A stretch of DNA of 50,884 bases. Origin: Methanomassiliicoccales archaeon (GTDB lineage Archaea; Thermoplasmatota; Thermoplasmata; Methanomassiliicoccales; UBA472). The stretch covers positions 1-50,884 of the forward strand of contig JAVYMA010000014.1 of NCBI GenBank assembly GCA_038740345.1, read 5' to 3'. Position 1 is the stretch's first letter; each line of letters opens with the position of its first letter. The notes beneath the pieces were generated by a model, which was not told the DNA's origin, did not search any database, and worked only from the letters and a program-made list of their open reading frames with translations. This document shows, one piece after another, positions 1 through 50,884 of this stretch. The position numbers and the translations under genes are program-made.

Positions 1-15
1 CACACAGGACGAGGC

Positions 16-2740
16 CTATCCACGCCTAAACTGGCGTGGCCCAATTGAAGCTTGCCATATTTCGCCCTCCGGTCTCACGAATTGACTCTATCCACGCCTA
101 AACTGGCGTGGCCCAATTGAAGCATGACCACTGCTATCGCGGGTGTGGCACCAGCGGCCTATCCACGCCTAAACTGGCGTGGCCCAATTGAAGCCCGGGC
201 GTGGCGTTCCGTATCCATACTGGCCTGCCTTCTATCCACGCCTAAACTGGCGTGGCCCAATTGAAGCTATCTCACACTATGCCTCCTCATCTGCCGAGCC
301 ATCTCTATCCACGCCTAAACTGGCGTGGCCCAATTGAAGCGCCGTGCCGCTCGTCCAATGCAGGCGTATCATCTTGTCTATCCACGCCTAAACTGGCGTG
401 GCCCAATTGAAGCTTCGGCTGCCTCTTTCCCTGCCTCTTGTCCCTCGTCCTATCCACGCCTAAACTGGCGTGGCCCAATTGAAGCCAACGCATCGTGGCG
501 CAATTGAAGCAGCAGGAATCTCTATCCACGCCTAAACTGGCGTGGCCCAATTGAAGCGTCCCCGGAATATGGCCGATGCTGAGGCAATCGCCGTACTATC
601 CACGCCTAAACTGGCGTGGCCCAATTGAAGCCTGTCGCGTGCCAGCCGCTGAAAGGCAGGTATTGGCCCTATCCACGCCTAAACTGGCGTGGCCCAATTG
701 AAGCAGGAGCTCTACCTCCTTCATTCTCATCTCAGCCTGCTATCCACGCCTAAACTGGCGTGGCCCAATTGAAGCTAGAAGAACTGATCGAATCGAAAAA
801 GATAAAAAAGCCTATCCACGCCTAAACTGGCGTGGCCCAATTGAAGCAATCTGTCATAGTAATAGCAAGGGAAGTCGTTTATCCTATCCACGCCTAAACT
901 GGCGTGGCCCAATTGAAGCTGAGAGAGCGTTTATTATACTCTCTCTCATCCTAATCAGCTATCCACGCCTAAACTGGCGTGGCCCAATTGAAGCAGAGCA
1001 GATTCTGCCGTCTTCAATGTACACACAGACTACCTATCCACGCCTAAACTGGCGTGGCCCAATTGAAGCTTCGAGAATCGAGGAAGCATACTCCCTAAGG
1101 TACGCCTATCCACGCCTAAACTGGCGTGGCCCAATTGAAGCTATTTATTTCATGCTACATGATAACATGTAGCATGACTATCCACGCCTAAACTGGCGTG
1201 GCCCAATTGAAGCAATATTGAGATATATTGGTGCAGCGAAAGAAAAGGCTGCTATCCACGCCTAAACTGGCGTGGCCCAATTGAAGCCCGAGTTGCAGGA
1301 TTGATGAAGCGTACCTTAGGGAGCTATCCACGCCTAAACTGGCGTGGCCCAATTGAAGCCACTATAGACTTCGGAGTAGATTCTGCCGTCTTCGATGTCT
1401 ATCCACGCCTAAACTGGCGTGGCCCAATTGAAGCTTAACTTTCTTCTTTTGTTTTTATCGTGCTACATGTTACTATCCACGCCTAAACTGGCGTGGCCCA
1501 ATTGAAGCTCCTCACCTGCCTACACAGGCAATGCCTATATACACCCTATCCACGCCTAAACTGGCGTGGCCCAATTGAAGCGCAGGCGGGGGCACCTCGC
1601 CTGTGATAATCATGCACTCTATCCACGCCTAAACTGGCGTGGCCCAATTGAAGCTTTTCTGAGAATATACCTCAGCAACTATTTTATTTTCCTATCCACG
1701 CCTAAACTGGCGTGGCCCAATTGAAGCGAGGGTGTGAGACAATGCTTGATGAGGTGATTAGGAGCTATCCACGCCTAAACTGGCGTGGCCCAATTGAAGC
1801 ACTTTCTCCCCGTCAGGACATATGCCCCTAAATAATCTATCCACGCCTAAACTGGCGTGGCCCAATTGAAGCCTACATCAAGGAGGTGAGGGGGTGAGGG
1901 AGAAAAAGCCTATCCACGCCTAAACTGGCGTGGCCCAATTGAAGCTTGTCCAAAACGCCCGTGGCTCTCTCTACAATCGTACTATCCACGCCTAAACTGG
2001 CGTGGCCCAATTGAAGCGATCTAACGACCAGATAGAGCTGGAGTGCAGGGACGGCTATCCACGCCTAAACTGGCGTGGCCCAATTGAAGCCGCAACAGGA
2101 GCAAGCTGAGGACATTGGAACGGGTGCCTATCCACGCCTAAACTGGCGTGGCCCAATTGAAGCCACATAACGTAACTGCCTACGAATGCGCCCCCTATCT
2201 ATCCACGCCTAAACTGGCGTGGCCCAATTGAAGCTGTCATGTGGAAACTGGTGGGACCGTCAGTGGTCCGCAGCTATCCACGCCTAAACTGGCGTGGCCC
2301 AATTGAAGCCTTTGGGAGTCTCCGACATTGAAAGACTCCACTTGCTATCCACGCCTAAACTGGCGTGGCCCAATTGAAGCTCCTGAAATAAAAACCTGCC
2401 CTCGGTGAAGATATAAGCTATCCACGCCTAAACTGGCGTGGCCCAATTGAAGCAGGGCTATGTGTTCAAGCCCTCTCAAGTCCGTATTTATCTATCCACG
2501 CCTAAACTGGCGTGGCCCAATTGAAGCGAGGCTAACGACGGGGCCAATCAAGGACCGCAGACGGCCTATCCACGCCTAAACTGGCGTGGCCCAATTGAAG
2601 CTCTCAGGACGGGCATATCATGGTGACCTCCCAAGGCCCTATCCACGCCTAAACTGGCGTGGCCCAATTGAAGCATAACCATAGCGCTGGCCGTTCGGAC
2701 CAAGCTCCATCACGCTATCCACGCCTAAACTGGCGTGGCC
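16..2740 (+). CRISPR. CRISPR array, 37 full repeats plus a truncated last repeat
   Basis: A 36-base repeat occurs 37 times without visible variation, first at 16-51 and last full copy at 2639-2674, separated by spacers of about 35-40 bases. It contains the palindrome CCACGCC-TAAACT-GGCGTGG (7-bp stem, 6-base loop) and ends in CAATTGAAGC. The last 8 bases, ATTGAAGC, match the usual crRNA 5' handle of type I and III archaeal arrays, so the plus strand is very probably the transcribed strand. A 38th copy at 2715-2740 is cut off after GGCGTGGCC, which marks the trailer end. Bases 1-15 are the end of another spacer, so the array continues to the left, where the leader and newest spacers should be. 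No cas gene is in the window, so the subtype cannot be given. Confidence 0.99.
494..510 (+). repeat. Repeat-like segment inside CRISPR spacer 7
   Basis: The spacer at 486-521 contains CGTGGCGCAATTGAAGC, which differs from the last 17 bases of the array repeat at one position (G500 for C). It lacks the left half of the repeat, so it has no stem, and the flanking repeats at 450 and 522 keep the normal spacing. It is therefore spacer content and not a decayed repeat unit. Confidence 0.85.
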
Positions 2741-2846
2741 ATGATAAAATATATTTTTTATTATTAAAATATTTGATAATATTACAAGATGGCCGAGGGG
2801 TTTTAGAAACTTGATACTTATATCTTGATATAAGAATCACTCTCTG
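2741..2846 (+). promoter_or_regulatory. AT-rich trailer and promoter of the DUF1028 gene
   Basis: The sequence just after the truncated repeat is AT-rich with a T-run (ATATTTTTTATT), which could end the CRISPR transcript. A TATA box (CTTATATC, 2817-2824) lies about 26 bases before the ATG at 2847, as expected for a leaderless archaeal gene. There is no Shine-Dalgarno sequence. Confidence 0.6.
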
Positions 2847-3764
2847 ATGTCGAATCGAATTCCACTTCATACTTATTCCATTGTAGCTAGAGATTCAGAA
2901 ACTGGAGAAATGGGTGTGGCAGTGCAATCACATTGGTTCGCCGTGGGCACCATCGTCACGTGGGCCGAGGCAGGAGTGGGAGCCGTCGCTACACAAGCCC
3001 TGACAGATCCTTCCTACGGCCCCAATGGCCTAGGTTTGATGCGTGATGGAGCCGGTGCTCCAGAGGCGTTGCGCACCCTCTTGGACCGCGATCAATACAG
3101 CTCCGTGCGTCAGGTCGCCATGGTTGATTCCAAGGGGAATGTGGCGGCATTCACAGGCAAGAAATGCATTCCCAAGGCAGGGCATATCGAGGGTCAAGGA
3201 TTCTCCGTCCAAGCTAACATGATGTTGAGCGATGAGGTCTGGCCTGCCATGGAGAAGCGCTTCTTGCAATGGAAAGGGTCTTTGGCCGAAAGGATGATGG
3301 CGGCCTTGGAGGCGGCTGAAGAAGCAGGAGGGGATATACGCGGCAGGCAATCCGCGGCCATGTTGGTGGTCAGAGCGCGTCCTACCGGTCGTCCATGGGA
3401 GGATCGAGTAGTGGATATACGCGTTGACGATCACAAAGAGCCGATAGTGGAGCTCAAGCGCCTCCTGCGGATTCACAGGGCGTATCAGCACATGAACATG
3501 GGGGACAAGGCGTTGGAGACCGAGGACATGTCTGCCGCCCTGAAGCATTATTCCTTGGCGGAGAGGATGTTCCCCCGCAATCTGGAGATGAAGTTCTGGC
3601 ATGCTGTAGGCCTGACCAACAACGGTCATTTCCAGGACGCTCTGCCCCTATTCAAGAAAATATTCGAAAGAGATGAGAACTGGAAGGAATTGGCCATGAG
3701 GATAATCTCAGTAGGGATGCTCCGTTTGGAAGAGGATCAGGTGGAGAGGCTCTTCGATCTTTGA
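2847..3764 (+). CDS. DUF1028 family protein (Ntn-hydrolase-like) with helical C-terminal part
   Basis: The 305-residue protein begins with the DUF1028 signature: HTYSIVARDSETGEMGVAVQ near residues 8-27, then a stretch with AVATQALTDPSYGPNGL. This family has an Ntn-hydrolase-like fold, but its reaction is not established. Residues from about 205 onward look like TPR-type helices (ALKHYSLAERMFPRN), a tail also seen in other family members. The start at 2847 is supported by the TATA box at 2817-2824. It is a single gene between the CRISPR array and the convergent biotin operon. The family assignment is firm; the function is unknown. Confidence 0.85.
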   Translation: MSNRIPLHTYSIVARDSETGEMGVAVQSHWFAVGTIVTWAEAGVGAVATQALTDPSYGPNGLGLMRDGAGAPEALRTLLDRDQYSSVRQVAMVDSKGNVAAFTGKKCIPKAGHIEGQGFSVQANMMLSDEVWPAMEKRFLQWKGSLAERMMAALEAAEEAGGDIRGRQSAAMLVVRARPTGRPWEDRVVDIRVDDHKEPIVELKRLLRIHRAYQHMNMGDKALETEDMSAALKHYSLAERMFPRNLEMKFWHAVGLTNNGHFQDALPLFKKIFERDENWKELAMRIISVGMLRLEEDQVERLFDL

Positions 3765-3941
3765 TTCATTGCAGAATGTACATAGCCCTATACTCTGCAG
3801 CGAGGTCACCTTACCTGAATTTTAGAAGCGAGGATCCAATTAGCCAGGGTAGTTGGTGTACGCGCCCAAGCCCAATCGATTTATGCCTACGATATGCTGG
3901 ATAATAAGGGGAAGTTTCGCAAATGGAGGCGGCAGAAACGA

Positions 3942-4451
3942 TCACTCGATGACCATCAGCGTCTTTCCCCCCTCCACCATCTCCCCTGGCTTGACTTTGA
4001 TCTCTTTCACCGTCCCTGCTTCCGTGGCCAATATCTCATTCTCCATCTTCATGGCCTCCAATATCAGCAGGAGCTGATTGGTGTTGACCTTATCACCAGG
4101 CTTGACCTTGATGGAGACGATCTTGCCTGGCATGGGAGCCACAATGCTGCCAGTCTCATCCTTGCGCTCGCTCGGCCCCGTCTCCTCCTCAGAGTAGGAC
4201 TCGCCCCTCTCGATCTCGATGATCGGCTCCACCTTGACCATCACCTTCCTTCCATCCAGATCGATCTCAGCTCCCTCCTCCAGCGACCCTTCGAAATTGA
4301 GGGCAAGGAATTCCTTGTTCACCACCACACCCCCATCCTTAGGGGTGCAGACCAGAATATTGTCCCCTAAGGTCACTCTGTAGTCTCCCCCATTCTTCTC
4401 CACCAGGGCCTCATGCACTTGACCGTTGAGATGTATCCTTATCTTCACCAT
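3942..4451 (-). CDS. Biotin carboxyl carrier protein (1.3S-type / pyruvate carboxylase carrier domain)
   Basis: This 169-residue protein carries the covalently bound biotin that moves carboxyl groups between partner subunits. The C-terminal biotinyl domain (about 100-169) shows APMPGKI and the biotinylation site EAMKMEN, with Lys135 as the modified residue. The first 80 residues form a separate small beta-rich domain, and residues 82-100 are an acidic linker. The ATG at 4451 overlaps the end of the 5S-type carboxyltransferase gene by 7 bases, which implies translational coupling. An earlier in-frame start at 4499 would add 16 basic residues and is less likely. It is the last gene of the minus-strand run. 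Confidence 0.93.
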   Translation of the reverse strand: MVKIRIHLNGQVHEALVEKNGGDYRVTLGDNILVCTPKDGGVVVNKEFLALNFEGSLEEGAEIDLDGRKVMVKVEPIIEIERGESYSEEETGPSERKDETGSIVAPMPGKIVSIKVKPGDKVNTNQLLLILEAMKMENEILATEAGTVKEIKVKPGEMVEGGKTLMVIE

Positions 4452-5935
4452 GTCCAGCCCCCGCCGCTCACGGCCTCTCTTCTGGCCGCTAGGCGCCACA
4501 GGTCTGCCTCTGCCTGAGCCACGTTCCTTTTCACTTTGCTCCGTCTCTCCGCCTGAGCTACGAACAAGGCGGCGATAGCTGCCAGCTGCCTAGGGTCCAC
4601 GCCCTTCTCTCTCATCTCTCTCTCCTTGAAGAACTCCAGCGCCACTTGGGGGAAGAGGGCGTAGGAGAGCACATCCTCCTCACTGCGGGCATAATCCTTC
4701 ACCTCGGCCGCCAGCTTCTCGAACTCTGGTGGGAGGAGGTCCGCCGGTCTGACGGTAATCGGCTTCTCATCGCCGATGATCTTCTTCCGCACCTCGGCAG
4801 GGATGGGGGCAGGCGTCCTGCCGTACATCCCCCTGACCAGGTTCTTGGTCTCATTGGTGCAGGTCTTGTATCTCTGGCCCGTGATCACATTCAAGGTGGC
4901 CTGGGTGCCAACGATCTGGGAGGTTGGTGTTACCAATGGCACATACCCCAGGTCGGCGCGCACCCTTGGCACCTCTTCCAGCACCTCATGCAGCTTGTGC
5001 TCCTGCTTGGCCTCGCGCAGCTGGTTGGCGAAATTGGACATCATGCCCCCCGGTATCTGGAATATGAGCACGTCAGTATCGATGGCCGGGCCGCAGCTCT
5101 CGTAGTCCTTGTATTTCTTGCGCACCTGGGCGAAGTGCTCTGCTATCTCCGCCAGCTTGAGCAGGTCCAGACCAGTGTCATACTCCGTACCCTTAAGCAT
5201 GGCCACCAGTGATTCCGTGGGAGGCTGTGACGTGCCCATGGACAGGGAGGATATGGCCGTGTCCACTATGTCCACGCCTGCCTCTATTGCCTTCAGATAA
5301 GAGGTCAAAGCCATTCCCGAGGTCATGTGTGAATGCAGGTGGATAGGAAGGGAGGTTTCCTCCTTCAGCCCCTTCACCAATTCGAAAGCGGCGTGTGGCG
5401 AAATCAGCCCCGCCATGTCCTTGATGCAGATGGTGTCGGCCCCCATCTCCTCTAGCTTTTTCCCCATCTCCACGAATCCTTGAATGGTATGAACTGGGCT
5501 TATGGTATAGCAAATGCTCGCCTCCACTACCGCCCCCACTGATTTCGCGGCCCTCATGGCTGTCTCCATATTGCGCACGTCGTTCAGGGCGTCGAATATG
5601 CGGAAGACATCGATGCCCCGAGCATGCGCCTTCTGCACGAACTTCTCTACTATGTCGTCGGAGTAATGGCGATAGCCCACCACGTTCTGTCCCCGCAGCA
5701 GCATCTGGAAATGGGTATTGGGCATGGCCTTGCGCAGCTTCGATATCCGTTCCCAAGGATCCTCCTTGAGGAAGCGCAGGCAGGAGTCGAAGGTGGCCCC
5801 TCCCCACATCTCCACGCTCCAATAGCCTATCTCGTCTATCACTGGCGCTATGGGCAGCATATCCTCGGTGCGCATCCTCGTGGCGAGGAGAGATTGGTGC
5901 GCATCCCTCAGCATCGTATCCGTTATCTTCACCAT
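4445..5935 (-). CDS. 5S-type carboxyltransferase (PycB / OadA / transcarboxylase 5S family)
   Basis: This 496-residue TIM-barrel enzyme moves CO2 between carboxybiotin and pyruvate or oxaloacetate. Visible residues are the metal-binding Asp11 in TMLRDAHQSL, the carboxylated Lys172 in CIKDMAG, and the metal ligands His201 and His203 in HLHSH. The C-terminal conserved carboxylase domain follows from about 300. Length fits the family. The gene lies 11 bases after the acyl-CoA carboxyltransferase gene and overlaps the carrier gene. Without a biotin carboxylase gene nearby, it may be a transcarboxylase subunit, a pyruvate carboxylase B subunit working with a distant PycA, or a decarboxylase alpha subunit; sequence alone does not separate these. 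Confidence 0.9.
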   Translation of the reverse strand: MVKITDTMLRDAHQSLLATRMRTEDMLPIAPVIDEIGYWSVEMWGGATFDSCLRFLKEDPWERISKLRKAMPNTHFQMLLRGQNVVGYRHYSDDIVEKFVQKAHARGIDVFRIFDALNDVRNMETAMRAAKSVGAVVEASICYTISPVHTIQGFVEMGKKLEEMGADTICIKDMAGLISPHAAFELVKGLKEETSLPIHLHSHMTSGMALTSYLKAIEAGVDIVDTAISSLSMGTSQPPTESLVAMLKGTEYDTGLDLLKLAEIAEHFAQVRKKYKDYESCGPAIDTDVLIFQIPGGMMSNFANQLREAKQEHKLHEVLEEVPRVRADLGYVPLVTPTSQIVGTQATLNVITGQRYKTCTNETKNLVRGMYGRTPAPIPAEVRKKIIGDEKPITVRPADLLPPEFEKLAAEVKDYARSEEDVLSYALFPQVALEFFKEREMREKGVDPRQLAAIAALFVAQAERRSKVKRNVAQAEADLWRLAARREAVSGGGWTW

Positions 5936-5946
5936 TTTCCAGCACC

Positions 5947-7515
5947 TCAGAGCGGCATATTTCCGTGCTTGCGCGGCGGCCTGGTCTCGCGCTTCCTTTC
6001 CAAGGCCCTAAGGGCCTGGATGAGCTTAATCCTCGTCTCTCTCGGCTCTATCACATCGTCCACATATCCCTTGGCCGCGGCGACGAAGGGATTGGCGTGG
6101 GAACGACGATATTCGGCCGCGAGCTCCTCCCTCTTGGTCTGCGGGTCCTCGGCCAAAATCAGTTCCTTCTTATAGACGATATCGATGGCGGCCTCAGGCG
6201 ACATGACTGCTATCTCTGCCCCTGGCCAGGCCAGAGTGATATCAGCGCGGATGTGCTTGGAGGCCATGACGCAATAGGCTGGCCCTATGGCCTTGCGCAG
6301 GATGAGAGTGATCTTGGGCACCGTGGCCTCGCAGTACGCGTACATGAGCTTGGCGGCATGGCGCACTATGCCTCCCGCCTCCTCCTCCACGGAAGGCAAA
6401 TATCCTGGCGCATCCACCAGGGTGATGATAGGAAGATTGAAAGCGTCGCAGAAGCGCACGAACCTGGCGGCCTTGGTGGATGAGGCGATATCCAGCGTCC
6501 CCGCCAGGAAGGAGGGGTGATTGGCCACGATCCCTACCGGCATCCCATCTAGGCGGGCGAATCCAATTATGATATTGCGAGCGTATTCCTCCTGCACTTC
6601 GAGGAAGTCGCCATCGTCCACTATCTTCTTTATGACCGACATGACGTCAAGGGGCTTCATGAGGTCCAAGGGCACGGCCTGGTTCAGCCATTCCTCCGCC
6701 CGATCGGGCGAGTCCTTAGGCTGCGATATTGGCGGGGATTCGAGATTATTCGAGGGCAGGAAGGATAAAAGGCGGCGCAGTTTGCGTATGCACTCTCCCT
6801 CATCCTTGCAGGAGAAATGCGCGCAGCCGCTCTTTAGGGAATGGACCAGGGCGCCTCCCAATTCCTCATAGTCCGTCTCCACGTTCTGCACCAACTTGAT
6901 TACCTCAGGTCCCACCATGAACATCTGGCCTGTGCCCTTGACCATGAAATTGAAATCCATGATACCTGGCGAGAAGACGGCAGTGGAAGCGCAGGGGCCC
7001 ATTATGAGTGAGATCTGGGGCACCACGCCCGAGGCAAGAGCGTTGCGGAAAATGATCTCGGCATAGCCGGCCAGAGCGTCCACGCCCTCCTGGATGCGCG
7101 CTCCTCCTGAATCGAAGATGCCGATTATGGGGCGTCCATTCTTCATAGCGAGGTCCATGACCTTGCAGATCTTCATGGCATGCATCTTGCCCACTGACCC
7201 GGCGAAGACGGTGAAGTCCTGAGCGAAGATGTACACCTGACGCCCCTCAATTGTCCCATATCCAGTCACCACGCCGTCGCCATGGATGCGGTTGCGCTCC
7301 ATGCCGAAATCGTGGCATTGATGGGTGACGAAAGGGTCGAGTTCCACGAAGCTACCTGGGTCGAGTATAGCCTCGATGCGCTCTCGCGCGGTCATCTTGC
7401 CTTGCTTATGCTGCCGCTCGATGCGCTCGCCTCCCCCTCCTATCTTAGACTTGCGCCTGAGCTCCCTAAGTTCCTTGATGTCCTTTCGCTCCTTGTTCTC
7501 GTCCTCAGCGCCCAT
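5947..7515 (-). CDS. 12S-type acyl-CoA carboxyltransferase (propionyl/methylmalonyl-CoA family)
   Basis: This crotonase-fold carboxyltransferase of about 520 residues transfers a carboxyl group between biotin and an acyl-CoA such as propionyl-CoA. The N-terminal half has GKMTARERIEAILDPGSF, ending in DSGGARIQEGVDAL (oxyanion hole). The C-terminal half has PSFLAGTLDI and GAEIAVMSPEAA (second oxyanion site). ATG 7515 sits 10 bases after a GGAG Shine-Dalgarno; a GTG at 7521 is possible but is too close to it. It lies between the biotin ligase gene and the 5S-type gene on the same strand. The same fold serves propionyl-CoA carboxylase, methylmalonyl-CoA decarboxylase and transcarboxylase; the neighbours make the last of these attractive. 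Confidence 0.92.
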   Translation of the reverse strand: MGAEDENKERKDIKELRELRRKSKIGGGGERIERQHKQGKMTARERIEAILDPGSFVELDPFVTHQCHDFGMERNRIHGDGVVTGYGTIEGRQVYIFAQDFTVFAGSVGKMHAMKICKVMDLAMKNGRPIIGIFDSGGARIQEGVDALAGYAEIIFRNALASGVVPQISLIMGPCASTAVFSPGIMDFNFMVKGTGQMFMVGPEVIKLVQNVETDYEELGGALVHSLKSGCAHFSCKDEGECIRKLRRLLSFLPSNNLESPPISQPKDSPDRAEEWLNQAVPLDLMKPLDVMSVIKKIVDDGDFLEVQEEYARNIIIGFARLDGMPVGIVANHPSFLAGTLDIASSTKAARFVRFCDAFNLPIITLVDAPGYLPSVEEEAGGIVRHAAKLMYAYCEATVPKITLILRKAIGPAYCVMASKHIRADITLAWPGAEIAVMSPEAAIDIVYKKELILAEDPQTKREELAAEYRRSHANPFVAAAKGYVDDVIEPRETRIKLIQALRALERKRETRPPRKHGNMPL

Positions 7516-7560
7516 GGACACATCTCTCCGCCGTTTCCGTGAGGAATCTTCGAATCATTA

Positions 7561-8331
7561 TTAATTCTTTCTTAAAGATTTTGAATCGTTTTCTTCTTCT
7601 TTCGTAACTTTAATGCTAGTTTCGTTGACATGAGCGAGCCTAAGCACCAACCCCTCGTCGCTCTTCATGATGAGCGCTCCATCTCGCTGGAGATACAACG
7701 CCTTGCCCCTGAAAGTCTCTCTTCCCACTACGGCCTCGATTTGACGTCCCAGGACGCAGGACATGGCCTTATACTCATCCTCGTCCACCTCATCCTTCTT
7801 CAGCTTTTCGTAGAATGAATCGATTTCTAGGAGCAAGGTGGAGAGCATTCTCTCTTCATCGATGACTCCATTCTTCTCCTGAGATAAGGATGTGGCGTCG
7901 GGAGGAAGCTCTCTGACATCGGTGTTCACATTGATGCCCACTCCCAGCACCACCATCTCCAGACTTCCCCCTTTGAAGACACCTTCGACCAGGATGCCCG
8001 CGGCTTTCTTTCCCTCTATCAGAACGTCGTTGGGCCATTTCAGCTTGGGCGTCAGACCAGTCACTTGCCGTATGGCCTTGGCCACTGGGACGCAGGCGTG
8101 CACCGTCAGACGTAGAGCATCCTCTGCCGATCCCGGAGGGCGGAGCAGGAAGGAGACGTAGAGGCCTCCAGGTGGGGAGATCCAGCTCCGACCCATACGG
8201 CCCCGACCACAGGTCTGTCGTTTAGCTACGACCACCAGCCCTTCGCTCTCTCCCCTCTTCCCCATATCCTTGGCCAAATCGTTGGTGGAAGACACCTCGT
8301 CAAATCTTAAAATTCGATTCCAGGAGGACAT
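7561..8331 (-). CDS. birA: Biotin--[acetyl-CoA-carboxylase] ligase
   Basis: This 256-residue protein attaches biotin to the carrier lysine using ATP. It has SSTNDLAKDMG near residue 14, the biotinyl-AMP loop GRGRMGRSW near 43-51, the catalytic KWPNDVLIEGKKAAGIL near 98-114, and the C-terminal small domain ending in a polar tail. It lacks the N-terminal winged helix of repressor-type BirA, so it should be an enzyme only. It sits 12 bases after the ACT-domain gene and directly before the carboxyltransferase genes, so ligase and substrate are encoded together. Confidence 0.95.
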   Translation of the reverse strand: MSSWNRILRFDEVSSTNDLAKDMGKRGESEGLVVVAKRQTCGRGRMGRSWISPPGGLYVSFLLRPPGSAEDALRLTVHACVPVAKAIRQVTGLTPKLKWPNDVLIEGKKAAGILVEGVFKGGSLEMVVLGVGINVNTDVRELPPDATSLSQEKNGVIDEERMLSTLLLEIDSFYEKLKKDEVDEDEYKAMSCVLGRQIEAVVGRETFRGKALYLQRDGALIMKSDEGLVLRLAHVNETSIKVTKEEENDSKSLRKN

Positions 8332-8343
8332 GCCCTTCTCACA

Positions 8344-9279
8344 TCAAGGCTCCACGGCCCTTAAGCTTGTCAATTTGAAGTTGCCTTTCAGATGGGAAAG
8401 GTGCTCCTCGATGATGCTTCGCAGAGAATCCAAACCATCGCCCTTATACTTGGAGATGTCCGCCACCACGGCCATGGACATGGACTCGTAATAGATCAGC
8501 ACCTTGGTCTTGACCGACATGAGATTGATATCCTGATCCGCCAGGAGGGCCATGACCTCGCCAATGGCCCCTGGCCTGTCCGGGATGAGGAAGTCCATCT
8601 GCACCATCCGCAGGCCTTCCTTTAGGGGGCTGATGGACAATACCCAGGAGTCCTGGTCCGCCACCATTATCACGGGCGTGCCGTCCCTGACCCCCTCCAT
8701 CACTGCCAGGTACTCCGACGGTATCTCGAACTCCATGTTCCTGATAAGTCCAGGTCCCTTCTGCGCCCGTTTAACCGCCTTCACCTTTATGGTTGAGACG
8801 GAGGGAACCACGCCTTTGGTATAGCGGTCGTTGATCCGGGAATGCTCGATGAGCATGGAATCCACTTTAGATAGGGAGGCGGACCTCTGCCTTTTCAGGG
8901 CCTCGAACTCCTCCTTCAAAGACGCAGGCTCGCCATAATAGGATAGATCGACCATCATCTTCCAAACCATGCACACCTCTGATATCATGCTCAGGGAGAC
9001 CGAGTTCAAGATGTCGATGTTACGCTCACCCAAGAACTTGGCCACTTGGGCGCAAGCCCCAGGTACATCGATGAGGTAAAAGGTCACATTGCATATCTCC
9101 CTATAGTCCTCGGGGCCGATGGTGGAGAGCACGATCTCATGGCTTACATGGCCATTATGCTCATAACGGAACAAGGCGCTGAAGGCCTGACTGCCATCCA
9201 CTAGCCCCAACAGCCTACCAATCCGCTCAGGTATCCGCACCTTGGAGCGCTCGATCCTACCGAAATCATACAGCTGCAT
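8344..9279 (-). CDS. Protein with two ACT domains, probable regulatory protein
   Basis: This protein of about 311 residues has ACT-like segments around 70-110 (YLIDVPGACAQVAKFLGERN) and around 225-270 (MDFLIPDRPGAIGEVMALL), joined by a helical region. ACT domains bind small ligands, usually amino acids. No enzyme domain is recognisable. The ATG at 9279 is preferred over an upstream in-frame TTG at 9300. As first gene of the run that leads into birA and the carboxyltransferases it could sense a metabolite for the pathway, but that is inference. Confidence 0.7.
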   Translation of the reverse strand: MQLYDFGRIERSKVRIPERIGRLLGLVDGSQAFSALFRYEHNGHVSHEIVLSTIGPEDYREICNVTFYLIDVPGACAQVAKFLGERNIDILNSVSLSMISEVCMVWKMMVDLSYYGEPASLKEEFEALKRQRSASLSKVDSMLIEHSRINDRYTKGVVPSVSTIKVKAVKRAQKGPGLIRNMEFEIPSEYLAVMEGVRDGTPVIMVADQDSWVLSISPLKEGLRMVQMDFLIPDRPGAIGEVMALLADQDINLMSVKTKVLIYYESMSMAVVADISKYKGDGLDSLRSIIEEHLSHLKGNFKLTSLRAVEP

Positions 9280-9512
9280 CTTCTGACCAGCGGAACGCAA
9301 AGGGCTTTCGATTGATAAACGTTGTCATGGCCATGGTGCGGATCTAGCCATCTCCATCGTCATATAGAGGAATGGATGGTTGGATAGCATCTCGTTTCTC
9401 ACTCATTAGAATGAAGCCACCGGTGGATTCAAAAGATTGAAATATGCGAGTGTGTGTGCCCCTCGGACATAGGTAGAGCTATACTTAGTATCGGTCTACA
9501 TAGGAGGATAGC

Positions 9513-11000
9513 ATGGTGACTGAAGGTGAATCTGGCTTCAAGAGGGATGAGAGGCTGAGCTTGAAAGGGAACGGCATAATACTCGCCATACTGGCAGCCA
9601 TGGCCATGATGGTGATGTTCATAGAGATTATGCTGGTTCCTGCCTTGCCCCACATTGCCATGGAGTTCAGAGAGGATGCAGCCTGGGTATCGTGGGTGCT
9701 CTCCGCCTATCTCCTAAGCGGCGCAGTGGCCACGCTCCTTCTTGGCAGACTAGGTGATATCTATGGTAAGAAGAAGGTGATGATGGCCTCCCTGATCATA
9801 TATTGTGTGGGCCTGATAGGCTGCGCCCTCTCTTGGTCCATGGGGTCCCTGATAACCTTCAGGGCCATACAGGGTTTGGGGATGGGAGTATTCGTACTGG
9901 CCTTCGGCATAATCAGGGATACTTTCCCTACACGTCTGATTCCAGTTGCAATTGGCATGATCAGTGCTATGTTCTCCGTGGGGGTGAGCATAGGTCTGCT
10001 AGGCGGCGGTTTCATCGTATCCCAGCTCTCCTGGAGGGATGCCTTCTACGTGGTGGCTCCATTGATGATCGTCCTAACGGCCATGGTCTGGTGGCGCATC
10101 AAGGATGTAGCACGGCAGCAGGAGAAAGAAAGTGTCGATTTTATAGGCGCAATGCTTGTCAGCGGTGCGGTCCTCAGCTTGCTATTGGCATTGCAACAAG
10201 GACAGGACTGGGGCTGGACGGATTCGAGGATAATAAGCCTATTCGCCACTGCCGCATTCCTGACAATGGCTTTCGTGTTTTGGGAGACCAGGAAAGCGAG
10301 CATGCCTTTGGTTTCGATAGATCTCATGCGTGTCAGAGGCATCGCCGGGGCCAATGTTGCGGCCCTCTTCGTCGGCATGTCCATGTTCCTCCTGTTCCAG
10401 ACCTTGCCCTTCTTCCTCATGTCGCCGAAGGAGATCGGAGGATTCGGTGTGCAGGATGCCTTCATGATCGGCGTCTATATGTTTCCCAGCGCCCTGGCGC
10501 AGCTCATCTTCGCTCCTTTGGCGGGCAAATGGTCCAGATCGATAGGGGCAGACAAAATGCTCATCTCGGGATTGCTCATCCTTACGCTAGGAATGTTCCT
10601 GATATCCTTTTGGCACGAGGCGCTGTGGCAGGTCATGGTTAACGTGTTCATCGCAGGCCTAGGGCTAGGGTTCGCCATGGTATCGCTGATAAACGTGGTG
10701 GCTATGTCCTGCCCTAAGAGACAGTTCGGGGTGGCCTCGGGCATGAACACCTTGTTCCGGGTGGTGGGCGGGTCGATAGGACCAGTTCTGGGGTCGGTCA
10801 TCACCGCCTCCTTCATGGTCAACTATTTCCCTCCTGGGAGTCCATTCCCTATTCAATTGCCGGGGGAGACAGGCTATACCATGGTCTTCATGGTCGCGGG
10901 GCTCATCGCCTTCATCGGTGCGATGATATGTGCGCTGATGCGTCCAGGGAAAGGAGCATGCTTTGAGGAAGAGTCACCGGCCGTGGGAGCGGAGGCATGA
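9513..11000 (+). CDS. MFS multidrug-type exporter, DHA2 (14-helix) family
   Basis: The 495-residue membrane protein has about 14 hydrophobic segments and the MFS loop motif GRLGDIYGKKK near residues 78-88. The motif-C-like GGGFIVSQLSWRDAFYV near 167-183 is typical of drug:H+ antiporters. A perfect Shine-Dalgarno AGGAGG (9502-9507) precedes ATG 9513. The last four bases overlap the PadR gene (ATGA), so the exporter and regulator are translationally coupled. The following ABC exporter on the same strand makes this a two-exporter efflux operon. The substrate cannot be read from the sequence. Confidence 0.9.
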   Translation: MVTEGESGFKRDERLSLKGNGIILAILAAMAMMVMFIEIMLVPALPHIAMEFREDAAWVSWVLSAYLLSGAVATLLLGRLGDIYGKKKVMMASLIIYCVGLIGCALSWSMGSLITFRAIQGLGMGVFVLAFGIIRDTFPTRLIPVAIGMISAMFSVGVSIGLLGGGFIVSQLSWRDAFYVVAPLMIVLTAMVWWRIKDVARQQEKESVDFIGAMLVSGAVLSLLLALQQGQDWGWTDSRIISLFATAAFLTMAFVFWETRKASMPLVSIDLMRVRGIAGANVAALFVGMSMFLLFQTLPFFLMSPKEIGGFGVQDAFMIGVYMFPSALAQLIFAPLAGKWSRSIGADKMLISGLLILTLGMFLISFWHEALWQVMVNVFIAGLGLGFAMVSLINVVAMSCPKRQFGVASGMNTLFRVVGGSIGPVLGSVITASFMVNYFPPGSPFPIQLPGETGYTMVFMVAGLIAFIGAMICALMRPGKGACFEEESPAVGAEA

Positions 11001-11530
11001 TTGGCAAGGGACACGTGTATAAGGGGAATCGCATCAGCCCTTCGCAATTCCTCATGCTGGTGGTACTGCGCAAGGGGCCCATGTACGGCTATGAGGTGCT
11101 GAAGCGCCTGCGAGAGGAATTCTCTGGCCTGTGGGAGCCGCAGAGCGGAGCGGTGTACCCGGCGCTGAAGAAGCTGGAGGAGCATGGGCTCCTGCGCTCG
11201 GAGCGTAAGGAAGACAAGGATTATTACGCCCTGTCAACGGAGGGCGAGCAGTGGTTGAAGGATAGGCTGGCGAGCATCTCCAGCGATGTGCTCTTCATGG
11301 CTCGCTATTTTCAGGTGATAGGTGAAGCGGCGGGCGAGAACGCACCCCGCGAAAGCCGAACATTGGATCCAAGCACCCTCCCACCCCACCTTGCTCACCT
11401 CATGGCTGAGGAGATGGATCTCCCGGATCGCTTGAAGCACCTGAAGAAGATGAGGGCCATGCTGTCCCAAGGAGTGGCAGAAATGGACAAGGAGATCGCG
11501 AGGCTGGAAGGATGCCTGAAGGAGAGATAA
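10997..11530 (+). CDS. PadR family transcriptional regulator
   Basis: The 177-residue protein has a winged helix at about 12-90 with the PadR pattern: SQFLMLVVLRKGPMYGYEVL, then GAVYPALKKLEEHGLL and DYYALSTEGEQWL. A C-terminal helical part (about 130-177) should mediate dimerisation. PadR proteins usually repress adjacent efflux genes and are released by the exported compound. The gene starts inside the MFS stop codon and ends one base before the ABC ATPase gene. No palindromic operator was identified with confidence upstream of 9513. Confidence 0.92.
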   Translation: MIGKGHVYKGNRISPSQFLMLVVLRKGPMYGYEVLKRLREEFSGLWEPQSGAVYPALKKLEEHGLLRSERKEDKDYYALSTEGEQWLKDRLASISSDVLFMARYFQVIGEAAGENAPRESRTLDPSTLPPHLAHLMAEEMDLPDRLKHLKKMRAMLSQGVAEMDKEIARLEGCLKER

Positions 11531-11531
11531 T

Positions 11532-12539
11532 ATGACTGCTATCATTGAGGTCAGGGACCTGGTAAAGGTGTTCGATGGTAAGATACGAGCTGTGGACGGC
11601 ATATCCTTCGATGTAGAGGAAGGCGAGATCTTCGGCTTTCTCGGTCCCAACGGAGCGGGCAAGAGCACGACCATCAACATCCTGGTGACTCTTCTACGCC
11701 CCACCAGTGGCTCGGCGAAAGTCCTCGGCATGGATGTGGTGAAGGAGGCGAAGAAGGTGCGCCAGGTGATCGGCTTGGTGCCTCAGGACCTCACCGTGGA
11801 CGATGATCTATCTGGCAGGGAGAACATGATGCTCCAGGCAGATCTTTATAATGTGGATAAGAAGGAAGCCCATGCCCGCATAGATGAGCTCCTTAGGCTG
11901 GTTAAATTGGAGGACGCAGCCGATCGCCTGGTGAAGACTTATTCCGGCGGGATGCGCAAGCGGTTAGAGCTAGCGGAAGGCCTGATACATCGGCCGAAGG
12001 TGCTTTTCCTGGACGAACCAACTTTAGGCCTGGACATTCAGACCAGAGCGACCATGTGGGAGCACATCCGGAAGCTGAAGACGGAGCATAATATGACCGT
12101 GTTCATGACCACGCATTACTTGGAGGAAGCGGACAGCCTATGTGACCGCATCGGCATAATCGACCTTGGGAGGCTCATGGCGCTGGATTCGCCCGAGACG
12201 CTGAAGCGCTCTCTAGGAGGAGACGTGATCCAGATGTCGGTGGACGGGGGGTTGGATGTGACCCCTGCCATCAGGTCCGTCCCTGGCGTGGTGGACGTGA
12301 GGAAGGAAGGTTCTGAATACCGGGTGAAGGTCCTGAAGGGTGAAACAGCTATGGCCGCGGTGCTTAAGGCGGTCATTGAAGCAGGGGGCAACGTGAGCTC
12401 CGTCTCCTTGCAAAGGCCGAATATGGATCAAGTCTTCTTGGAGTATACGGGGCGTTCGCTAAGAGACGCAGAACAAACGCAGGGCAGCAGCATCGGGGAA
12501 AGGGTGGCCCGCAGCCGCATGGCGCAGAGGAGGCATTGA
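11532..12539 (+). CDS. ABC-2 type exporter ATP-binding protein (DrrA-like)
   Basis: The 335-residue ATPase has Walker A GPNGAGKST near 37-45, the signature YSGGMRKRLELAEGL near 137-151, and Walker B VLFLDEPTLGLD near 157-168, followed by the H-loop in TTHYLEEAD. The roughly 100-residue C-terminal extension (about 225-335) is typical of daunorubicin-resistance-type exporters. It pairs with the ABC-2 permease that follows and belongs to the PadR-linked operon. Confidence 0.95.
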   Translation: MTAIIEVRDLVKVFDGKIRAVDGISFDVEEGEIFGFLGPNGAGKSTTINILVTLLRPTSGSAKVLGMDVVKEAKKVRQVIGLVPQDLTVDDDLSGRENMMLQADLYNVDKKEAHARIDELLRLVKLEDAADRLVKTYSGGMRKRLELAEGLIHRPKVLFLDEPTLGLDIQTRATMWEHIRKLKTEHNMTVFMTTHYLEEADSLCDRIGIIDLGRLMALDSPETLKRSLGGDVIQMSVDGGLDVTPAIRSVPGVVDVRKEGSEYRVKVLKGETAMAAVLKAVIEAGGNVSSVSLQRPNMDQVFLEYTGRSLRDAEQTQGSSIGERVARSRMAQRRH

Positions 12540-12541
12540 GC

Positions 12542-13366
12542 ATGTTGCGAGAGATGTGGGCTCTGTACGTCAGGGAGATGAAGCATTGGTATCGCATAAA
12601 AATACAGATTTTTATGGCGCTCATCCAACCTATCGTGTGGCTGGGACTCTTTGGCCAGTCCTTCAACATCACTAACCTTGTCCCTCCTGGCATTCCTGGC
12701 TTCGATCCTGCTCTGCTGCTATCAGGCGCGCCGGATTACTTCTCATATCTAGCCACGGGTATGCTGGCTGTGATCGCGCTCTTCACCACCATGTTCGCAG
12801 GTATGTCCTTGGTTTGGGACCGCAGGTTCGGCTTCCTGACCAAGCTGAGGGTGTCGCCCATCCCCCGAGGCGTGGTGCCCATATCGCGCATGAATTCGGC
12901 GGTGACCAGAGCCGTGATACAAGCGCTCATCGTGCTCTTGATCGCGTTGGGGTTCGCTTATGTTCCCGGGCTGGTGGGCTTGTCCCTCAGCCCTAGCTTC
13001 AATGTGTTGGATTTTCTAGGCATAGTGGCGGTGTTAATACTCCTAGCCACAGGCTTCGCCTGCATCTTCATCACCGTGGCACTCGCGGTCGAGAACCAGG
13101 ACACCCTGTTCGGCCTCATCAACCTCCTCAATCTTCCCGTGATGTTCGCCTCCGCTGCCCTTCTCCCCCTCAGCCTGATGCCCAGCTGGCTTCAAGGCGT
13201 AGCCAAGGTGAATCCTCTGACCTGGGCTGCGGATGCGTGCAGGACATTCGCCTTCCATAATACCAACCCTATCTTCCCCGTGTGGCAAGAGGTTCTCATG
13301 CTCCTCGCCTTCGCCTCGTTCATGATCGGCGTGACGGTGGTCTCGGCCAAGAGGTTGTTGGATTGA
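12542..13366 (+). CDS. ABC-2 type exporter permease
   Basis: This membrane protein of about 274 residues has six hydrophobic segments and the ABC-2 pattern: a YVREMKHWYRIKIQ lead-in helix, then ALIQPIVWLGLFG. The C-terminal VNPLTWAADACRTFAF resembles the conserved NPLTYAVDALR motif of DrrB-type permeases. ATG 12542 has AGGAGG eight bases upstream (12528-12533); an in-frame TTG at 12536 overlaps the ATPase stop and is less likely. It forms the channel of the exporter and ends the efflux operon. Confidence 0.92.
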   Translation: MLREMWALYVREMKHWYRIKIQIFMALIQPIVWLGLFGQSFNITNLVPPGIPGFDPALLLSGAPDYFSYLATGMLAVIALFTTMFAGMSLVWDRRFGFLTKLRVSPIPRGVVPISRMNSAVTRAVIQALIVLLIALGFAYVPGLVGLSLSPSFNVLDFLGIVAVLILLATGFACIFITVALAVENQDTLFGLINLLNLPVMFASAALLPLSLMPSWLQGVAKVNPLTWAADACRTFAFHNTNPIFPVWQEVLMLLAFASFMIGVTVVSAKRLLD

Positions 13367-13423
13367 GTTAAATCATGGTAACATAAAGGAAAATGCATGT
13401 AGAGCTGCTCTAATACTTCCCCT

Positions 13424-14218
13424 TCATCTTTTTATGAGTTTCTGCTTTAATTGGGATACTGCCTGCTTCACATCCTCGATTCCTTCCATGTCGAATATTG
13501 CCATCCCCTCCAGATCTGCCCTGGTTAGATGGTCATTGCGGGGGATTACGGCTAAAAGCTCGAGGCCCATCTCTTCAAGCCGTCGGGCTACCTCTTCCAT
13601 CTCCTTGGACGAGGAGACTTTATTGGCCACTGCTGCCACCCTCATGATGCCCAGTTCCTTCGCCAGCTTCAGGATAGAGGCGGCAGCCTCTAGCGCTCTC
13701 GCACCAGGCTCCACCACGATGAGCATGACGTCCACAGCGCGTGCCGTCCCTCTACCTAAGTGCTCTAAGCCCGCTTCCATGTCCATGAGGACTATCTCAT
13801 CCTCCTCCAACAGCAGGTGGTCCATGACGCGGCGCAGCAATGTCGACTCGGGGCAGAAGCATCCTTCACCAGCATGGCGTATAGTCCCTAAGACGAGCAC
13901 CTCCACCTTATCCGGTCCTTCGACGGACAGCGTTTCTGTGAGGTCACTCACCTTCGGATTCATCCTAAACATGCCTCCAGGCCCGCTGCCTGGTCTAACG
14001 CCAGTCCTCTCTTCTATCAGATCTAGCATAGTGGAGAGAGGTCTCATCTTCTCCCTCTCTAGAGGAGGTATGCCTACTGCCACTGCTAACGAAGGTGAAG
14101 GATCCGCGTCCACTGCTAGCACCTTGACACCCTCCCTAGCTAACATTCTGGCGAGAAGCGCCACTACGGTGGTCTTGCCCACACCTCCTTTTCCTGAGAC
14201 AGCGATCTTCAATGCCAT
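13424..14218 (-). CDS. cooC: CooC/MinD family ATPase for nickel insertion
   Basis: This protein of about 264 residues begins MALKIAVSGKGGVGKTT, the deviant Walker A of the MinD/CooC group, followed by VDADPSPSLAVAVG (Walker A'). It includes EGCFCPE near residue 120; paired cysteines here bind metal in CooC dimers. CooC supports nickel loading of carbon monoxide dehydrogenase. The start at 14218 is one base after the cooT stop; an upstream in-frame start at 14299 would run through cooT and is rejected. No CODH gene is in the window, so its client is encoded elsewhere. Confidence 0.85.
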   Translation of the reverse strand: MALKIAVSGKGGVGKTTVVALLARMLAREGVKVLAVDADPSPSLAVAVGIPPLEREKMRPLSTMLDLIEERTGVRPGSGPGGMFRMNPKVSDLTETLSVEGPDKVEVLVLGTIRHAGEGCFCPESTLLRRVMDHLLLEEDEIVLMDMEAGLEHLGRGTARAVDVMLIVVEPGARALEAAASILKLAKELGIMRVAAVANKVSSSKEMEEVARRLEEMGLELLAVIPRNDHLTRADLEGMAIFDMEGIEDVKQAVSQLKQKLIKR

Positions 14219-14219
14219 T

Positions 14220-14411
14220 TCACTCCCTCTCGAAGACGATGCCATGACTGAGAAAATTTGCCTCCTTGAAGCGCACCCGTTCCAGCACCACCCTTTCACC
14301 TATGATGCTGGTACATATGACATCGTGGCCCTCAGAGACTATCCTGGCAACGTCTCTCAACATCTCCTTTACCTCTCCCTTCTGCTCCAGGAAGACGATG
14401 GATTCGCACAT
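14220..14411 (-). CDS. cooT: CooT family nickel-binding protein
   Basis: The 63-residue protein starts MCESIVFL, matching the CooT family, in which Cys2 binds Ni(II) at the dimer interface. The rest is a small beta-rich fold with the pattern VARIVSEGHDVICTSIIGE and HGIVFE at the end. It is directly upstream of the cooC-like ATPase on the same strand. Together they suggest nickel trafficking for a CODH or acetyl-CoA synthase encoded elsewhere. The family call is firm for so short a protein because the N-terminus and length both match. Confidence 0.8.
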   Translation of the reverse strand: MCESIVFLEQKGEVKEMLRDVARIVSEGHDVICTSIIGERVVLERVRFKEANFLSHGIVFERE

Positions 14412-14455
14412 GAAACGCTGACGTGGACCAATGATACTTAATCCTTGTGAAAAAT

Positions 14456-14920
14456 TCAGAGCTTTGTCTGGGCCGGGTCCTGGCGCGCCTGTTGCACATA
14501 CGCCGGCTCCGCATCCTCAGCATTGAATATGTAGCGCGTGGGTACCTTCCTCCTTACCCCCGTCCAATAGCCGCAGAACCGACAGCGATAGCCAAGCGTC
14601 ACCTTCCCATCGAATATGGTCCTGTTCTGGATGCGCTGCATGCGCTTCCTGCCGCATACTGGGCAAGGTGACTTACGGCTCCTCTCCTCGATCTCGCGCG
14701 TCTGTATCTCTACCTTTGCGAGCCTGCTACCCAAGGCCACACGCCTAACCCTCTCTTCCGAGACGGCATAAGATGGGTCTATCCGTCTCAGCCTGAGGTT
14801 TACGAGCTCAGCCAGCTTGGCCTGGGAGTCCACCGTCCTTTGCTCTCGGAGAGCCTCCTTTATGGCCAGGGCCAAGATGTCCGCCTTGGGTATCTTGTAG
14901 CTCATCGGCCCTCGATACAT
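14456..14920 (-). CDS. Conserved archaeal zinc-ribbon protein of unknown function
   Basis: The 154-residue protein has an N-terminal helical region (about 10-80) rich in Arg and Glu, then a zinc ribbon with CPVCGRKR near 86 and CRFCGYW near 117. The TATA box at 14943-14952 lies about 27 bases before ATG 14920, so translation probably starts there as a leaderless mRNA; a second ATG is at 14905. The ribbon suggests a nucleic-acid or ribosome-associated role, but I do not recognise a specific function. Confidence 0.7.
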   Translation of the reverse strand: MYRGPMSYKIPKADILALAIKEALREQRTVDSQAKLAELVNLRLRRIDPSYAVSEERVRRVALGSRLAKVEIQTREIEERSRKSPCPVCGRKRMQRIQNRTIFDGKVTLGYRCRFCGYWTGVRRKVPTRYIFNAEDAEPAYVQQARQDPAQTKL

Positions 14921-14942
14921 TTTAGAATACAGATAATTTTCC

Positions 14943-15042
14943 TTATATATATCAGAGTCCTGGATGTAATAGGCCGCAGAAGCAAGTGAGGATTCTCAAA
15001 ATGCACTTATAGCCGCCCCGGCAATCTTTTGGCGGTGAGTCG
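14943..15042. promoter_or_regulatory. Divergent promoters for the zinc-ribbon gene and the cpgS-like gene
   Basis: On the minus strand, the TATA box GATATATATAAGG (centre about 14947) serves the zinc-ribbon gene. On the plus strand, CTTATAG (15006-15012) and a GGCGGTGAG Shine-Dalgarno (15031-15039) serve ATG 15043. Confidence 0.6.
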
Positions 15043-16386
15043 ATGAGAAGATGCAAGGTTATAATCATGGGTGCGGCAGGGAGGGACTTTCACAATTTCA
15101 ACACTTTCTTCCGCGACAACGATCGCTATGAGGTGGTGGCATTCACCGCAGCGCAGATACCGAACATAGAGGATAGGAAATATCCCGCTGAGCTAGCGGG
15201 AAGATTATACCCTGATGGTATACCCATCAGGCCAGAGGAGGAACTTGTAGACCTGATAAGAGAGCACGGCGTGGAGCAAGTGGTATTTGCCTATTCCGAT
15301 ATTTCCCACATTGACCTAATGCACAAGGCCTCATTAGTGCTAGCCCATGGAGCGGACTTCCGCCTGATGGGGAACTCTCGCATCGTTTTAAAGTCCATAG
15401 TGCCAGTCATCTCCGTTTGCGCCGTGCGCACTGGCTCAGGCAAGAGTCAGACCACGCGCAAGATATGCCGCTTGCTGCGCTCCAAAGGCTTGAGGGTGGT
15501 GGCTGTGCGCCATCCCATGCCCTATGGCGACCTAGCGAGGCAGGCTATACAAAGATTCGCTTCCTATGATGATCTGGACAATCATGACTGCACGATAGAG
15601 GAGCGGGAGGAGTATGAGCCTCTAATAGATAACGGCATAGTGGTCTATGCGGGCGTGGACTACGAGCACATCCTGAGGGAGGCGGAAAAGGAAGCGGATG
15701 TCATAGTCTGGGATGGAGGCAACAACGACATGTCCTTCTACGCCTCCGATCTTTACATAGTGGTGGCCGATCCGCACCGTCCTGGCCATGAATTGCTGTA
15801 TCACCCTGGAGAGGCCAATGTGCGGAGGGCGGATGTGATCATAATAAATAAAGTTCAGACCGCGGACCGGCAGGACATATTGAAGGTCAGGGAGACTGTG
15901 AACCTGCTCAATCCAAAGGCGTTGGTGATAGAGGCCGCCTCCCCTATCTCGGTGGATGACCCCTCCATGATAAGGGGAAAAAGAGTGCTGGTGGTAGAGG
16001 ACGGCCCCACCCTTACCCACGGGGAGATGACTTATGGTGCAGGGACGATAGCGGCAGAGGACTTTGGCGCTCTGGAGCTGGTGGATCCCAGGCCTTATGC
16101 CGTGGGCTCCATCGCTGAGACCTTCGCCAAATATCCCCATCTGAGGAATCTTCTGCCTGCCATGGGCTACGGGCAGGAACAGGTGAGGGAGTTGGAGGAA
16201 ACTATAAACCGCGCCAACTGTGACGTCGTTGTCTCAGGGACCCCAGTGGATTTGCGGAGGGTCATCAAGGTCAACAAACCAGTGGTTCGGGTGCGTTATG
16301 AGCTGGAGGAGATAGGGCATCCGAACTTGGAAGAGATATTGAACATGCACATGGGCGACAAGCTAAATCTCCGAGCTAGCAGGTAG
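15043..16386 (+). CDS. Cyclic 2,3-diphosphoglycerate synthetase family GTPase/ATPase
   Basis: The 447-residue protein has an N-terminal Rossmann-like segment (KVIIMGAAGRDFHNFN), a P-loop near 132-140 (VRTGSGKSQTTR), and later DVIVWDGGNND and VDPRPYAVGSIAETFAKYP. This layout and length match the family named after cyclic 2,3-diphosphoglycerate synthetase of methanogens, which makes a thermoprotectant and phosphate store. Most family members are uncharacterised and occur widely in archaea, so the biochemical role is uncertain. It is a single-gene unit with its own TATA box and Shine-Dalgarno. Confidence 0.8.
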   Translation: MRRCKVIIMGAAGRDFHNFNTFFRDNDRYEVVAFTAAQIPNIEDRKYPAELAGRLYPDGIPIRPEEELVDLIREHGVEQVVFAYSDISHIDLMHKASLVLAHGADFRLMGNSRIVLKSIVPVISVCAVRTGSGKSQTTRKICRLLRSKGLRVVAVRHPMPYGDLARQAIQRFASYDDLDNHDCTIEEREEYEPLIDNGIVVYAGVDYEHILREAEKEADVIVWDGGNNDMSFYASDLYIVVADPHRPGHELLYHPGEANVRRADVIIINKVQTADRQDILKVRETVNLLNPKALVIEAASPISVDDPSMIRGKRVLVVEDGPTLTHGEMTYGAGTIAAEDFGALELVDPRPYAVGSIAETFAKYPHLRNLLPAMGYGQEQVRELEETINRANCDVVVSGTPVDLRRVIKVNKPVVRVRYELEEIGHPNLEEILNMHMGDKLNLRASR

Positions 16387-16533
16387 GGCTCTCACTTGTC
16401 GTCGAGTAATGAGGTCCATGAATATTGTTTATTGGCGCTCCTCATATTCAGCATATGCCGTTGAATCTTGACTATTATTGTAGAGCAGCAGCTCTTACTC
16501 TTATCTTCCCCTTTGCTTTCCACTCTCTTAATC

Positions 16534-16540
16534 CTTATAA
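16534..16540 (+). promoter_or_regulatory. Probable TATA box of tRNA-Leu
   Basis: CTTATAA lies 46 bases before the mature tRNA 5' end, leaving room for a short 5' leader. It is the only good TATA-like element in the 200 bases between the cpgS-like gene and the tRNA. Confidence 0.5.
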
Positions 16541-16585
16541 CTTCAGAATAAATGAAATAGGAAACCGTTCATGTGGGGAGAGTAT

Positions 16586-16672
16586 GCGGGGGTAGCCAAG
16601 CATGGCCAACGGCGCAGGACTTAAGATCCTGTCCTTAGTGGTTCGAGCGTTCAAATCGCTCCCCCCGCACCA
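16586..16672 (+). tRNA. tRNA-Leu (anticodon UAA), CCA encoded
   Basis: The acceptor stem GCGGGGG (16586-16592) pairs with CCCCCGC (16662-16668). The anticodon stem is CAGGA/TCCTG around the loop CTTAAGA, giving anticodon TAA. The T arm is GAGCG-TTCAAAT-CGCTC. The long variable arm (about 13-14 bases) fits a class II leucine tRNA. Discriminator A16669 is followed by CCA at 16670-16672. No intron is seen. Confidence 0.97.
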
Positions 16673-16997
16673 ATTTTTGGCCTTAGTTCGGGAAACCATA
16701 TTTGCATGCACAGTTCTTCACACGGTGGGTATGTTTTCAACATTTAACAAAATGTAGATTAGATATTAAGTGGAAAGAAGGCTTAGCAATTGGGTTGGAT
16801 GGAGAAATCTGCTAATTGCAGTTGATACGACTCACCGTCGAGAGCAGGTAAGAAATATTGCAAGCGCTGCGATAACAGTGTGATGGACCTACGCTTCTTT
16901 TATGCGCTTGATACGCTCTGAAGACCCCCTTCAACCCAAACCAACTTCCCTGCATCCATAATCAGGGCCTCAGGTCCTAGCTTACCGAGATAACGAT
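16673..16997. other. Non-coding stretch after tRNA-Leu
   Basis: A short T-run (ATTTTTGG) directly after CCA may end the tRNA transcript. Beyond it I see no convincing gene, repeat or promoter. Confidence 0.4.
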
Positions 16998-17408
16998 GTG
17001 AACTCTGACCAATTAGAGCCAAATATGCTGACGATATCCTTGAAGCGAGGCTGGGTTGTGTCGGCGCTGTTGTTTGTCATTATCGGATTCATGAGCTTTG
17101 TTCTCCTATTGGTTATATCCGTTCTGGATGAGAATGTGTTTGCGGCCTCCTCGCTATGCCATACTTGGACATCCACATGACTTTTCAAGGATGGTGCGCC
17201 GCAAAAAGTCGATTCCATAAGCCTGACGTTCAACCCCGATGGCAGCTACCGTGTATTCCTGGATACGCCAACCGCCCACTGTCAAATAATTTACCGGAAA
17301 TGGAATGTATTGGAACGCAAGCTAGAGTTCTATACGCGCTTGTTTCTCATAGAAGCTCTTATGTGCATGCTGGATTTTCCACAGAAGGTGGGGGAGTGTC
17401 TCTTCTGA
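16998..17408 (+). pseudogene. Probable decayed gene for a small membrane-anchored protein, interrupted by TGA
   Basis: A GTG-started frame encodes 60 residues with one clear transmembrane segment (VVSALLFVIIGFMSFVLLLV) and stops at TGA 17178-17180. The same frame stays open for another 75 codons to 17408 and reads like genuine protein, including SISLTFNPDGSYRVFLD. The simplest view is a membrane-anchored protein inactivated by one nonsense change. A second upstream frameshift or a sequencing error cannot be excluded. The downstream part has no recognisable family. Selenocysteine recoding is unlikely because there is no catalytic-site context. Confidence 0.45.
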
Positions 17409-17655
17409 TTTTTTGCAAAGTTTCAAGGTCTTTAACCCTGAATCAAAGTATCTTGTGTGAACGTTTCGTAAGCTGAATAATCGAGCATTTCTGTCTCATT
17501 TTTTATTTTCTAAAGCATAAGTCATAATTTTATGACTCGCTATTCCTGGCTTTGAAAACAAGAAAACTCAAGCCTCGACTTCTACTCGACTTCTCATGGG
17601 TTCTGGTTATATCTCAAATGTTGAAAACATCTGGAAAAGTTTCACGCCGTGCCCC
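17409..17655. other. Non-coding stretch with a palindrome and a short tandem repeat
   Basis: AGTCATAA-TT-TTATGACT (17520-17537) is a perfect inverted repeat with 8-bp arms. A tandem copy of CTCGACTTCT, 11-base period, lies at 17574-17594. Neither is explained by the neighbouring genes; the palindrome lies past the 3' end of the minus-strand ATPase cluster and could be a terminator stem or a protein-binding site. Confidence 0.45.
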
Positions 17656-18540
17656 CTACATTAAAAGAACGTTGTGGATATAACCGTCAATTTTTCTCAT
17701 GCATCTACTAAATACGGAGTCTGGGAAGAGGTCAACAACGGGCTTCCCGTTGGCAAGGCTATCATATACCATCTCGCAAAAAGGTACCTTACTCACCACT
17801 TCGATTTGCAAATCTTTAGCTCTTCTCTCTATCTCATCGGCCTTCTTCGGATTGAGGTCGAATCGATTGATGACCAAGGCAGTCGGGACACTCATCCTCT
17901 TAGCCAAAGCTGCAACTCTTTCCATGTCGTGTGCTCCGCTAGCCGTCGGCTCTGTAACCAGCAGGCAGAGATCTGCTCCAGATAGAGTGGCTATAGCAGT
18001 ACAGGCAATCCCCGGGGGTCCGTCGACTATCAACAGCGGGATACTTTCTTCGATGGCTTTGTCCCTAGCAGCATTCTTTATCTCCATAGCAAATTTCCCT
18101 ACATTCTCTGCAGGTGGTTCCAGATTGCCATGGGATAGCCAGCCATTATCTATTTTGGACAGAAACCTCTCACCGATGTCTTGCCCTCTTAGCTCTATCG
18201 CCGTTTGTGGGCAAAGATGACTGCATAATCCGCAACCTTCACATCTATCGAGGTCGATTTTAGCGTATCTATTCTTCCCTTTTTTTACCATCGCGATGGC
18301 TTGGAATCTACAATGAGAGGCGCATATTCCGCAGCCATCACAAGAATCTGTCCTAATGAATGCTCTCTGCATAATCAACGGCGCCCTTGATAATTCGCGG
18401 GAATTGAAAAGAAGGTCTAGGTTCGGAGCGTCAAGATCGCAATCTGCCGCCACGACAGACGGCTGTATCTTTATCAAGCTGGCAGCTATGACTGTCTTGC
18501 CCGTCCCCCCTTTGCCGCTTAGGATCACGAGTTCCTTCAT
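17656..18540 (-). CDS. MinD-superfamily ATPase with inserted 2[4Fe-4S] ferredoxin domain (ORP-cluster type)
   Basis: The 294-residue protein starts with the P-loop LSGKGGTGKTVI (about 7-18) and has CDLDAPNLDLLF near 34-45. Two [4Fe-4S] motifs are inserted: CDGCGICASHC near 69-79 and CEGCGLCSHLC near 99-109. The second half continues the ATPase fold (VDGPPGIACTAIATLSGADL). Such ATPases are typical of strict anaerobes and occur in pairs beside NifX-like proteins; Fe-S or Mo-Cu cluster assembly and a role in cell division have been proposed for the Desulfovibrio counterparts. It overlaps the upstream paralogue by 4 bases and is the last gene of the cluster. Confidence 0.9.
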   Translation of the reverse strand: MKELVILSGKGGTGKTVIAASLIKIQPSVVAADCDLDAPNLDLLFNSRELSRAPLIMQRAFIRTDSCDGCGICASHCRFQAIAMVKKGKNRYAKIDLDRCEGCGLCSHLCPQTAIELRGQDIGERFLSKIDNGWLSHGNLEPPAENVGKFAMEIKNAARDKAIEESIPLLIVDGPPGIACTAIATLSGADLCLLVTEPTASGAHDMERVAALAKRMSVPTALVINRFDLNPKKADEIERRAKDLQIEVVSKVPFCEMVYDSLANGKPVVDLFPDSVFSRCMRKIDGYIHNVLLM

Positions 18541-19403
18541 TTATCTGCAACCTCCAGGCACTTTTCCCATAGTCTCGAGAATAGCTCCTTCCACCTCGGC
18601 TCCTCAATTAGGAGCTCACCCTTCGAATATTTCTCGGCTATGAAGCGGCTAAAAGGCAGGCTTGCGGCGATTTCCAAATCAAACTTGTCCAGATACTCGA
18701 GATATTCACTCGCGTCCTTATCCCGCAGTCCAACCTTGTTGAGGAGCAAGAGGGCGGGAATGCCCATTTTTCTCACGAGTTTGATGGCCAAACCAAGATC
18801 ATGCATTCCGAAAGGCGTCGGTTCAGTGACCAATAGGCAGACATCAGCGCCGCTCAGGGCTTCGGTCACGCCACAGCCCACACCAGGAGGGCAGTCCAAC
18901 ACCGCATTCACATTTTCAGGGATTCTCTCTTTCACAGCACGGATAAGAGGCACCGTGGATGGCTCCCCGATCCTCATCAAACCATAAACGAGGCTCCTAT
19001 GGATTCCCGCTAAATAGACCAGCTCTCCTATCTTTCTCTCTCGCATCAGGATGGCTTTTCGAGGGCAAAGATCCATGCAAGCCCCGCAGCTATGGCAAGC
19101 TTCCTCTCTGAACTTTACTTGTCCCTTGATGTGCATAACGGCGCCGAAGCGGCAAAAGGATGCACATTTCCCGCAAGAACTGCAATCTTCCTGGGAGACA
19201 TAAGGGACGGGGCGATGAATGCTTTGGACCGTTTCCTGCCCAGAAAAAGGGAATAGATGGCAGTTGGGGGCCTCCACGTCAAGGTCAACCAGCCAACTCC
19301 TAGCAGCTGCAGAGAGATTGGTCGAGACCAGAGTCTTACCTGTGCCACCCTTGCCGCTGGCGACTGCTATTCGCAATCTTTTCCTCATAGCATCAGGATT
19401 CAA
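18537..19403 (-). CDS. MinD-superfamily ATPase with inserted 2[4Fe-4S] ferredoxin domain, second paralogue
   Basis: The 288-residue protein is a diverged paralogue of the gene that follows it. It has the P-loop ASGKGGTGKTLVSTN, LDVEAPNCHLF, and two [4Fe-4S] motifs, CSSCGKCASFC and CHSCGACMDLC. The fold resumes with DCPPGVGCGVTEALSGADV. The ATG at 19403 overlaps the stop of the NifX-like gene by 4 bases, and its own stop overlaps the next ATPase start by 4 bases. The two ATPases probably act as a heterodimer, as inferred for other organisms with this pair. Confidence 0.9.
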   Translation of the reverse strand: MNPDAMRKRLRIAVASGKGGTGKTLVSTNLSAAARSWLVDLDVEAPNCHLFPFSGQETVQSIHRPVPYVSQEDCSSCGKCASFCRFGAVMHIKGQVKFREEACHSCGACMDLCPRKAILMRERKIGELVYLAGIHRSLVYGLMRIGEPSTVPLIRAVKERIPENVNAVLDCPPGVGCGVTEALSGADVCLLVTEPTPFGMHDLGLAIKLVRKMGIPALLLLNKVGLRDKDASEYLEYLDKFDLEIAASLPFSRFIAEKYSKGELLIEEPRWKELFSRLWEKCLEVADK

Positions 19404-19756
19404 TGCCTATGTTCCTTGCAGGCACTGTGGACATCCGCGGGTCGGAGCTTACCCTCCTTCCACTGTCTTATAGCTTGATTGATGGTGCCGCAAGCCCCAA
19501 CATAGGTGCGAATGTTGAAATTCTCCAACATCTGGATTGCCTTAGGGCCGAGACTAGAGCAGATCATTACTTGAACTCCTCGCTTTGCGATATGCTCTGG
19601 GGGCTTGCCGACTCCTCCTGCATGCTCTCCCCTATTCTCAAGAACATCAAGAGAACCATCTTCCGTATCAACTATTAGGTAATATGGAGCGCGACCGAAA
19701 TGCTGGCAAATATCGTCATTGATGCTAGTGCCCATGGAAGGCACGCATACTTTCAT
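19400..19756 (-). CDS. NifX/NifB-like dinitrogenase Fe-Mo cofactor family protein (orange-protein-like)
   Basis: The 118-residue protein has the family fold: KVCVPSMGTSINDDICQHFGRAPYYLIVD at the start, the GG/GVGKPPEHIAKRGVQVMI middle, and LENFNIRTYVGACGTINQAI at the end. Homologues bind metal clusters, for example the Mo-Cu cluster of the orange protein. Shine-Dalgarno GGAGGAGAGG directly precedes ATG 19756. It lies between a second NifX-like gene and two ferredoxin-type ATPases on the same strand. Confidence 0.88.
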   Translation of the reverse strand: MKVCVPSMGTSINDDICQHFGRAPYYLIVDTEDGSLDVLENRGEHAGGVGKPPEHIAKRGVQVMICSSLGPKAIQMLENFNIRTYVGACGTINQAIRQWKEGKLRPADVHSACKEHRH

Positions 19757-19773
19757 CCTCTCCTCCTCCCGCC

Positions 19774-20196
19774 TCAGTTCTCTATTCGATTGGTTCTGTA
19801 ACTGGCTCTTTCACTCGAGAACCCGTGCATCACCACATCCTCGGCGCTATATTCTCGTTCTTCACATCTTATGAGAAGCCCTTTCTCAAAGGCTATTAGA
19901 GCCTCTTTCCCGCTCATGGATTTGGCTATGAAGACCTCTATGCCTGATTCTCTGAGGATTCGCATAGCATTAGGTCCGGGCTTACCCCCCAAGACCGCGG
20001 TGGCGCCGTTCTCTACCACGATCTGCGCCGTGCGCACCCCCGCACCACAGCTTTGCTCGGAGGAAGGGTCTTTGACAACACGCTCGACCTTTCCATTCTC
20101 CACCAATAGAAGGTATCTGCAGCGTCCGAACCTGTCATCCACAGAGTCGTCGAGGCTGGGGCCCTTTGAGCATATGGCAAGCTTCATCTCTCTCAT
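19774..20196 (-). CDS. NifX/NifB-like cluster-binding protein, second copy
   Basis: This protein of about 140 residues has MKLAICSKGPSLDDSVDDRFGR (first part), CGAGVRTAQIVVENGATAVLGG and the C-terminal IEVFIAKSMSGKEAL, matching the Fe-Mo cofactor biosynthesis family. A roughly 30-residue C-terminal tail follows. The ATG at 20196 overlaps the TGA of the small zinc-ribbon gene (ATGA), which decides the start over an upstream in-frame ATG at 20220. Two different NifX-like proteins in one cluster suggest separate carrier and acceptor roles, an inference. Confidence 0.85.
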   Translation of the reverse strand: MREMKLAICSKGPSLDDSVDDRFGRCRYLLLVENGKVERVVKDPSSEQSCGAGVRTAQIVVENGATAVLGGKPGPNAMRILRESGIEVFIAKSMSGKEALIAFEKGLLIRCEEREYSAEDVVMHGFSSERASYRTNRIEN

Positions 20197-20432
20197 CTTC
20201 TCCCGAATGGACCGCGGCATCGGCCCCGACCGAAGCCCGCATCATTTCGATGGAAAGATGTGGATTTGCAAGCAGGGCAGGAGGCGGGACGGCCTGTGCC
20301 GAATGGCACGCTCCATACATGCCCGCAGTTGGCACATATGAACTCGCGCTGACATCCCGCTTGCGACCTTTCCTCTGCGGACCAAGCACGGCCAGGGCGC
20401 CAACCGGGTCCAGCACCAAAACATACGCACAT
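20193..20432 (-). CDS. Small zinc-ribbon protein of the ORP-like cluster
   Basis: The 79-residue protein has a central ribbon, FICANCGHVWSV and CPACKS, and Gly/Arg-rich ends (GFGRGRCRGPFGRR). It is coupled by a 4-base overlap to the NifX-like gene that follows. The start at 20432 is preferred because upstream in-frame residues are not protein-like. Small Gly/Arg-rich cysteine proteins often accompany NifX-like genes in anaerobes. Its function is unknown. Confidence 0.7.
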   Translation of the reverse strand: MCVCFGAGPGWRPGRAWSAEERSQAGCQREFICANCGHVWSVPFGTGRPASCPACKSTSFHRNDAGFGRGRCRGPFGRR

Positions 20433-20601
20433 AAAGGCAAGTTTCCCTAAATTCAAAATATCAGCAACAGCTTCTTTTGACGTAGACCGGAACCAACCTC
20501 TCATGATGGGATTCATACTCATCGAATAGCACACGTTTTCAGAAGGCCAAGTTTTTGACGGCTAACAAGTTAGTCGTGTGCCGGCTTTGATAAAAAATCA
20601 T
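20433..20601. other. Intergenic gap within the ORP-like cluster, with a palindrome
   Basis: CTAACAAGTTAG (20562-20573) is an inverted repeat with 5-bp arms, located just after the stop of the HTH_10 gene and about 130 bases before the zinc-ribbon start. A weak TATA-like element lies near 20445-20455 on the minus strand. The second half of the cluster may therefore have its own promoter. Confidence 0.35.
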
Positions 20602-21234
20602 TCATAGGGAAGCCATCTGCTCTTCAACAAGCTTACGTTGGGCTCGACGGAGAATTATGTCCAGCGATGGTTTCGATATCTCCATTCTCTTTGCCAATTG
20701 GTCCAAGTTTATTTTTCTTGGGATATCGAAGTAACCTAGATCGTAGGCCATGCGCAGGGCGTGACTCTGCCTTCCTGTCAAGCCTCGTGCATCCTTTAGC
20801 CGGACAACTTTCTTCACCTTTACTTGACATCCCGATTCGCTCAACTCTTTCACCAAGCATGTAAGTGCAGAAGCGTCAGGGGCGATCACGGACCATTCTA
20901 TCTCCCCTTCCTGCCCGGATCTAGCGGATTCAAGGATACAGTTGGTTTTGGAAAGAGCCTGACATAATTGACAAAATGGCACCTCTGTCGTACCAAGCCA
21001 ATGACCTGGGCTAACCATCATCAATTTCGTCGAGCAACCAGGTAGGATTGAGCCTAGCTTCCTCTCTACCTCTTCCTGCGTCATATCCTCTGGTCCATGG
21101 ATCTTTAGAAGACCCTGGCCTTTGTTACCATGTTTGGGGATACATCTCTCTATCTCGACCTTCATTCCCGTGATCTTGGAGAACTTGGCTACCCAATTGT
21201 CTTTGCATTTCAATGTCAAGGTCGCCAGTCTCAT
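20602..21234 (-). CDS. HTH_10 (bacterio-opsin-activator type) transcriptional regulator
   Basis: The 210-residue protein ends with an HTH_10 domain (about 155-205): GLTGRQSHALRMAYDLGYFDIPRK, then LDQLAKRMEISKPSLDIILRRAQRKL. The N-terminal 150 residues form a putative sensor with three cysteines in FCQLCQALSKTNC, which could bind a metal or Fe-S cluster. The ATG at 21234 overlaps the DUF134 stop by 4 bases, so both regulators are made together, and a metal- or redox-responsive control of the cluster is plausible. Confidence 0.85.
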   Translation of the reverse strand: MRLATLTLKCKDNWVAKFSKITGMKVEIERCIPKHGNKGQGLLKIHGPEDMTQEEVERKLGSILPGCSTKLMMVSPGHWLGTTEVPFCQLCQALSKTNCILESARSGQEGEIEWSVIAPDASALTCLVKELSESGCQVKVKKVVRLKDARGLTGRQSHALRMAYDLGYFDIPRKINLDQLAKRMEISKPSLDIILRRAQRKLVEEQMASL

Positions 21235-21542
21235 CTGATCACCTCCTCGTTAGGAGTGGTAAATCGCTGTGGGATTATTCGCAGGGCCTTGCCATGGATG
21301 ACCGCCTCCGCCATTTTCCGTCTTCCCGAGGCAAGTATGCGAGAGAATGTGGGCTGGGAGACGCCCATTCGCTCGGCCGCCTCCAGCTGATTTAGCATCT
21401 CCAAGTCTGCCAATCGCACCGCCTCTAGCTCATCCACACCCATCATGACCTGTTCTAGATCCCTCCACGGTATCCCATGCGGTTTGAACAACTCATGTGG
21501 CTGTCCGCATGAGATGCGACGGCATCTTTTTGGCCTGGGCAT
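21231..21542 (-). CDS. DUF134 family DNA-binding protein
   Basis: The 103-residue protein begins PRPKRCRRIS, typical of DUF134. It contains an HTH (about 45-85) with LEAVRLADLEMLNQLEAAERMGVSQPTFSRIL. DUF134 proteins are commonly found next to NifX-like and MinD-like genes in anaerobes. As first gene of the cluster, with a palindrome at 21549-21564 between its TATA box and start, it is a candidate autoregulator. Confidence 0.9.
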   Translation of the reverse strand: MPRPKRCRRISCGQPHELFKPHGIPWRDLEQVMMGVDELEAVRLADLEMLNQLEAAERMGVSQPTFSRILASGRRKMAEAVIHGKALRIIPQRFTTPNEEVIR

Positions 21543-21548
21543 CGAATT

Positions 21549-21573
21549 ATGAATATTTATTCATTATAAAAAA
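21549..21573 (-). promoter_or_regulatory. Promoter and palindromic operator of the ORP-like cluster
   Basis: The minus-strand TATA box TTTTTTATAA (21564-21573) is about 26 bases before the DUF134 ATG at 21542, so the transcript is probably leaderless. The perfect inverted repeat ATGAATA-TT-TATTCAT (21549-21564) sits between TATA box and start, where a bound protein would block transcription. Confidence 0.6.
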
Positions 21574-22261
21574 CTTTAGGGACTTTAGGTGGCCTGGAAC
21601 GAGATATTTCCTGTGCGCTCCTTTCAACTGACATTGAAGAAAATTTGTCAATGCATTCAAGGTATCATTTCCTTTCAGACATTTTCAATCATTGAGTTGA
21701 AGATATATAATGCGAGTTCGGAATGTTCTCCTTGTCACAGAAGATGGAATAATAATTTTTTAACTGGATGACCTGCAAACTTACTTTTATAATAGAATTT
21801 AAATAATTTATAATAGCTCCGTAAAATATTATTTTTTAATATAATCAAGTGATAAAAAAATATAAATAATTTTAAAATAAAAGTTCACATATCGATGATT
21901 ACGCATAACATCCAACAATTGATTTCATATTGAAACATGATTCATCTAGCACTTTCTCCATATTCCGTACCGTGCCAACTTCTTCTCCCATACTTCATTC
22001 TACCCTTCATATCCTCTGAGTTTACATCAAAAGCGGCTTGATAAAACAACTACTTATTGCCTGCTCTAGGAAATTTGAATATTAGAGATGAATATGTTTG
22101 AACAGTCGGTTTTTAAAAGGTCGGTTCTTGTAAGGGAAAAAGGCTTTACGGAATCCTCTCTTTTCTGGTACAGAAGCCTCCGGCATGGGCTTTCACGAGT
22201 CGATTTAGGTTCAGAGAGCGAAAGGATGAGGTTGTTTGCATTGAGCATGTGGTGAATCAAG
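21574..22261. other. Long AT-rich intergenic region and leader of the citrate synthase gene
   Basis: Bases 21574-22080 are AT-rich with no supported gene. A TATA-like TTTTTAAAAG lies at 22110-22119, which would give a transcript starting near 22142 and a GC-richer leader of about 120 bases before the citrate synthase ATG. The leader has several short inverted segments (for example GGCTTT and AAGCC) but no recognised riboswitch. Confidence 0.4.
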
Positions 22262-23395
22262 ATGGGAGAGCAAGAAGAGAAGGCGGTGGTGCGCGGCCTC
22301 AGGGATGTCCCAGCTGCGGAGACAAGGCTTAGCTATGTGGATCCAAATGGATACCTCTATTATCTCGGCTATAACATCGACGACTTAGTAGGTCGTGTTC
22401 GATACGCCGAGGTAGCCTTCCTTTTCTTGCATAAAAGGCTTCCGAGAATGGATGAGCTAGAGCGGTTCAGTTCTGAACTCATCGAAAACATGAGGCTGCC
22501 AGAGGCCATAGTTGACAGCATTAGGAGGACGCCAATGCGATGTAAGCCTATGGACGTCCTCAGGACCGAGGTCTCACGCCTGGGAGAATACGATCCAGAG
22601 AGCAACGATCTGTCCATGCCCGCTAATCTTAGGAAGGCGGTGCGGCTGATAGCTCAAGTCCCCACTATCGTGGCCACTTTGCATCGGGCTCGCCAGGGAC
22701 TGGATGTTCCTGAGCCGAGGAAGGATCTGAGTTTCGTGGAGAACTTCCTCTATATGTTCAAAGGTTCCCTTCCCAATAAGGCCGAAGCGGACGTATTGCA
22801 TCGGCTCATGATACTCCACGCTGACCATGGCTTCAACGCCTCTACCTTCGCCGCTCGCGTTACGGCAAGCACCAACTCCGACATGTATTCCGCCGTCACT
22901 TCTGCTATAGGAACGCTGAAGGGACCCCTCCATGGAGGTGCCAGCGAGAAAGTCATGGAGATGCTGGATGATATTGGGCTGGAGGAGCATGTTAACGAGT
23001 ATATCCAGGGACTGCTGGACGATAACAAGAAGATAATGGGGTTCGGGCATCGCGTCTATAAAGCTGAGGATCCCCGTACCAAGCATCTCAGGCTCATCGT
23101 GGAGAACCTCTGTCATCAAGAGAGGACGATGAGTCTTTATAATAAATGCATCAAGATCGAGCAAATAGTCCTTGAGCGAAAGAAAATTTACCCCAATCTG
23201 GACTTCTACGCTGCGGCGGCCATGGACGCGCTAGGAGTGCCCAAGGAGTTCTTCACTCCTTTCTTCTGCTGCAGTCGAATATCTGGATGGGTGGCGCATG
23301 TGATAGAGCAATATGAGGATGCGGTGCTCCTCCGCCCCTCTTCCAAATATGTGGGCGAATTCGGAAGGCCTTTCGTGCCAATAGAACAGAGGTGA
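22262..23395 (+). CDS. gltA: Citrate synthase (citrate / 2-methylcitrate synthase family)
   Basis: The 377-residue enzyme condenses acetyl-CoA (or propionyl-CoA) with oxaloacetate. Active-site residues are visible: His224 in GPLHGGAS, His263 in MGFGHRVYK and Asp314 in YPNLDFYAA. The family signature LHADHGFNASTF lies at 185-196 and the CoA-site RISGWVAH near 339-346. Length fits archaeal dimeric citrate synthases. It is a single-gene unit with a weak GGTG Shine-Dalgarno. Since the window also encodes an acyl-CoA carboxyltransferase for propionyl units, methylcitrate synthase activity is possible but cannot be read from the motifs. Confidence 0.93.
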   Translation: MGEQEEKAVVRGLRDVPAAETRLSYVDPNGYLYYLGYNIDDLVGRVRYAEVAFLFLHKRLPRMDELERFSSELIENMRLPEAIVDSIRRTPMRCKPMDVLRTEVSRLGEYDPESNDLSMPANLRKAVRLIAQVPTIVATLHRARQGLDVPEPRKDLSFVENFLYMFKGSLPNKAEADVLHRLMILHADHGFNASTFAARVTASTNSDMYSAVTSAIGTLKGPLHGGASEKVMEMLDDIGLEEHVNEYIQGLLDDNKKIMGFGHRVYKAEDPRTKHLRLIVENLCHQERTMSLYNKCIKIEQIVLERKKIYPNLDFYAAAAMDALGVPKEFFTPFFCCSRISGWVAHVIEQYEDAVLLRPSSKYVGEFGRPFVPIEQR

Positions 23396-23512
23396 GTTCA
23401 CACCAGTTGAATGAAAGGAACAACCAGGAAAGCAAAAATCCATAAGGACGATGCTCAACTCCCGCACATCATCGATTAAAAGAGTTGCTTCAATTTAATG
23501 CGTATCTGTTTT

Positions 23513-24409
23513 TCATCCTCCTCCTATTAATGCCTTAGCCAAAAATTTCATGGATTCTATTGAGGGCCTTGTCGTGAGGGCCTTAATAGCGTACTTCCTT
23601 GAACCTCTTAAGTCGCCATTGATTCGAAGATAATAGCTGATTCGTCGAAGAAGCTCGGCGTGGGCCTTGGGGCTCTTTTCGAAGACTTCGAGATGGCGAT
23701 CATGAATGGCGATGAGCGATGTGGCCACATGAGGTTTATTCTCTAGACCTTTAGAGAGCCTTTCTCCCGAATGCTCTCGCATGACTGTCAATCTCTCTCT
23801 GAGACAGGCGATCATGGTGACTTTAGCCAATCGGATGCTGAACTCCCAATCCTCAGCGTATTTTAAGCTTTCGTCGAAACCGCCCATTTCCAGGAAGAGC
23901 TGGCGCCGTATCAACCAGGAAGAAGGTGTCCCCAGGACAGCTGGCCAGGCGATCACCTCTCTCAAATCGCCCTCCTCCTCATGTTTATTATAGTCCGAAA
24001 TCACGGCACCAGTATCATCCACGACCTCTCTCAGGGTGTATGAGAAGTTAAACTCCGGACCTTTCGCACGTAAATATGAGAGCTGTCTTGCCAGCTTCTG
24101 GGGCTTCCATTCATCGTCGCTATCAAGGAAGGCGATGTATTCTCCTTTGGCAACATTCGCGCCTCGATTCCTTGCTGCCGCCACCCCTTGGTTCTCCTTT
24201 TGACGTAAATGTTGGATTCTAGGGTCGGAAAACATCCTAACAGTTGACGTGAGATCGACTGGGGAGCCGTCCTCCACAATCAGCAATTCCCATCGCTGAT
24301 AGGTCTGAGCTAACACGCTGGCAATGGCCTTCTCCAAGAGCTTGGGGCGATCATAGGCTGGTATTATCACGGAGACCAACGGCTCAGAGCCTTCTTCGGA
24401 GCTAGCCAT
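23513..24409 (-). CDS. Family 2 glycosyltransferase
   Basis: The 298-residue GT-A enzyme starts PLVSVIIPAYDRPKLLEKAI and has ENQGVAAARNRGA near 82-94, followed by the metal-binding AFLDSDDEWKPQKL (DxD-type). The C-terminal region includes GGFDESLKYAEDWEFSIRLA, the acceptor-side ED motif. No membrane segments are seen. It probably builds surface polysaccharide or glycoprotein glycans; the sugar is unknown. The gene stands alone. Confidence 0.92.
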   Translation of the reverse strand: MASSEEGSEPLVSVIIPAYDRPKLLEKAIASVLAQTYQRWELLIVEDGSPVDLTSTVRMFSDPRIQHLRQKENQGVAAARNRGANVAKGEYIAFLDSDDEWKPQKLARQLSYLRAKGPEFNFSYTLREVVDDTGAVISDYNKHEEEGDLREVIAWPAVLGTPSSWLIRRQLFLEMGGFDESLKYAEDWEFSIRLAKVTMIACLRERLTVMREHSGERLSKGLENKPHVATSLIAIHDRHLEVFEKSPKAHAELLRRISYYLRINGDLRGSRKYAIKALTTRPSIESMKFLAKALIGGG

Positions 24410-24431
24410 CGGACTGGAATCATGGTGTCGT

Positions 24432-24455
24432 TTTTAAATTTTGATATGATCAAAA
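24432..24455 (-). promoter_or_regulatory. Promoter and inverted repeat of the glycosyltransferase gene
   Basis: The minus-strand TATA-like element ATTTAAAAA (24432-24440) is about 27 bases before the glycosyltransferase ATG at 24409. The perfect inverted repeat TTTTGAT-ATG-ATCAAAA (24439-24455) overlaps its upstream side, where the BRE would be, so it is a candidate operator. Confidence 0.45.
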
Positions 24456-24909
24456 CGTTTCATTTATCGGTCCAATAGCCACGAAGGATATCAATACGAA
24501 TTCAACCTCAAGGATCGAAATCACGGAAATTAGAAACAACAGATAGTAAGCGCTTCTTATAATCCTTTGGCTAAGCTCTTTCATATGAAATTTACCAAAA
24601 AGTGCTTGGGGTATCAAAATGATATCTTGTGTCTTTTGGCATTCGTCGATTTATATTATTATGGCTTGGGAGTGTTCGAGTCTAGAGCCCGCTCCGCTTC
24701 CTTATTGAATATAAGCATCATTTTCAATGCTCATACAAAATCACGAAATCTTCAATTGATTCTATATTAAAAGAAGATAGCTTAGCAGAGAAGCCTTAAA
24801 TCTATGGGGGGGGGTGGGCAGCATAGTAAAGATAGGCGCACAGATCGGTTCAAAAAATGTTTGAAAATATATTGAAAAAAAGGTAATGGGTTTGCCTCTT
24901 CTATCTGCG
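24456..24909. other. AT-rich intergenic region
   Basis: No supported gene is seen. A G9 tract (24806-24814) followed by TGGG lies about 95 bases beyond the heliorhodopsin stop codon. It is the longest homopolymer of G noticed in the window. Confidence 0.4.
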
Positions 24910-25713
24910 TCATGCCCTAGCTTGGATACCGAAGAACAGGGTCCATGCCAGTATCGACTTGGATACCAGGCTAAGGATGATATATCCTCTTTCGCCAACT
25001 AAATAATCCTTCCATCTCCCCTTCTTGCGGTACTGCAGGATCATGTTCAGGGGGAAGGTTATCCAGAAGAAGACCAGGAAGGCCGTGGCCACGTAAACGA
25101 AATTCGGTATGTTGTCGAAGTTCTCCAGAGCCGCTCCGAAGAAATACATGAGCACGGCTATCCAAGCGATGGCGCCGGCGATGGATCCGAAATAGAAGTT
25201 GATCCAGCTTGTTTTAGTGGTGTATTGGTTCTGCAACTCCATGGAGTAGCCGAATAGATTCATGGATGCATTGCACCCTATAAGAAGCAGGAGGGCCGCG
25301 GCATCATTGAGTCCGCTGAGTATGGCTATAATGACTATCATCAAAGAGGAGGAAATGGCGTACTCATACCATCTGGCTGGGTTCATTCCCTTGCTCAGGT
25401 TCTGGACATACCATTTATAACCGAAAGTAGAGACAGAGTAGTGGGCAATAGCTGACATGAACATGAAGAGGGCGATCATCGGCCCCAAGGGCACCTCGAA
25501 CATCGTCTGCTGATTAGGTATCGGTCCGATGCCCTCCTGGAACTTAAAGAAATTAGTCGTAATGGGAACCCAGACCTCCTTGGTGAAAAGAAGCATAATC
25601 AGGCCTTGTATGAGATGCAGGGTGCCCATCACCAAGTTCCATTTTTTCAACTTAAGGTATTTAGGATCCTTTGGATCCGCTATTTGTTTACTTTCTCCTG
25701 CCGTTTCTGTCAT
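24910..25713 (-). CDS. Heliorhodopsin
   Basis: The 267-residue seven-helix retinal protein matches heliorhodopsins and not type 1 rhodopsins. The retinal-binding Lys252 lies in SLVSKSILAW (helix 7), the counterion Glu117 in RWYEYAISSSLM (helix 3), and the family's inner histidines appear as His33 (LHLIQG) and His91 (AIAHYSV). GCNASMNLFG (helix 4) and GERGYIILSL are also characteristic. The long polar segment 45-72 is the extracellular loop between helices A and B. Heliorhodopsins have an inverted topology with a cytoplasmic N-terminus, and a sensory or enzyme-modulating role is proposed. A TATA box lies at 25746-25752. Confidence 0.93.
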   Translation of the reverse strand: MTETAGESKQIADPKDPKYLKLKKWNLVMGTLHLIQGLIMLLFTKEVWVPITTNFFKFQEGIGPIPNQQTMFEVPLGPMIALFMFMSAIAHYSVSTFGYKWYVQNLSKGMNPARWYEYAISSSLMIVIIAILSGLNDAAALLLLIGCNASMNLFGYSMELQNQYTTKTSWINFYFGSIAGAIAWIAVLMYFFGAALENFDNIPNFVYVATAFLVFFWITFPLNMILQYRKKGRWKDYLVGERGYIILSLVSKSILAWTLFFGIQARA

Positions 25714-25745
25714 ATGAATCCCTGACGAAGATTTGAAACTCAGTG

Positions 25746-25752
25746 TATATAT
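25746..25752 (-). promoter_or_regulatory. TATA box of the heliorhodopsin gene
   Basis: The minus-strand element GATATATA lies 33-39 bases before the heliorhodopsin ATG at 25713, predicting a transcript with a leader of about 10 bases. The gene is therefore transcribed on its own. Confidence 0.6.
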
Positions 25753-25804
25753 CGGTTTGGATAAATGCTATCTGAACTAAGGAGTTGATTAGAGGTCGCT
25801 GCAG

Positions 25805-26191
25805 ATGAAATGCGCTCGATGCGGGAAGTGCTGCTACGAAACCAGGATGGAACTTTCAGAGGAGGATGTACATAGATTGGAGGCATTAGGCTATTCCAGG
25901 AAGGACTTCTGCGAGAGCGATAAAGATGGCATTCTCAGATTGAGGAATGTAAAAGGAAGATGCTATTTCCTTTTAGGTAACAACGAATGTGCAGTGTATC
26001 CCTCACGACCTCTTGGATGCGAAATATACCCGGTGAATTGCGATCTGGACGGAGAAGTCTTTGTTGACGACTTCTGCTCCGTCGCTTCCTCAGTCGGAAA
26101 AGATGAGATATTAAGGAAAGGGGAGCTGCTGAGAAGGCATTTGCGCGTTATTGATCATGAGGCTGCGCTGAGGAAAGGTAAGCCGGTCTGA
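25805..26191 (+). CDS. YkgJ family cysteine-cluster protein
   Basis: The 128-residue protein starts MKCARCGKCCYET, the CxxCxxCC cluster of the YkgJ (zinc/iron-chelating) family, and has the partner motif CAVYPSRPLGCEIYPVNC near 62-79. The cysteines should bind a metal or Fe-S cluster. Its function is unknown. It is convergent with the nitroreductase gene, with only 2 bases between their stop codons. Confidence 0.85.
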   Translation: MKCARCGKCCYETRMELSEEDVHRLEALGYSRKDFCESDKDGILRLRNVKGRCYFLLGNNECAVYPSRPLGCEIYPVNCDLDGEVFVDDFCSVASSVGKDEILRKGELLRRHLRVIDHEAALRKGKPV

Positions 26192-26193
26192 GC

Positions 26194-26703
26194 CTACCAT
26201 CCATTCATATGCACCCGTTCGGGACGAAAGCGGTCTACCTGTGGCAATGGCTTCGCTGGATATCCCAAAGGTATCAAGCATAGAGGCACGATTTCATCGG
26301 GAAGCTTGAACAGCTTACGCACCCCCTTGATCCTTTCCTCGATAGGATAGACCCCTGTCCATACTGCCCCAAGTCCCATTTCATGGGCGGCCAAGAGCAG
26401 ATTCTGGGCCGCCGCGGAGCAATCCTGGGGCCAAAAGCCAGGATATCTCTCCTTGCTGGTGTCGCCACACACTAAAATGGCAGCCTGCGCCTCCAGGCAC
26501 ATCTTGGCATTCGGATTAACATCTACGATCGCATCCAGCATCTTTCGTTCGGTCACGATCAGAAAATGCCAAGGTTGTTGGTTGCCAGCGGAGGGTGCCT
26601 GCATGGCCGCCCTCACCAGCTTATCTATTATCTCTGGTGGGATTGGCCTATTAGAGAAGCTGCGACAGCTCCTTCTTGTGCTAATGGCTTCTAAAGTGTT
26701 CAT
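26194..26703 (-). CDS. Nitroreductase family protein (FMN-dependent)
   Basis: The 169-residue protein has the FMN-binding start STRRSCRSFSNRPIP, the substrate-side APSAGNQQPWHFLIV (about 36-50), and the second FMN site AAQNLLLAAHEMGLGAVWTG. The C-terminal LIPLGYPAK motif is also typical. The length is that of the short archaeal group. It probably reduces quinone-like, nitro or flavin substrates with NAD(P)H; the physiological substrate is unknown. Confidence 0.9.
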   Translation of the reverse strand: MNTLEAISTRRSCRSFSNRPIPPEIIDKLVRAAMQAPSAGNQQPWHFLIVTERKMLDAIVDVNPNAKMCLEAQAAILVCGDTSKERYPGFWPQDCSAAAQNLLLAAHEMGLGAVWTGVYPIEERIKGVRKLFKLPDEIVPLCLIPLGYPAKPLPQVDRFRPERVHMNGW

Positions 26704-26772
26704 CGAATGATTATTGCAAGTCCGATTAGAAAATCTATTGCCCGTACATAGTGATTAGCGCGAAAATGCACT

Positions 26773-28182
26773 TCAGAAAGGCTTCATGCCTCTCCTTATC
26801 TGAGTGCGGACATTACGATTCAGGATGTTGCTGAAGACTATACGTCTGGCGGTATGATTACGGAGCAAGGTTGAAAAAAACTCCTTCACTCCTCTTCCAC
26901 TCCACCACCCTTTCAGCCATTCAGAGTAAGCTGAATTAACAAGGTCCTGCAACTCCTGCTTAGAGCGCGCGCACTCATATTCATAGATGCGATGATTGCT
27001 CTTCCAGTCATCTGGGCGAATGAATCCGTGTTGGCTCATCTCATCCCATATCTTCGTCCCTGGCAGACAATCAAGTATGTTTACTTGTATGGCATGTGGC
27101 CGTACTTCCCTTATGAAGTTGAGAGTGGTGATGAGGTCCTCATCTTTCTCTACTGGCGCGCCAAAGATGAAGGACGTTATTACCAGCATTCCAGATTCCT
27201 TAGCATTGGCGATAGCCTGGGCGGTCTTCTCCGGGGTTATATGCTTATTGAAATAATCCAACGTGGATTGGGACGCACTCTCAGCCCCGAAATAAATCAC
27301 ATCGAAGCCAGCCTTTTTCATGGTGAGTAGAAGTTCTTTCGAGGCCGAGTCCACCCTTCCTTCGCAGTACATGCGGAGGCGGATCCTTCTTTTCTTGATC
27401 AGTTCGCATATGCGCATCACTCGCCTTTTGTCATGGGTGAAGTTATCATCGACAAAAACGCAGCTTTCAAAGCCATCAGAATAAATTTCCTCCAATTCTT
27501 GTACCACATTCTCGGCACTGCGCGGCCTCCATCTGTTCAAAGAGAAGGCAGCACAGGAGCAGTAAGAGCAACGAAAAGGACAGCCCCTGGATGAGGAAAT
27601 GGTGGTGAATTTCCCGAAGGTCAATGGTATCCCTTGGTGCGTATACCCATATCTTATACCAACAAGTGCGCTCCGGTCGGGAAAGGGAAGAGAGTCAAGG
27701 TCCTCCACAAGACATATCGGCCTCTTCACCAACTCCCCTTTTTTCATATAGCAAATTCCTTGCACTGTCTTAGGCTCGTCCCCTTTGTCCAAGCTGTCCA
27801 ATAGGGATACCAGCGAGTGCTCAGCCTCGCCACGGAGGATATAGTCTATGAAAGGATAGCTTCTCAGGATACTCTCAGTAGCAAAGGTGGCATGATAGCC
27901 CCCCATGAGAATGATGCTCTGGGGAAGCGCTTCTCTCACTTTCTCCAAAACTGCGATGGCTTTGAGGAAGGTGTGTGTTGAGCAGCTCAATCCTATAACG
28001 TCTGGCTTCTCCTGAATTATTCTGCTTAAGAGTTCGCTTCTATCCCAGTCAGCACAGAAAGCGTCACATACCACCACCTCATCATCACGCTCTTTGCGTA
28101 AATTAGAGGCCAAATAGAGAAGACCGAGCGGAGGCCATTTCTCGGTCGTCCTCCCCGGAGGGGTGGACAACAGCACTTTCAC
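26773..28182 (-). CDS. B12-binding radical SAM protein
   Basis: The 469-residue protein has an N-terminal cobalamin-binding domain (about 1-130; MGGYHATFATESIL near 92-105), a radical SAM barrel with the cluster motif CPFRCSYC (about 201-208), and a C-terminal helical tail. Enzymes of this class methylate or cyclise unreactive carbons. The GDGT ring synthases GrsA and GrsB belong to the same broad family, so a lipid role is possible given the other lipid genes here, but nothing specific proves it. GTG 28182 overlaps the stop of the upstream hydrolase gene by 4 bases, so the two are co-translated. Confidence 0.88.
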   Translation of the reverse strand: MKVLLSTPPGRTTEKWPPLGLLYLASNLRKERDDEVVVCDAFCADWDRSELLSRIIQEKPDVIGLSCSTHTFLKAIAVLEKVREALPQSIILMGGYHATFATESILRSYPFIDYILRGEAEHSLVSLLDSLDKGDEPKTVQGICYMKKGELVKRPICLVEDLDSLPFPDRSALVGIRYGYTHQGIPLTFGKFTTISSSRGCPFRCSYCSCAAFSLNRWRPRSAENVVQELEEIYSDGFESCVFVDDNFTHDKRRVMRICELIKKRRIRLRMYCEGRVDSASKELLLTMKKAGFDVIYFGAESASQSTLDYFNKHITPEKTAQAIANAKESGMLVITSFIFGAPVEKDEDLITTLNFIREVRPHAIQVNILDCLPGTKIWDEMSQHGFIRPDDWKSNHRIYEYECARSKQELQDLVNSAYSEWLKGWWSGRGVKEFFSTLLRNHTARRIVFSNILNRNVRTQIRRGMKPF

Positions 28183-29216
28183 TCTCTATCCTCCATAAGG
28201 TGAAGATGCTGCACAATCCCATCAATCTTCTCCCTCGACAGCTCATCGACCTTTATCTTCACCTTTCTCACCGCCTCCATTACTGCCTGAGGTTGGGTAA
28301 ACATGGGCATGTGACCTGTGCGCTTCAGGAGGATGAGCTCAGATCCTTTCACCTCTTGGTGAAGACGAAGGCTTTGCCCTTCTGGAGGCACAATTCGATC
28401 ATCCTCTCCCACTACCAATACCAAAGGCACTTTGATATCGCTGTATCTTGTCTCAATCGCACTCAGGGTGGCAATGAGACACTTTAAATCTTCGGCCTCA
28501 GCCTTGAGAGAGCTGGGTCGAAGGGCCAGGGCGAGACCTACTTGCCGATATTGATGCGGCGCGGCATCAGGGGCGAAGGTGAACCTTAACAGTCTCTGCC
28601 CCAATAATCTTCCTACTGGCAATATGAGAGTCCAGATCAAAAAAGTACCGAGTAGCCTTCTATTCAAAGCGTTGAATATGCTTATGACTGGCACTTGATC
28701 GCCTTCAAAGCAATGGACCACCCCCGATAAGAGCACCACCCCTGAGATATCCTGCGGACATCTGATGGCTAAATCCAAAACAACCGCAGCAGCTGAGGAA
28801 TGACCCACCAAGATGGGCCTGTTCACTCCTAGCTGCTTCCATGCCTCTTTGATCAATTCCCCCTGCCAAGAGCAAGTGTCTCTCCCCCAAAAGATTCTTG
28901 GCGTGTGGCCATGGCCGGGCCTGTCTATGGCTATAACTCTGAATTCTTTAGCGAGAGCGTCCATTATGGACAGCTTGTAATCATAGAGGGAGCCGTTGCT
29001 GCCATGAAGCATGATCACGGGTGCTCCCTCACCTCTCTCGCAGTAGTGAACCTTTCCCCATTTGGTCTGCACGAAAGCACATGGTGGGGGCATAGCGCGC
29101 TTATTCAATGCCAGCACGAGACAAGAGAGAAGGAAAAGAATCCCAAAGATAATTGGCAAACTGAATAACACCCAAAGAAGGTTCACAGAGAGGGCAAGGT
29201 AATGAAGGCATTTCAA
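28179..29216 (-). CDS. Alpha/beta hydrolase with N-terminal membrane anchor
   Basis: The protein of about 345 residues has a hydrophobic N-terminal segment (about 5-38; FSLPIIFGILFLLSCLVLAL). An alpha/beta hydrolase domain follows: HGSNGSLYDYKLS, the nucleophile elbow GHSSAAA, the acid region VVGEDDRIVPPEG, and the histidine KRTGHMPMFTQP. A serine hydrolase anchored in the membrane is expected. The start is a TTG at 29216, and internal starts cannot be excluded. The 4-base overlap with the B12-radical SAM gene suggests the two act on related, perhaps lipid, substrates. Confidence 0.87.
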   Translation of the reverse strand: MKCLHYLALSVNLLWVLFSLPIIFGILFLLSCLVLALNKRAMPPPCAFVQTKWGKVHYCERGEGAPVIMLHGSNGSLYDYKLSIMDALAKEFRVIAIDRPGHGHTPRIFWGRDTCSWQGELIKEAWKQLGVNRPILVGHSSAAAVVLDLAIRCPQDISGVVLLSGVVHCFEGDQVPVISIFNALNRRLLGTFLIWTLILPVGRLLGQRLLRFTFAPDAAPHQYRQVGLALALRPSSLKAEAEDLKCLIATLSAIETRYSDIKVPLVLVVGEDDRIVPPEGQSLRLHQEVKGSELILLKRTGHMPMFTQPQAVMEAVRKVKIKVDELSREKIDGIVQHLHLMEDRE

Positions 29217-29305
29217 TCTGCCCTCGTGAAATCGCCAAGTTTATTAGCCAAAGAATGCAAATCTATGCGAATTCGTGTATGTGATTAGTCTTAAGGGGTG
29301 TATTC

Positions 29306-30673
29306 TTGCAGCTTCATAGGATAGAGTCGGAGGGACTGGCTCACTTTTCGTATTTGTTGATTGATGGGACAGATGCCTTGGTAGTGGATCCACGCAGGGA
29401 TGTGGATGTGTATCTTGAGTTAGCTGCGAAGGAAGAAGCGCGAATTACCCGCGTCCTAGAGACGCACCGTAACGAGGATTATGTGATTGGCTCCATGGAG
29501 CTCATGGAGAGCACTGGAGCTGAAGTGCTTCATGGACCGGGATTGGATTGGGATTATGGTGGCATAGCCCAGGACGGCGAGAAACTGCGCCTCGGCTCCC
29601 TAGAGATAATGGCTATTCACACTCCTGGCCACACGGAAGAAAGCATGTGCTATGCACTCTTTGACCGTTCCTCGGGAGAAGATGCCGTGGCAGTATTCAC
29701 CGGCGATACTCTGTTCGTGGGCAACGTAGGGCGCACCGATCTGCCCGGTCCAGAAAAGAGGGAGCGGCTATCCCGCCATCTGTTCACGAGCATTCATGAG
29801 AAGATCATTCCCTTAGGCGATGGATGCATGGTCCTGCCAGGGCATGGAGCTGGATCTGTTTGCGGAGGGGACATAAGCGAAAGACCCTTTAGCACCATAG
29901 GTTTGGAGAAAAAGAATAATCCGATGCTTAACCTTTCAGAGGAAGATTTCGTGCGGCTGAAAATGGAAGAACAATTGGATCGGCCCCCGTATTTCAGAAG
30001 GATGGAAACACTAAACTTGCGCAAACACGCCCCTTTACAAAGGCTACCTTCGCCACCTCCTTTGTCACCAAAGGAATTCAAGGAGGCCCAGGAAAATGAT
30101 ACGATGGTTTTGGACACCAGGATGCCGCATAGCGTGGCGGGTGCCTATATCAAAGGAGCGACAAGCATATGGCTCGACGGCCTGCCCCTTTATGGAGGTT
30201 GGTTGCTCCCCTATGACCGCCCCATATTGCTCGTTTTAGATAGTAAAGAGGAGCTAGAGAGAGCGGTTCGGATCCTTGTCCGAATAGGATATGATAATAT
30301 CATAGGGTACCTCCATGGAGGGATGGCGCAATGGTGCCGAGAAGGGTTAACATATGAGACCCTACCAACCATAAACGTGAAGCAAGCCAATGAATGGTGG
30401 AAGCAGGGCAATTCATTGTTCATAGATCCCCGGCCCAGGCACGAGCGAGAAGTCTCTCATATACCTGGCACTAAGCACATATTCGTGGGGGAGCTTGAAT
30501 CTAGACTGGCTGAGATTCCGCAAATGATGAAGAAGGTATGCATATGCAGCGCCGGCTTCAGAGGCGCAATGGCAGCGGTCATGCTGCGCAATCACGGCTT
30601 TGATGAGGTTTATAACGTGCTGGGCGGATTGGGAGCGTGGAAGGCGGCGGGCTACCCTATCAAGGAAAAATAG
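29306..30673 (+). CDS. MBL-fold hydrolase fused to two rhodanese domains (persulfide dioxygenase-like)
   Basis: The 455-residue protein has an N-terminal metallo-beta-lactamase domain (about 1-240) and two rhodanese domains (about 265-350 and 365-455). Metal-site residues are H54 and D58 in ETHRNEDY, HTPGHTEES, FTGDTLFVGNVGRTDL and LPGHGAGS. The usual second His of HxHxD is Asn56. Only the second rhodanese domain has a cysteine at its active loop (CICSAGFRG); the first reads LVLDSKEE and looks inactive. The TTG at 29306 has AAGGGGTG five bases upstream. It should handle persulfide or sulfane sulfur. Confidence 0.88.
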   Translation: MQLHRIESEGLAHFSYLLIDGTDALVVDPRRDVDVYLELAAKEEARITRVLETHRNEDYVIGSMELMESTGAEVLHGPGLDWDYGGIAQDGEKLRLGSLEIMAIHTPGHTEESMCYALFDRSSGEDAVAVFTGDTLFVGNVGRTDLPGPEKRERLSRHLFTSIHEKIIPLGDGCMVLPGHGAGSVCGGDISERPFSTIGLEKKNNPMLNLSEEDFVRLKMEEQLDRPPYFRRMETLNLRKHAPLQRLPSPPPLSPKEFKEAQENDTMVLDTRMPHSVAGAYIKGATSIWLDGLPLYGGWLLPYDRPILLVLDSKEELERAVRILVRIGYDNIIGYLHGGMAQWCREGLTYETLPTINVKQANEWWKQGNSLFIDPRPRHEREVSHIPGTKHIFVGELESRLAEIPQMMKKVCICSAGFRGAMAAVMLRNHGFDEVYNVLGGLGAWKAAGYPIKEK

Positions 30674-30773
30674 GCCAGGATTATGAATTATTAAGAATGG
30701 GGGAACGATATTTGTATATCTTAATAATAAATCATATAAATGTTAATAATAGTAGCCTTGTCGCGAGAGGGCG

Positions 30774-32132
30774 ATGTCGAAGAAAACGTATAACATTTCT
30801 CAAAAGTTTCTGTCAATACTAATAATCGCTGTTCTGATCGTAGCTGGCGCTTTAGCATTTATGCTTATTGCTCCCCCAGGAAATCCATCTCATAAGCTTC
30901 AGGTTGTGGCCACCTTCTATCCTCTTTATTTTTTTGCCAGTGAGGTGGCGGGCGACCGCGCTGAAGTGCATATGTTGATTCCAGATAACGTCGAGCCACA
31001 TTCGTGGGAGCCATCTCCATCTGACATCATTAAATTGAGCCGGGCTGACATTCTCATTTTCAACGGGGTTGGCTTTGAGCCTTGGATGGAAGATATATTG
31101 GCGAGCGCAAGCAATCCGAATCTTGAGTTAGTGGATACTAGCGTGGGTGTCTCTCTCTTACCCTCCGATGAGGAAAAAAAGGCTTACGATGAAGCCCTGC
31201 GCCTTCTCGAGACAGCTCCTGGCTTAGAGATCAGCGCTAGCAAATCAACAGATGAGGCCTCTTTAATTGAATCTAATTCGACGGTTATTAGTGTAGCGCT
31301 GCTTGATTTTGAAGGAGCTAAAGGAGGTTATCTGAAGATTCGTGCTAATAAAGATGGAGATTTCAGATTCTTCCTCACAAGCACGGTCAACTTCACATTG
31401 TCAAACTGTTCTGGGTCACCTATAGAGCCTGAGAAAGAAAGCGGGCCTGTAAGCTGGTATCCTCAATTCGCTAGCTCTGCGGTTTTCAGCTTTAAAAAGG
31501 GGGAACTTTATACGCTTAAGATTGGACCGACCCCCCTTTCTGAGTTTGAGGCGGTCATTTTGAAAATGGAAGAGCACGAGACGGAGCCTGAGGACCACCT
31601 TCATGGAATTAATGATCCGCATTTCTGGCTCGATCCATTGAGTGCCAAGGTGCAAGTTCTCAACATATTAAGTGCTTTTCAGCGCGCGGATCCTGACAAC
31701 TCCACTTATTATGCAGACAACGCTGCTCGGTTGGGAGAGAGATTGGACAAGCTGCATATGGATTTCCAGTTGGGCCTTCGCAACAGAACCAAGAATGCTA
31801 TAGTGACCACTCATGAGGGCTTTAATTACTTAGCCATGCGCTATGGATTCCAAGCCTATGGCGCTATCGGCATATCTGCCGACCAACAACCTAGCCCGAC
31901 CGATCTCATGAGACTTACTGCCTTGGTTAGAGATTTAGGCCTTCGCTACGTATTCTCCGAGCCTGTCTATTCAGATGCTGTGATGGAGACTATCTCTCGA
32001 GAGACTGGGGCCAGCATTCTAATATTGGATGGCCTTCATGGAAGAAAAGGCATTCATTCTAGTCTTGATTACTTTGGCATCATGTATGCAAACCTGGAAA
32101 GTTTAAAGATTGGCTTGGAAGTTACATTGTAA
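30774..32132 (+). CDS. Zinc/manganese ABC importer substrate-binding protein (ZnuA/cluster A-I)
   Basis: The 452-residue lipidless secreted protein has an N-terminal membrane segment (about 13-33; FLSILIIAVLIVAGALAFMLI). The first lobe carries VVATFYPLYFFASEVAGD and EPHSWEPSPSDI. The second lobe begins at NDPHFWLDPLSAK and has TTHEGFNYLAMRYGF and a C-terminal ISRETGASILILDGLHG. His residues in PHSWE, HEGF and PHFWLD should bind metal. Between the lobes (about 125-275) is an insertion of roughly 150 residues, beta-rich, absent from usual ZnuA. It is the first gene of the importer operon. Confidence 0.88.
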   Translation: MSKKTYNISQKFLSILIIAVLIVAGALAFMLIAPPGNPSHKLQVVATFYPLYFFASEVAGDRAEVHMLIPDNVEPHSWEPSPSDIIKLSRADILIFNGVGFEPWMEDILASASNPNLELVDTSVGVSLLPSDEEKKAYDEALRLLETAPGLEISASKSTDEASLIESNSTVISVALLDFEGAKGGYLKIRANKDGDFRFFLTSTVNFTLSNCSGSPIEPEKESGPVSWYPQFASSAVFSFKKGELYTLKIGPTPLSEFEAVILKMEEHETEPEDHLHGINDPHFWLDPLSAKVQVLNILSAFQRADPDNSTYYADNAARLGERLDKLHMDFQLGLRNRTKNAIVTTHEGFNYLAMRYGFQAYGAIGISADQQPSPTDLMRLTALVRDLGLRYVFSEPVYSDAVMETISRETGASILILDGLHGRKGIHSSLDYFGIMYANLESLKIGLEVTL

Positions 32133-32154
32133 CGACTCGGGAGGAAGAGAGCTG

Positions 32155-32958
32155 GTGGAAAGCGTCGTAGAGGTCAACGACGTCACCGTCCGAATCAACG
32201 GTTTGACTATCTTGGACAGGGTCTCAGTCCGGGTGGACAAGGGAGATGTACTGGGCATCGTGGGACCGAATGGAGGCGGGAAAACCACCTTTCTTAACGC
32301 CATATTAGGCAACATCCCTATTGAATCTGGTGAGATCCGGCTCTTCGGCGTGGATCTTAAAAGATTCAAGGATTTCCATTGGATTGGGTATGTAGCACAG
32401 AATGCCATTCAGTTCGATCCGATCTTTCCTGCCACGGTAAGGGAGATAGTTTCATTGGGGCTGATAAATCGCCATCGACTGGGTAGGCCATTGACTCATG
32501 CGCAGAAGGAAGAGGTGGATTGGGCTATCGATCTCGTTGGCTTGATTAACGTGGCGGATAGGAAAATAAGCGACCTATCCGGAGGGCAGAAGCAAAGAAT
32601 ATTCATCGCCAAAGCACTTGTAAGGAAACCGAAACTATTGATACTGGACGAGGCCACATCGGGCCTGGACGCATGCATGCAGGACCATTTTCATAACATC
32701 CTACGCTATCTCCGTAAAGAACAAAACGTTACGGTATTGACTGTCTCGCATGATCTATCAGGCGTTATATGTCAGGCAAACAAACTAGCTGTGATCAATC
32801 GCCAATTGCACTACGCGCCTTTAACCCCAGAACTCGACCCTTCTGAGATCCTGAGAGAGGCATACGGCGAGCACTTCACTTTCATCTTTCATCGAGATCA
32901 CGATGCATGCGTCGGGTTCAGAAATGAGTTAAAAGGTAAGGATCTTGGAGGGACCTGA
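32155..32958 (+). CDS. Zinc/manganese ABC importer ATP-binding protein (ZnuC-like)
   Basis: This ATPase of about 267 residues has Walker A GPNGGGKTTF, the Q-loop YVAQNA, the signature SDLSGGQKQRIFIAKAL and Walker B LLILDEATSGLD, and the H-loop SHDLSG. The GTG at 32155 has GGGAGG about 10 bases upstream, which favours it over an ATG at 32110 inside the upstream gene. It is followed after one base by the permease start. Confidence 0.92.
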   Translation: MESVVEVNDVTVRINGLTILDRVSVRVDKGDVLGIVGPNGGGKTTFLNAILGNIPIESGEIRLFGVDLKRFKDFHWIGYVAQNAIQFDPIFPATVREIVSLGLINRHRLGRPLTHAQKEEVDWAIDLVGLINVADRKISDLSGGQKQRIFIAKALVRKPKLLILDEATSGLDACMQDHFHNILRYLRKEQNVTVLTVSHDLSGVICQANKLAVINRQLHYAPLTPELDPSEILREAYGEHFTFIFHRDHDACVGFRNELKGKDLGGT

Positions 32959-32959
32959 A

Positions 32960-33856
32960 GTGGTAGATATCGGCGGACTTTTTGAATACACTTTCTTCCA
33001 AAGGGCTTTCTTCGCTGGCATCTGCGCTGCCATCCTTTGCTCCGCTCTAGGGGTTTTCATCGTACTGAAGCGCGCCTCTCTCATAGGGGAAGGAATAGCT
33101 CATTTGTCTTTCGGGGGCATAGCCTTAGGTCTAGTGCTTGCCGTTTATCCTCTCTATACCGCTCTTATCCTGGCATTGCTAGGAACCAGCATAATCTTCA
33201 TGCTGGGTCGGAGCCGAATAATCTATTCGGAGACAGCCATTGGGCTCATGTTCTCCGCTGGTTTGGCGATGGGTGCCGTACTAGCGACATTAGGCAGTGG
33301 TCTGAGTGTTGATCTATTCTCCTATCTTTTCGGTTCCATTCTTACAGTCAGCTCACAGGATATTCTAATCATCGCAGCGTTGACTGCCATTTCATTGTTA
33401 TTCATAGGGATATTCTACAAGGAACTCATGCTGATGACATTTGATGAGATTAGTGCCAAAATCTCTGGCGTTCCCATCACAGTGTTCGAGATGGCTTTCA
33501 ACGTTTTAGTAGCCCTTACTGTGGTGGCGTCAATCAAAATCGTTGGAGCGCTATTGGTGTCCGCCTTGATCATCACTCCGGCAGCCTCAGCCATGCAGCT
33601 CTCCAAATCTTTCAAAGGAACGATGATATCAGCCATCATAATCGGAATCGCCACAGTCCAAATTGGACTGCTGACCTCATTCTATTACGATCTTGCTACT
33701 GGAGGGGCGATAGTTCTCATTGGTTTATTGGTCTTCGTCATTTGCGTGGCGCTTCGAAAGATCCTTAGGCTCAGAAGAAAGGAATCAGCTCCAGACATCG
33801 TTTGCACTCATGGCTTTCAGAGCAGTCGGATAATTGAAGAAGAAAAGAAAAAATAA
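32960..33856 (+). CDS. Zinc/manganese ABC importer permease (ZnuB-like)
   Basis: The roughly 298-residue integral membrane protein has about eight hydrophobic segments and family motifs: FIVLKRASLIGEGIAHLSFG near the N-terminus, and KIVGALLVSALIITPAASA near 190-210. GTG 32960 lies one base after the ATPase stop, with GGAGGG a few bases before it. It transports the metal delivered by the binding protein. No metal regulator gene is adjacent. Confidence 0.9.
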   Translation: MVDIGGLFEYTFFQRAFFAGICAAILCSALGVFIVLKRASLIGEGIAHLSFGGIALGLVLAVYPLYTALILALLGTSIIFMLGRSRIIYSETAIGLMFSAGLAMGAVLATLGSGLSVDLFSYLFGSILTVSSQDILIIAALTAISLLFIGIFYKELMLMTFDEISAKISGVPITVFEMAFNVLVALTVVASIKIVGALLVSALIITPAASAMQLSKSFKGTMISAIIIGIATVQIGLLTSFYYDLATGGAIVLIGLLVFVICVALRKILRLRRKESAPDIVCTHGFQSSRIIEEEKKK

Positions 33857-34127
33857 ACGATTAATTCTAACTACGCCCTTGTTGAACTCACTATCATGTT
33901 TTCTTTTTCTTAATTATGAAAAGGCGATTGTTAATCTGGGGGGGTAAAATAATAAAGTGTTCTACAAATATTTGCATAAAAATGCAACAATAATTTAAAA
34001 TTCGCATAATTATCGCAATATATTTTCAAATTAACACACCTATAGATTTCCAGATGAAACGTTGTTGCATTGCCTTTACGGCAAGGATTATATATCGTCA
34101 AATGCACTCAACAGATGGGGATTCCAT
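33857..34127 (+). promoter_or_regulatory. AT-rich intergenic region and promoter of the MtaA/MtbA-like gene
   Basis: The region has no supported gene. TTATATAT (34088-34095) is a good TATA box placing transcription start near 34117, 11 bases before ATG 34128. This decides the start against an upstream in-frame ATG at 34062 that lies before the promoter. Confidence 0.6.
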
Positions 34128-35246
34128 ATGGGCTACGAAGAGATGTTTCCACCTATGGATATGAAGTGGCATGCGAATGCCGCTAAGCGCTTTGCGAGCC
34201 CCTTCGTGGATAATCCGCATGACAGGATCGACGTGGACCCAATCATTTTGTCCCACGCCGCGGTGGCATGCGGGTATACCATCAGGGACTTCTATGAGAA
34301 GCCGGAGCTGGGAATACACTGCGTGGGTTATATATCGCAACTATACGACCTATTACCAGTGACGCACTGGTTCTACTCCATGCCTTGGACTCGTGAGCTG
34401 GGATTGAAATTGCAATATAAAGAGACCCTCCCGCCAATCTCAACGGGGCCAATCCTGAGCGAGCCTGGGGATGTGGACAAGCTGCGCGTCATGGACAAGG
34501 AGGAGCTGAAGAAGAACTACACCCTCCAGGAGTTCTACCGCATATATGACTATGTGGCCAAGAACTTGCCCATGACTCTGGTTCCGATCTCCTACGGTTT
34601 CGACTTGGTAGGAGCCGCGGCAGAACTGGTGGGCGTGGAGAACTTCATCATGTGGACCTTCACAGAGCCAGAAGCAGCGAAGAAATTGGTCAAGATTTAC
34701 ACCGATACTGCGGTTAATGGCGCAGCGGGAATGGCCGACAAATATGGCATGGCGATGCTGATCGTGGGCTCGGTGCTGGCCAACAATGACATATTCTCCG
34801 ATGAGGCCGTGGAGGAGTACTCCGCCAAGATGATGAGGTACTACGTCGACCAGAGCTTCAGGAAAGGTGCAGGCCCGCAGGTCTTCTACCACCTATGCGG
34901 CAACCACGAGACCGACTATAAGGTCTTCAAGGACACCTTGATTTGGTCCCCCTTCACCGTGTTCCACATCGGTTACAAGGGGAAGAACGTGTTCCCCTCA
35001 AAATTGCTGAAGGAGGAGTTCAGCTCCCGGGCCACCATCATGGGTTCTGTGGACACCAAGCTTATGATTAACCCCAACCCCATGACGGTATACCAACAGG
35101 CTAAGGAGCAGTTGCTAGCTGGCCGTGACGCGCCCAAGGGCTACATCCTGGGCAACTCCTGCGAATGCCCGCCATACACATTGCCTGGCAACATGCTGGC
35201 ATTGGTGAAGGCTGCTAGGGACTTTGGTACCTATGGGTCATGGTGA
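34128..35246 (+). CDS. Uroporphyrinogen-decarboxylase-fold methyltransferase (MtaA/MtbA-like)
   Basis: The protein of about 372 residues has the URO-D-type TIM barrel of methylcobamide:CoM methyltransferases. Zinc ligands expected as HxC...C are visible in FYHLCGNH (His and Cys) and in ILGNSCECPPYTLPGN. The family passes a methyl group from a corrinoid protein to CoM or another thiol or pterin. No corrinoid protein or substrate methyltransferase gene is in the window, so its donor is unknown. It is 10 bases upstream of the zinc-ribbon gene, forming a two-gene operon that ends at a strong terminator. Confidence 0.83.
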   Translation: MGYEEMFPPMDMKWHANAAKRFASPFVDNPHDRIDVDPIILSHAAVACGYTIRDFYEKPELGIHCVGYISQLYDLLPVTHWFYSMPWTRELGLKLQYKETLPPISTGPILSEPGDVDKLRVMDKEELKKNYTLQEFYRIYDYVAKNLPMTLVPISYGFDLVGAAAELVGVENFIMWTFTEPEAAKKLVKIYTDTAVNGAAGMADKYGMAMLIVGSVLANNDIFSDEAVEEYSAKMMRYYVDQSFRKGAGPQVFYHLCGNHETDYKVFKDTLIWSPFTVFHIGYKGKNVFPSKLLKEEFSSRATIMGSVDTKLMINPNPMTVYQQAKEQLLAGRDAPKGYILGNSCECPPYTLPGNMLALVKAARDFGTYGSW

Positions 35247-35256
35247 GGTGAGATAA

Positions 35257-35721
35257 ATGGACATAAAAGCATCTGACCAGGTCAAGGAGACCATCGGCAA
35301 GAGGGGCCTAAAGATCGATGACGTGATGGACGTCATCAAGACCGCCGAGGGCTCGAACAAGAAGGTAGTCGACAAGGCGACAGGCAGGGTCATAGCCAAG
35401 AAGACCATCAACAACGTGACCGTTTATGCTGATTACAATGTGGAGAAGGGCATATTGAAGTCCCACGCCAATGTGAACTCAGCATACTCTCACCGCATGA
35501 CCATCGGCAAGATCGTCAACGCCACTGAGCCCTCGCCCTGGACCTGCGCCCACTGCAATGCGCAAGCCTATGCCGGTACGGCGGAGATGAGTTATATGGG
35601 AGTGGTCAGGAACGGACCAGCCATCGTCTGCCCCAAGTGCAACGATGCTTGGGTGGAGGAGTACCTGGCTACCAAGACGCTCGCAGCCGCCGAGGGCCTC
35701 TTCGAGAAGAAGAAGGCATAA
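35257..35721 (+). CDS. Zinc-ribbon partner protein of the methyltransferase
   Basis: The 154-residue protein starts with a helical region (about 1-50; KETIGKRGLKIDDVMDVIK), continues with a beta-rich segment (VTVYADYNVEKG), and ends with a zinc ribbon, CAHCNAQAY and CPKCNDAW. I do not recognise a characterised family. Strict linkage to the methyltransferase (10-base gap, shared terminator) suggests it is a subunit, an assembly factor or a regulator of that enzyme. The start has a GGTGAG Shine-Dalgarno. Confidence 0.75.
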   Translation: MDIKASDQVKETIGKRGLKIDDVMDVIKTAEGSNKKVVDKATGRVIAKKTINNVTVYADYNVEKGILKSHANVNSAYSHRMTIGKIVNATEPSPWTCAHCNAQAYAGTAEMSYMGVVRNGPAIVCPKCNDAWVEEYLATKTLAAAEGLFEKKKA

Positions 35722-35726
35722 ACGCT

Positions 35727-35760
35727 AAAAGGGGCCGAAATGGCCCCATTTTAACTTTTA
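35727..35760 (+). terminator. Hairpin terminator of the methyltransferase operon
   Basis: GGGGCC-GAAAT-GGCCCC (35731-35747), flanked by AAAA before and ATTTTAACTTTT after, forms a stem of 6 GC pairs plus A/T extension with a T-rich tail. Confidence 0.75.
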
Positions 35761-35888
35761 TCTCTTGCATGGACCTTATTTTTCATCAATTCTAATCGGT
35801 TTAAACTTCTCCATGTAGAGTCAAATTTACGAATTCGGAAGGTTTAATGAAGTGCTAAGATGTTGTGGTGTGAGAGCCAGGTGAGAAG

Positions 35889-37253
35889 ATGACTCAGAAA
35901 ATCGGCGAGACGAACAGCCTCTGTCCAGAGTGCTTGAGGACTATACCTGCTGAGAAGATTGCCGAGGATGATAAGATCTATTTAGTCAAGAAATGTCCCG
36001 ATCATGGAGAATTCAAGGTCTTGATATGGACCGGTGTGAAGGACTACCTCGACCTATATCAATATAAACCAGAATTCTCTCGCCCCGCTAAAGTGGCCGT
36101 TCAGGAGCGAGGCGATTGTCCACAGATATGCGGACTGTGCCCAGATCATCGCCAACATACCTGCCTGGTCGTGCTTGAAGTGACCAACCTCTGCAACCTG
36201 AAGTGCCCCATTTGCTTCGCCAGCGCGAATGAGCATTACCGCTTCCATCCATCTTTGGAAGAGATTAGGAACATGTATCAGACTATTGTGGATTATGTAC
36301 CTCATCCCATATGCATCCAGATATCAGGAGGAGAACCGACTATCCGCGATGATCTCCCGGAGGTTGTTCGCATGGGCAAACGCATGGGCATCGATTACAT
36401 AGAACTCAACACCAATGGGGTTCGCTTGGGTGAGGATATTGAGTTTCTGAAGGCACTTAAACAAGCAGGGGTTGAATCTTTGTATTTCTCCTTCGACGGC
36501 CTTCGCCCCGATATTTACATGAAGACTTGTGGCCGGGATCTGCTGCAGCCGAAGCTCAAGGCGCTGGAAAACTGCAAGCAGGTAGGGATGGGAGTGACAT
36601 TGGTGGTTGTGGTGTCGCCCAACATCAATCAGGACCATATAGGGGAGATTGTCCAGTTCGCCAAGAAGTGGGTGCCGACTGTCAAAGGGATTCATTTCCA
36701 GCCTCTCAGCTACTTCGGTCGCTACCCCATAGATCCAGAGAATAAAGACCGCATCACCATACCCGACCTGCTGCGAGAGATCGAGGTACAGACTAAGGGA
36801 GAGTTGAGAGCGGATAATTTCATCCCTACCTCATGCTCCAACGTCCATTGCGATGCCAAGTCCATGAGTGTGCTGATGGAGGACGGCTCCTTGTTCCCCA
36901 TGACTCATAGAGCTATGGGGCCTCCCAGCGATACGAAACATGTGGCAGAGAAGACTAGGAAGGAGATTTCCGATCTTTGGCGCTTCATCGAGGAGAAGCT
37001 TGATGACACACCTGCCGAGGACAACACCTGGAGCAGCTTCATAGAAAGGGCCAAGACCAATTACCTCACGGTCAGCACCATGGCTTTCCAAGATGCATGG
37101 ACCGCGGAGACGGAAAGATTCTGCAACTGCTGCATACACACCGTTACTCCCGATGGCAGGCTCATCCCCTTCTGTCTGTTCAATATAAATTCGAAGAAAG
37201 GAAAGACCCTCTACCGACATGAGATATGGTCTAAATATGGTAAGAAGAGTTGA
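35889..37253 (+). CDS. Tetraether-lipid-synthase-like radical SAM protein (MJ0619 / Tes family)
   Basis: The 454-residue protein has an N-terminal ribbon (C12, C15, C36), an auxiliary cluster region with CGLCPDHRQHTC (C81, C84, C92), the radical SAM motif CNLKCPIC (C102, C106, C109), and a C-terminal cluster region CNCCIHTVTPDG. Tes joins two archaeol tails into tetraether lipids, and this arrangement and the RxxxCPxCGLCPDHxQHTC-type pattern fit it. Its length is a little short of the known members (about 500), and related subfamilies with other roles exist. The ATG has an AGGTGAG Shine-Dalgarno. Confidence 0.7.
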   Translation: MTQKIGETNSLCPECLRTIPAEKIAEDDKIYLVKKCPDHGEFKVLIWTGVKDYLDLYQYKPEFSRPAKVAVQERGDCPQICGLCPDHRQHTCLVVLEVTNLCNLKCPICFASANEHYRFHPSLEEIRNMYQTIVDYVPHPICIQISGGEPTIRDDLPEVVRMGKRMGIDYIELNTNGVRLGEDIEFLKALKQAGVESLYFSFDGLRPDIYMKTCGRDLLQPKLKALENCKQVGMGVTLVVVVSPNINQDHIGEIVQFAKKWVPTVKGIHFQPLSYFGRYPIDPENKDRITIPDLLREIEVQTKGELRADNFIPTSCSNVHCDAKSMSVLMEDGSLFPMTHRAMGPPSDTKHVAEKTRKEISDLWRFIEEKLDDTPAEDNTWSSFIERAKTNYLTVSTMAFQDAWTAETERFCNCCIHTVTPDGRLIPFCLFNINSKKGKTLYRHEIWSKYGKKS

Positions 37254-37255
37254 AC

Positions 37256-37312
37256 TATCGCCTAAAGGGGGCGATAAAATCTATCAAGAGCGCTGATCGA
37301 TTCAATCAGCGC
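37256..37312. terminator. Two hairpins between convergent genes
   Basis: TATCGCC-TAAAGGG-GGCGATA (37256-37276) lies directly after the radical SAM stop codon and is a plausible terminator on the plus strand. GCGCTGAT-CGATTCA-ATCAGCGC (37290-37312) reaches into the last codons of the convergent zinc-ribbon gene and may serve the minus strand. Confidence 0.65.
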
Positions 37313-37611
37313 CTCGGATTTTTGCCTACCGACTTGTAGTAATTCTCTACGATTTTATTCATGTAGAGGGAGACATTCCTTTGTCCTAATTCCGTGGGCA
37401 CTATAGGTCCATACAGAGGGAACTCCAAATCGCATCTCAGGCAGCGCGCCATCTCGCAATTAAGAGCTGCCTTGCTGCATCCTACGCATGCGATAGCCCT
37501 CGACTGGAACAGGCTGAATTCCTGACCGCAGCGAGGGCATTTGATCCTTTGCGTGGTCTTCATCAGCCTTGGCGTTACTCCAGCCTGTCTCATGTGCTCA
37601 GTCAATGGCAT
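37306..37611 (-). CDS. Small double zinc-ribbon protein
   Basis: The 101-residue protein has two CxxC pairs per ribbon: CPRCGQEF with ACVGCSKA, and CEMARCLRCDLEF. The C-terminal helix (about 75-101) is positively charged. I do not recognise a family. It lies convergent to the Tes-like gene, with a hairpin between them, and is followed on the same strand by no other gene. Its function is unknown. Confidence 0.6.
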   Translation of the reverse strand: MPLTEHMRQAGVTPRLMKTTQRIKCPRCGQEFSLFQSRAIACVGCSKAALNCEMARCLRCDLEFPLYGPIVPTELGQRNVSLYMNKIVENYYKSVGKNPRR

Positions 37612-37681
37612 CTTCTATCCCATATGTTTAAAGTAATGCGCCTACTTAAAATCTCCCTGATTACATCACAGGCATTTACGC

Positions 37682-38452
37682 TCATTCTAACTCAGGTCCC
37701 CTTGGCTCCATATCGGGTGCGAAAACCACCTGCCAACCTAGGAAGGGTTTGAAGGGGTGGCTGGAGAATTGCTCAGTGCATCTCAGGCCTTCCACTATCT
37801 GTTGTGAGCGGCATTGATGAAAGGCTAAAAGCATCTCATGCTCCTGCACAAGTCCGAACATTCGGTCGCCTATGCACGGCAAATCTATCACCATACTGCG
37901 TTCGCGGTAGGCATGAGCAATAGAGGAGCAGAGCGAGGACTGGCCAGTTATCGTGCTCCTTATTTCCTCCCCTTCCTGATAGGCATACGCTATCACCATC
38001 CTTAGAGCTTGAGCAGGTGTCACATACATGACTACGACGTCTGGCTCGAAAGGTGTTAGGTCAAGGGGAGACATGGCCAAGGCCTGAAACATTTTTTCCT
38101 TATCCCCTAGCACACCCATGGATTCTTGAATACGCCTGCCTGCTTCAGCATCTTTGGCATAGCGCCATGCCAGCTCACCTTCACTTAACCTTTCTGGAGA
38201 TCTCATCAGGCCAGTGCAGCTTGCCCCCCATACGCATTTGATGCCTTCAGACGAGGCCCCCACTATGCCATCATGACGATAATATCGTGCCAGAGCCGCC
38301 ATATGACAGGGGGCCGTGGCGTGCAGCTGCCTCAGGCCCTGTATCTTGGCCAACTCCTTCACATCGGGAATGAGCCTGATCGCGATGGGATAAGCGGCAA
38401 GATTGCAATATCTACGCAGATCAGCGCACACCTTTTTCCAATCCTGGGTCAT
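37682..38452 (-). CDS. DUF169 family protein
   Basis: The 256-residue protein has the DUF169 pattern: an N-terminal PIAIRLIP, CHMAALARYYRHDG with a conserved Cys, EGIKCVWGASCTGLM and a C-terminal CIGDRMFGLVQEHEMLLAF. The family is widespread in methanogens and other anaerobes and contains conserved cysteines that may bind metal or a cofactor. Its function is unknown. It appears to be a single gene. Confidence 0.8.
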   Translation of the reverse strand: MTQDWKKVCADLRRYCNLAAYPIAIRLIPDVKELAKIQGLRQLHATAPCHMAALARYYRHDGIVGASSEGIKCVWGASCTGLMRSPERLSEGELAWRYAKDAEAGRRIQESMGVLGDKEKMFQALAMSPLDLTPFEPDVVVMYVTPAQALRMVIAYAYQEGEEIRSTITGQSSLCSSIAHAYRERSMVIDLPCIGDRMFGLVQEHEMLLAFHQCRSQQIVEGLRCTEQFSSHPFKPFLGWQVVFAPDMEPRGPELE

Positions 38453-38849
38453 ATGGCAGTCATCCGCATGAGGCTATTTACCACTTGCAGCAGCCTCTTT
38501 TCATATTTTAATGCTTTCCGATTCCAGAAAACATAAGCTCGAGTTTTTAGTGAGCCACGGAAACGATGTATTAAGGAATAATTAAGGCGAAAAATCGTGA
38601 ATGCAGCGAGATAGGAATTGTATCTAAATTTAAGACACCTTTATCATTATCATGGTGAACTTTTTCAAACGCCCTTAAGATTGAAGAATTCATTTAAATT
38701 ATTCATCCAATGCGTTCAGGGATCGGTATCGGTTTCTTCCCATCTCCTTTGGGCCCGTATAGAGTGGGAAATCTCAGGATTAATTTAGCTGAATGACTTC
38801 AGAGATGTCGGAAAAAACCATTTAGCCACGTTATGCCATTCCCTGCTTA
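38453..38849. other. Intergenic region upstream of the ligase operon
   Basis: Nearly 400 bases without a supported gene. No clear TATA box or Shine-Dalgarno was found next to ATG 38850, so the promoter is not located. Confidence 0.35.
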
Positions 38850-40301
38850 TTGAATCCGATGAGGCGTCTGCTGCTCGCCATCGCTCGTTCCAAGCTCTCC
38901 TCGACGAAATTGGATGAGGATTCCCAGCATCCTCTGGAGGATTGGATATGCAATAAGGTGGCGGTCGAGGCCAAAAAGGAGCCAGAACTGAGACGGGCCA
39001 TAGGAAGAGTGAGAGCAGAAGAAGTGGACTTGGAAGCTCTTCGAGAATACCAGTTGTTCAGAGTAAGGCAGCAGTTACGCTACACCCAACAGAATAGCTA
39101 TTATTACAAAAAGAAATTGAAGGAGGCAGGCATCAATCCTTCAGTCATCAAGGAATTCTCCGACCTGACTAAAATACCCATTACAGAGCCTAAGGACCTA
39201 GCTGAAGATTCCATGGGTTTCCTTTGCGTCTCTCAGACTAAAGTGATGCGAGCCTTTACCACATCCGGCACCTCTGGCAATCGCAAAAGGCTATTCTACA
39301 CCCGCGCAGACGTGCTCAACATCGTTGACGCCATCGCCGCCGCTTTGAAGGATGTGGGAATGAAGAAGAATGATACCCTGCAGATAATGTTCCCCACGGT
39401 AGCAGCTTGGGATCCTGGTCTAATGCTGGAGAGCGCCTGCAAGGTAGCAGGTCTGAATGCTGTGAATGCCTCTACCATCGACATTCAAGAGCAATTGCGC
39501 ATCATGAAGGAACATAGAACGACCATGATGATCGGCCTCACCTCTTTCCTCTATCGATTGACTATCTTGGCTAAAGATAAGGAGGATCTCTCTTCCTTCG
39601 GAATAAAGGCCATAATCTGCTCGGCCGAGCCACTACCTGAGGCCATGCGCCGAGAGCTTGAGAGTGCTTGGGGGTGCAAGGCTCTAAGTCAATATGGAAT
39701 GACGGAGATGGGCCTGGCCACGACGATAGAGTGTCAGGCACAAGACGGGATGCACGTGGACATGGCGGACTATCTGCCAGAGGTGGTAAATCCGAAGACG
39801 GGCGAGCATGTTGGGAATAGAGAAGAAGGAGAGCTCATCTGGACCAGCCTCAACTTCGAGGGGAGCCCTTTGATCCGCTATAGATCCTATGACCTGTCCA
39901 TGCGCATCGACCCACCCTGCGGTTGTGGAATGAGCGTTTTGGGCAAAATCGGAAAGATCAAGGGACGTATGGACATGCAATCGAAAATAGGCCTGGGGGA
40001 TAAGGTCTATCCCCTTCTTTTCGACGAAGCCTTGCTTAAAATACCAGGAGTATTGGGGTATAATGCCACTATCGAGAACAGCGGATATCGCGACCTCCTA
40101 CGATTCCGCGTGGAATATTCTGGCGATCCCAAAGAGGGCAAGAAACTGATGGAGGAATCGTTACTTTCATTGGACGAGATCAGGGTGGGAATAGAGAACG
40201 ACCTATTGGAACCCCCGATAGTAGAAATCACCCCTCCGGATCAAGAACATTGGGTGCCTAAGACCAGAAGTTTGATAGATAAGAGGAAGCAATTCGATTA
40301 A
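38850..40301 (+). CDS. PaaK-like acyl-CoA/AMP ligase (phenylacetate-CoA ligase family)
   Basis: The 483-residue protein belongs to the adenylate-forming enzymes: the P-loop TTSGTSGNRKRLFYTRAD near 137-154, LSQYGMTEMGL near 287-297, and the later DLSMRI and IKGRMD motifs of PaaK-type enzymes. It activates a carboxylic acid as an acyl-AMP or acyl-CoA; aromatic and aliphatic acids are both possible. The first 110 residues contain the alpha-helical PaaK start. It is the first gene of a run with a PlsY-like acyltransferase 10 bases downstream, so its product may feed that enzyme. Confidence 0.85.
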   Translation: MNPMRRLLLAIARSKLSSTKLDEDSQHPLEDWICNKVAVEAKKEPELRRAIGRVRAEEVDLEALREYQLFRVRQQLRYTQQNSYYYKKKLKEAGINPSVIKEFSDLTKIPITEPKDLAEDSMGFLCVSQTKVMRAFTTSGTSGNRKRLFYTRADVLNIVDAIAAALKDVGMKKNDTLQIMFPTVAAWDPGLMLESACKVAGLNAVNASTIDIQEQLRIMKEHRTTMMIGLTSFLYRLTILAKDKEDLSSFGIKAIICSAEPLPEAMRRELESAWGCKALSQYGMTEMGLATTIECQAQDGMHVDMADYLPEVVNPKTGEHVGNREEGELIWTSLNFEGSPLIRYRSYDLSMRIDPPCGCGMSVLGKIGKIKGRMDMQSKIGLGDKVYPLLFDEALLKIPGVLGYNATIENSGYRDLLRFRVEYSGDPKEGKKLMEESLLSLDEIRVGIENDLLEPPIVEITPPDQEHWVPKTRSLIDKRKQFD

Positions 40302-40311
40302 GGCGGGAAAA

Positions 40312-41037
40312 ATGAATGGAACGGTGCGGGAGAACATCTTCCGACGAAGCCAGCTCCTGCAGGAAGTTTGGTCCAGGCCTAGATTGGTAATATTCATCAC
40401 ATATGTATGGGTCGTTTCGATTCTGGTCTTACTTATTTTAAATACAGAATCATGGGTCGGAAAGGCTCTCCTGCCAGCCTTCTTTCTCTATGCCTCGATC
40501 CCTTTTCCGATGATCTTTGTCCGCATCTTCAGGGGAAAAGACGTCACTCTGGAGGGCAGTGGCAACATTTCCCTTTCTAACTCCTTTAGAGTTGGGGGTT
40601 GGGCCGCTGGTTCTTTTACATGGTTAGGGGAGATATCTAAGGCATTGCTGCCGATTTTGGTGAGCTGGGCGTTCTTCTCATTCGACATCTTCGTCTCCGC
40701 TGCCTTCCTGGCCGCGTCTCTGCTGGGGACCTTTTATTCTCCTTTTCTTAAGGGCAGAGGAGGTTTGGGAACAACCCTAGCAATATGGGGCCTCTTACTT
40801 CTCTCCCCTTGGTCCCTATTGGCCATTTTAGCATTGGCCGCTTTCCTGCTAATTACGCATAAGAACACATACCAAGATACCCTGGCGGCATTCTGGGCAG
40901 CGCCACTGCTGATTTATCTGATCGATGGGAGATGGCCATTGGTACTCCTCGCCCTCCTTTATGCTTTAATTTATTCCATCAGGCTCTCGCCCCAACGGGA
41001 TGAGCTAGCTCACGGAATAAGAATAGCAAAAAAATAG
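40312..41037 (+). CDS. PlsY-like membrane acyltransferase (glycerol-3-phosphate acyltransferase family)
   Basis: The 241-residue protein has six or seven hydrophobic segments. PlsY-like loops are visible: GSGN (82-85) for the canonical GSGNxGxTN, GEISKALLP (106-114), FLKGRGGLGTT (145-155) for the FKGGKG-type loop, and THKN (182-185). Several core residues differ from bacterial PlsY, so the acyl donor and acceptor may differ. A GGCGGG Shine-Dalgarno precedes ATG 40312. Acylphosphate-type PlsY is unusual in an archaeon with isoprenoid lipids, which makes this gene notable. Confidence 0.65.
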   Translation: MNGTVRENIFRRSQLLQEVWSRPRLVIFITYVWVVSILVLLILNTESWVGKALLPAFFLYASIPFPMIFVRIFRGKDVTLEGSGNISLSNSFRVGGWAAGSFTWLGEISKALLPILVSWAFFSFDIFVSAAFLAASLLGTFYSPFLKGRGGLGTTLAIWGLLLLSPWSLLAILALAAFLLITHKNTYQDTLAAFWAAPLLIYLIDGRWPLVLLALLYALIYSIRLSPQRDELAHGIRIAKK

Positions 41038-41099
41038 CATCCAGATGTAACGAAATATCTTTGAAATGATTATGTAGATTGCACAATTTTTTCTCATTC

Positions 41100-42320
41100 A
41101 TGGTTCTCTTGGAACCCCTGTTGGCCATAGTTTCATCCGCCGTGCTGGGTGCAGCTATAGTTGCATTGCTTTCCTGCAAGCCGAGGTATATCGCCCCATG
41201 GATTGGTATAACTGTGTTCTCTATTGTAGGCATCGTTTGGGGGACTTCTTACTTCCAGCAGTGGGATATTGCTATCGCCTTGATATGCGCCTCCTCAGGA
41301 GTGGGTGGCTATTATGCGATGACTAATCGCCTGTTAAACCTGCAAGGGCCGAGACAACTCCCTGAGATTAATGAGAGCCAGAAAAGCAATCCTGGTCACA
41401 TTTCTGTGGTGTACGTGACGCATGGCGAATCGGAGGAATATGACCAGGTGGCTTGGGCGCGACAATTCAAGGAATTCGACCATCAGGAACTTCGTTTCAT
41501 TCCTTACCTAGCAAGACCCTTCTTTTTCGCCATACTACGTAATAAATATATGAAGGTAGGAAAGAGTCATCACCGCAGCATTCATGAGGTGATGATGCGG
41601 AAGGTGAAGGAGGAGCTAGAGAAGAGAAAGGGTAACGATATCAGATTCTACCTATCCTTCCTGGATGATGAACCTAGGCCAGATGTGGCCGCGGCCAAAG
41701 CTTTTAATGAAGGGGCTAGAACAATAATCGTATGTAGAGTCTTTCTAACAACCTCGAATCACACCGCGGAAGCCGACGATCAAGTCAAAAGCCTGCGGTT
41801 GGAGGAAAGAGGAGTACGACTGAGATTCACCGAGCCTCTTTGGAACTCGGAAAAGCTGAGGAGGAGCTTCTTGGAGAAGGCGAATGCCATCATACCGCCG
41901 GAAGAACGGGCTAATACGGGTATTTTATTGGTCGGCCACGGACAGCCACATGAATGGGATCTGGCATTCCCGACTGAAACTGAACAGGAGATGAAATTTA
42001 GAGAGGATCTCCTCAAGGACTTCGAGAAGGAAGGTTACAGAAGAGAAAATCTCAGCTTGGCATGGATGGCATTCCGAGAGCCGAAGGTCCCTGATGTGGT
42101 GAAGGCCATGGCTTCCCGGGGATTGAAGAGGATTATCTACTTCTCTGCTGCCATCAGCGCTGAGGCAATTCATAGCCAGAGCGACATACCTGAGCTGGTA
42201 GCGAAGGCAAAGGTGTCAAAGACGACAGAGACCGTGAACATGGGGGCTTGGAACGATCATCCTCTCGTGATAGAGGCGATACGAGAGAAGATTGAAGAAG
42301 CCCTAGAAGTTAAAGAATGA
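41100..42320 (+). CDS. Membrane-anchored chelatase-fold protein (CbiX/HemH-like)
   Basis: The 406-residue protein has three hydrophobic segments in the first 80 residues and two chelatase-like lobes after that: VVYVTHGESEEYDQVAW (about 107-123) and ILLVGHGQPHEWD (about 282-294), each with a histidine at the usual metal-binding place. Soluble CbiX and HemH lack such a membrane anchor. ATG 41100 is preferred to an in-frame TTG at 41079. It follows the PlsY-like gene by 62 bases on the same strand. The natural metal and tetrapyrrole are unknown, and a non-chelatase function is possible. Confidence 0.6.
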   Translation: MVLLEPLLAIVSSAVLGAAIVALLSCKPRYIAPWIGITVFSIVGIVWGTSYFQQWDIAIALICASSGVGGYYAMTNRLLNLQGPRQLPEINESQKSNPGHISVVYVTHGESEEYDQVAWARQFKEFDHQELRFIPYLARPFFFAILRNKYMKVGKSHHRSIHEVMMRKVKEELEKRKGNDIRFYLSFLDDEPRPDVAAAKAFNEGARTIIVCRVFLTTSNHTAEADDQVKSLRLEERGVRLRFTEPLWNSEKLRRSFLEKANAIIPPEERANTGILLVGHGQPHEWDLAFPTETEQEMKFREDLLKDFEKEGYRRENLSLAWMAFREPKVPDVVKAMASRGLKRIIYFSAAISAEAIHSQSDIPELVAKAKVSKTTETVNMGAWNDHPLVIEAIREKIEEALEVKE

Positions 42321-42425
42321 AGGCTGGCTCGCCCTAATCGTTCACCATGACCTTTTCCTCATCAATTGCAAATCTTCAGTGTGAACAGCAACTATTTTAA
42401 CGACCGCCATACTCACGTGTGACTA

Positions 42426-43022
42426 ATGAGGATTGGAGTAGTCTCAGTCCAAGGCGCCTTCCCAGAGCATGTCAAAATCTCGAAAATGGCCATGGAGAGG
42501 ATGGGAATCGTGGGAGAGGTGCTCGCAGTGCGCAAAGGCCAAGAGCTTGAAGGCATGGATTGCCTGATAATACCTGGAGGGGAGAGCACCACCATAGCAA
42601 AGCTGCTCTGGCGTTTTGGCTTGGCGCAGAGAATATTGGACATGGCAGCTGCTGGAACTCCGATTATGGGAACCTGTGCAGGTATGGTCTTATTAGCTAA
42701 AGAAGGTGATGAGCAGGTGGAGAAAACAGGTACCAAGCTTTTAGGACTTATGGACATGTCTGTGGCCCGCAATGCCTTTGGCAGGCAAAGGGAATCCTTC
42801 GAGGCAAATTTGGATGTAGAAGGTCTGGATAAACCGTTTCCTGCCGTTTTCATCAGAGCGCCAGTCATTGAAAGAGTGTGGGGAGGTTGTCGCGCCTTGT
42901 CCAAATATCAAGAGCGTGTGGTCATGGCCAGACAGGGAAATATCCTAGCTCTCTCCTTCCACCCAGAGCTTTCTGGAGACACACGAATCCACGAAATGCT
43001 GATATCCATGGCCAGGCGCTAG
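42426..43022 (+). CDS. pdxT: Pyridoxal 5'-phosphate synthase glutaminase subunit
   Basis: The 198-residue class I glutamine amidotransferase releases ammonia for PdxS. It has IGVVSVQGAFPEHV, the oxyanion IPGGESTTI near 49-57, the nucleophile Cys84 in MGTCAGMVLL, and the catalytic His-Glu in SFHPELSGD near 178. The synthase subunit pdxS is not in the window. The gene overlaps the 3' end of the convergent GGGP synthase gene by 4 bases. Confidence 0.95.
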   Translation: MRIGVVSVQGAFPEHVKISKMAMERMGIVGEVLAVRKGQELEGMDCLIIPGGESTTIAKLLWRFGLAQRILDMAAAGTPIMGTCAGMVLLAKEGDEQVEKTGTKLLGLMDMSVARNAFGRQRESFEANLDVEGLDKPFPAVFIRAPVIERVWGGCRALSKYQERVVMARQGNILALSFHPELSGDTRIHEMLISMARR

Positions 43023-43765
43023 GCGCTTCTATCCTTGACCGCTCTTATGACACCTTCTAAGCTCTGAGAGAACCCCTCTCCCTCCACCAACGTTCCGGTC
43101 ACTATGATGTCAGCTCCTGCCGCCCTTAACGACATCGCTTGCCGTGCTGACCTGATGCCTCCACCGACCACAACTGGTATCCTTACCTTCTCCTTTACTG
43201 CCGACACCATCTCTGTTGGTATGGGCTCAGGAGCCCCGCTACCCGCCTCATAATAAATAAGATCCATTCCCATGAACTGTGCCGCTAAGCCATAAGCCAC
43301 AGCCGTTTGCAAATCGTCCCGTTTAACGAGATTCGCTTCTCCAACCTCCCCCACTTTCATTCCAGGCTCGACAATAACATATCCCATGGAAATCGTCTCC
43401 AGGCCCAGTTTGGCCACAATGGGCGCTCCCATGACCTGCTCTCCTATGACCATTCGGAGGTTTCGAGAGTTCAGCATACTCATGAAATAAATGGCATCTG
43501 TGAAAGGAGAGATGGCATGCGCTCCAGAAGGGAAATAGATAACTGGCAAGCTCACCGCTTTTTTTATAGCTTTAACGGTAGAATCGAGATTCTCTTGTGT
43601 GACATCGGTGGAGCCTCCGACCATTATGGCATCCGTCCCTAGCCTTTCCGCCTCTCGAGCTATACTTGCCGCCCTCTCCACTTCCTGCTTGGCAGGGTCG
43701 ATCAAGGTCATGTGCATGGGCTTCCTGGCCCTATATCTTTCGAGAATGTATTCCTTGACCTTCAT
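43019..43765 (-). CDS. Geranylgeranylglyceryl phosphate synthase
   Basis: The 248-residue TIM-barrel enzyme makes the first ether bond of archaeal membrane lipids, joining GGPP to glycerol-1-phosphate. Motifs include HMTLIDPAKQ near the N-terminus, GTDAIMVGGSTDV, PVIYFPSGAHAISPFTDAIYFMS, YYEAGSGAPEPIP and VVGGGIRSARQA, all typical of the group. ATG 43765 overlaps the stop of the upstream DGGGP synthase by 4 bases, so the first two ether-lipid enzymes are coupled. Confidence 0.95.
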   Translation of the reverse strand: MKVKEYILERYRARKPMHMTLIDPAKQEVERAASIAREAERLGTDAIMVGGSTDVTQENLDSTVKAIKKAVSLPVIYFPSGAHAISPFTDAIYFMSMLNSRNLRMVIGEQVMGAPIVAKLGLETISMGYVIVEPGMKVGEVGEANLVKRDDLQTAVAYGLAAQFMGMDLIYYEAGSGAPEPIPTEMVSAVKEKVRIPVVVGGGIRSARQAMSLRAAGADIIVTGTLVEGEGFSQSLEGVIRAVKDRSA

Positions 43766-44577
43766 GCGATTCCTCCTACAAGGAAGGCCACCAGGGCGAC
43801 TAGCATGCCATACTTAGCCCAGGTCTGCCCACGCTTGGGGTTTCGGAAATGAACCAAAGAGGAGTATATAAAAATTGCATCGGCTACTAAAACCGTTAGC
43901 AGATATTCCAGGCCAAATATGCCCATGAAGTAGGGCTGGAAGCTTAGGACTACCGCAGCCAACAAGGCCGCACTACCCAATAGGCCCGCACTCCGCTTTC
44001 CTATTCTCTTGGGCAAGGTCATGCGGTTGAAATCCCCTTCCATGTCTTGGATATCTTTAACTATCTCCCGCCCAAGGGTAGCGAGCCCGGCCATAGCCGA
44101 TATGGCCAAGGTACGCTCTACCATCTCTACCATGGCTCCACCAAGAAGGAACAGGGAGGCGGTGAGGAATGCGATGGAAGCGTTTCCGACCAGACCCATG
44201 GCCTTGGTCCGAGCCTCATAGAGTACGATAACAACCACCGAGATAACAACGATGATGATTGACCAGAAATTCAGAAAAAGTGAACTGGCTATGGATATCG
44301 TGAAACATGCCACCGCTATTCTCAACGCTGTGGTTGGCCTCATCCTTCCTGAGGGGATTGGCCTCTCTGGGTGCGCAATTCTGTCGATATCCCTATCCAA
44401 ATAATCGTTCAGGGCGTTGCCTCCCGCCACGAAAGCGAAGACCACCACAGATCCTGCCACAGCCGAAGTGATGTGATCAATTAATTCTGCTCCGGAAGCT
44501 ATCAATAAAGTGAGCCAAAGGGCCATCACGCCCATTAAGCAGTTTCCCAGGCGGATGACTTGGAAGAAAGCCTTCAC
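43762..44577 (-). CDS. Digeranylgeranylglyceryl phosphate synthase (UbiA family)
   Basis: The 271-residue UbiA prenyltransferase makes the second ether bond. It has eight or nine membrane segments, the first Mg/diphosphate-binding motif NALNDYLDRDID near 60-71, followed by AHPERPIPSGRM. The second acidic motif is EIVKDIQDMEGD. The GTG at 44577 is chosen because a minus-strand TATA box (GTATTAAT, 44600-44608) lies 28 bases upstream; a TTG at 44601 overlaps that box. It is coupled to the GGGP synthase gene. Confidence 0.93.
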   Translation of the reverse strand: MKAFFQVIRLGNCLMGVMALWLTLLIASGAELIDHITSAVAGSVVVFAFVAGGNALNDYLDRDIDRIAHPERPIPSGRMRPTTALRIAVACFTISIASSLFLNFWSIIIVVISVVVIVLYEARTKAMGLVGNASIAFLTASLFLLGGAMVEMVERTLAISAMAGLATLGREIVKDIQDMEGDFNRMTLPKRIGKRSAGLLGSAALLAAVVLSFQPYFMGIFGLEYLLTVLVADAIFIYSSLVHFRNPKRGQTWAKYGMLVALVAFLVGGIA

Positions 44578-44599
44578 GCTCGTCAAAATTAGGTAGCAC

Positions 44600-44684
44600 A
44601 ATTAATACCTTTCTGCTTTTCAGCACATCCAGTTTGCAGATTCCTCATCCGTAGAAATCAACCCACCGAGCAGAAATTATATAG
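44600..44684. promoter_or_regulatory. Divergent promoters for the lipid genes and the site-2 protease
   Basis: The minus-strand TATA box at 44600-44608 supports a leaderless GTG start at 44577. On the plus strand, TTATATAG (44677-44684) would start transcription near 44706, giving a short leader with a GGTG element before TTG 44719. Confidence 0.55.
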
Positions 44685-44718
44685 TTGCTTCTTTGTTAAT
44701 GCCGCAGGTGCGCTTCTC

Positions 44719-46170
44719 TTGGATCAATCGGCAGAGGTTAATTTGATCAAATCTCTTGTCGCAGCTCACTTCAAGGTCTATGAGGTGAAAGTCAGCTACG
44801 AGACAATAGAATTGTTGGTGACTCCTGAGCAGTCCACTCTGGAACAGAATTTCGAAGCTTTGCGCCGAGACTTGTACTCGAGAGGGTACATCCCGGTGTT
44901 GGAATATTCTGGTGGGGAATACAAAATCACGGTGTTGAGAAAGCCTCCTTTGCCTAAGAGACGCAATTGGCTCAATCTGGCTTTTCTTACCGCTACGATA
45001 TTGACCACTGTCTACACGGGCACGATATTATATGCTAGTTATTCGAACCAGAGCCAAGCTCTCTCCCTTGAGAACGTGGTCATGGGTGCATTGACCTTCG
45101 CGCTGCCCCTCATGCTTATATTAGGTGCGCATGAGCTCTCCCATTATTTTATGTCAAAGAGGCATGATTTAGACGCTTCGTTGCCTTATTTCATTCCAGC
45201 ATGGCCTCCAATTGGGACCTTCGGTGCTTTCATCTCTATGAGAGAGCCAATGCCCAACAAGAAAGCTCTGGTGGACATTGGTGTAGCAGGCCCAATCGCA
45301 GGGTTACTCATGAGTATACCTATTTTGATAATCGGGCTACTTTTAAATGCTGGTGCTACTCCTAACCCCGATGCGGTTCCAGCAGGGCAGCTAGCGATAA
45401 ACACTCCTTTGCTTTTCGATCTCTTTATGTTTCTCTTGCCCATTCCGGAAGGCGCTGTCCTCCATCCCATGGCCTTTGCCGCTTGGGTAGGCATATTCGT
45501 AACGGCTATTAATCTGCTTCCAGCAGGTCAGTTGGATGGAGGACATATAGCACGCGGTCTGTTGGGAAAGAATGCCATATTCCTAAGCTTCGCCACGGTT
45601 GCCCTCCTTCTTATATTGGGCTTCGTCTTCTATTTGGGTTGGCTATTATTCGCTTTTTTGATAATCGTACTAGGGCTAAATCATCCAGCACCACTCAACG
45701 ATGTTAGCAAGCTAGACACTAAACGCATCGCCGTCGGAGCTTTCGCGGTGGTGCTTCTCGTTAGCAGCTTCGTTTTCGTTCCAATATACCAGATTCCTTA
45801 TGTGGACACGTTTGACATGAAAGTGGAAGGGAACAATGAGACCAATATATCACCAGGAGGGCAGGCACTCTTCTTCGTTAGTGTCCAGAATACAGGTACG
45901 ATGAACATATCCGTACAGCTTGATGTCCAGAATGTTCCTGCCGGTTGGACTGCCATCATTTATCAATCAGGATCATCATCAACCGGTGCAACAAACAGCT
46001 TGCTTCTGCCCGTACCTTATAGTAAGAATGCTACTGTGATCCTTGAAATCGTGGTGCCGGCTGGAGAATCTCAGAAGACGAGAGTTCTCACATTAAAAGG
46101 TCAGACATCAGATACCAGGGCGAGCGAGCACACGATTGCGTATCAGGACTTTACAATCCACGTCTCCTGA
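44719..46170 (+). CDS. Site-2 protease-like membrane metalloprotease with extracytoplasmic C-terminal domain
   Basis: The 483-residue protein has an N-terminal soluble domain (about 1-80), a membrane domain with the zinc motif HELSH (138-142) and the second ligand motif LDGGH near 272, and a C-terminal Ig-like (NEW3-type) domain from about 370 (SPGGQALFFVSVQNTGTMN). S2P enzymes cut regulatory membrane proteins. The C-terminal domain after the last helix should be outside the cell and may bind carbohydrate or protein. The TTG start is the first good in-frame start; no ATG is nearby. It overlaps the convergent tRNA methyltransferase gene by 20 bases. Confidence 0.88.
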   Translation: MDQSAEVNLIKSLVAAHFKVYEVKVSYETIELLVTPEQSTLEQNFEALRRDLYSRGYIPVLEYSGGEYKITVLRKPPLPKRRNWLNLAFLTATILTTVYTGTILYASYSNQSQALSLENVVMGALTFALPLMLILGAHELSHYFMSKRHDLDASLPYFIPAWPPIGTFGAFISMREPMPNKKALVDIGVAGPIAGLLMSIPILIIGLLLNAGATPNPDAVPAGQLAINTPLLFDLFMFLLPIPEGAVLHPMAFAAWVGIFVTAINLLPAGQLDGGHIARGLLGKNAIFLSFATVALLLILGFVFYLGWLLFAFLIIVLGLNHPAPLNDVSKLDTKRIAVGAFAVVLLVSSFVFVPIYQIPYVDTFDMKVEGNNETNISPGGQALFFVSVQNTGTMNISVQLDVQNVPAGWTAIIYQSGSSSTGATNSLLLPVPYSKNATVILEIVVPAGESQKTRVLTLKGQTSDTRASEHTIAYQDFTIHVS

Positions 46171-47158
46171 GGAGGCAGTAGTGCCTTTGTAAAGAACGAT
46201 GAACGCGCTGTACATGTGTTTGTTCCAGAAAAAGCGATGCGGTATGGTTGCATTGATAAGGCAGTATGATACCGGCTCTACCTTCGCTCTTCAACACTTT
46301 TCCTATCGCCTCAAGGCCCCTCTTGTGCAAAGTCTCGACGGACTCTTTAAGCGTTGTTGCTGACCTGCCGTAAGGTGGGTCGGTAGCTACCGCATCCACC
46401 TCATAAAATTTCTCAACCACCTCTCCAACGTCCATCCTCTCAAGGCAAAGCCATGGTGCTCCAAAATGCTCAAGATTCGCCTTGCATCCTTCAATCATCT
46501 CTTTAGAAGCATCCGTGCCAATTACTCTAACGCCCATGAGAGATGCTTCAAGAACTATCCCTCCCGTTCCGCAGAATGGGTCAAGGAGCGTTTCTCCAGG
46601 TCTTATTCGAGTCAAATTGACCAAGGCTCTAGCATAACAGGGATGTAATGAGACAGGAGAGAAGAAAGGCCTGCTGCGTACATGTCTTCGCTCAAACTGG
46701 TCGCGGTCCACCAAAGCTTTTTCGATATGGAAATGCAGACGTTCGCCCAAAATCACTCTGATAATTTGCTCAGGTTCTGTAAGGTCTATCTTATTGGTTC
46801 GAGATATCACCTCCCCTACACAGCGCGAGATATTATTCGCAAGCTCAGGGCTTCCGGCTCCTCCATAGCGTTTCACTCTTACAGCAGCGGACCCTGGTCC
46901 AATCTCCAAATGGATTAGAAATGTCTTGAGCTCATCTAATCTACACGATCCTAAATACTCCCCCACCCTATGCGTCAAAGCCAATCTAGATATCGTGGGA
47001 TAAAGATCATTCTCATCCATTCTAACTATGGCGAAGCCCGGTCCGTTCTCCAAAAATTCGAAATTTTTGCAGATAGTAAAAAGGCAGGCGTTTAGCTCTG
47101 CTAAAGGAAGTGAGGGATGCTCTCCTGAGAGTTCGAACAGGAAATTTGTTCTCCTCAT
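46151..47158 (-). CDS. trmG10: tRNA (guanine(10)-N2)-dimethyltransferase
   Basis: The 335-residue enzyme methylates G10 in tRNA. It has an N-terminal THUMP-like domain (about 1-150) and a methyltransferase domain with FFSPVSLHPCYARALVNL, the SAM-binding LLDPFCGTGGIVLEA, and the catalytic ATDPPYGRS (NPPY-type). The gene lies 13 bases after radA on the same strand and may share its transcript. The family call is firm; Trm11 is a related alternative. Confidence 0.9.
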   Translation of the reverse strand: MRRTNFLFELSGEHPSLPLAELNACLFTICKNFEFLENGPGFAIVRMDENDLYPTISRLALTHRVGEYLGSCRLDELKTFLIHLEIGPGSAAVRVKRYGGAGSPELANNISRCVGEVISRTNKIDLTEPEQIIRVILGERLHFHIEKALVDRDQFERRHVRSRPFFSPVSLHPCYARALVNLTRIRPGETLLDPFCGTGGIVLEASLMGVRVIGTDASKEMIEGCKANLEHFGAPWLCLERMDVGEVVEKFYEVDAVATDPPYGRSATTLKESVETLHKRGLEAIGKVLKSEGRAGIILPYQCNHTASLFLEQTHVQRVHRSLQRHYCLLRRRGL

Positions 47159-47171
47159 GCCTCAGAAAACC

Positions 47172-48113
47172 TCAGTCCCTAATTCCTTCCTCTGAAACAG
47201 TGAATACAGCTTCCGCCTCAGGCAGATTGGGGGAATCTATCAATCGAGCGATCCTTTTGCCTCCCTTACTCTTCCTTAAATATACCCGATAGGTAGCGGT
47301 ATGCCCCACTATATGCCCACCTATGGGTCGAGTGGGGTCACCGAAGAAAGCGTCAGGCTTGGCTGAGACTTGATTGGTCACAGCAATCACGGCGTTGTTA
47401 AGATCACCGAATCTTAAGAGATCATGCATATGTTTGTTCAACAATTGCTGCCTCTCTGCCAGAGCTCCTCTCCCTACATATTCAGCGCGGAAATGAGCTG
47501 TGAGGGAGTCCACGATTAGCAGCCTGACAGGAATCTCCCTCGCTTTTTCCATAGCCTTCTCCACTAAAAGCATTTGATGAGAGGAATTGAAAGCCCTCGC
47601 TACATGGATTTTATGCAATGTCTCCACAGGGTCCAAATCCATGGCATTGGCTATCTGAGCTATTCGTTCGGGACGGAATGTGTTTTCGGTATCGATTATT
47701 ATGACCTCTCCATCGAGTCCGCCCTTCTCTATCGGCATCGTGGCATTAACAGCAAGTTGAAAACACAACTGGGTCTTGCCGCTACCGAATTCACCGAAGA
47801 ACTCCGTGATTGCCTGCGTTTCGAAGCCTCCACCCATAAGCTCATCAAGGGCCCTAGACCCAGATGTGAGCTTGTGGAGATTCTGCCTTCGCTCCATTAT
47901 GACATCACCAGGCTCGAAACCTCCAACGTCTGCCGCTTCCTTTGCAGCAGCGATGATCTTAGCCGCTGCCGCCTCGCCTATCTCGCAAGCCTCAGCTAGA
48001 TTCTTCGGAGATTCCACAGCAATCGACATCAGATCGGTGTAACCGGCATCACGTAACTTTTCTGCCGTTGCAGGACCTACGCCAGGCAACTCCTCTAATC
48101 TCTTTTCTGCCAT
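47172..48113 (-). CDS. radA: DNA repair and recombination protein RadA
   Basis: The 313-residue recombinase has an N-terminal helix-hairpin-helix domain ([21 protein letters not shown]) and the RecA core with Walker A GEFGSGKT (107-114) and Walker B LLIVDSL. The L2-region [24 protein letters not shown] is also visible. Length and domain order match archaeal RadA. An AGGTG Shine-Dalgarno precedes the ATG, and a TATA-like GTTTATATG lies about 40 bases upstream. Confidence 0.97.
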
Positions 48114-48323
48114 TAACGCACCTTTCCTTCTATCTTATCTTTTCGGGGCATATAAACGTGCAAGGGGGTTAGATGAAAGTGCCCCATTCAACATAAGAAT
48201 AGAATCAAATCAAAGTTAATCTCCTCTAATGCAATTAGCGTACTATTCCTTAAATCTGGCCAGGCCTTCTTAAATGACTTTGTTCAAAAAGGTTTAAATT
48301 CTGGCCACATTTACCGGGTGTTC
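48114..48323 (+). promoter_or_regulatory. Divergent intergenic region with TATA box of the membrane protein gene
   Basis: The plus-strand TATA box TTTAAATT (48293-48300) is 27 bases before ATG 48324, consistent with a leaderless transcript and supporting that ATG over a GTG at 48318. The minus-strand element near 48147-48157 serves radA. Confidence 0.5.
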
Positions 48324-49031
48324 ATGGCCAAGAAGAGAAGGAAGGAGGAAAAGGAGGAGGAGAAGTATGAGTTCGTGCCTCCTGACTTCGATGAAAAAGG
48401 TTTCTTAGAGAAAGATATCAAGGGAACCAAAGCTCTTGCCCTCTCCACTGCAGTGGCTATCATCGCTGGATTCTTCGCTTACTTGACTACATGGATATCC
48501 GTTTTCCTTGGCCTTGCTTTAATTTTGGTTTTCATAGTGGCATTGAAATGGCTCTATCCACTTTTCAAAATAGAATTAGAAAGCCTGGAAAAGAAGACCA
48601 TTGCAGGCAATTACATCCTCGTTTTCTTACTCGCCTTGGGGATATGGATTATTCTTTTAAATCCTCCATTTGGTGATTATCAAGATCCCGAGATAAGGGA
48701 GAATTTTATATGGTTTGAGCACAACGGCGCATGGAATAGATATGTGAGCGTCGGTGCTACTCCCATAAAAGCTGGGGACCTGATAAATATAACCGTCTTG
48801 GCGCGCGACAATGGAAGAATAGCCTCAGTGCAGATCGAAATACACGCCTCAGGGCAATCGCCGAGTAACTTTGTAGAAATGGACTCCGCTAATGTCTATG
48901 GTAGGTTCGAGTATAAGGACACCTTTTCCACTATTGGTGGTGTTAATACTCAATATCTCTATACTGTTAAGGTCGTTGACGGTGTTGGTAGAACAGCGAC
49001 TATCTCAGGATCTTTCACTGTGGTGCCTTAG
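48324..49031 (+). CDS. Conserved membrane protein with extracytoplasmic beta domain
   Basis: The roughly 235-residue protein starts with a strongly charged segment (KKRRKEEKEEEKYEF). Three hydrophobic segments follow (about 40-60, 60-85 and 95-115). A soluble C-terminal beta-rich domain (about 120-235; VGATPIKAGDLINITVLARDNG) should lie outside the cell and resembles Ig-like folds. I do not recognise the family. It overlaps the 3' end of the convergent CCA-adding enzyme gene by 4 bases. Confidence 0.7.
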   Translation: MAKKRRKEEKEEEKYEFVPPDFDEKGFLEKDIKGTKALALSTAVAIIAGFFAYLTTWISVFLGLALILVFIVALKWLYPLFKIELESLEKKTIAGNYILVFLLALGIWIILLNPPFGDYQDPEIRENFIWFEHNGAWNRYVSVGATPIKAGDLINITVLARDNGRIASVQIEIHASGQSPSNFVEMDSANVYGRFEYKDTFSTIGGVNTQYLYTVKVVDGVGRTATISGSFTVVP

Positions 49032-50386
49032 GGCGTTCTTTCCCAAGGATAGCGACGATCGAGAAGTGCCGTTAGAGCCGAGATTGGAAGAGAGTGCAAG
49101 GCTGCAGTATGACCAAGTACTTGAAACCCTTCCAGCCTTTTCAAAGCGCTACCGATTGAAGCTTTTTCCAACTCATTCTTAATGGCATCTGCCGCTCTTC
49201 TATATCTCCTCTCCTTAATTACCATCCACCTGCCATTCTCCAAATATGGCGGAGCTAGACCTTTCCCCTTCCATTTGTTTAGGAAGGAGTCTGTACGGTC
49301 ACTTGTCGCGGGTGGTCCGATATGCTTTTCAGCTATGGGCAGAAGGTCTGTTTGTAGCTCGAAGATAAAGTAAATCTTCTTCCTAAGGGGTAAAGCGCAT
49401 TTCGATAGCACGACGAAATCGTGCGCAATCAAAATCTTTGACGCCCCTTCTAAAGTCTTACGAACCTGAGGATAGAGATTGTCATCGGTTATTGATGGCT
49501 TTCTGAGACTAAAAGCTAAAATTTTTGTCCCTCTTTTAGTCATCTCTAACCTGATTCTGTTTTTGCTCCACTTTTTATTTTTCGGAGGGAAGAAGAAACG
49601 CTCGTGGGGTTGCTTGAGGAACTCTTTACAGGCATGAATGAAGATAGAGAATGATTGCAAAGATAAAGCGGAGGCAACGTTCCTATCTATATCTACAGGA
49701 TCATAGAACACCAAAGGCGCTTCAAATCTTTTCTTTCCCTTTTGGTGAAGATAAAGGATAGTACCTTCCTTCCAAGCGCTTGCTTCTTGGATTACCTTCT
49801 CAAAACTACCATAATATAAAATGAGGAGTTCGACCAGATATCCAGAGAAGCCTTCTACCTTAGCCTCTGCACCGTAAACGCCAATGCCCTTCATGAATTG
49901 TTTTAGCAACCTAACCTCATCTTTCTGATCCGGTCTAAGATGAGAAATAATAAAATCGGTGTGGAAAGGCGTTCGGTCGACAGACGATATTAAATGAGAA
50001 GCGTCTTTCACAGCATAGCACGGGACGATGTCGACCTCAAATCCTAGGTACTTCCCATGTATGTATGGATGCTCTGCATATCGCTCTTCCCCTTTTAGCA
50101 CTCTGTATCCTATTTCGAGTCCTTTCTTCTCCATCTCTGCTCTATTCACCTCAGGATTGAACATTACAAATATGTCGATGTCAGGATTGTTGACGTATGT
50201 GTCTTTCGCTACACTACCGACCAATCTAACCTCTACGTCCAACGATAATGCCTTGGCCTCTTCCCTGACCGTTTGCAGGAGTTTCTCTGAGACCCTTTTA
50301 ACCTTAGTCCGGACCCTTTCGTTCGGAGAGATCTTTTTTAAAACATTTTTCAACAGTTCCATTTGGGCAATAATAGCTTCACCCAT
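49028..50386 (-). CDS. cca: CCA tRNA nucleotidyltransferase, archaeal class I
   Basis: The 452-residue enzyme adds CCA to tRNA 3' ends. It has VRLVGSVAKDTYV near 47-60 and the catalytic pair in DIDIFVMF near 69-76, with the third carboxylate in FEVDIVPCY. The body and tail domains (SGYLVELLILYYGSFEKVI, PPYLENGRWMVIKERRYR) match the family's length of about 450. Its start is preceded by the hairpin at 50428-50505. One tRNA in this window already encodes CCA, so here the enzyme would act in repair. Confidence 0.95.
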   Translation of the reverse strand: MGEAIIAQMELLKNVLKKISPNERVRTKVKRVSEKLLQTVREEAKALSLDVEVRLVGSVAKDTYVNNPDIDIFVMFNPEVNRAEMEKKGLEIGYRVLKGEERYAEHPYIHGKYLGFEVDIVPCYAVKDASHLISSVDRTPFHTDFIISHLRPDQKDEVRLLKQFMKGIGVYGAEAKVEGFSGYLVELLILYYGSFEKVIQEASAWKEGTILYLHQKGKKRFEAPLVFYDPVDIDRNVASALSLQSFSIFIHACKEFLKQPHERFFFPPKNKKWSKNRIRLEMTKRGTKILAFSLRKPSITDDNLYPQVRKTLEGASKILIAHDFVVLSKCALPLRKKIYFIFELQTDLLPIAEKHIGPPATSDRTDSFLNKWKGKGLAPPYLENGRWMVIKERRYRRAADAIKNELEKASIGSALKRLEGFQVLGHTAALHSLPISALTALLDRRYPWERTP

Positions 50387-50403
50387 GGAAAATATTTGCC
50401 TTT

Positions 50404-50505
50404 AAAAAATTATGAAATTGGGATGTTTGGTGTCCAAGGCCGGTGTTGGTGGGGATTCAGAACAGATGCTTAGGAGGAAAGTTGAGCCACCAACCTCGGA
50501 CACCA
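50404..50505 (-). ncRNA. Possible structured RNA or 5' leader of the CCA gene
   Basis: On the minus strand, TGGTGTCCGAGG (from 50505) pairs with CCTTGGACACCA (ending at 50428), 12 pairs with one G-T pair. TTGGTGG pairs with CCACCAA above it, leaving a 6-base bulge (CACCGG) and a loop of about 34 bases. A minus-strand TATA box (50525-50535) lies 25 bases before the 5' end of the stem, and a T-run (50404-50409) follows it. This could be a free RNA of about 100 bases, or a structured 5' leader that the CCA transcript continues through. No known family is recognised. Confidence 0.5.
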
Positions 50506-50524
50506 TTTTAACCGACTTAAGAAC

Positions 50525-50535
50525 TTATATAAAAA
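50525..50535 (-). promoter_or_regulatory. TATA box upstream of the hairpin RNA
   Basis: TTTTTATATAAG on the minus strand is a strong archaeal TATA box. Its distance to the stem start (50505) fits a transcription start exactly at the hairpin. Confidence 0.6.
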
Positions 50536-50884
50536 GATTTTCAGACAACATCATAATTGTTTCGTAATAAATCTTGCATTAGGTGCCATGCTTTTACTTC
50601 GTTATATTGAATTTTAATCGCTCACTTGATGAAGTCGCTTATTCTGTGGGAGTTTGAGAAAAAATAATATTTTAAAAAGCACGTTAGCATGCAGAGGTGG
50701 AGCGGCAAGGCAACAAATTAATACTATATTAATTCTTTGCAGGTATGTTAAGAAATTTAACCTATCGGGATTGGCTTCGAATCATTTGTATAAGGATCAA
50801 ATTAATCCAAAAATAGCATTGCTGGACAGTGTTAGATAAATTGCAAAAAAGAATTATTATTATTATTTGTATTTAATAATTTAG
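50536..50884. other. AT-rich end of the window
   Basis: The last 350 bases are AT-rich with no supported gene, RNA or repeat. Confidence 0.4.

Follow-up and report, generated by a model that had tools for sequence, protein, structure and literature searches.

The window, that is, the whole 50,884-nt stretch of the Methanomassiliicoccales contig that was analysed, begins inside a CRISPR array. Exact copies of the repeat span positions 16 to 2674 and delimit 37 whole spacers, with one further spacer fragment at the contig edge; the array runs off the start of the contig, and its leader end is therefore missing from it. A search of the whole genome (1.79 Mb) found no second array with the same repeat, and the presence of mcrA in the genome identifies the host as a methanogen. 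The features considered here, all given on the forward strand, are:

16 to 2740, forward: CRISPR array of 37 exact 36-nt repeats ending CAATTGAAGC, plus a truncated 38th.
995 to 1033, forward: spacer 14, same-strand partner of spacer 19, in which its 5' flank can be read as TTC.
1070 to 1105, forward: spacer 15, ending in 15 nt that are exactly reverse-complementary to the end of spacer 18.
1142 to 1177, forward: spacer 16, with a perfect inverted repeat, CATGCTACATG-ATAA-CATGTAGCATG, after an AT-rich, TATA-like stretch.
1214 to 1251, forward: spacer 17, inside the block and without a partner.
1288 to 1323, forward: spacer 18, partner of spacer 15.
1360 to 1398, forward: spacer 19, partner of spacer 14; its reverse frame reads IEDGRIYSEVYS.
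1435 to 1472, forward: spacer 20, partner of spacer 16, an AT-rich stretch followed by an end that falls within the same palindrome and so holds half of it.
2715 to 2740, forward: truncated last repeat, marking the probable trailer end and the oldest spacers.

The polarity of the array was deduced by analogy with G008, a relative assembled as a single contig, whose array has the same repeat orientation as the one described here. In G008 the Cas4-Cas1 gene lies just before the array and a degenerate last repeat lies at the far side, the same side as the truncated repeat here, and for this reason the leader was placed on the left, so that low spacer numbers are probably the newest and spacer 20 is probably older than spacer 14. 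Of the 147 genomes searched from the order, only this one and G008 have an array whose repeat ends in the same 3' sequence, while two further genomes carried one copy each of a 15-mer from the repeat 3' end. None of the 24 spacers in the G008 array is in common with the 37 spacers here. Within the G008 array (L069/L068) three consecutive spacers are duplicated, the last with one base changed, which represents an internal duplication of array units. Repeats with the same type of 3' end (CCATTGAAGC or CCAATTGAAGC) occur in other genomes of the class (L071, L072 and L073), indicating that the repeat family extends beyond the order; the repeat sequence had no match in the genome contigs collection.

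The sole cas1 of the genome is found at one end of a contig of 7.3 kb (C39) and is fused to cas4, the Cas4 and Cas1 domains being in one open frame for which the top PADLOC model was Cas1g (2.3e-165). Upstream of this gene are those for Cas3-HD, Cas8g (2.8e-165), Cas7g (1.4e-47) and Cas5-6g (model Cas56g, 2.7e-116), and a Cas_GSU0053 domain match (1.3e-40) was also found in the operon. Of Cas3, the HD part alone is on C39, and it aligned with the C-terminal region of Cas3g; the bulk of cas3, like cas2, is off the contig. Judged by its gene content, the operon is of type I-G with a Cas4-Cas1 fusion. As in type I-G systems generally (formerly I-U), the genome has Cas8g (Csx17), Csb1, Csb2, a Cas4-Cas1 fusion and 36-nt repeats, and nothing unusual for this type was seen. 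The operon and the array are on separate contigs, C39 stopping inside cas4-1 and the window contig beginning inside the array.

An initial, sequence-only reading of this DNA had picked out three pairs of overlapping spacers, all lying within spacers 14 to 20, and parsing of the array returned exactly these coordinates for the seven spacers and the three pairs. For spacers 14 and 19, alignment bore out the shared stretch of 26 bases with three differences (23/26 identical, same strand). The shared part is open on the reverse strand, where it encodes IEDGRI, and codons read by hand showed that two of the differences are synonymous, as had been claimed (ATT/ATC and TCT/TCC), while the third exchanges Tyr for Cys. 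The exact reverse-complement ends of spacers 15 and 18 were likewise found as described (15/15 on opposite strands), and joining the two spacers rebuilds a target of 57 nt. For spacers 16 and 20, the reported overlap on opposite strands is present (14/15), but the two also align on the same strand (18/23); this ambiguity stems from the perfect inverted repeat within spacer 16, which has 11-bp arms and a 4-nt loop.

To judge these similarities against chance, ungapped alignments (match +1, mismatch -1.5) were compared with those from 60 shuffled arrays, in which mononucleotide shuffling kept the base composition of the spacers but not their dinucleotides. The top pair in the shuffled arrays scored 13.5, and on average there were 0.15 pairs per array with a score of at least 12. 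Pairs 14/19 (score 20) and 15/18 (score 15) exceeded every shuffle, whereas 16/20 (12.5) was below the shuffle maximum and borderline if taken alone; it nevertheless ranked third of the 666 pairs in the real array, the next different pair scoring 9.5. None of the three is a low-complexity match, although spacers 16 and 20 are AT-rich. The placement of all three pairs within spacers 14 to 20 is also improbable, six random spacers falling within seven consecutive ones of 37 with a chance of about 1e-4. Taken together, the block of overlapping spacers is real.

Two spacers outside the block have peculiarities of their own. Spacer 7 (486 to 521) contains CGTGGCGCAATTGAAGC, which agrees at 16/17 positions with the repeat of this very array at its 3' end (score 14.5, whereas 200 shuffles of the 37 spacers reached 11.5 at most). 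Its origin may be the junction of repeat and spacer in a foreign CRISPR array, or a viral element that resembles the repeat, and a BLAST of this spacer against phages gave chance-level matches only. Spacer 13 (920 to 958) contains an inverted repeat, TGAGAGAG...CTCTCTCTCA, which ranks second in strength among those of all 37 and lies just over the 99th percentile of shuffles.

The overlaps also permit a limited view of the sequence flanking the protospacers. Spacer 19, read upstream of the start of spacer 14, gives the flank TTC, and spacer 20, in the same-strand reading, gives TTT for spacer 16, the latter lying in a T-rich stretch and so being weak evidence for a PAM. The 5' flanks of spacers 15 and 18 fall outside the 57-nt join, so that the question of a shared PAM could be addressed for two spacers only (n=2). 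The PAM used in a study of type I-G Cas4/1, read on the PAM strand, was GAA (PMC10504553), which corresponds to TTC, and both flanks would fit the expected TTN PAM 5' of the protospacer. Since the TTT flank fits this expectation, the same-strand reading of 16/20 is favoured. The sampling of both strands that had been proposed is thus clear for 15/18 only, since 14/19 lie on the same strand, as do, more probably than not, 16/20.

Searches for the target itself gave matches at the level of chance. Eight scans of viral contigs with exact or codon-degenerate patterns found nothing convincing: five contigs with the 15-mer were identical at only 24-30 of the 57 positions, and the match in a sixth pattern hit (L056) was confined to the palindrome. 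BLAST of the array found no match in phage records and a single 24-nt chance match in plasmid records, and seven of the 37 spacers searched singly against phages (7, 14, 15, 16, 18, 19 and 20) gave E values of 0.1-5 or nothing. Searched against 150 relatives, the block had matches in 57 with E values of up to 1; once the repeats of G008 and of this genome are set aside, their scatter is what chance would give. The array matched 13 of 400 genomes of the class at E ≤0.02, including the genome itself, G008 and the arrays or repeats of two or three others; the remaining matches (E 0.004-0.02 among 400 genomes) were set aside as chance-level, the protein context of several having been read. A search of genome contigs with the IEDGRI pattern found three bacterial contigs, with matches forced by the pattern. 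For the peptides of 14/19 and 15/18, nothing credible was found in the 147 genomes of the order, short-peptide matches having E values of 0.09 and above. A thermosome gene was considered as target, as spacer 15 matches that of G104 at 22/24 nt and the motifs IEDG and LREYA seemed fitting, but an E value of 0.015 is expected by chance among 150 genomes, and the residues of spacer 18 are without the GGG stretch of the matched gene. With chance-level matches only, a common element for the three pairs cannot be shown from protospacer searches.

How far the overlaps call for a special explanation depends on the size of the target. A single 10-kb target supplying all 37 spacers would be expected to yield about 3.4 overlapping pairs even in the absence of priming, so that overlaps as such are unremarkable for a host meeting one virus family and only their crowding into the block argues for more. 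For seven spacers drawn evenly from one target, the probability of at least three overlapping pairs falls from 0.33 at 0.5 kb to 0.087 at 1 kb, then to 0.013 at 2.5 kb and 0.0032 at 5 kb, and is down to 0.00035 at 10 kb; the low values for larger targets suggest that either sampling was local or the target was tiny. The order in which one member of each pair appears (18 to 20, then again 14 to 16) had looked like a sign of two rounds but was given no weight, as 36 of 90 orders produce it.

We consider the best reading, with a probability of about 0.6, to be that related targets were sampled again and that older spacers primed acquisition locally. While spacers 20 to 14 were entering it, the type I-G array would have sampled one foreign DNA on two or more occasions, the versions met being related but diverged. 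Cas4-Cas1 would have picked fragments adjoining TTN motifs and, when a diverged target returned, the crRNAs of the older spacers 18 to 20 would have matched it imperfectly and held it, the imperfect match then priming the acquisition of further fragments from nearby, as spacers 14 to 16. Imperfect matches between crRNA and target prime spacer acquisition, and the divergence between partners, 3/26 positions for 14/19 and 5/23 for 16/20, is the kind of imperfect match that does so; priming itself we infer. Simple re-capture of one site is opposed by 15/18, which fits a shared site on opposite strands. What had been proposed from the sequence, repeated sampling by one lineage, thus stands in so far as overlapping and variant spacers occur beyond chance in one stretch of the array, but was overstated as to the strands; that a single virus family was the source is no more than a possibility.

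A different source is possible, although doubtful, for the pair 16/20 at least, namely cellular DNA of related methanogens, gained by mating, transduction or uptake and containing a promoter with an operator for aromatic metabolism. A palindrome pattern, TGCTACATGNTANCATGTAGCA, which was built from spacer 16 and so biases the search towards it, was found with up to 3 mismatches of 20 in 31 of the 147 genomes of the order (one being the array described here, and hence in 30 of 146 others), compared with 4/147 for a reversed control. Loci could be inspected for 29 of the 30 other genomes, the remaining one having given no locus and second sites in a few genomes having been left out. At 25 of the 29, the site precedes a gene for a DeoC/LacD aldolase (ADH-synthase-like), a phenylacetate-CoA-ligase-like protein, a sodium:solute symporter, prephenate dehydrogenase or a TrpB-like protein; Pfam supports the broad families for 8 of these 25 proteins, and ADH synthase, phenylacetate-CoA ligase and TrpB are our own finer reading. 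The other four loci (L088, L098, L109 and L111) have no aromatic-related or symporter gene behind the site. Among L034, L046, L050, L051, L088-L109 and L111-L113, the palindrome, about TGCTACRTGNTANCAYGTAGCA, was seen directly 3' of TATA-like stretches and ahead of such genes at 25 of the 29 loci. The palindrome is operator-like and may mark a candidate regulon of aromatic-metabolism and symporter genes in the order; a limited literature search revealed no described operator obviously alike, which is no proof of novelty.

This resemblance to an operator-like site is the reason why the target of spacer 16 may be cellular. The genome itself has no site outside the array by pattern search, and no viral contig carries the degenerate operator (0 found), so that the palindrome is known here solely from cellular promoters of the order and a non-viral source for 16/20 is conceivable. 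Mating-driven spacer acquisition is known from haloarchaea. Some archaeal spacers are reported to match genes on the chromosomes of other archaea (PMC3285040); compared with those, the likeness here is just a 22-nt resemblance to an operator, with no full protospacer. Indeed, the top genomic match has 1 mismatch in 20 and is restricted to the palindrome, and no full-length spacer match was found in the chromosomes of relatives in either the search of the block against 150 relatives or that of the array against 400 genomes of the class. Promoter columns upstream of the site, which were not derived from spacer 16, fit the TATA-like flanks weakly (P 0.05-0.08 for spacer 16 and 0.09-0.10 for spacer 20). 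The peptides of 14/19 and 15/18 also lack a credible counterpart in the order, as described above, and a host-type operator may equally be carried by a virus. We therefore propose only tentatively that 16/20 are the record of a promoter bearing the aromatic-metabolism operator of the order, in which case either the methanogen would be immunised against chromosomal DNA of its relatives or an element would have adopted the host operator and be struck there repeatedly.

The same pattern would result from a very small target, or from a small target together with priming. Even sampling without priming of a target such as a 2-3 kb smacovirus-like virus, a small plasmid or a transposon seems to us rather unlikely as the whole explanation. 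Smaller targets do raise the probability of three pairs among seven spacers, as calculated above, and Candidatus Methanomassiliicoccus intestinalis is reported to have 23 spacers against smacoviruses of about 2.5 kb, in consecutive runs (PMC6336856). However, at 2.5 kb the block is still improbable by even sampling alone, and no match was found among viral contigs, phages or plasmids. To our knowledge, the phage collection used is not one in which smacoviruses would be expected.

It is improbable that spacers 15 and 18 are instead same-strand variants of one coding site (RIEEAY/RIDEAY) that overlap by 15 nt through chance. Aligned on the same strand they match at 16/22 positions, with 5 of the 6 differences at third codon positions, and their 57-mer join is an imperfect inverted repeat (shuffle P 0.015), but the opposite-strand match is above all 60 shuffled arrays and the same-strand reading implies a flank of GAG rather than TTN. 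Finally, chance similarity or array rearrangement as the origin of the pairs is very improbable: 16/20 alone is near the shuffle maximum and the G008 array does hold a duplicated block, but 14/19 and 15/18 score above every shuffle, and the partners have diverged and are shifted by 13-21 nt against each other, unlike a duplication of array units.

Re-sampling of related targets with priming, the reading that we prefer, would place this array beside one already described. In Candidatus M. intestinalis, probably a member of the same order, spacers 34 and 49 are reported to share a 19-nt overlap, in opposite orientation, and spacers 59 and 63 to be almost identical, and runs of spacers target the small smacoviruses (PMC6336856). 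Opposite-orientation overlaps and near-identical spacers are thus common to both arrays, and the three pairs are an ordinary, already well-described signature of repeated sampling. The two differ in that the system of Candidatus M. intestinalis is of type I-B with a CCN PAM, and the smacoviruses are known as the virus family against which its spacer runs are directed (PMC6336856), whereas here the system is of type I-G with an inferred TTN PAM and no target was found.

Overlapping spacers allow part of an unseen target, together with its PAM, to be read from the array alone, and successive encounters to be dated. For the type I-G system of a methanogen, the block described here yields the flanks TTC and TTT and a 57-nt bait. 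Should 16/20 prove to be a true record of a host-type operator, the array would also be relevant to the question of whether methanogens acquire immunity to DNA from one another.

Follow-up and report, generated by a model that had tools for sequence, protein, structure and literature searches.

Heliorhodopsins (HeRs) are type-3 rhodopsins, which are light-responsive and need retinal (vitamin A aldehyde), and a beta hairpin in the A-B loop and a helix in the B-C loop are two hallmark elements of the family. Methanogens are often treated as dark-living strict anaerobes. The described HeRs closest to the one studied here are TaHeR from Thermoplasmatales archaeon SG8-52-1 (PDB 6is6, 7u55), which comes from the same phylum and whose host is likewise said to lack retinal synthesis, with outside retinal proposed instead (PMC9385722), and HeR 48C12 (PDB 6su3, 6uh3), which has an actinobacterial host. 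The absorption of TaHeR lies around 540-555 nm. A third HeR, TfHeR from Trichococcus flocculiformis, binds and stimulates class II photolyase (PMC9769723). HeRs of other anoxic-sediment microbes, none of them methanogens, have been published from Bathyarchaeota, which also lack a complete retinal pathway and for which outside retinal was discussed (PMC7110647), and, in a GTDB survey, from strictly anaerobic Firmicutes and from Thermoplasmatota (PMC8612252).

HeRs of anaerobes are thus already known; what is added here is a host that is an mcr-bearing methanogen, without a known chromophore route and with a carotenoid cluster. We recognised no report of a HeR in methanogens or of a rhodopsin in Methanomassiliicoccales in our open-access searches, and the GTDB survey probably includes such genomes (PMC8612252).

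A full-length heliorhodopsin with an intact retinal site

The window, by which we mean the whole stretch of 50,884 nucleotides that was analysed, contains an open reading frame for a protein of 267 amino acids on the minus strand at positions 24910-25713, with the ATG at 25713 and the stop at 24910. Its product matches the whole of the Pfam model PF18761 (Heliorhodopsin) with 299.7 bits against a cut-off of 26.7, and the NCBIfam model NF038020 (heliorhodopsin HeR) with 301.9 bits against a cut-off of 100. The solved structures matched by the sequence were heliorhodopsins only, with TaHeR (6is6) ranking first. In the AlphaFold model, for which 37 window and locus sequences served as input, the mean pLDDT is 90.4 and there are seven long helices, a hairpin of strands 48-59 and 63-75 in the A-B loop (residues 48-75) and a helix at residues 99-107 in the B-C loop. 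Foldseek aligned this model to 6is6 with TM scores of 0.86 and, by target, 0.92, an rmsd of 1.3 Å and 44% identity over the structure alignment; the second solved match was 48C12, with about 39% identity, and type-1 rhodopsins were far behind. The identification as a heliorhodopsin made in the first-pass annotation is borne out by two curated profiles, the fold and the cavity, all of which agree on a genuine full-length member of the family. If the inverted topology of the family is assumed, the N-terminus would be cytoplasmic. Fusions of the Znf-HeR or MORN-HeR kind were excluded, there being no CxxC pair of an N-terminal zinc ribbon within residues 1-90 and no MORN repeat matched in the Pfam search.

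The four residues singled out in the first reading, Lys252, Glu117, His33 and His91, are all in place: they align with K241, E107, H23 and H80 of 48C12 and are invariant in 51 of 51 aligned HeRs drawn from several families of the phylum. We take K252 to be the Schiff base lysine and E117 the counter-ion. In the same alignment, the SxxxK motif of helix 7 (S248-x3-K252) is invariant at both S248 and K252, as are R114, E241, Q36 and W257, which correspond to the cavity and signalling residues Arg-105, Glu-227, Gln-26 and Trp-243 of TaHeR (PMC9385722). Divergence from the copies in sister species amounted to dN values of 0.06-0.13. Ratios of dN/dS, given only where dS could be estimated, were 0.017 between the host and sister species G001, a pair for which dS is close to saturation, and 0.078 between sister species G001 and G002. 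The invariance of the site residues together with this strong purifying selection indicates active maintenance of the retinal site.

The host genome (1.79 Mb in 47 contigs, of which the window is contig C14) is 99% complete with 2.4% contamination and has mcrA, mcrG and mcrB intact in one operon, and the nearest relatives of the HeR by sequence are from two MAGs named Methanomassiliicoccales archaeon. An anaerobic host is thereby firmly supported, and what was first described as an apparently anaerobic archaeon is more exactly a Methanomassiliicoccales methanogen by gene content, unlike the host of TaHeR. We see next to no chance that the HeR is foreign to its contig through contamination or misassembly, as might be suspected from the fragmentation and contamination estimate of a draft assembly. 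Two sister species (G001, G002) hold HeRs of 83-91% identity with the same genes around them, which refutes the misassembly that the first-pass annotation had named as a way for its reading to fail. Also, the contig carries an archaeal GGGP synthase gene and HeRs occur across Methanomassiliicoccales, including two in a single-contig genome of 1.8 Mb.

Genomic neighbourhood

A probable BRE/TATA promoter element (ccaaaccgATATATAc; positions 25745-25760, minus strand), read by eye, precedes the start of the HeR gene by about 36 nt, which would imply a near-leaderless transcript of the single HeR gene; no operon partner was found in the window. Divergent from the HeR gene is a gene for a CxxCxxCC (PF03692) protein of 128 amino acids (25805-26191, plus strand), followed by genes for a nitroreductase-family protein (26194-26703, minus strand), a B12-binding radical SAM protein (26773-28182, minus strand), an alpha/beta hydrolase whose N-terminal part includes a hydrophobic segment (28179-29216, minus strand) and a metallo-beta-lactamase (MBL)/rhodanese protein (29306-30673, plus strand). 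The Fe-S and radical SAM genes reported near the HeR at first sight are indeed present in the window. The best NCBIfam model for the radical SAM protein was BchE, and a likeness of the genes at 26773-29216 to BchE and BchO was rejected since all scores were far below the cut-offs.

The order from the HeR through the CxxCxxCC, nitroreductase, radical SAM and hydrolase genes to the MBL-rhodanese gene is kept in G002, where the CxxCxxCC gene again adjoins the HeR gene, and G001 agrees as far as its short contig reaches; this synteny speaks against misassembly. In a genome of another family (G023), a HeR gene is located directly upstream of a relative of the MBL-rhodanese gene on the same strand, beside a TrsS-like block. 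The window has such a block at 34062-40301, with genes in a row for a MtaA/URO-D-like protein, DUF7479, a TrsS radical SAM protein (533.9 bits, cut-off 490), DUF169 and a DVU_1553-like CoA ligase, and it is this block that adjoins the HeR in G023 (L087). At five other loci (L080, L092, L094, L097, L110) a small SemiSWEET-like transporter gene is adjacent to the HeR gene or one to two genes away, and in family f2 an SDR oxidoreductase gene is found beside this transporter near the HeR. The SDR proteins near the HeRs of several relatives were considered as retinol dehydrogenases and dismissed, as only generic SDR models (PRK06197 type) match.

Occurrence in the order and the phylum

Among 61 sampled Methanomassiliicoccales genomes, PF18761 matched in 33 at E <= 0.001 and in 32 above the cut-off, spread over five families (in family f2, 4 of 16 genomes). 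HeR is accordingly a real and widespread trait in about half of the sampled order, not a one-off. The HeR in an anaerobic archaeon described in the first-pass annotation stands, but it is not a unique case, given this distribution and the published HeRs of anaerobes. A phylum-wide draw yielded HeRs in 28 of 194 genomes.

A tree of the HeRs, from which viral sequences were left out, divides those of the order into three clades (A, B and C), with the window HeR in B. TaHeR clusters with the group of family f23, in which nine sequences have a zinc-ribbon N-terminus as in published Znf-HeRs (PMC8612252), whereas the window HeR belongs to another clade, made up of Methanomassiliicoccales sequences that have no zinc ribbon. 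Several genomes contain two HeR copies, which in G008 are located on one contig of 1,818,080 bases. In G003 and G015 (L075, L084) two HeRs of different clades form a tandem pair on the same strand, with about 100-200 bases between them. The order thus contains both carriers and non-carriers of HeR, including species with two copies, and makes a clean host set for asking how rhodopsins function where retinal genes are missing.

Search for retinal-synthesis genes, and a carotenoid cluster

According to the first-pass annotation, no gene for carotenoid cleavage or retinal synthesis is in the window, which left the chromophore source open, and a genome-wide search for blh/brp and carotenoid genes was suggested. 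The search returned no blh/brp and one carotenoid cluster. All absences reported here rest on profile searches of draft genomes: a carotenoid-cleavage gene was missing from the window and from the whole host genome, and neither Blh/Brp above cut-off nor an RPE65 dioxygenase was detected in any of the 61 Methanomassiliicoccales genomes. A match to the Blh model (BCD) of 23.5 bits in the host (C2:20817-21029) is below the cut-off, and the region codes for FlaJ/TadC-type membrane proteins of archaella or pili. Lycopene cyclases of the CrtYcd/CrtYeYf type were absent from all 61 genomes, the controls from C. glutamicum and Sulfolobus being matched, and the host had no CrtY/L cyclase above cut-off, with a best score of 19.1 bits to a FAD fold. 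Matches to PF05834 (lycopene cyclase) in 57 of the 61 genomes were discarded as generic FAD-binding folds, which are also matched in E. coli, Thermotoga and M. jannaschii. The Blh profile does work in the phylum, as seen from a strong match of 84.4 bits in genome G176; this genome is not among the HeR-positive ones of the same draw, and none of the 194 genomes combined a HeR with Blh above cut-off. The host is consequently not a retinal producer by the known route (Blh/Brp or an RPE65-type dioxygenase plus a lycopene cyclase), and among the known enzyme families its genome offers no chromophore source. Absence of known genes is no proof of missing retinal synthesis, as there is a precedent in A. 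minutum, where retinal arises by a route that is not known although both blh and diox1 are lacking (PMC7734400).

The carotenoid cluster is located on contig C8 (7418-10621; L043) and comprises three genes on one strand, for a CrtI-family desaturase (667.9 bits to CrtID, cut-off 640), a phytoene/squalene synthase-family protein (172 bits to SQS_PSY) and a UbiA prenyltransferase (346.9 bits to PRK12875, cut-off 205). The three genes are found in identical order in five further Methanomassiliicoccales genomes. By its family the prenyltransferase may be a LyeJ-type elongase, and the cluster would then apparently encode an acyclic, C50-type (lycopene elongase) pathway. As neither tested type of lycopene cyclase is present, no beta-ionone ring is expected. 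CruF is required for full bacterioruberin, and a desaturase of the CrtI/CrtID type needs an electron acceptor. All genomes with a phytoene synthase are HeR-positive (7 of 32 HeR-positive against 0 of 29 HeR-negative genomes, p 0.011, uncorrected for kinship), and the synthase was not detected by profile search in the other 25 HeR-bearing genomes. The cluster thus occurs in a group whose carotenoids are given as unknown in a 2022 review (PMC9410494).

Association with class II photolyase

The host encodes a class II photolyase (575.6 bits, cut-off 550) on a contig other than that of the HeR. It belongs to a block on contig C9 (29346-35646; L119) of genes for a PF09826 beta-propeller protein, a membrane-attached ArsR-type HTH protein, a membrane protein, the photolyase and an RMMBL hydrolase. 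There is no HeR in this block in the host, and eight more genomes from the family have parts of it close to a HeR. In family f1, HeRs are located 4-8 kb from the photolyase gene, in a conserved block with the beta-propeller and membrane-attached HTH genes; these photolyase-near HeRs are mostly of clade A, and the one in G016 is related to the second copy of the tandem. The arrangement in f1 recalls TfHeR, unlike that of the window genome, which has no shared operon. Given the binding of photolyase by TfHeR, we consider the arrangement in f1 suggestive, no more.

Across the sample, a photolyase was present in 19 of 32 HeR-positive and 4 of 29 HeR-negative genomes (Fisher p 4.5e-4, uncorrected for kinship). 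Within f1 the association vanishes (13 of 17 against 4 of 5), for which reason co-occurrence was rejected as proof of a partnership and may reflect lineage or habitat. The photolyase and the carotenoid cluster of the host, as read from their sequences, are hints of exposure to light.

Proposed role of the heliorhodopsin

On balance we think it somewhat probable that the protein is a slow light sensor that binds retinal from outside the methanogen and tunes a protective response when the cells are exposed to light. All-trans retinal would be bound through Lys252 with Glu117 as counter-ion; the intact site and the purifying selection speak for retinal binding, and the missing retinal genes for outside supply. 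The retinal would be taken up from the surroundings, by analogy with TaHeR probably by way of the opening towards the membrane that has been described in that protein. Light would isomerise the bound retinal in cells lit close to the top of wet sediments or mats, and the slow-cycling HeR, a sensor rather than a pump, would signal to a partner, most likely tuning a protective response through repair, redox or transport partners. If the HeR is a working photoreceptor, light sensing would be a common trait of one methanogen order, and retinal must have some source in anoxic mud.

That source could also be the cell itself, should the methanogen produce retinal, or an aldehyde resembling it, by a novel and perhaps O2-independent cleavage of its carotenoids. 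The cluster of phytoene synthase, CrtID desaturase and LyeJ-type elongase genes and the restriction of phytoene synthase to HeR-positive genomes are in favour of this, as is A. minutum, which likewise has a C50 cluster; A. minutum, however, has C50 cyclases (PMC7734400), while the search for CrtYcd/CrtYeYf-type cyclases was negative throughout the order and the host has neither tested lycopene cyclase type. With most HeR-bearing genomes lacking a detected phytoene synthase, we regard self-made retinal as rather unlikely. The carotenoid-cleavage enzymes known so far use O2, and that an anaerobic methanogen forms a rhodopsin chromophore without oxygen, by O2-independent cleavage or with an acyclic or C50-derived aldehyde replacing retinal, strikes us as decidedly improbable.

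A role without light had been raised in the first-pass annotation, and a retinal-free HeR, serving perhaps as a membrane scaffold or as an ion- or zinc-dependent regulator, would fit with the lack of a known retinal source and with hosts that may live in the dark. It offers no reason to keep a Schiff-base lysine and its counter-ion, yet K252 and E117 are as invariant as H33, H91, R114 and E241 and dN/dS is far below 1; we hold this alternative to be improbable. Still less can be said for a light-driven or light-gated proton transporter like V2HeR3, a very unlikely reading: one viral member of the same family is reported to transport protons (PMC9448325), but those cellular HeRs to which the papers considered here assign a function are partner-bound regulators (PMC9529153, PMC9769723, PMC11109279), and the window HeR groups with archaeal HeRs in the tree built without viral sequences.

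Other features of the window

At the contig end (12-2720) there is a CRISPR-like array with about 38 copies of CTATCCACGCCTAAACTGGCGTGGCCCAATTGAAGC and spacers of 35-39 nt, and no cas gene was recognised beside it among the open reading frames read. The protein encoded at 41079-42320 has a C-terminal CbiX/CfbA-like chelatase domain in a longer chain with N-terminal hydrophobic segments, and matches the nickelochelatase model below the cut-off. Two adjoining genes at 17656-19403 encode MinD/Mrp-type ATPases, both of which have a ferredoxin-like cysteine motif inserted in them; next come genes for two small proteins that look like NifX/NafY (19400-20220) and for a DUF134 protein.
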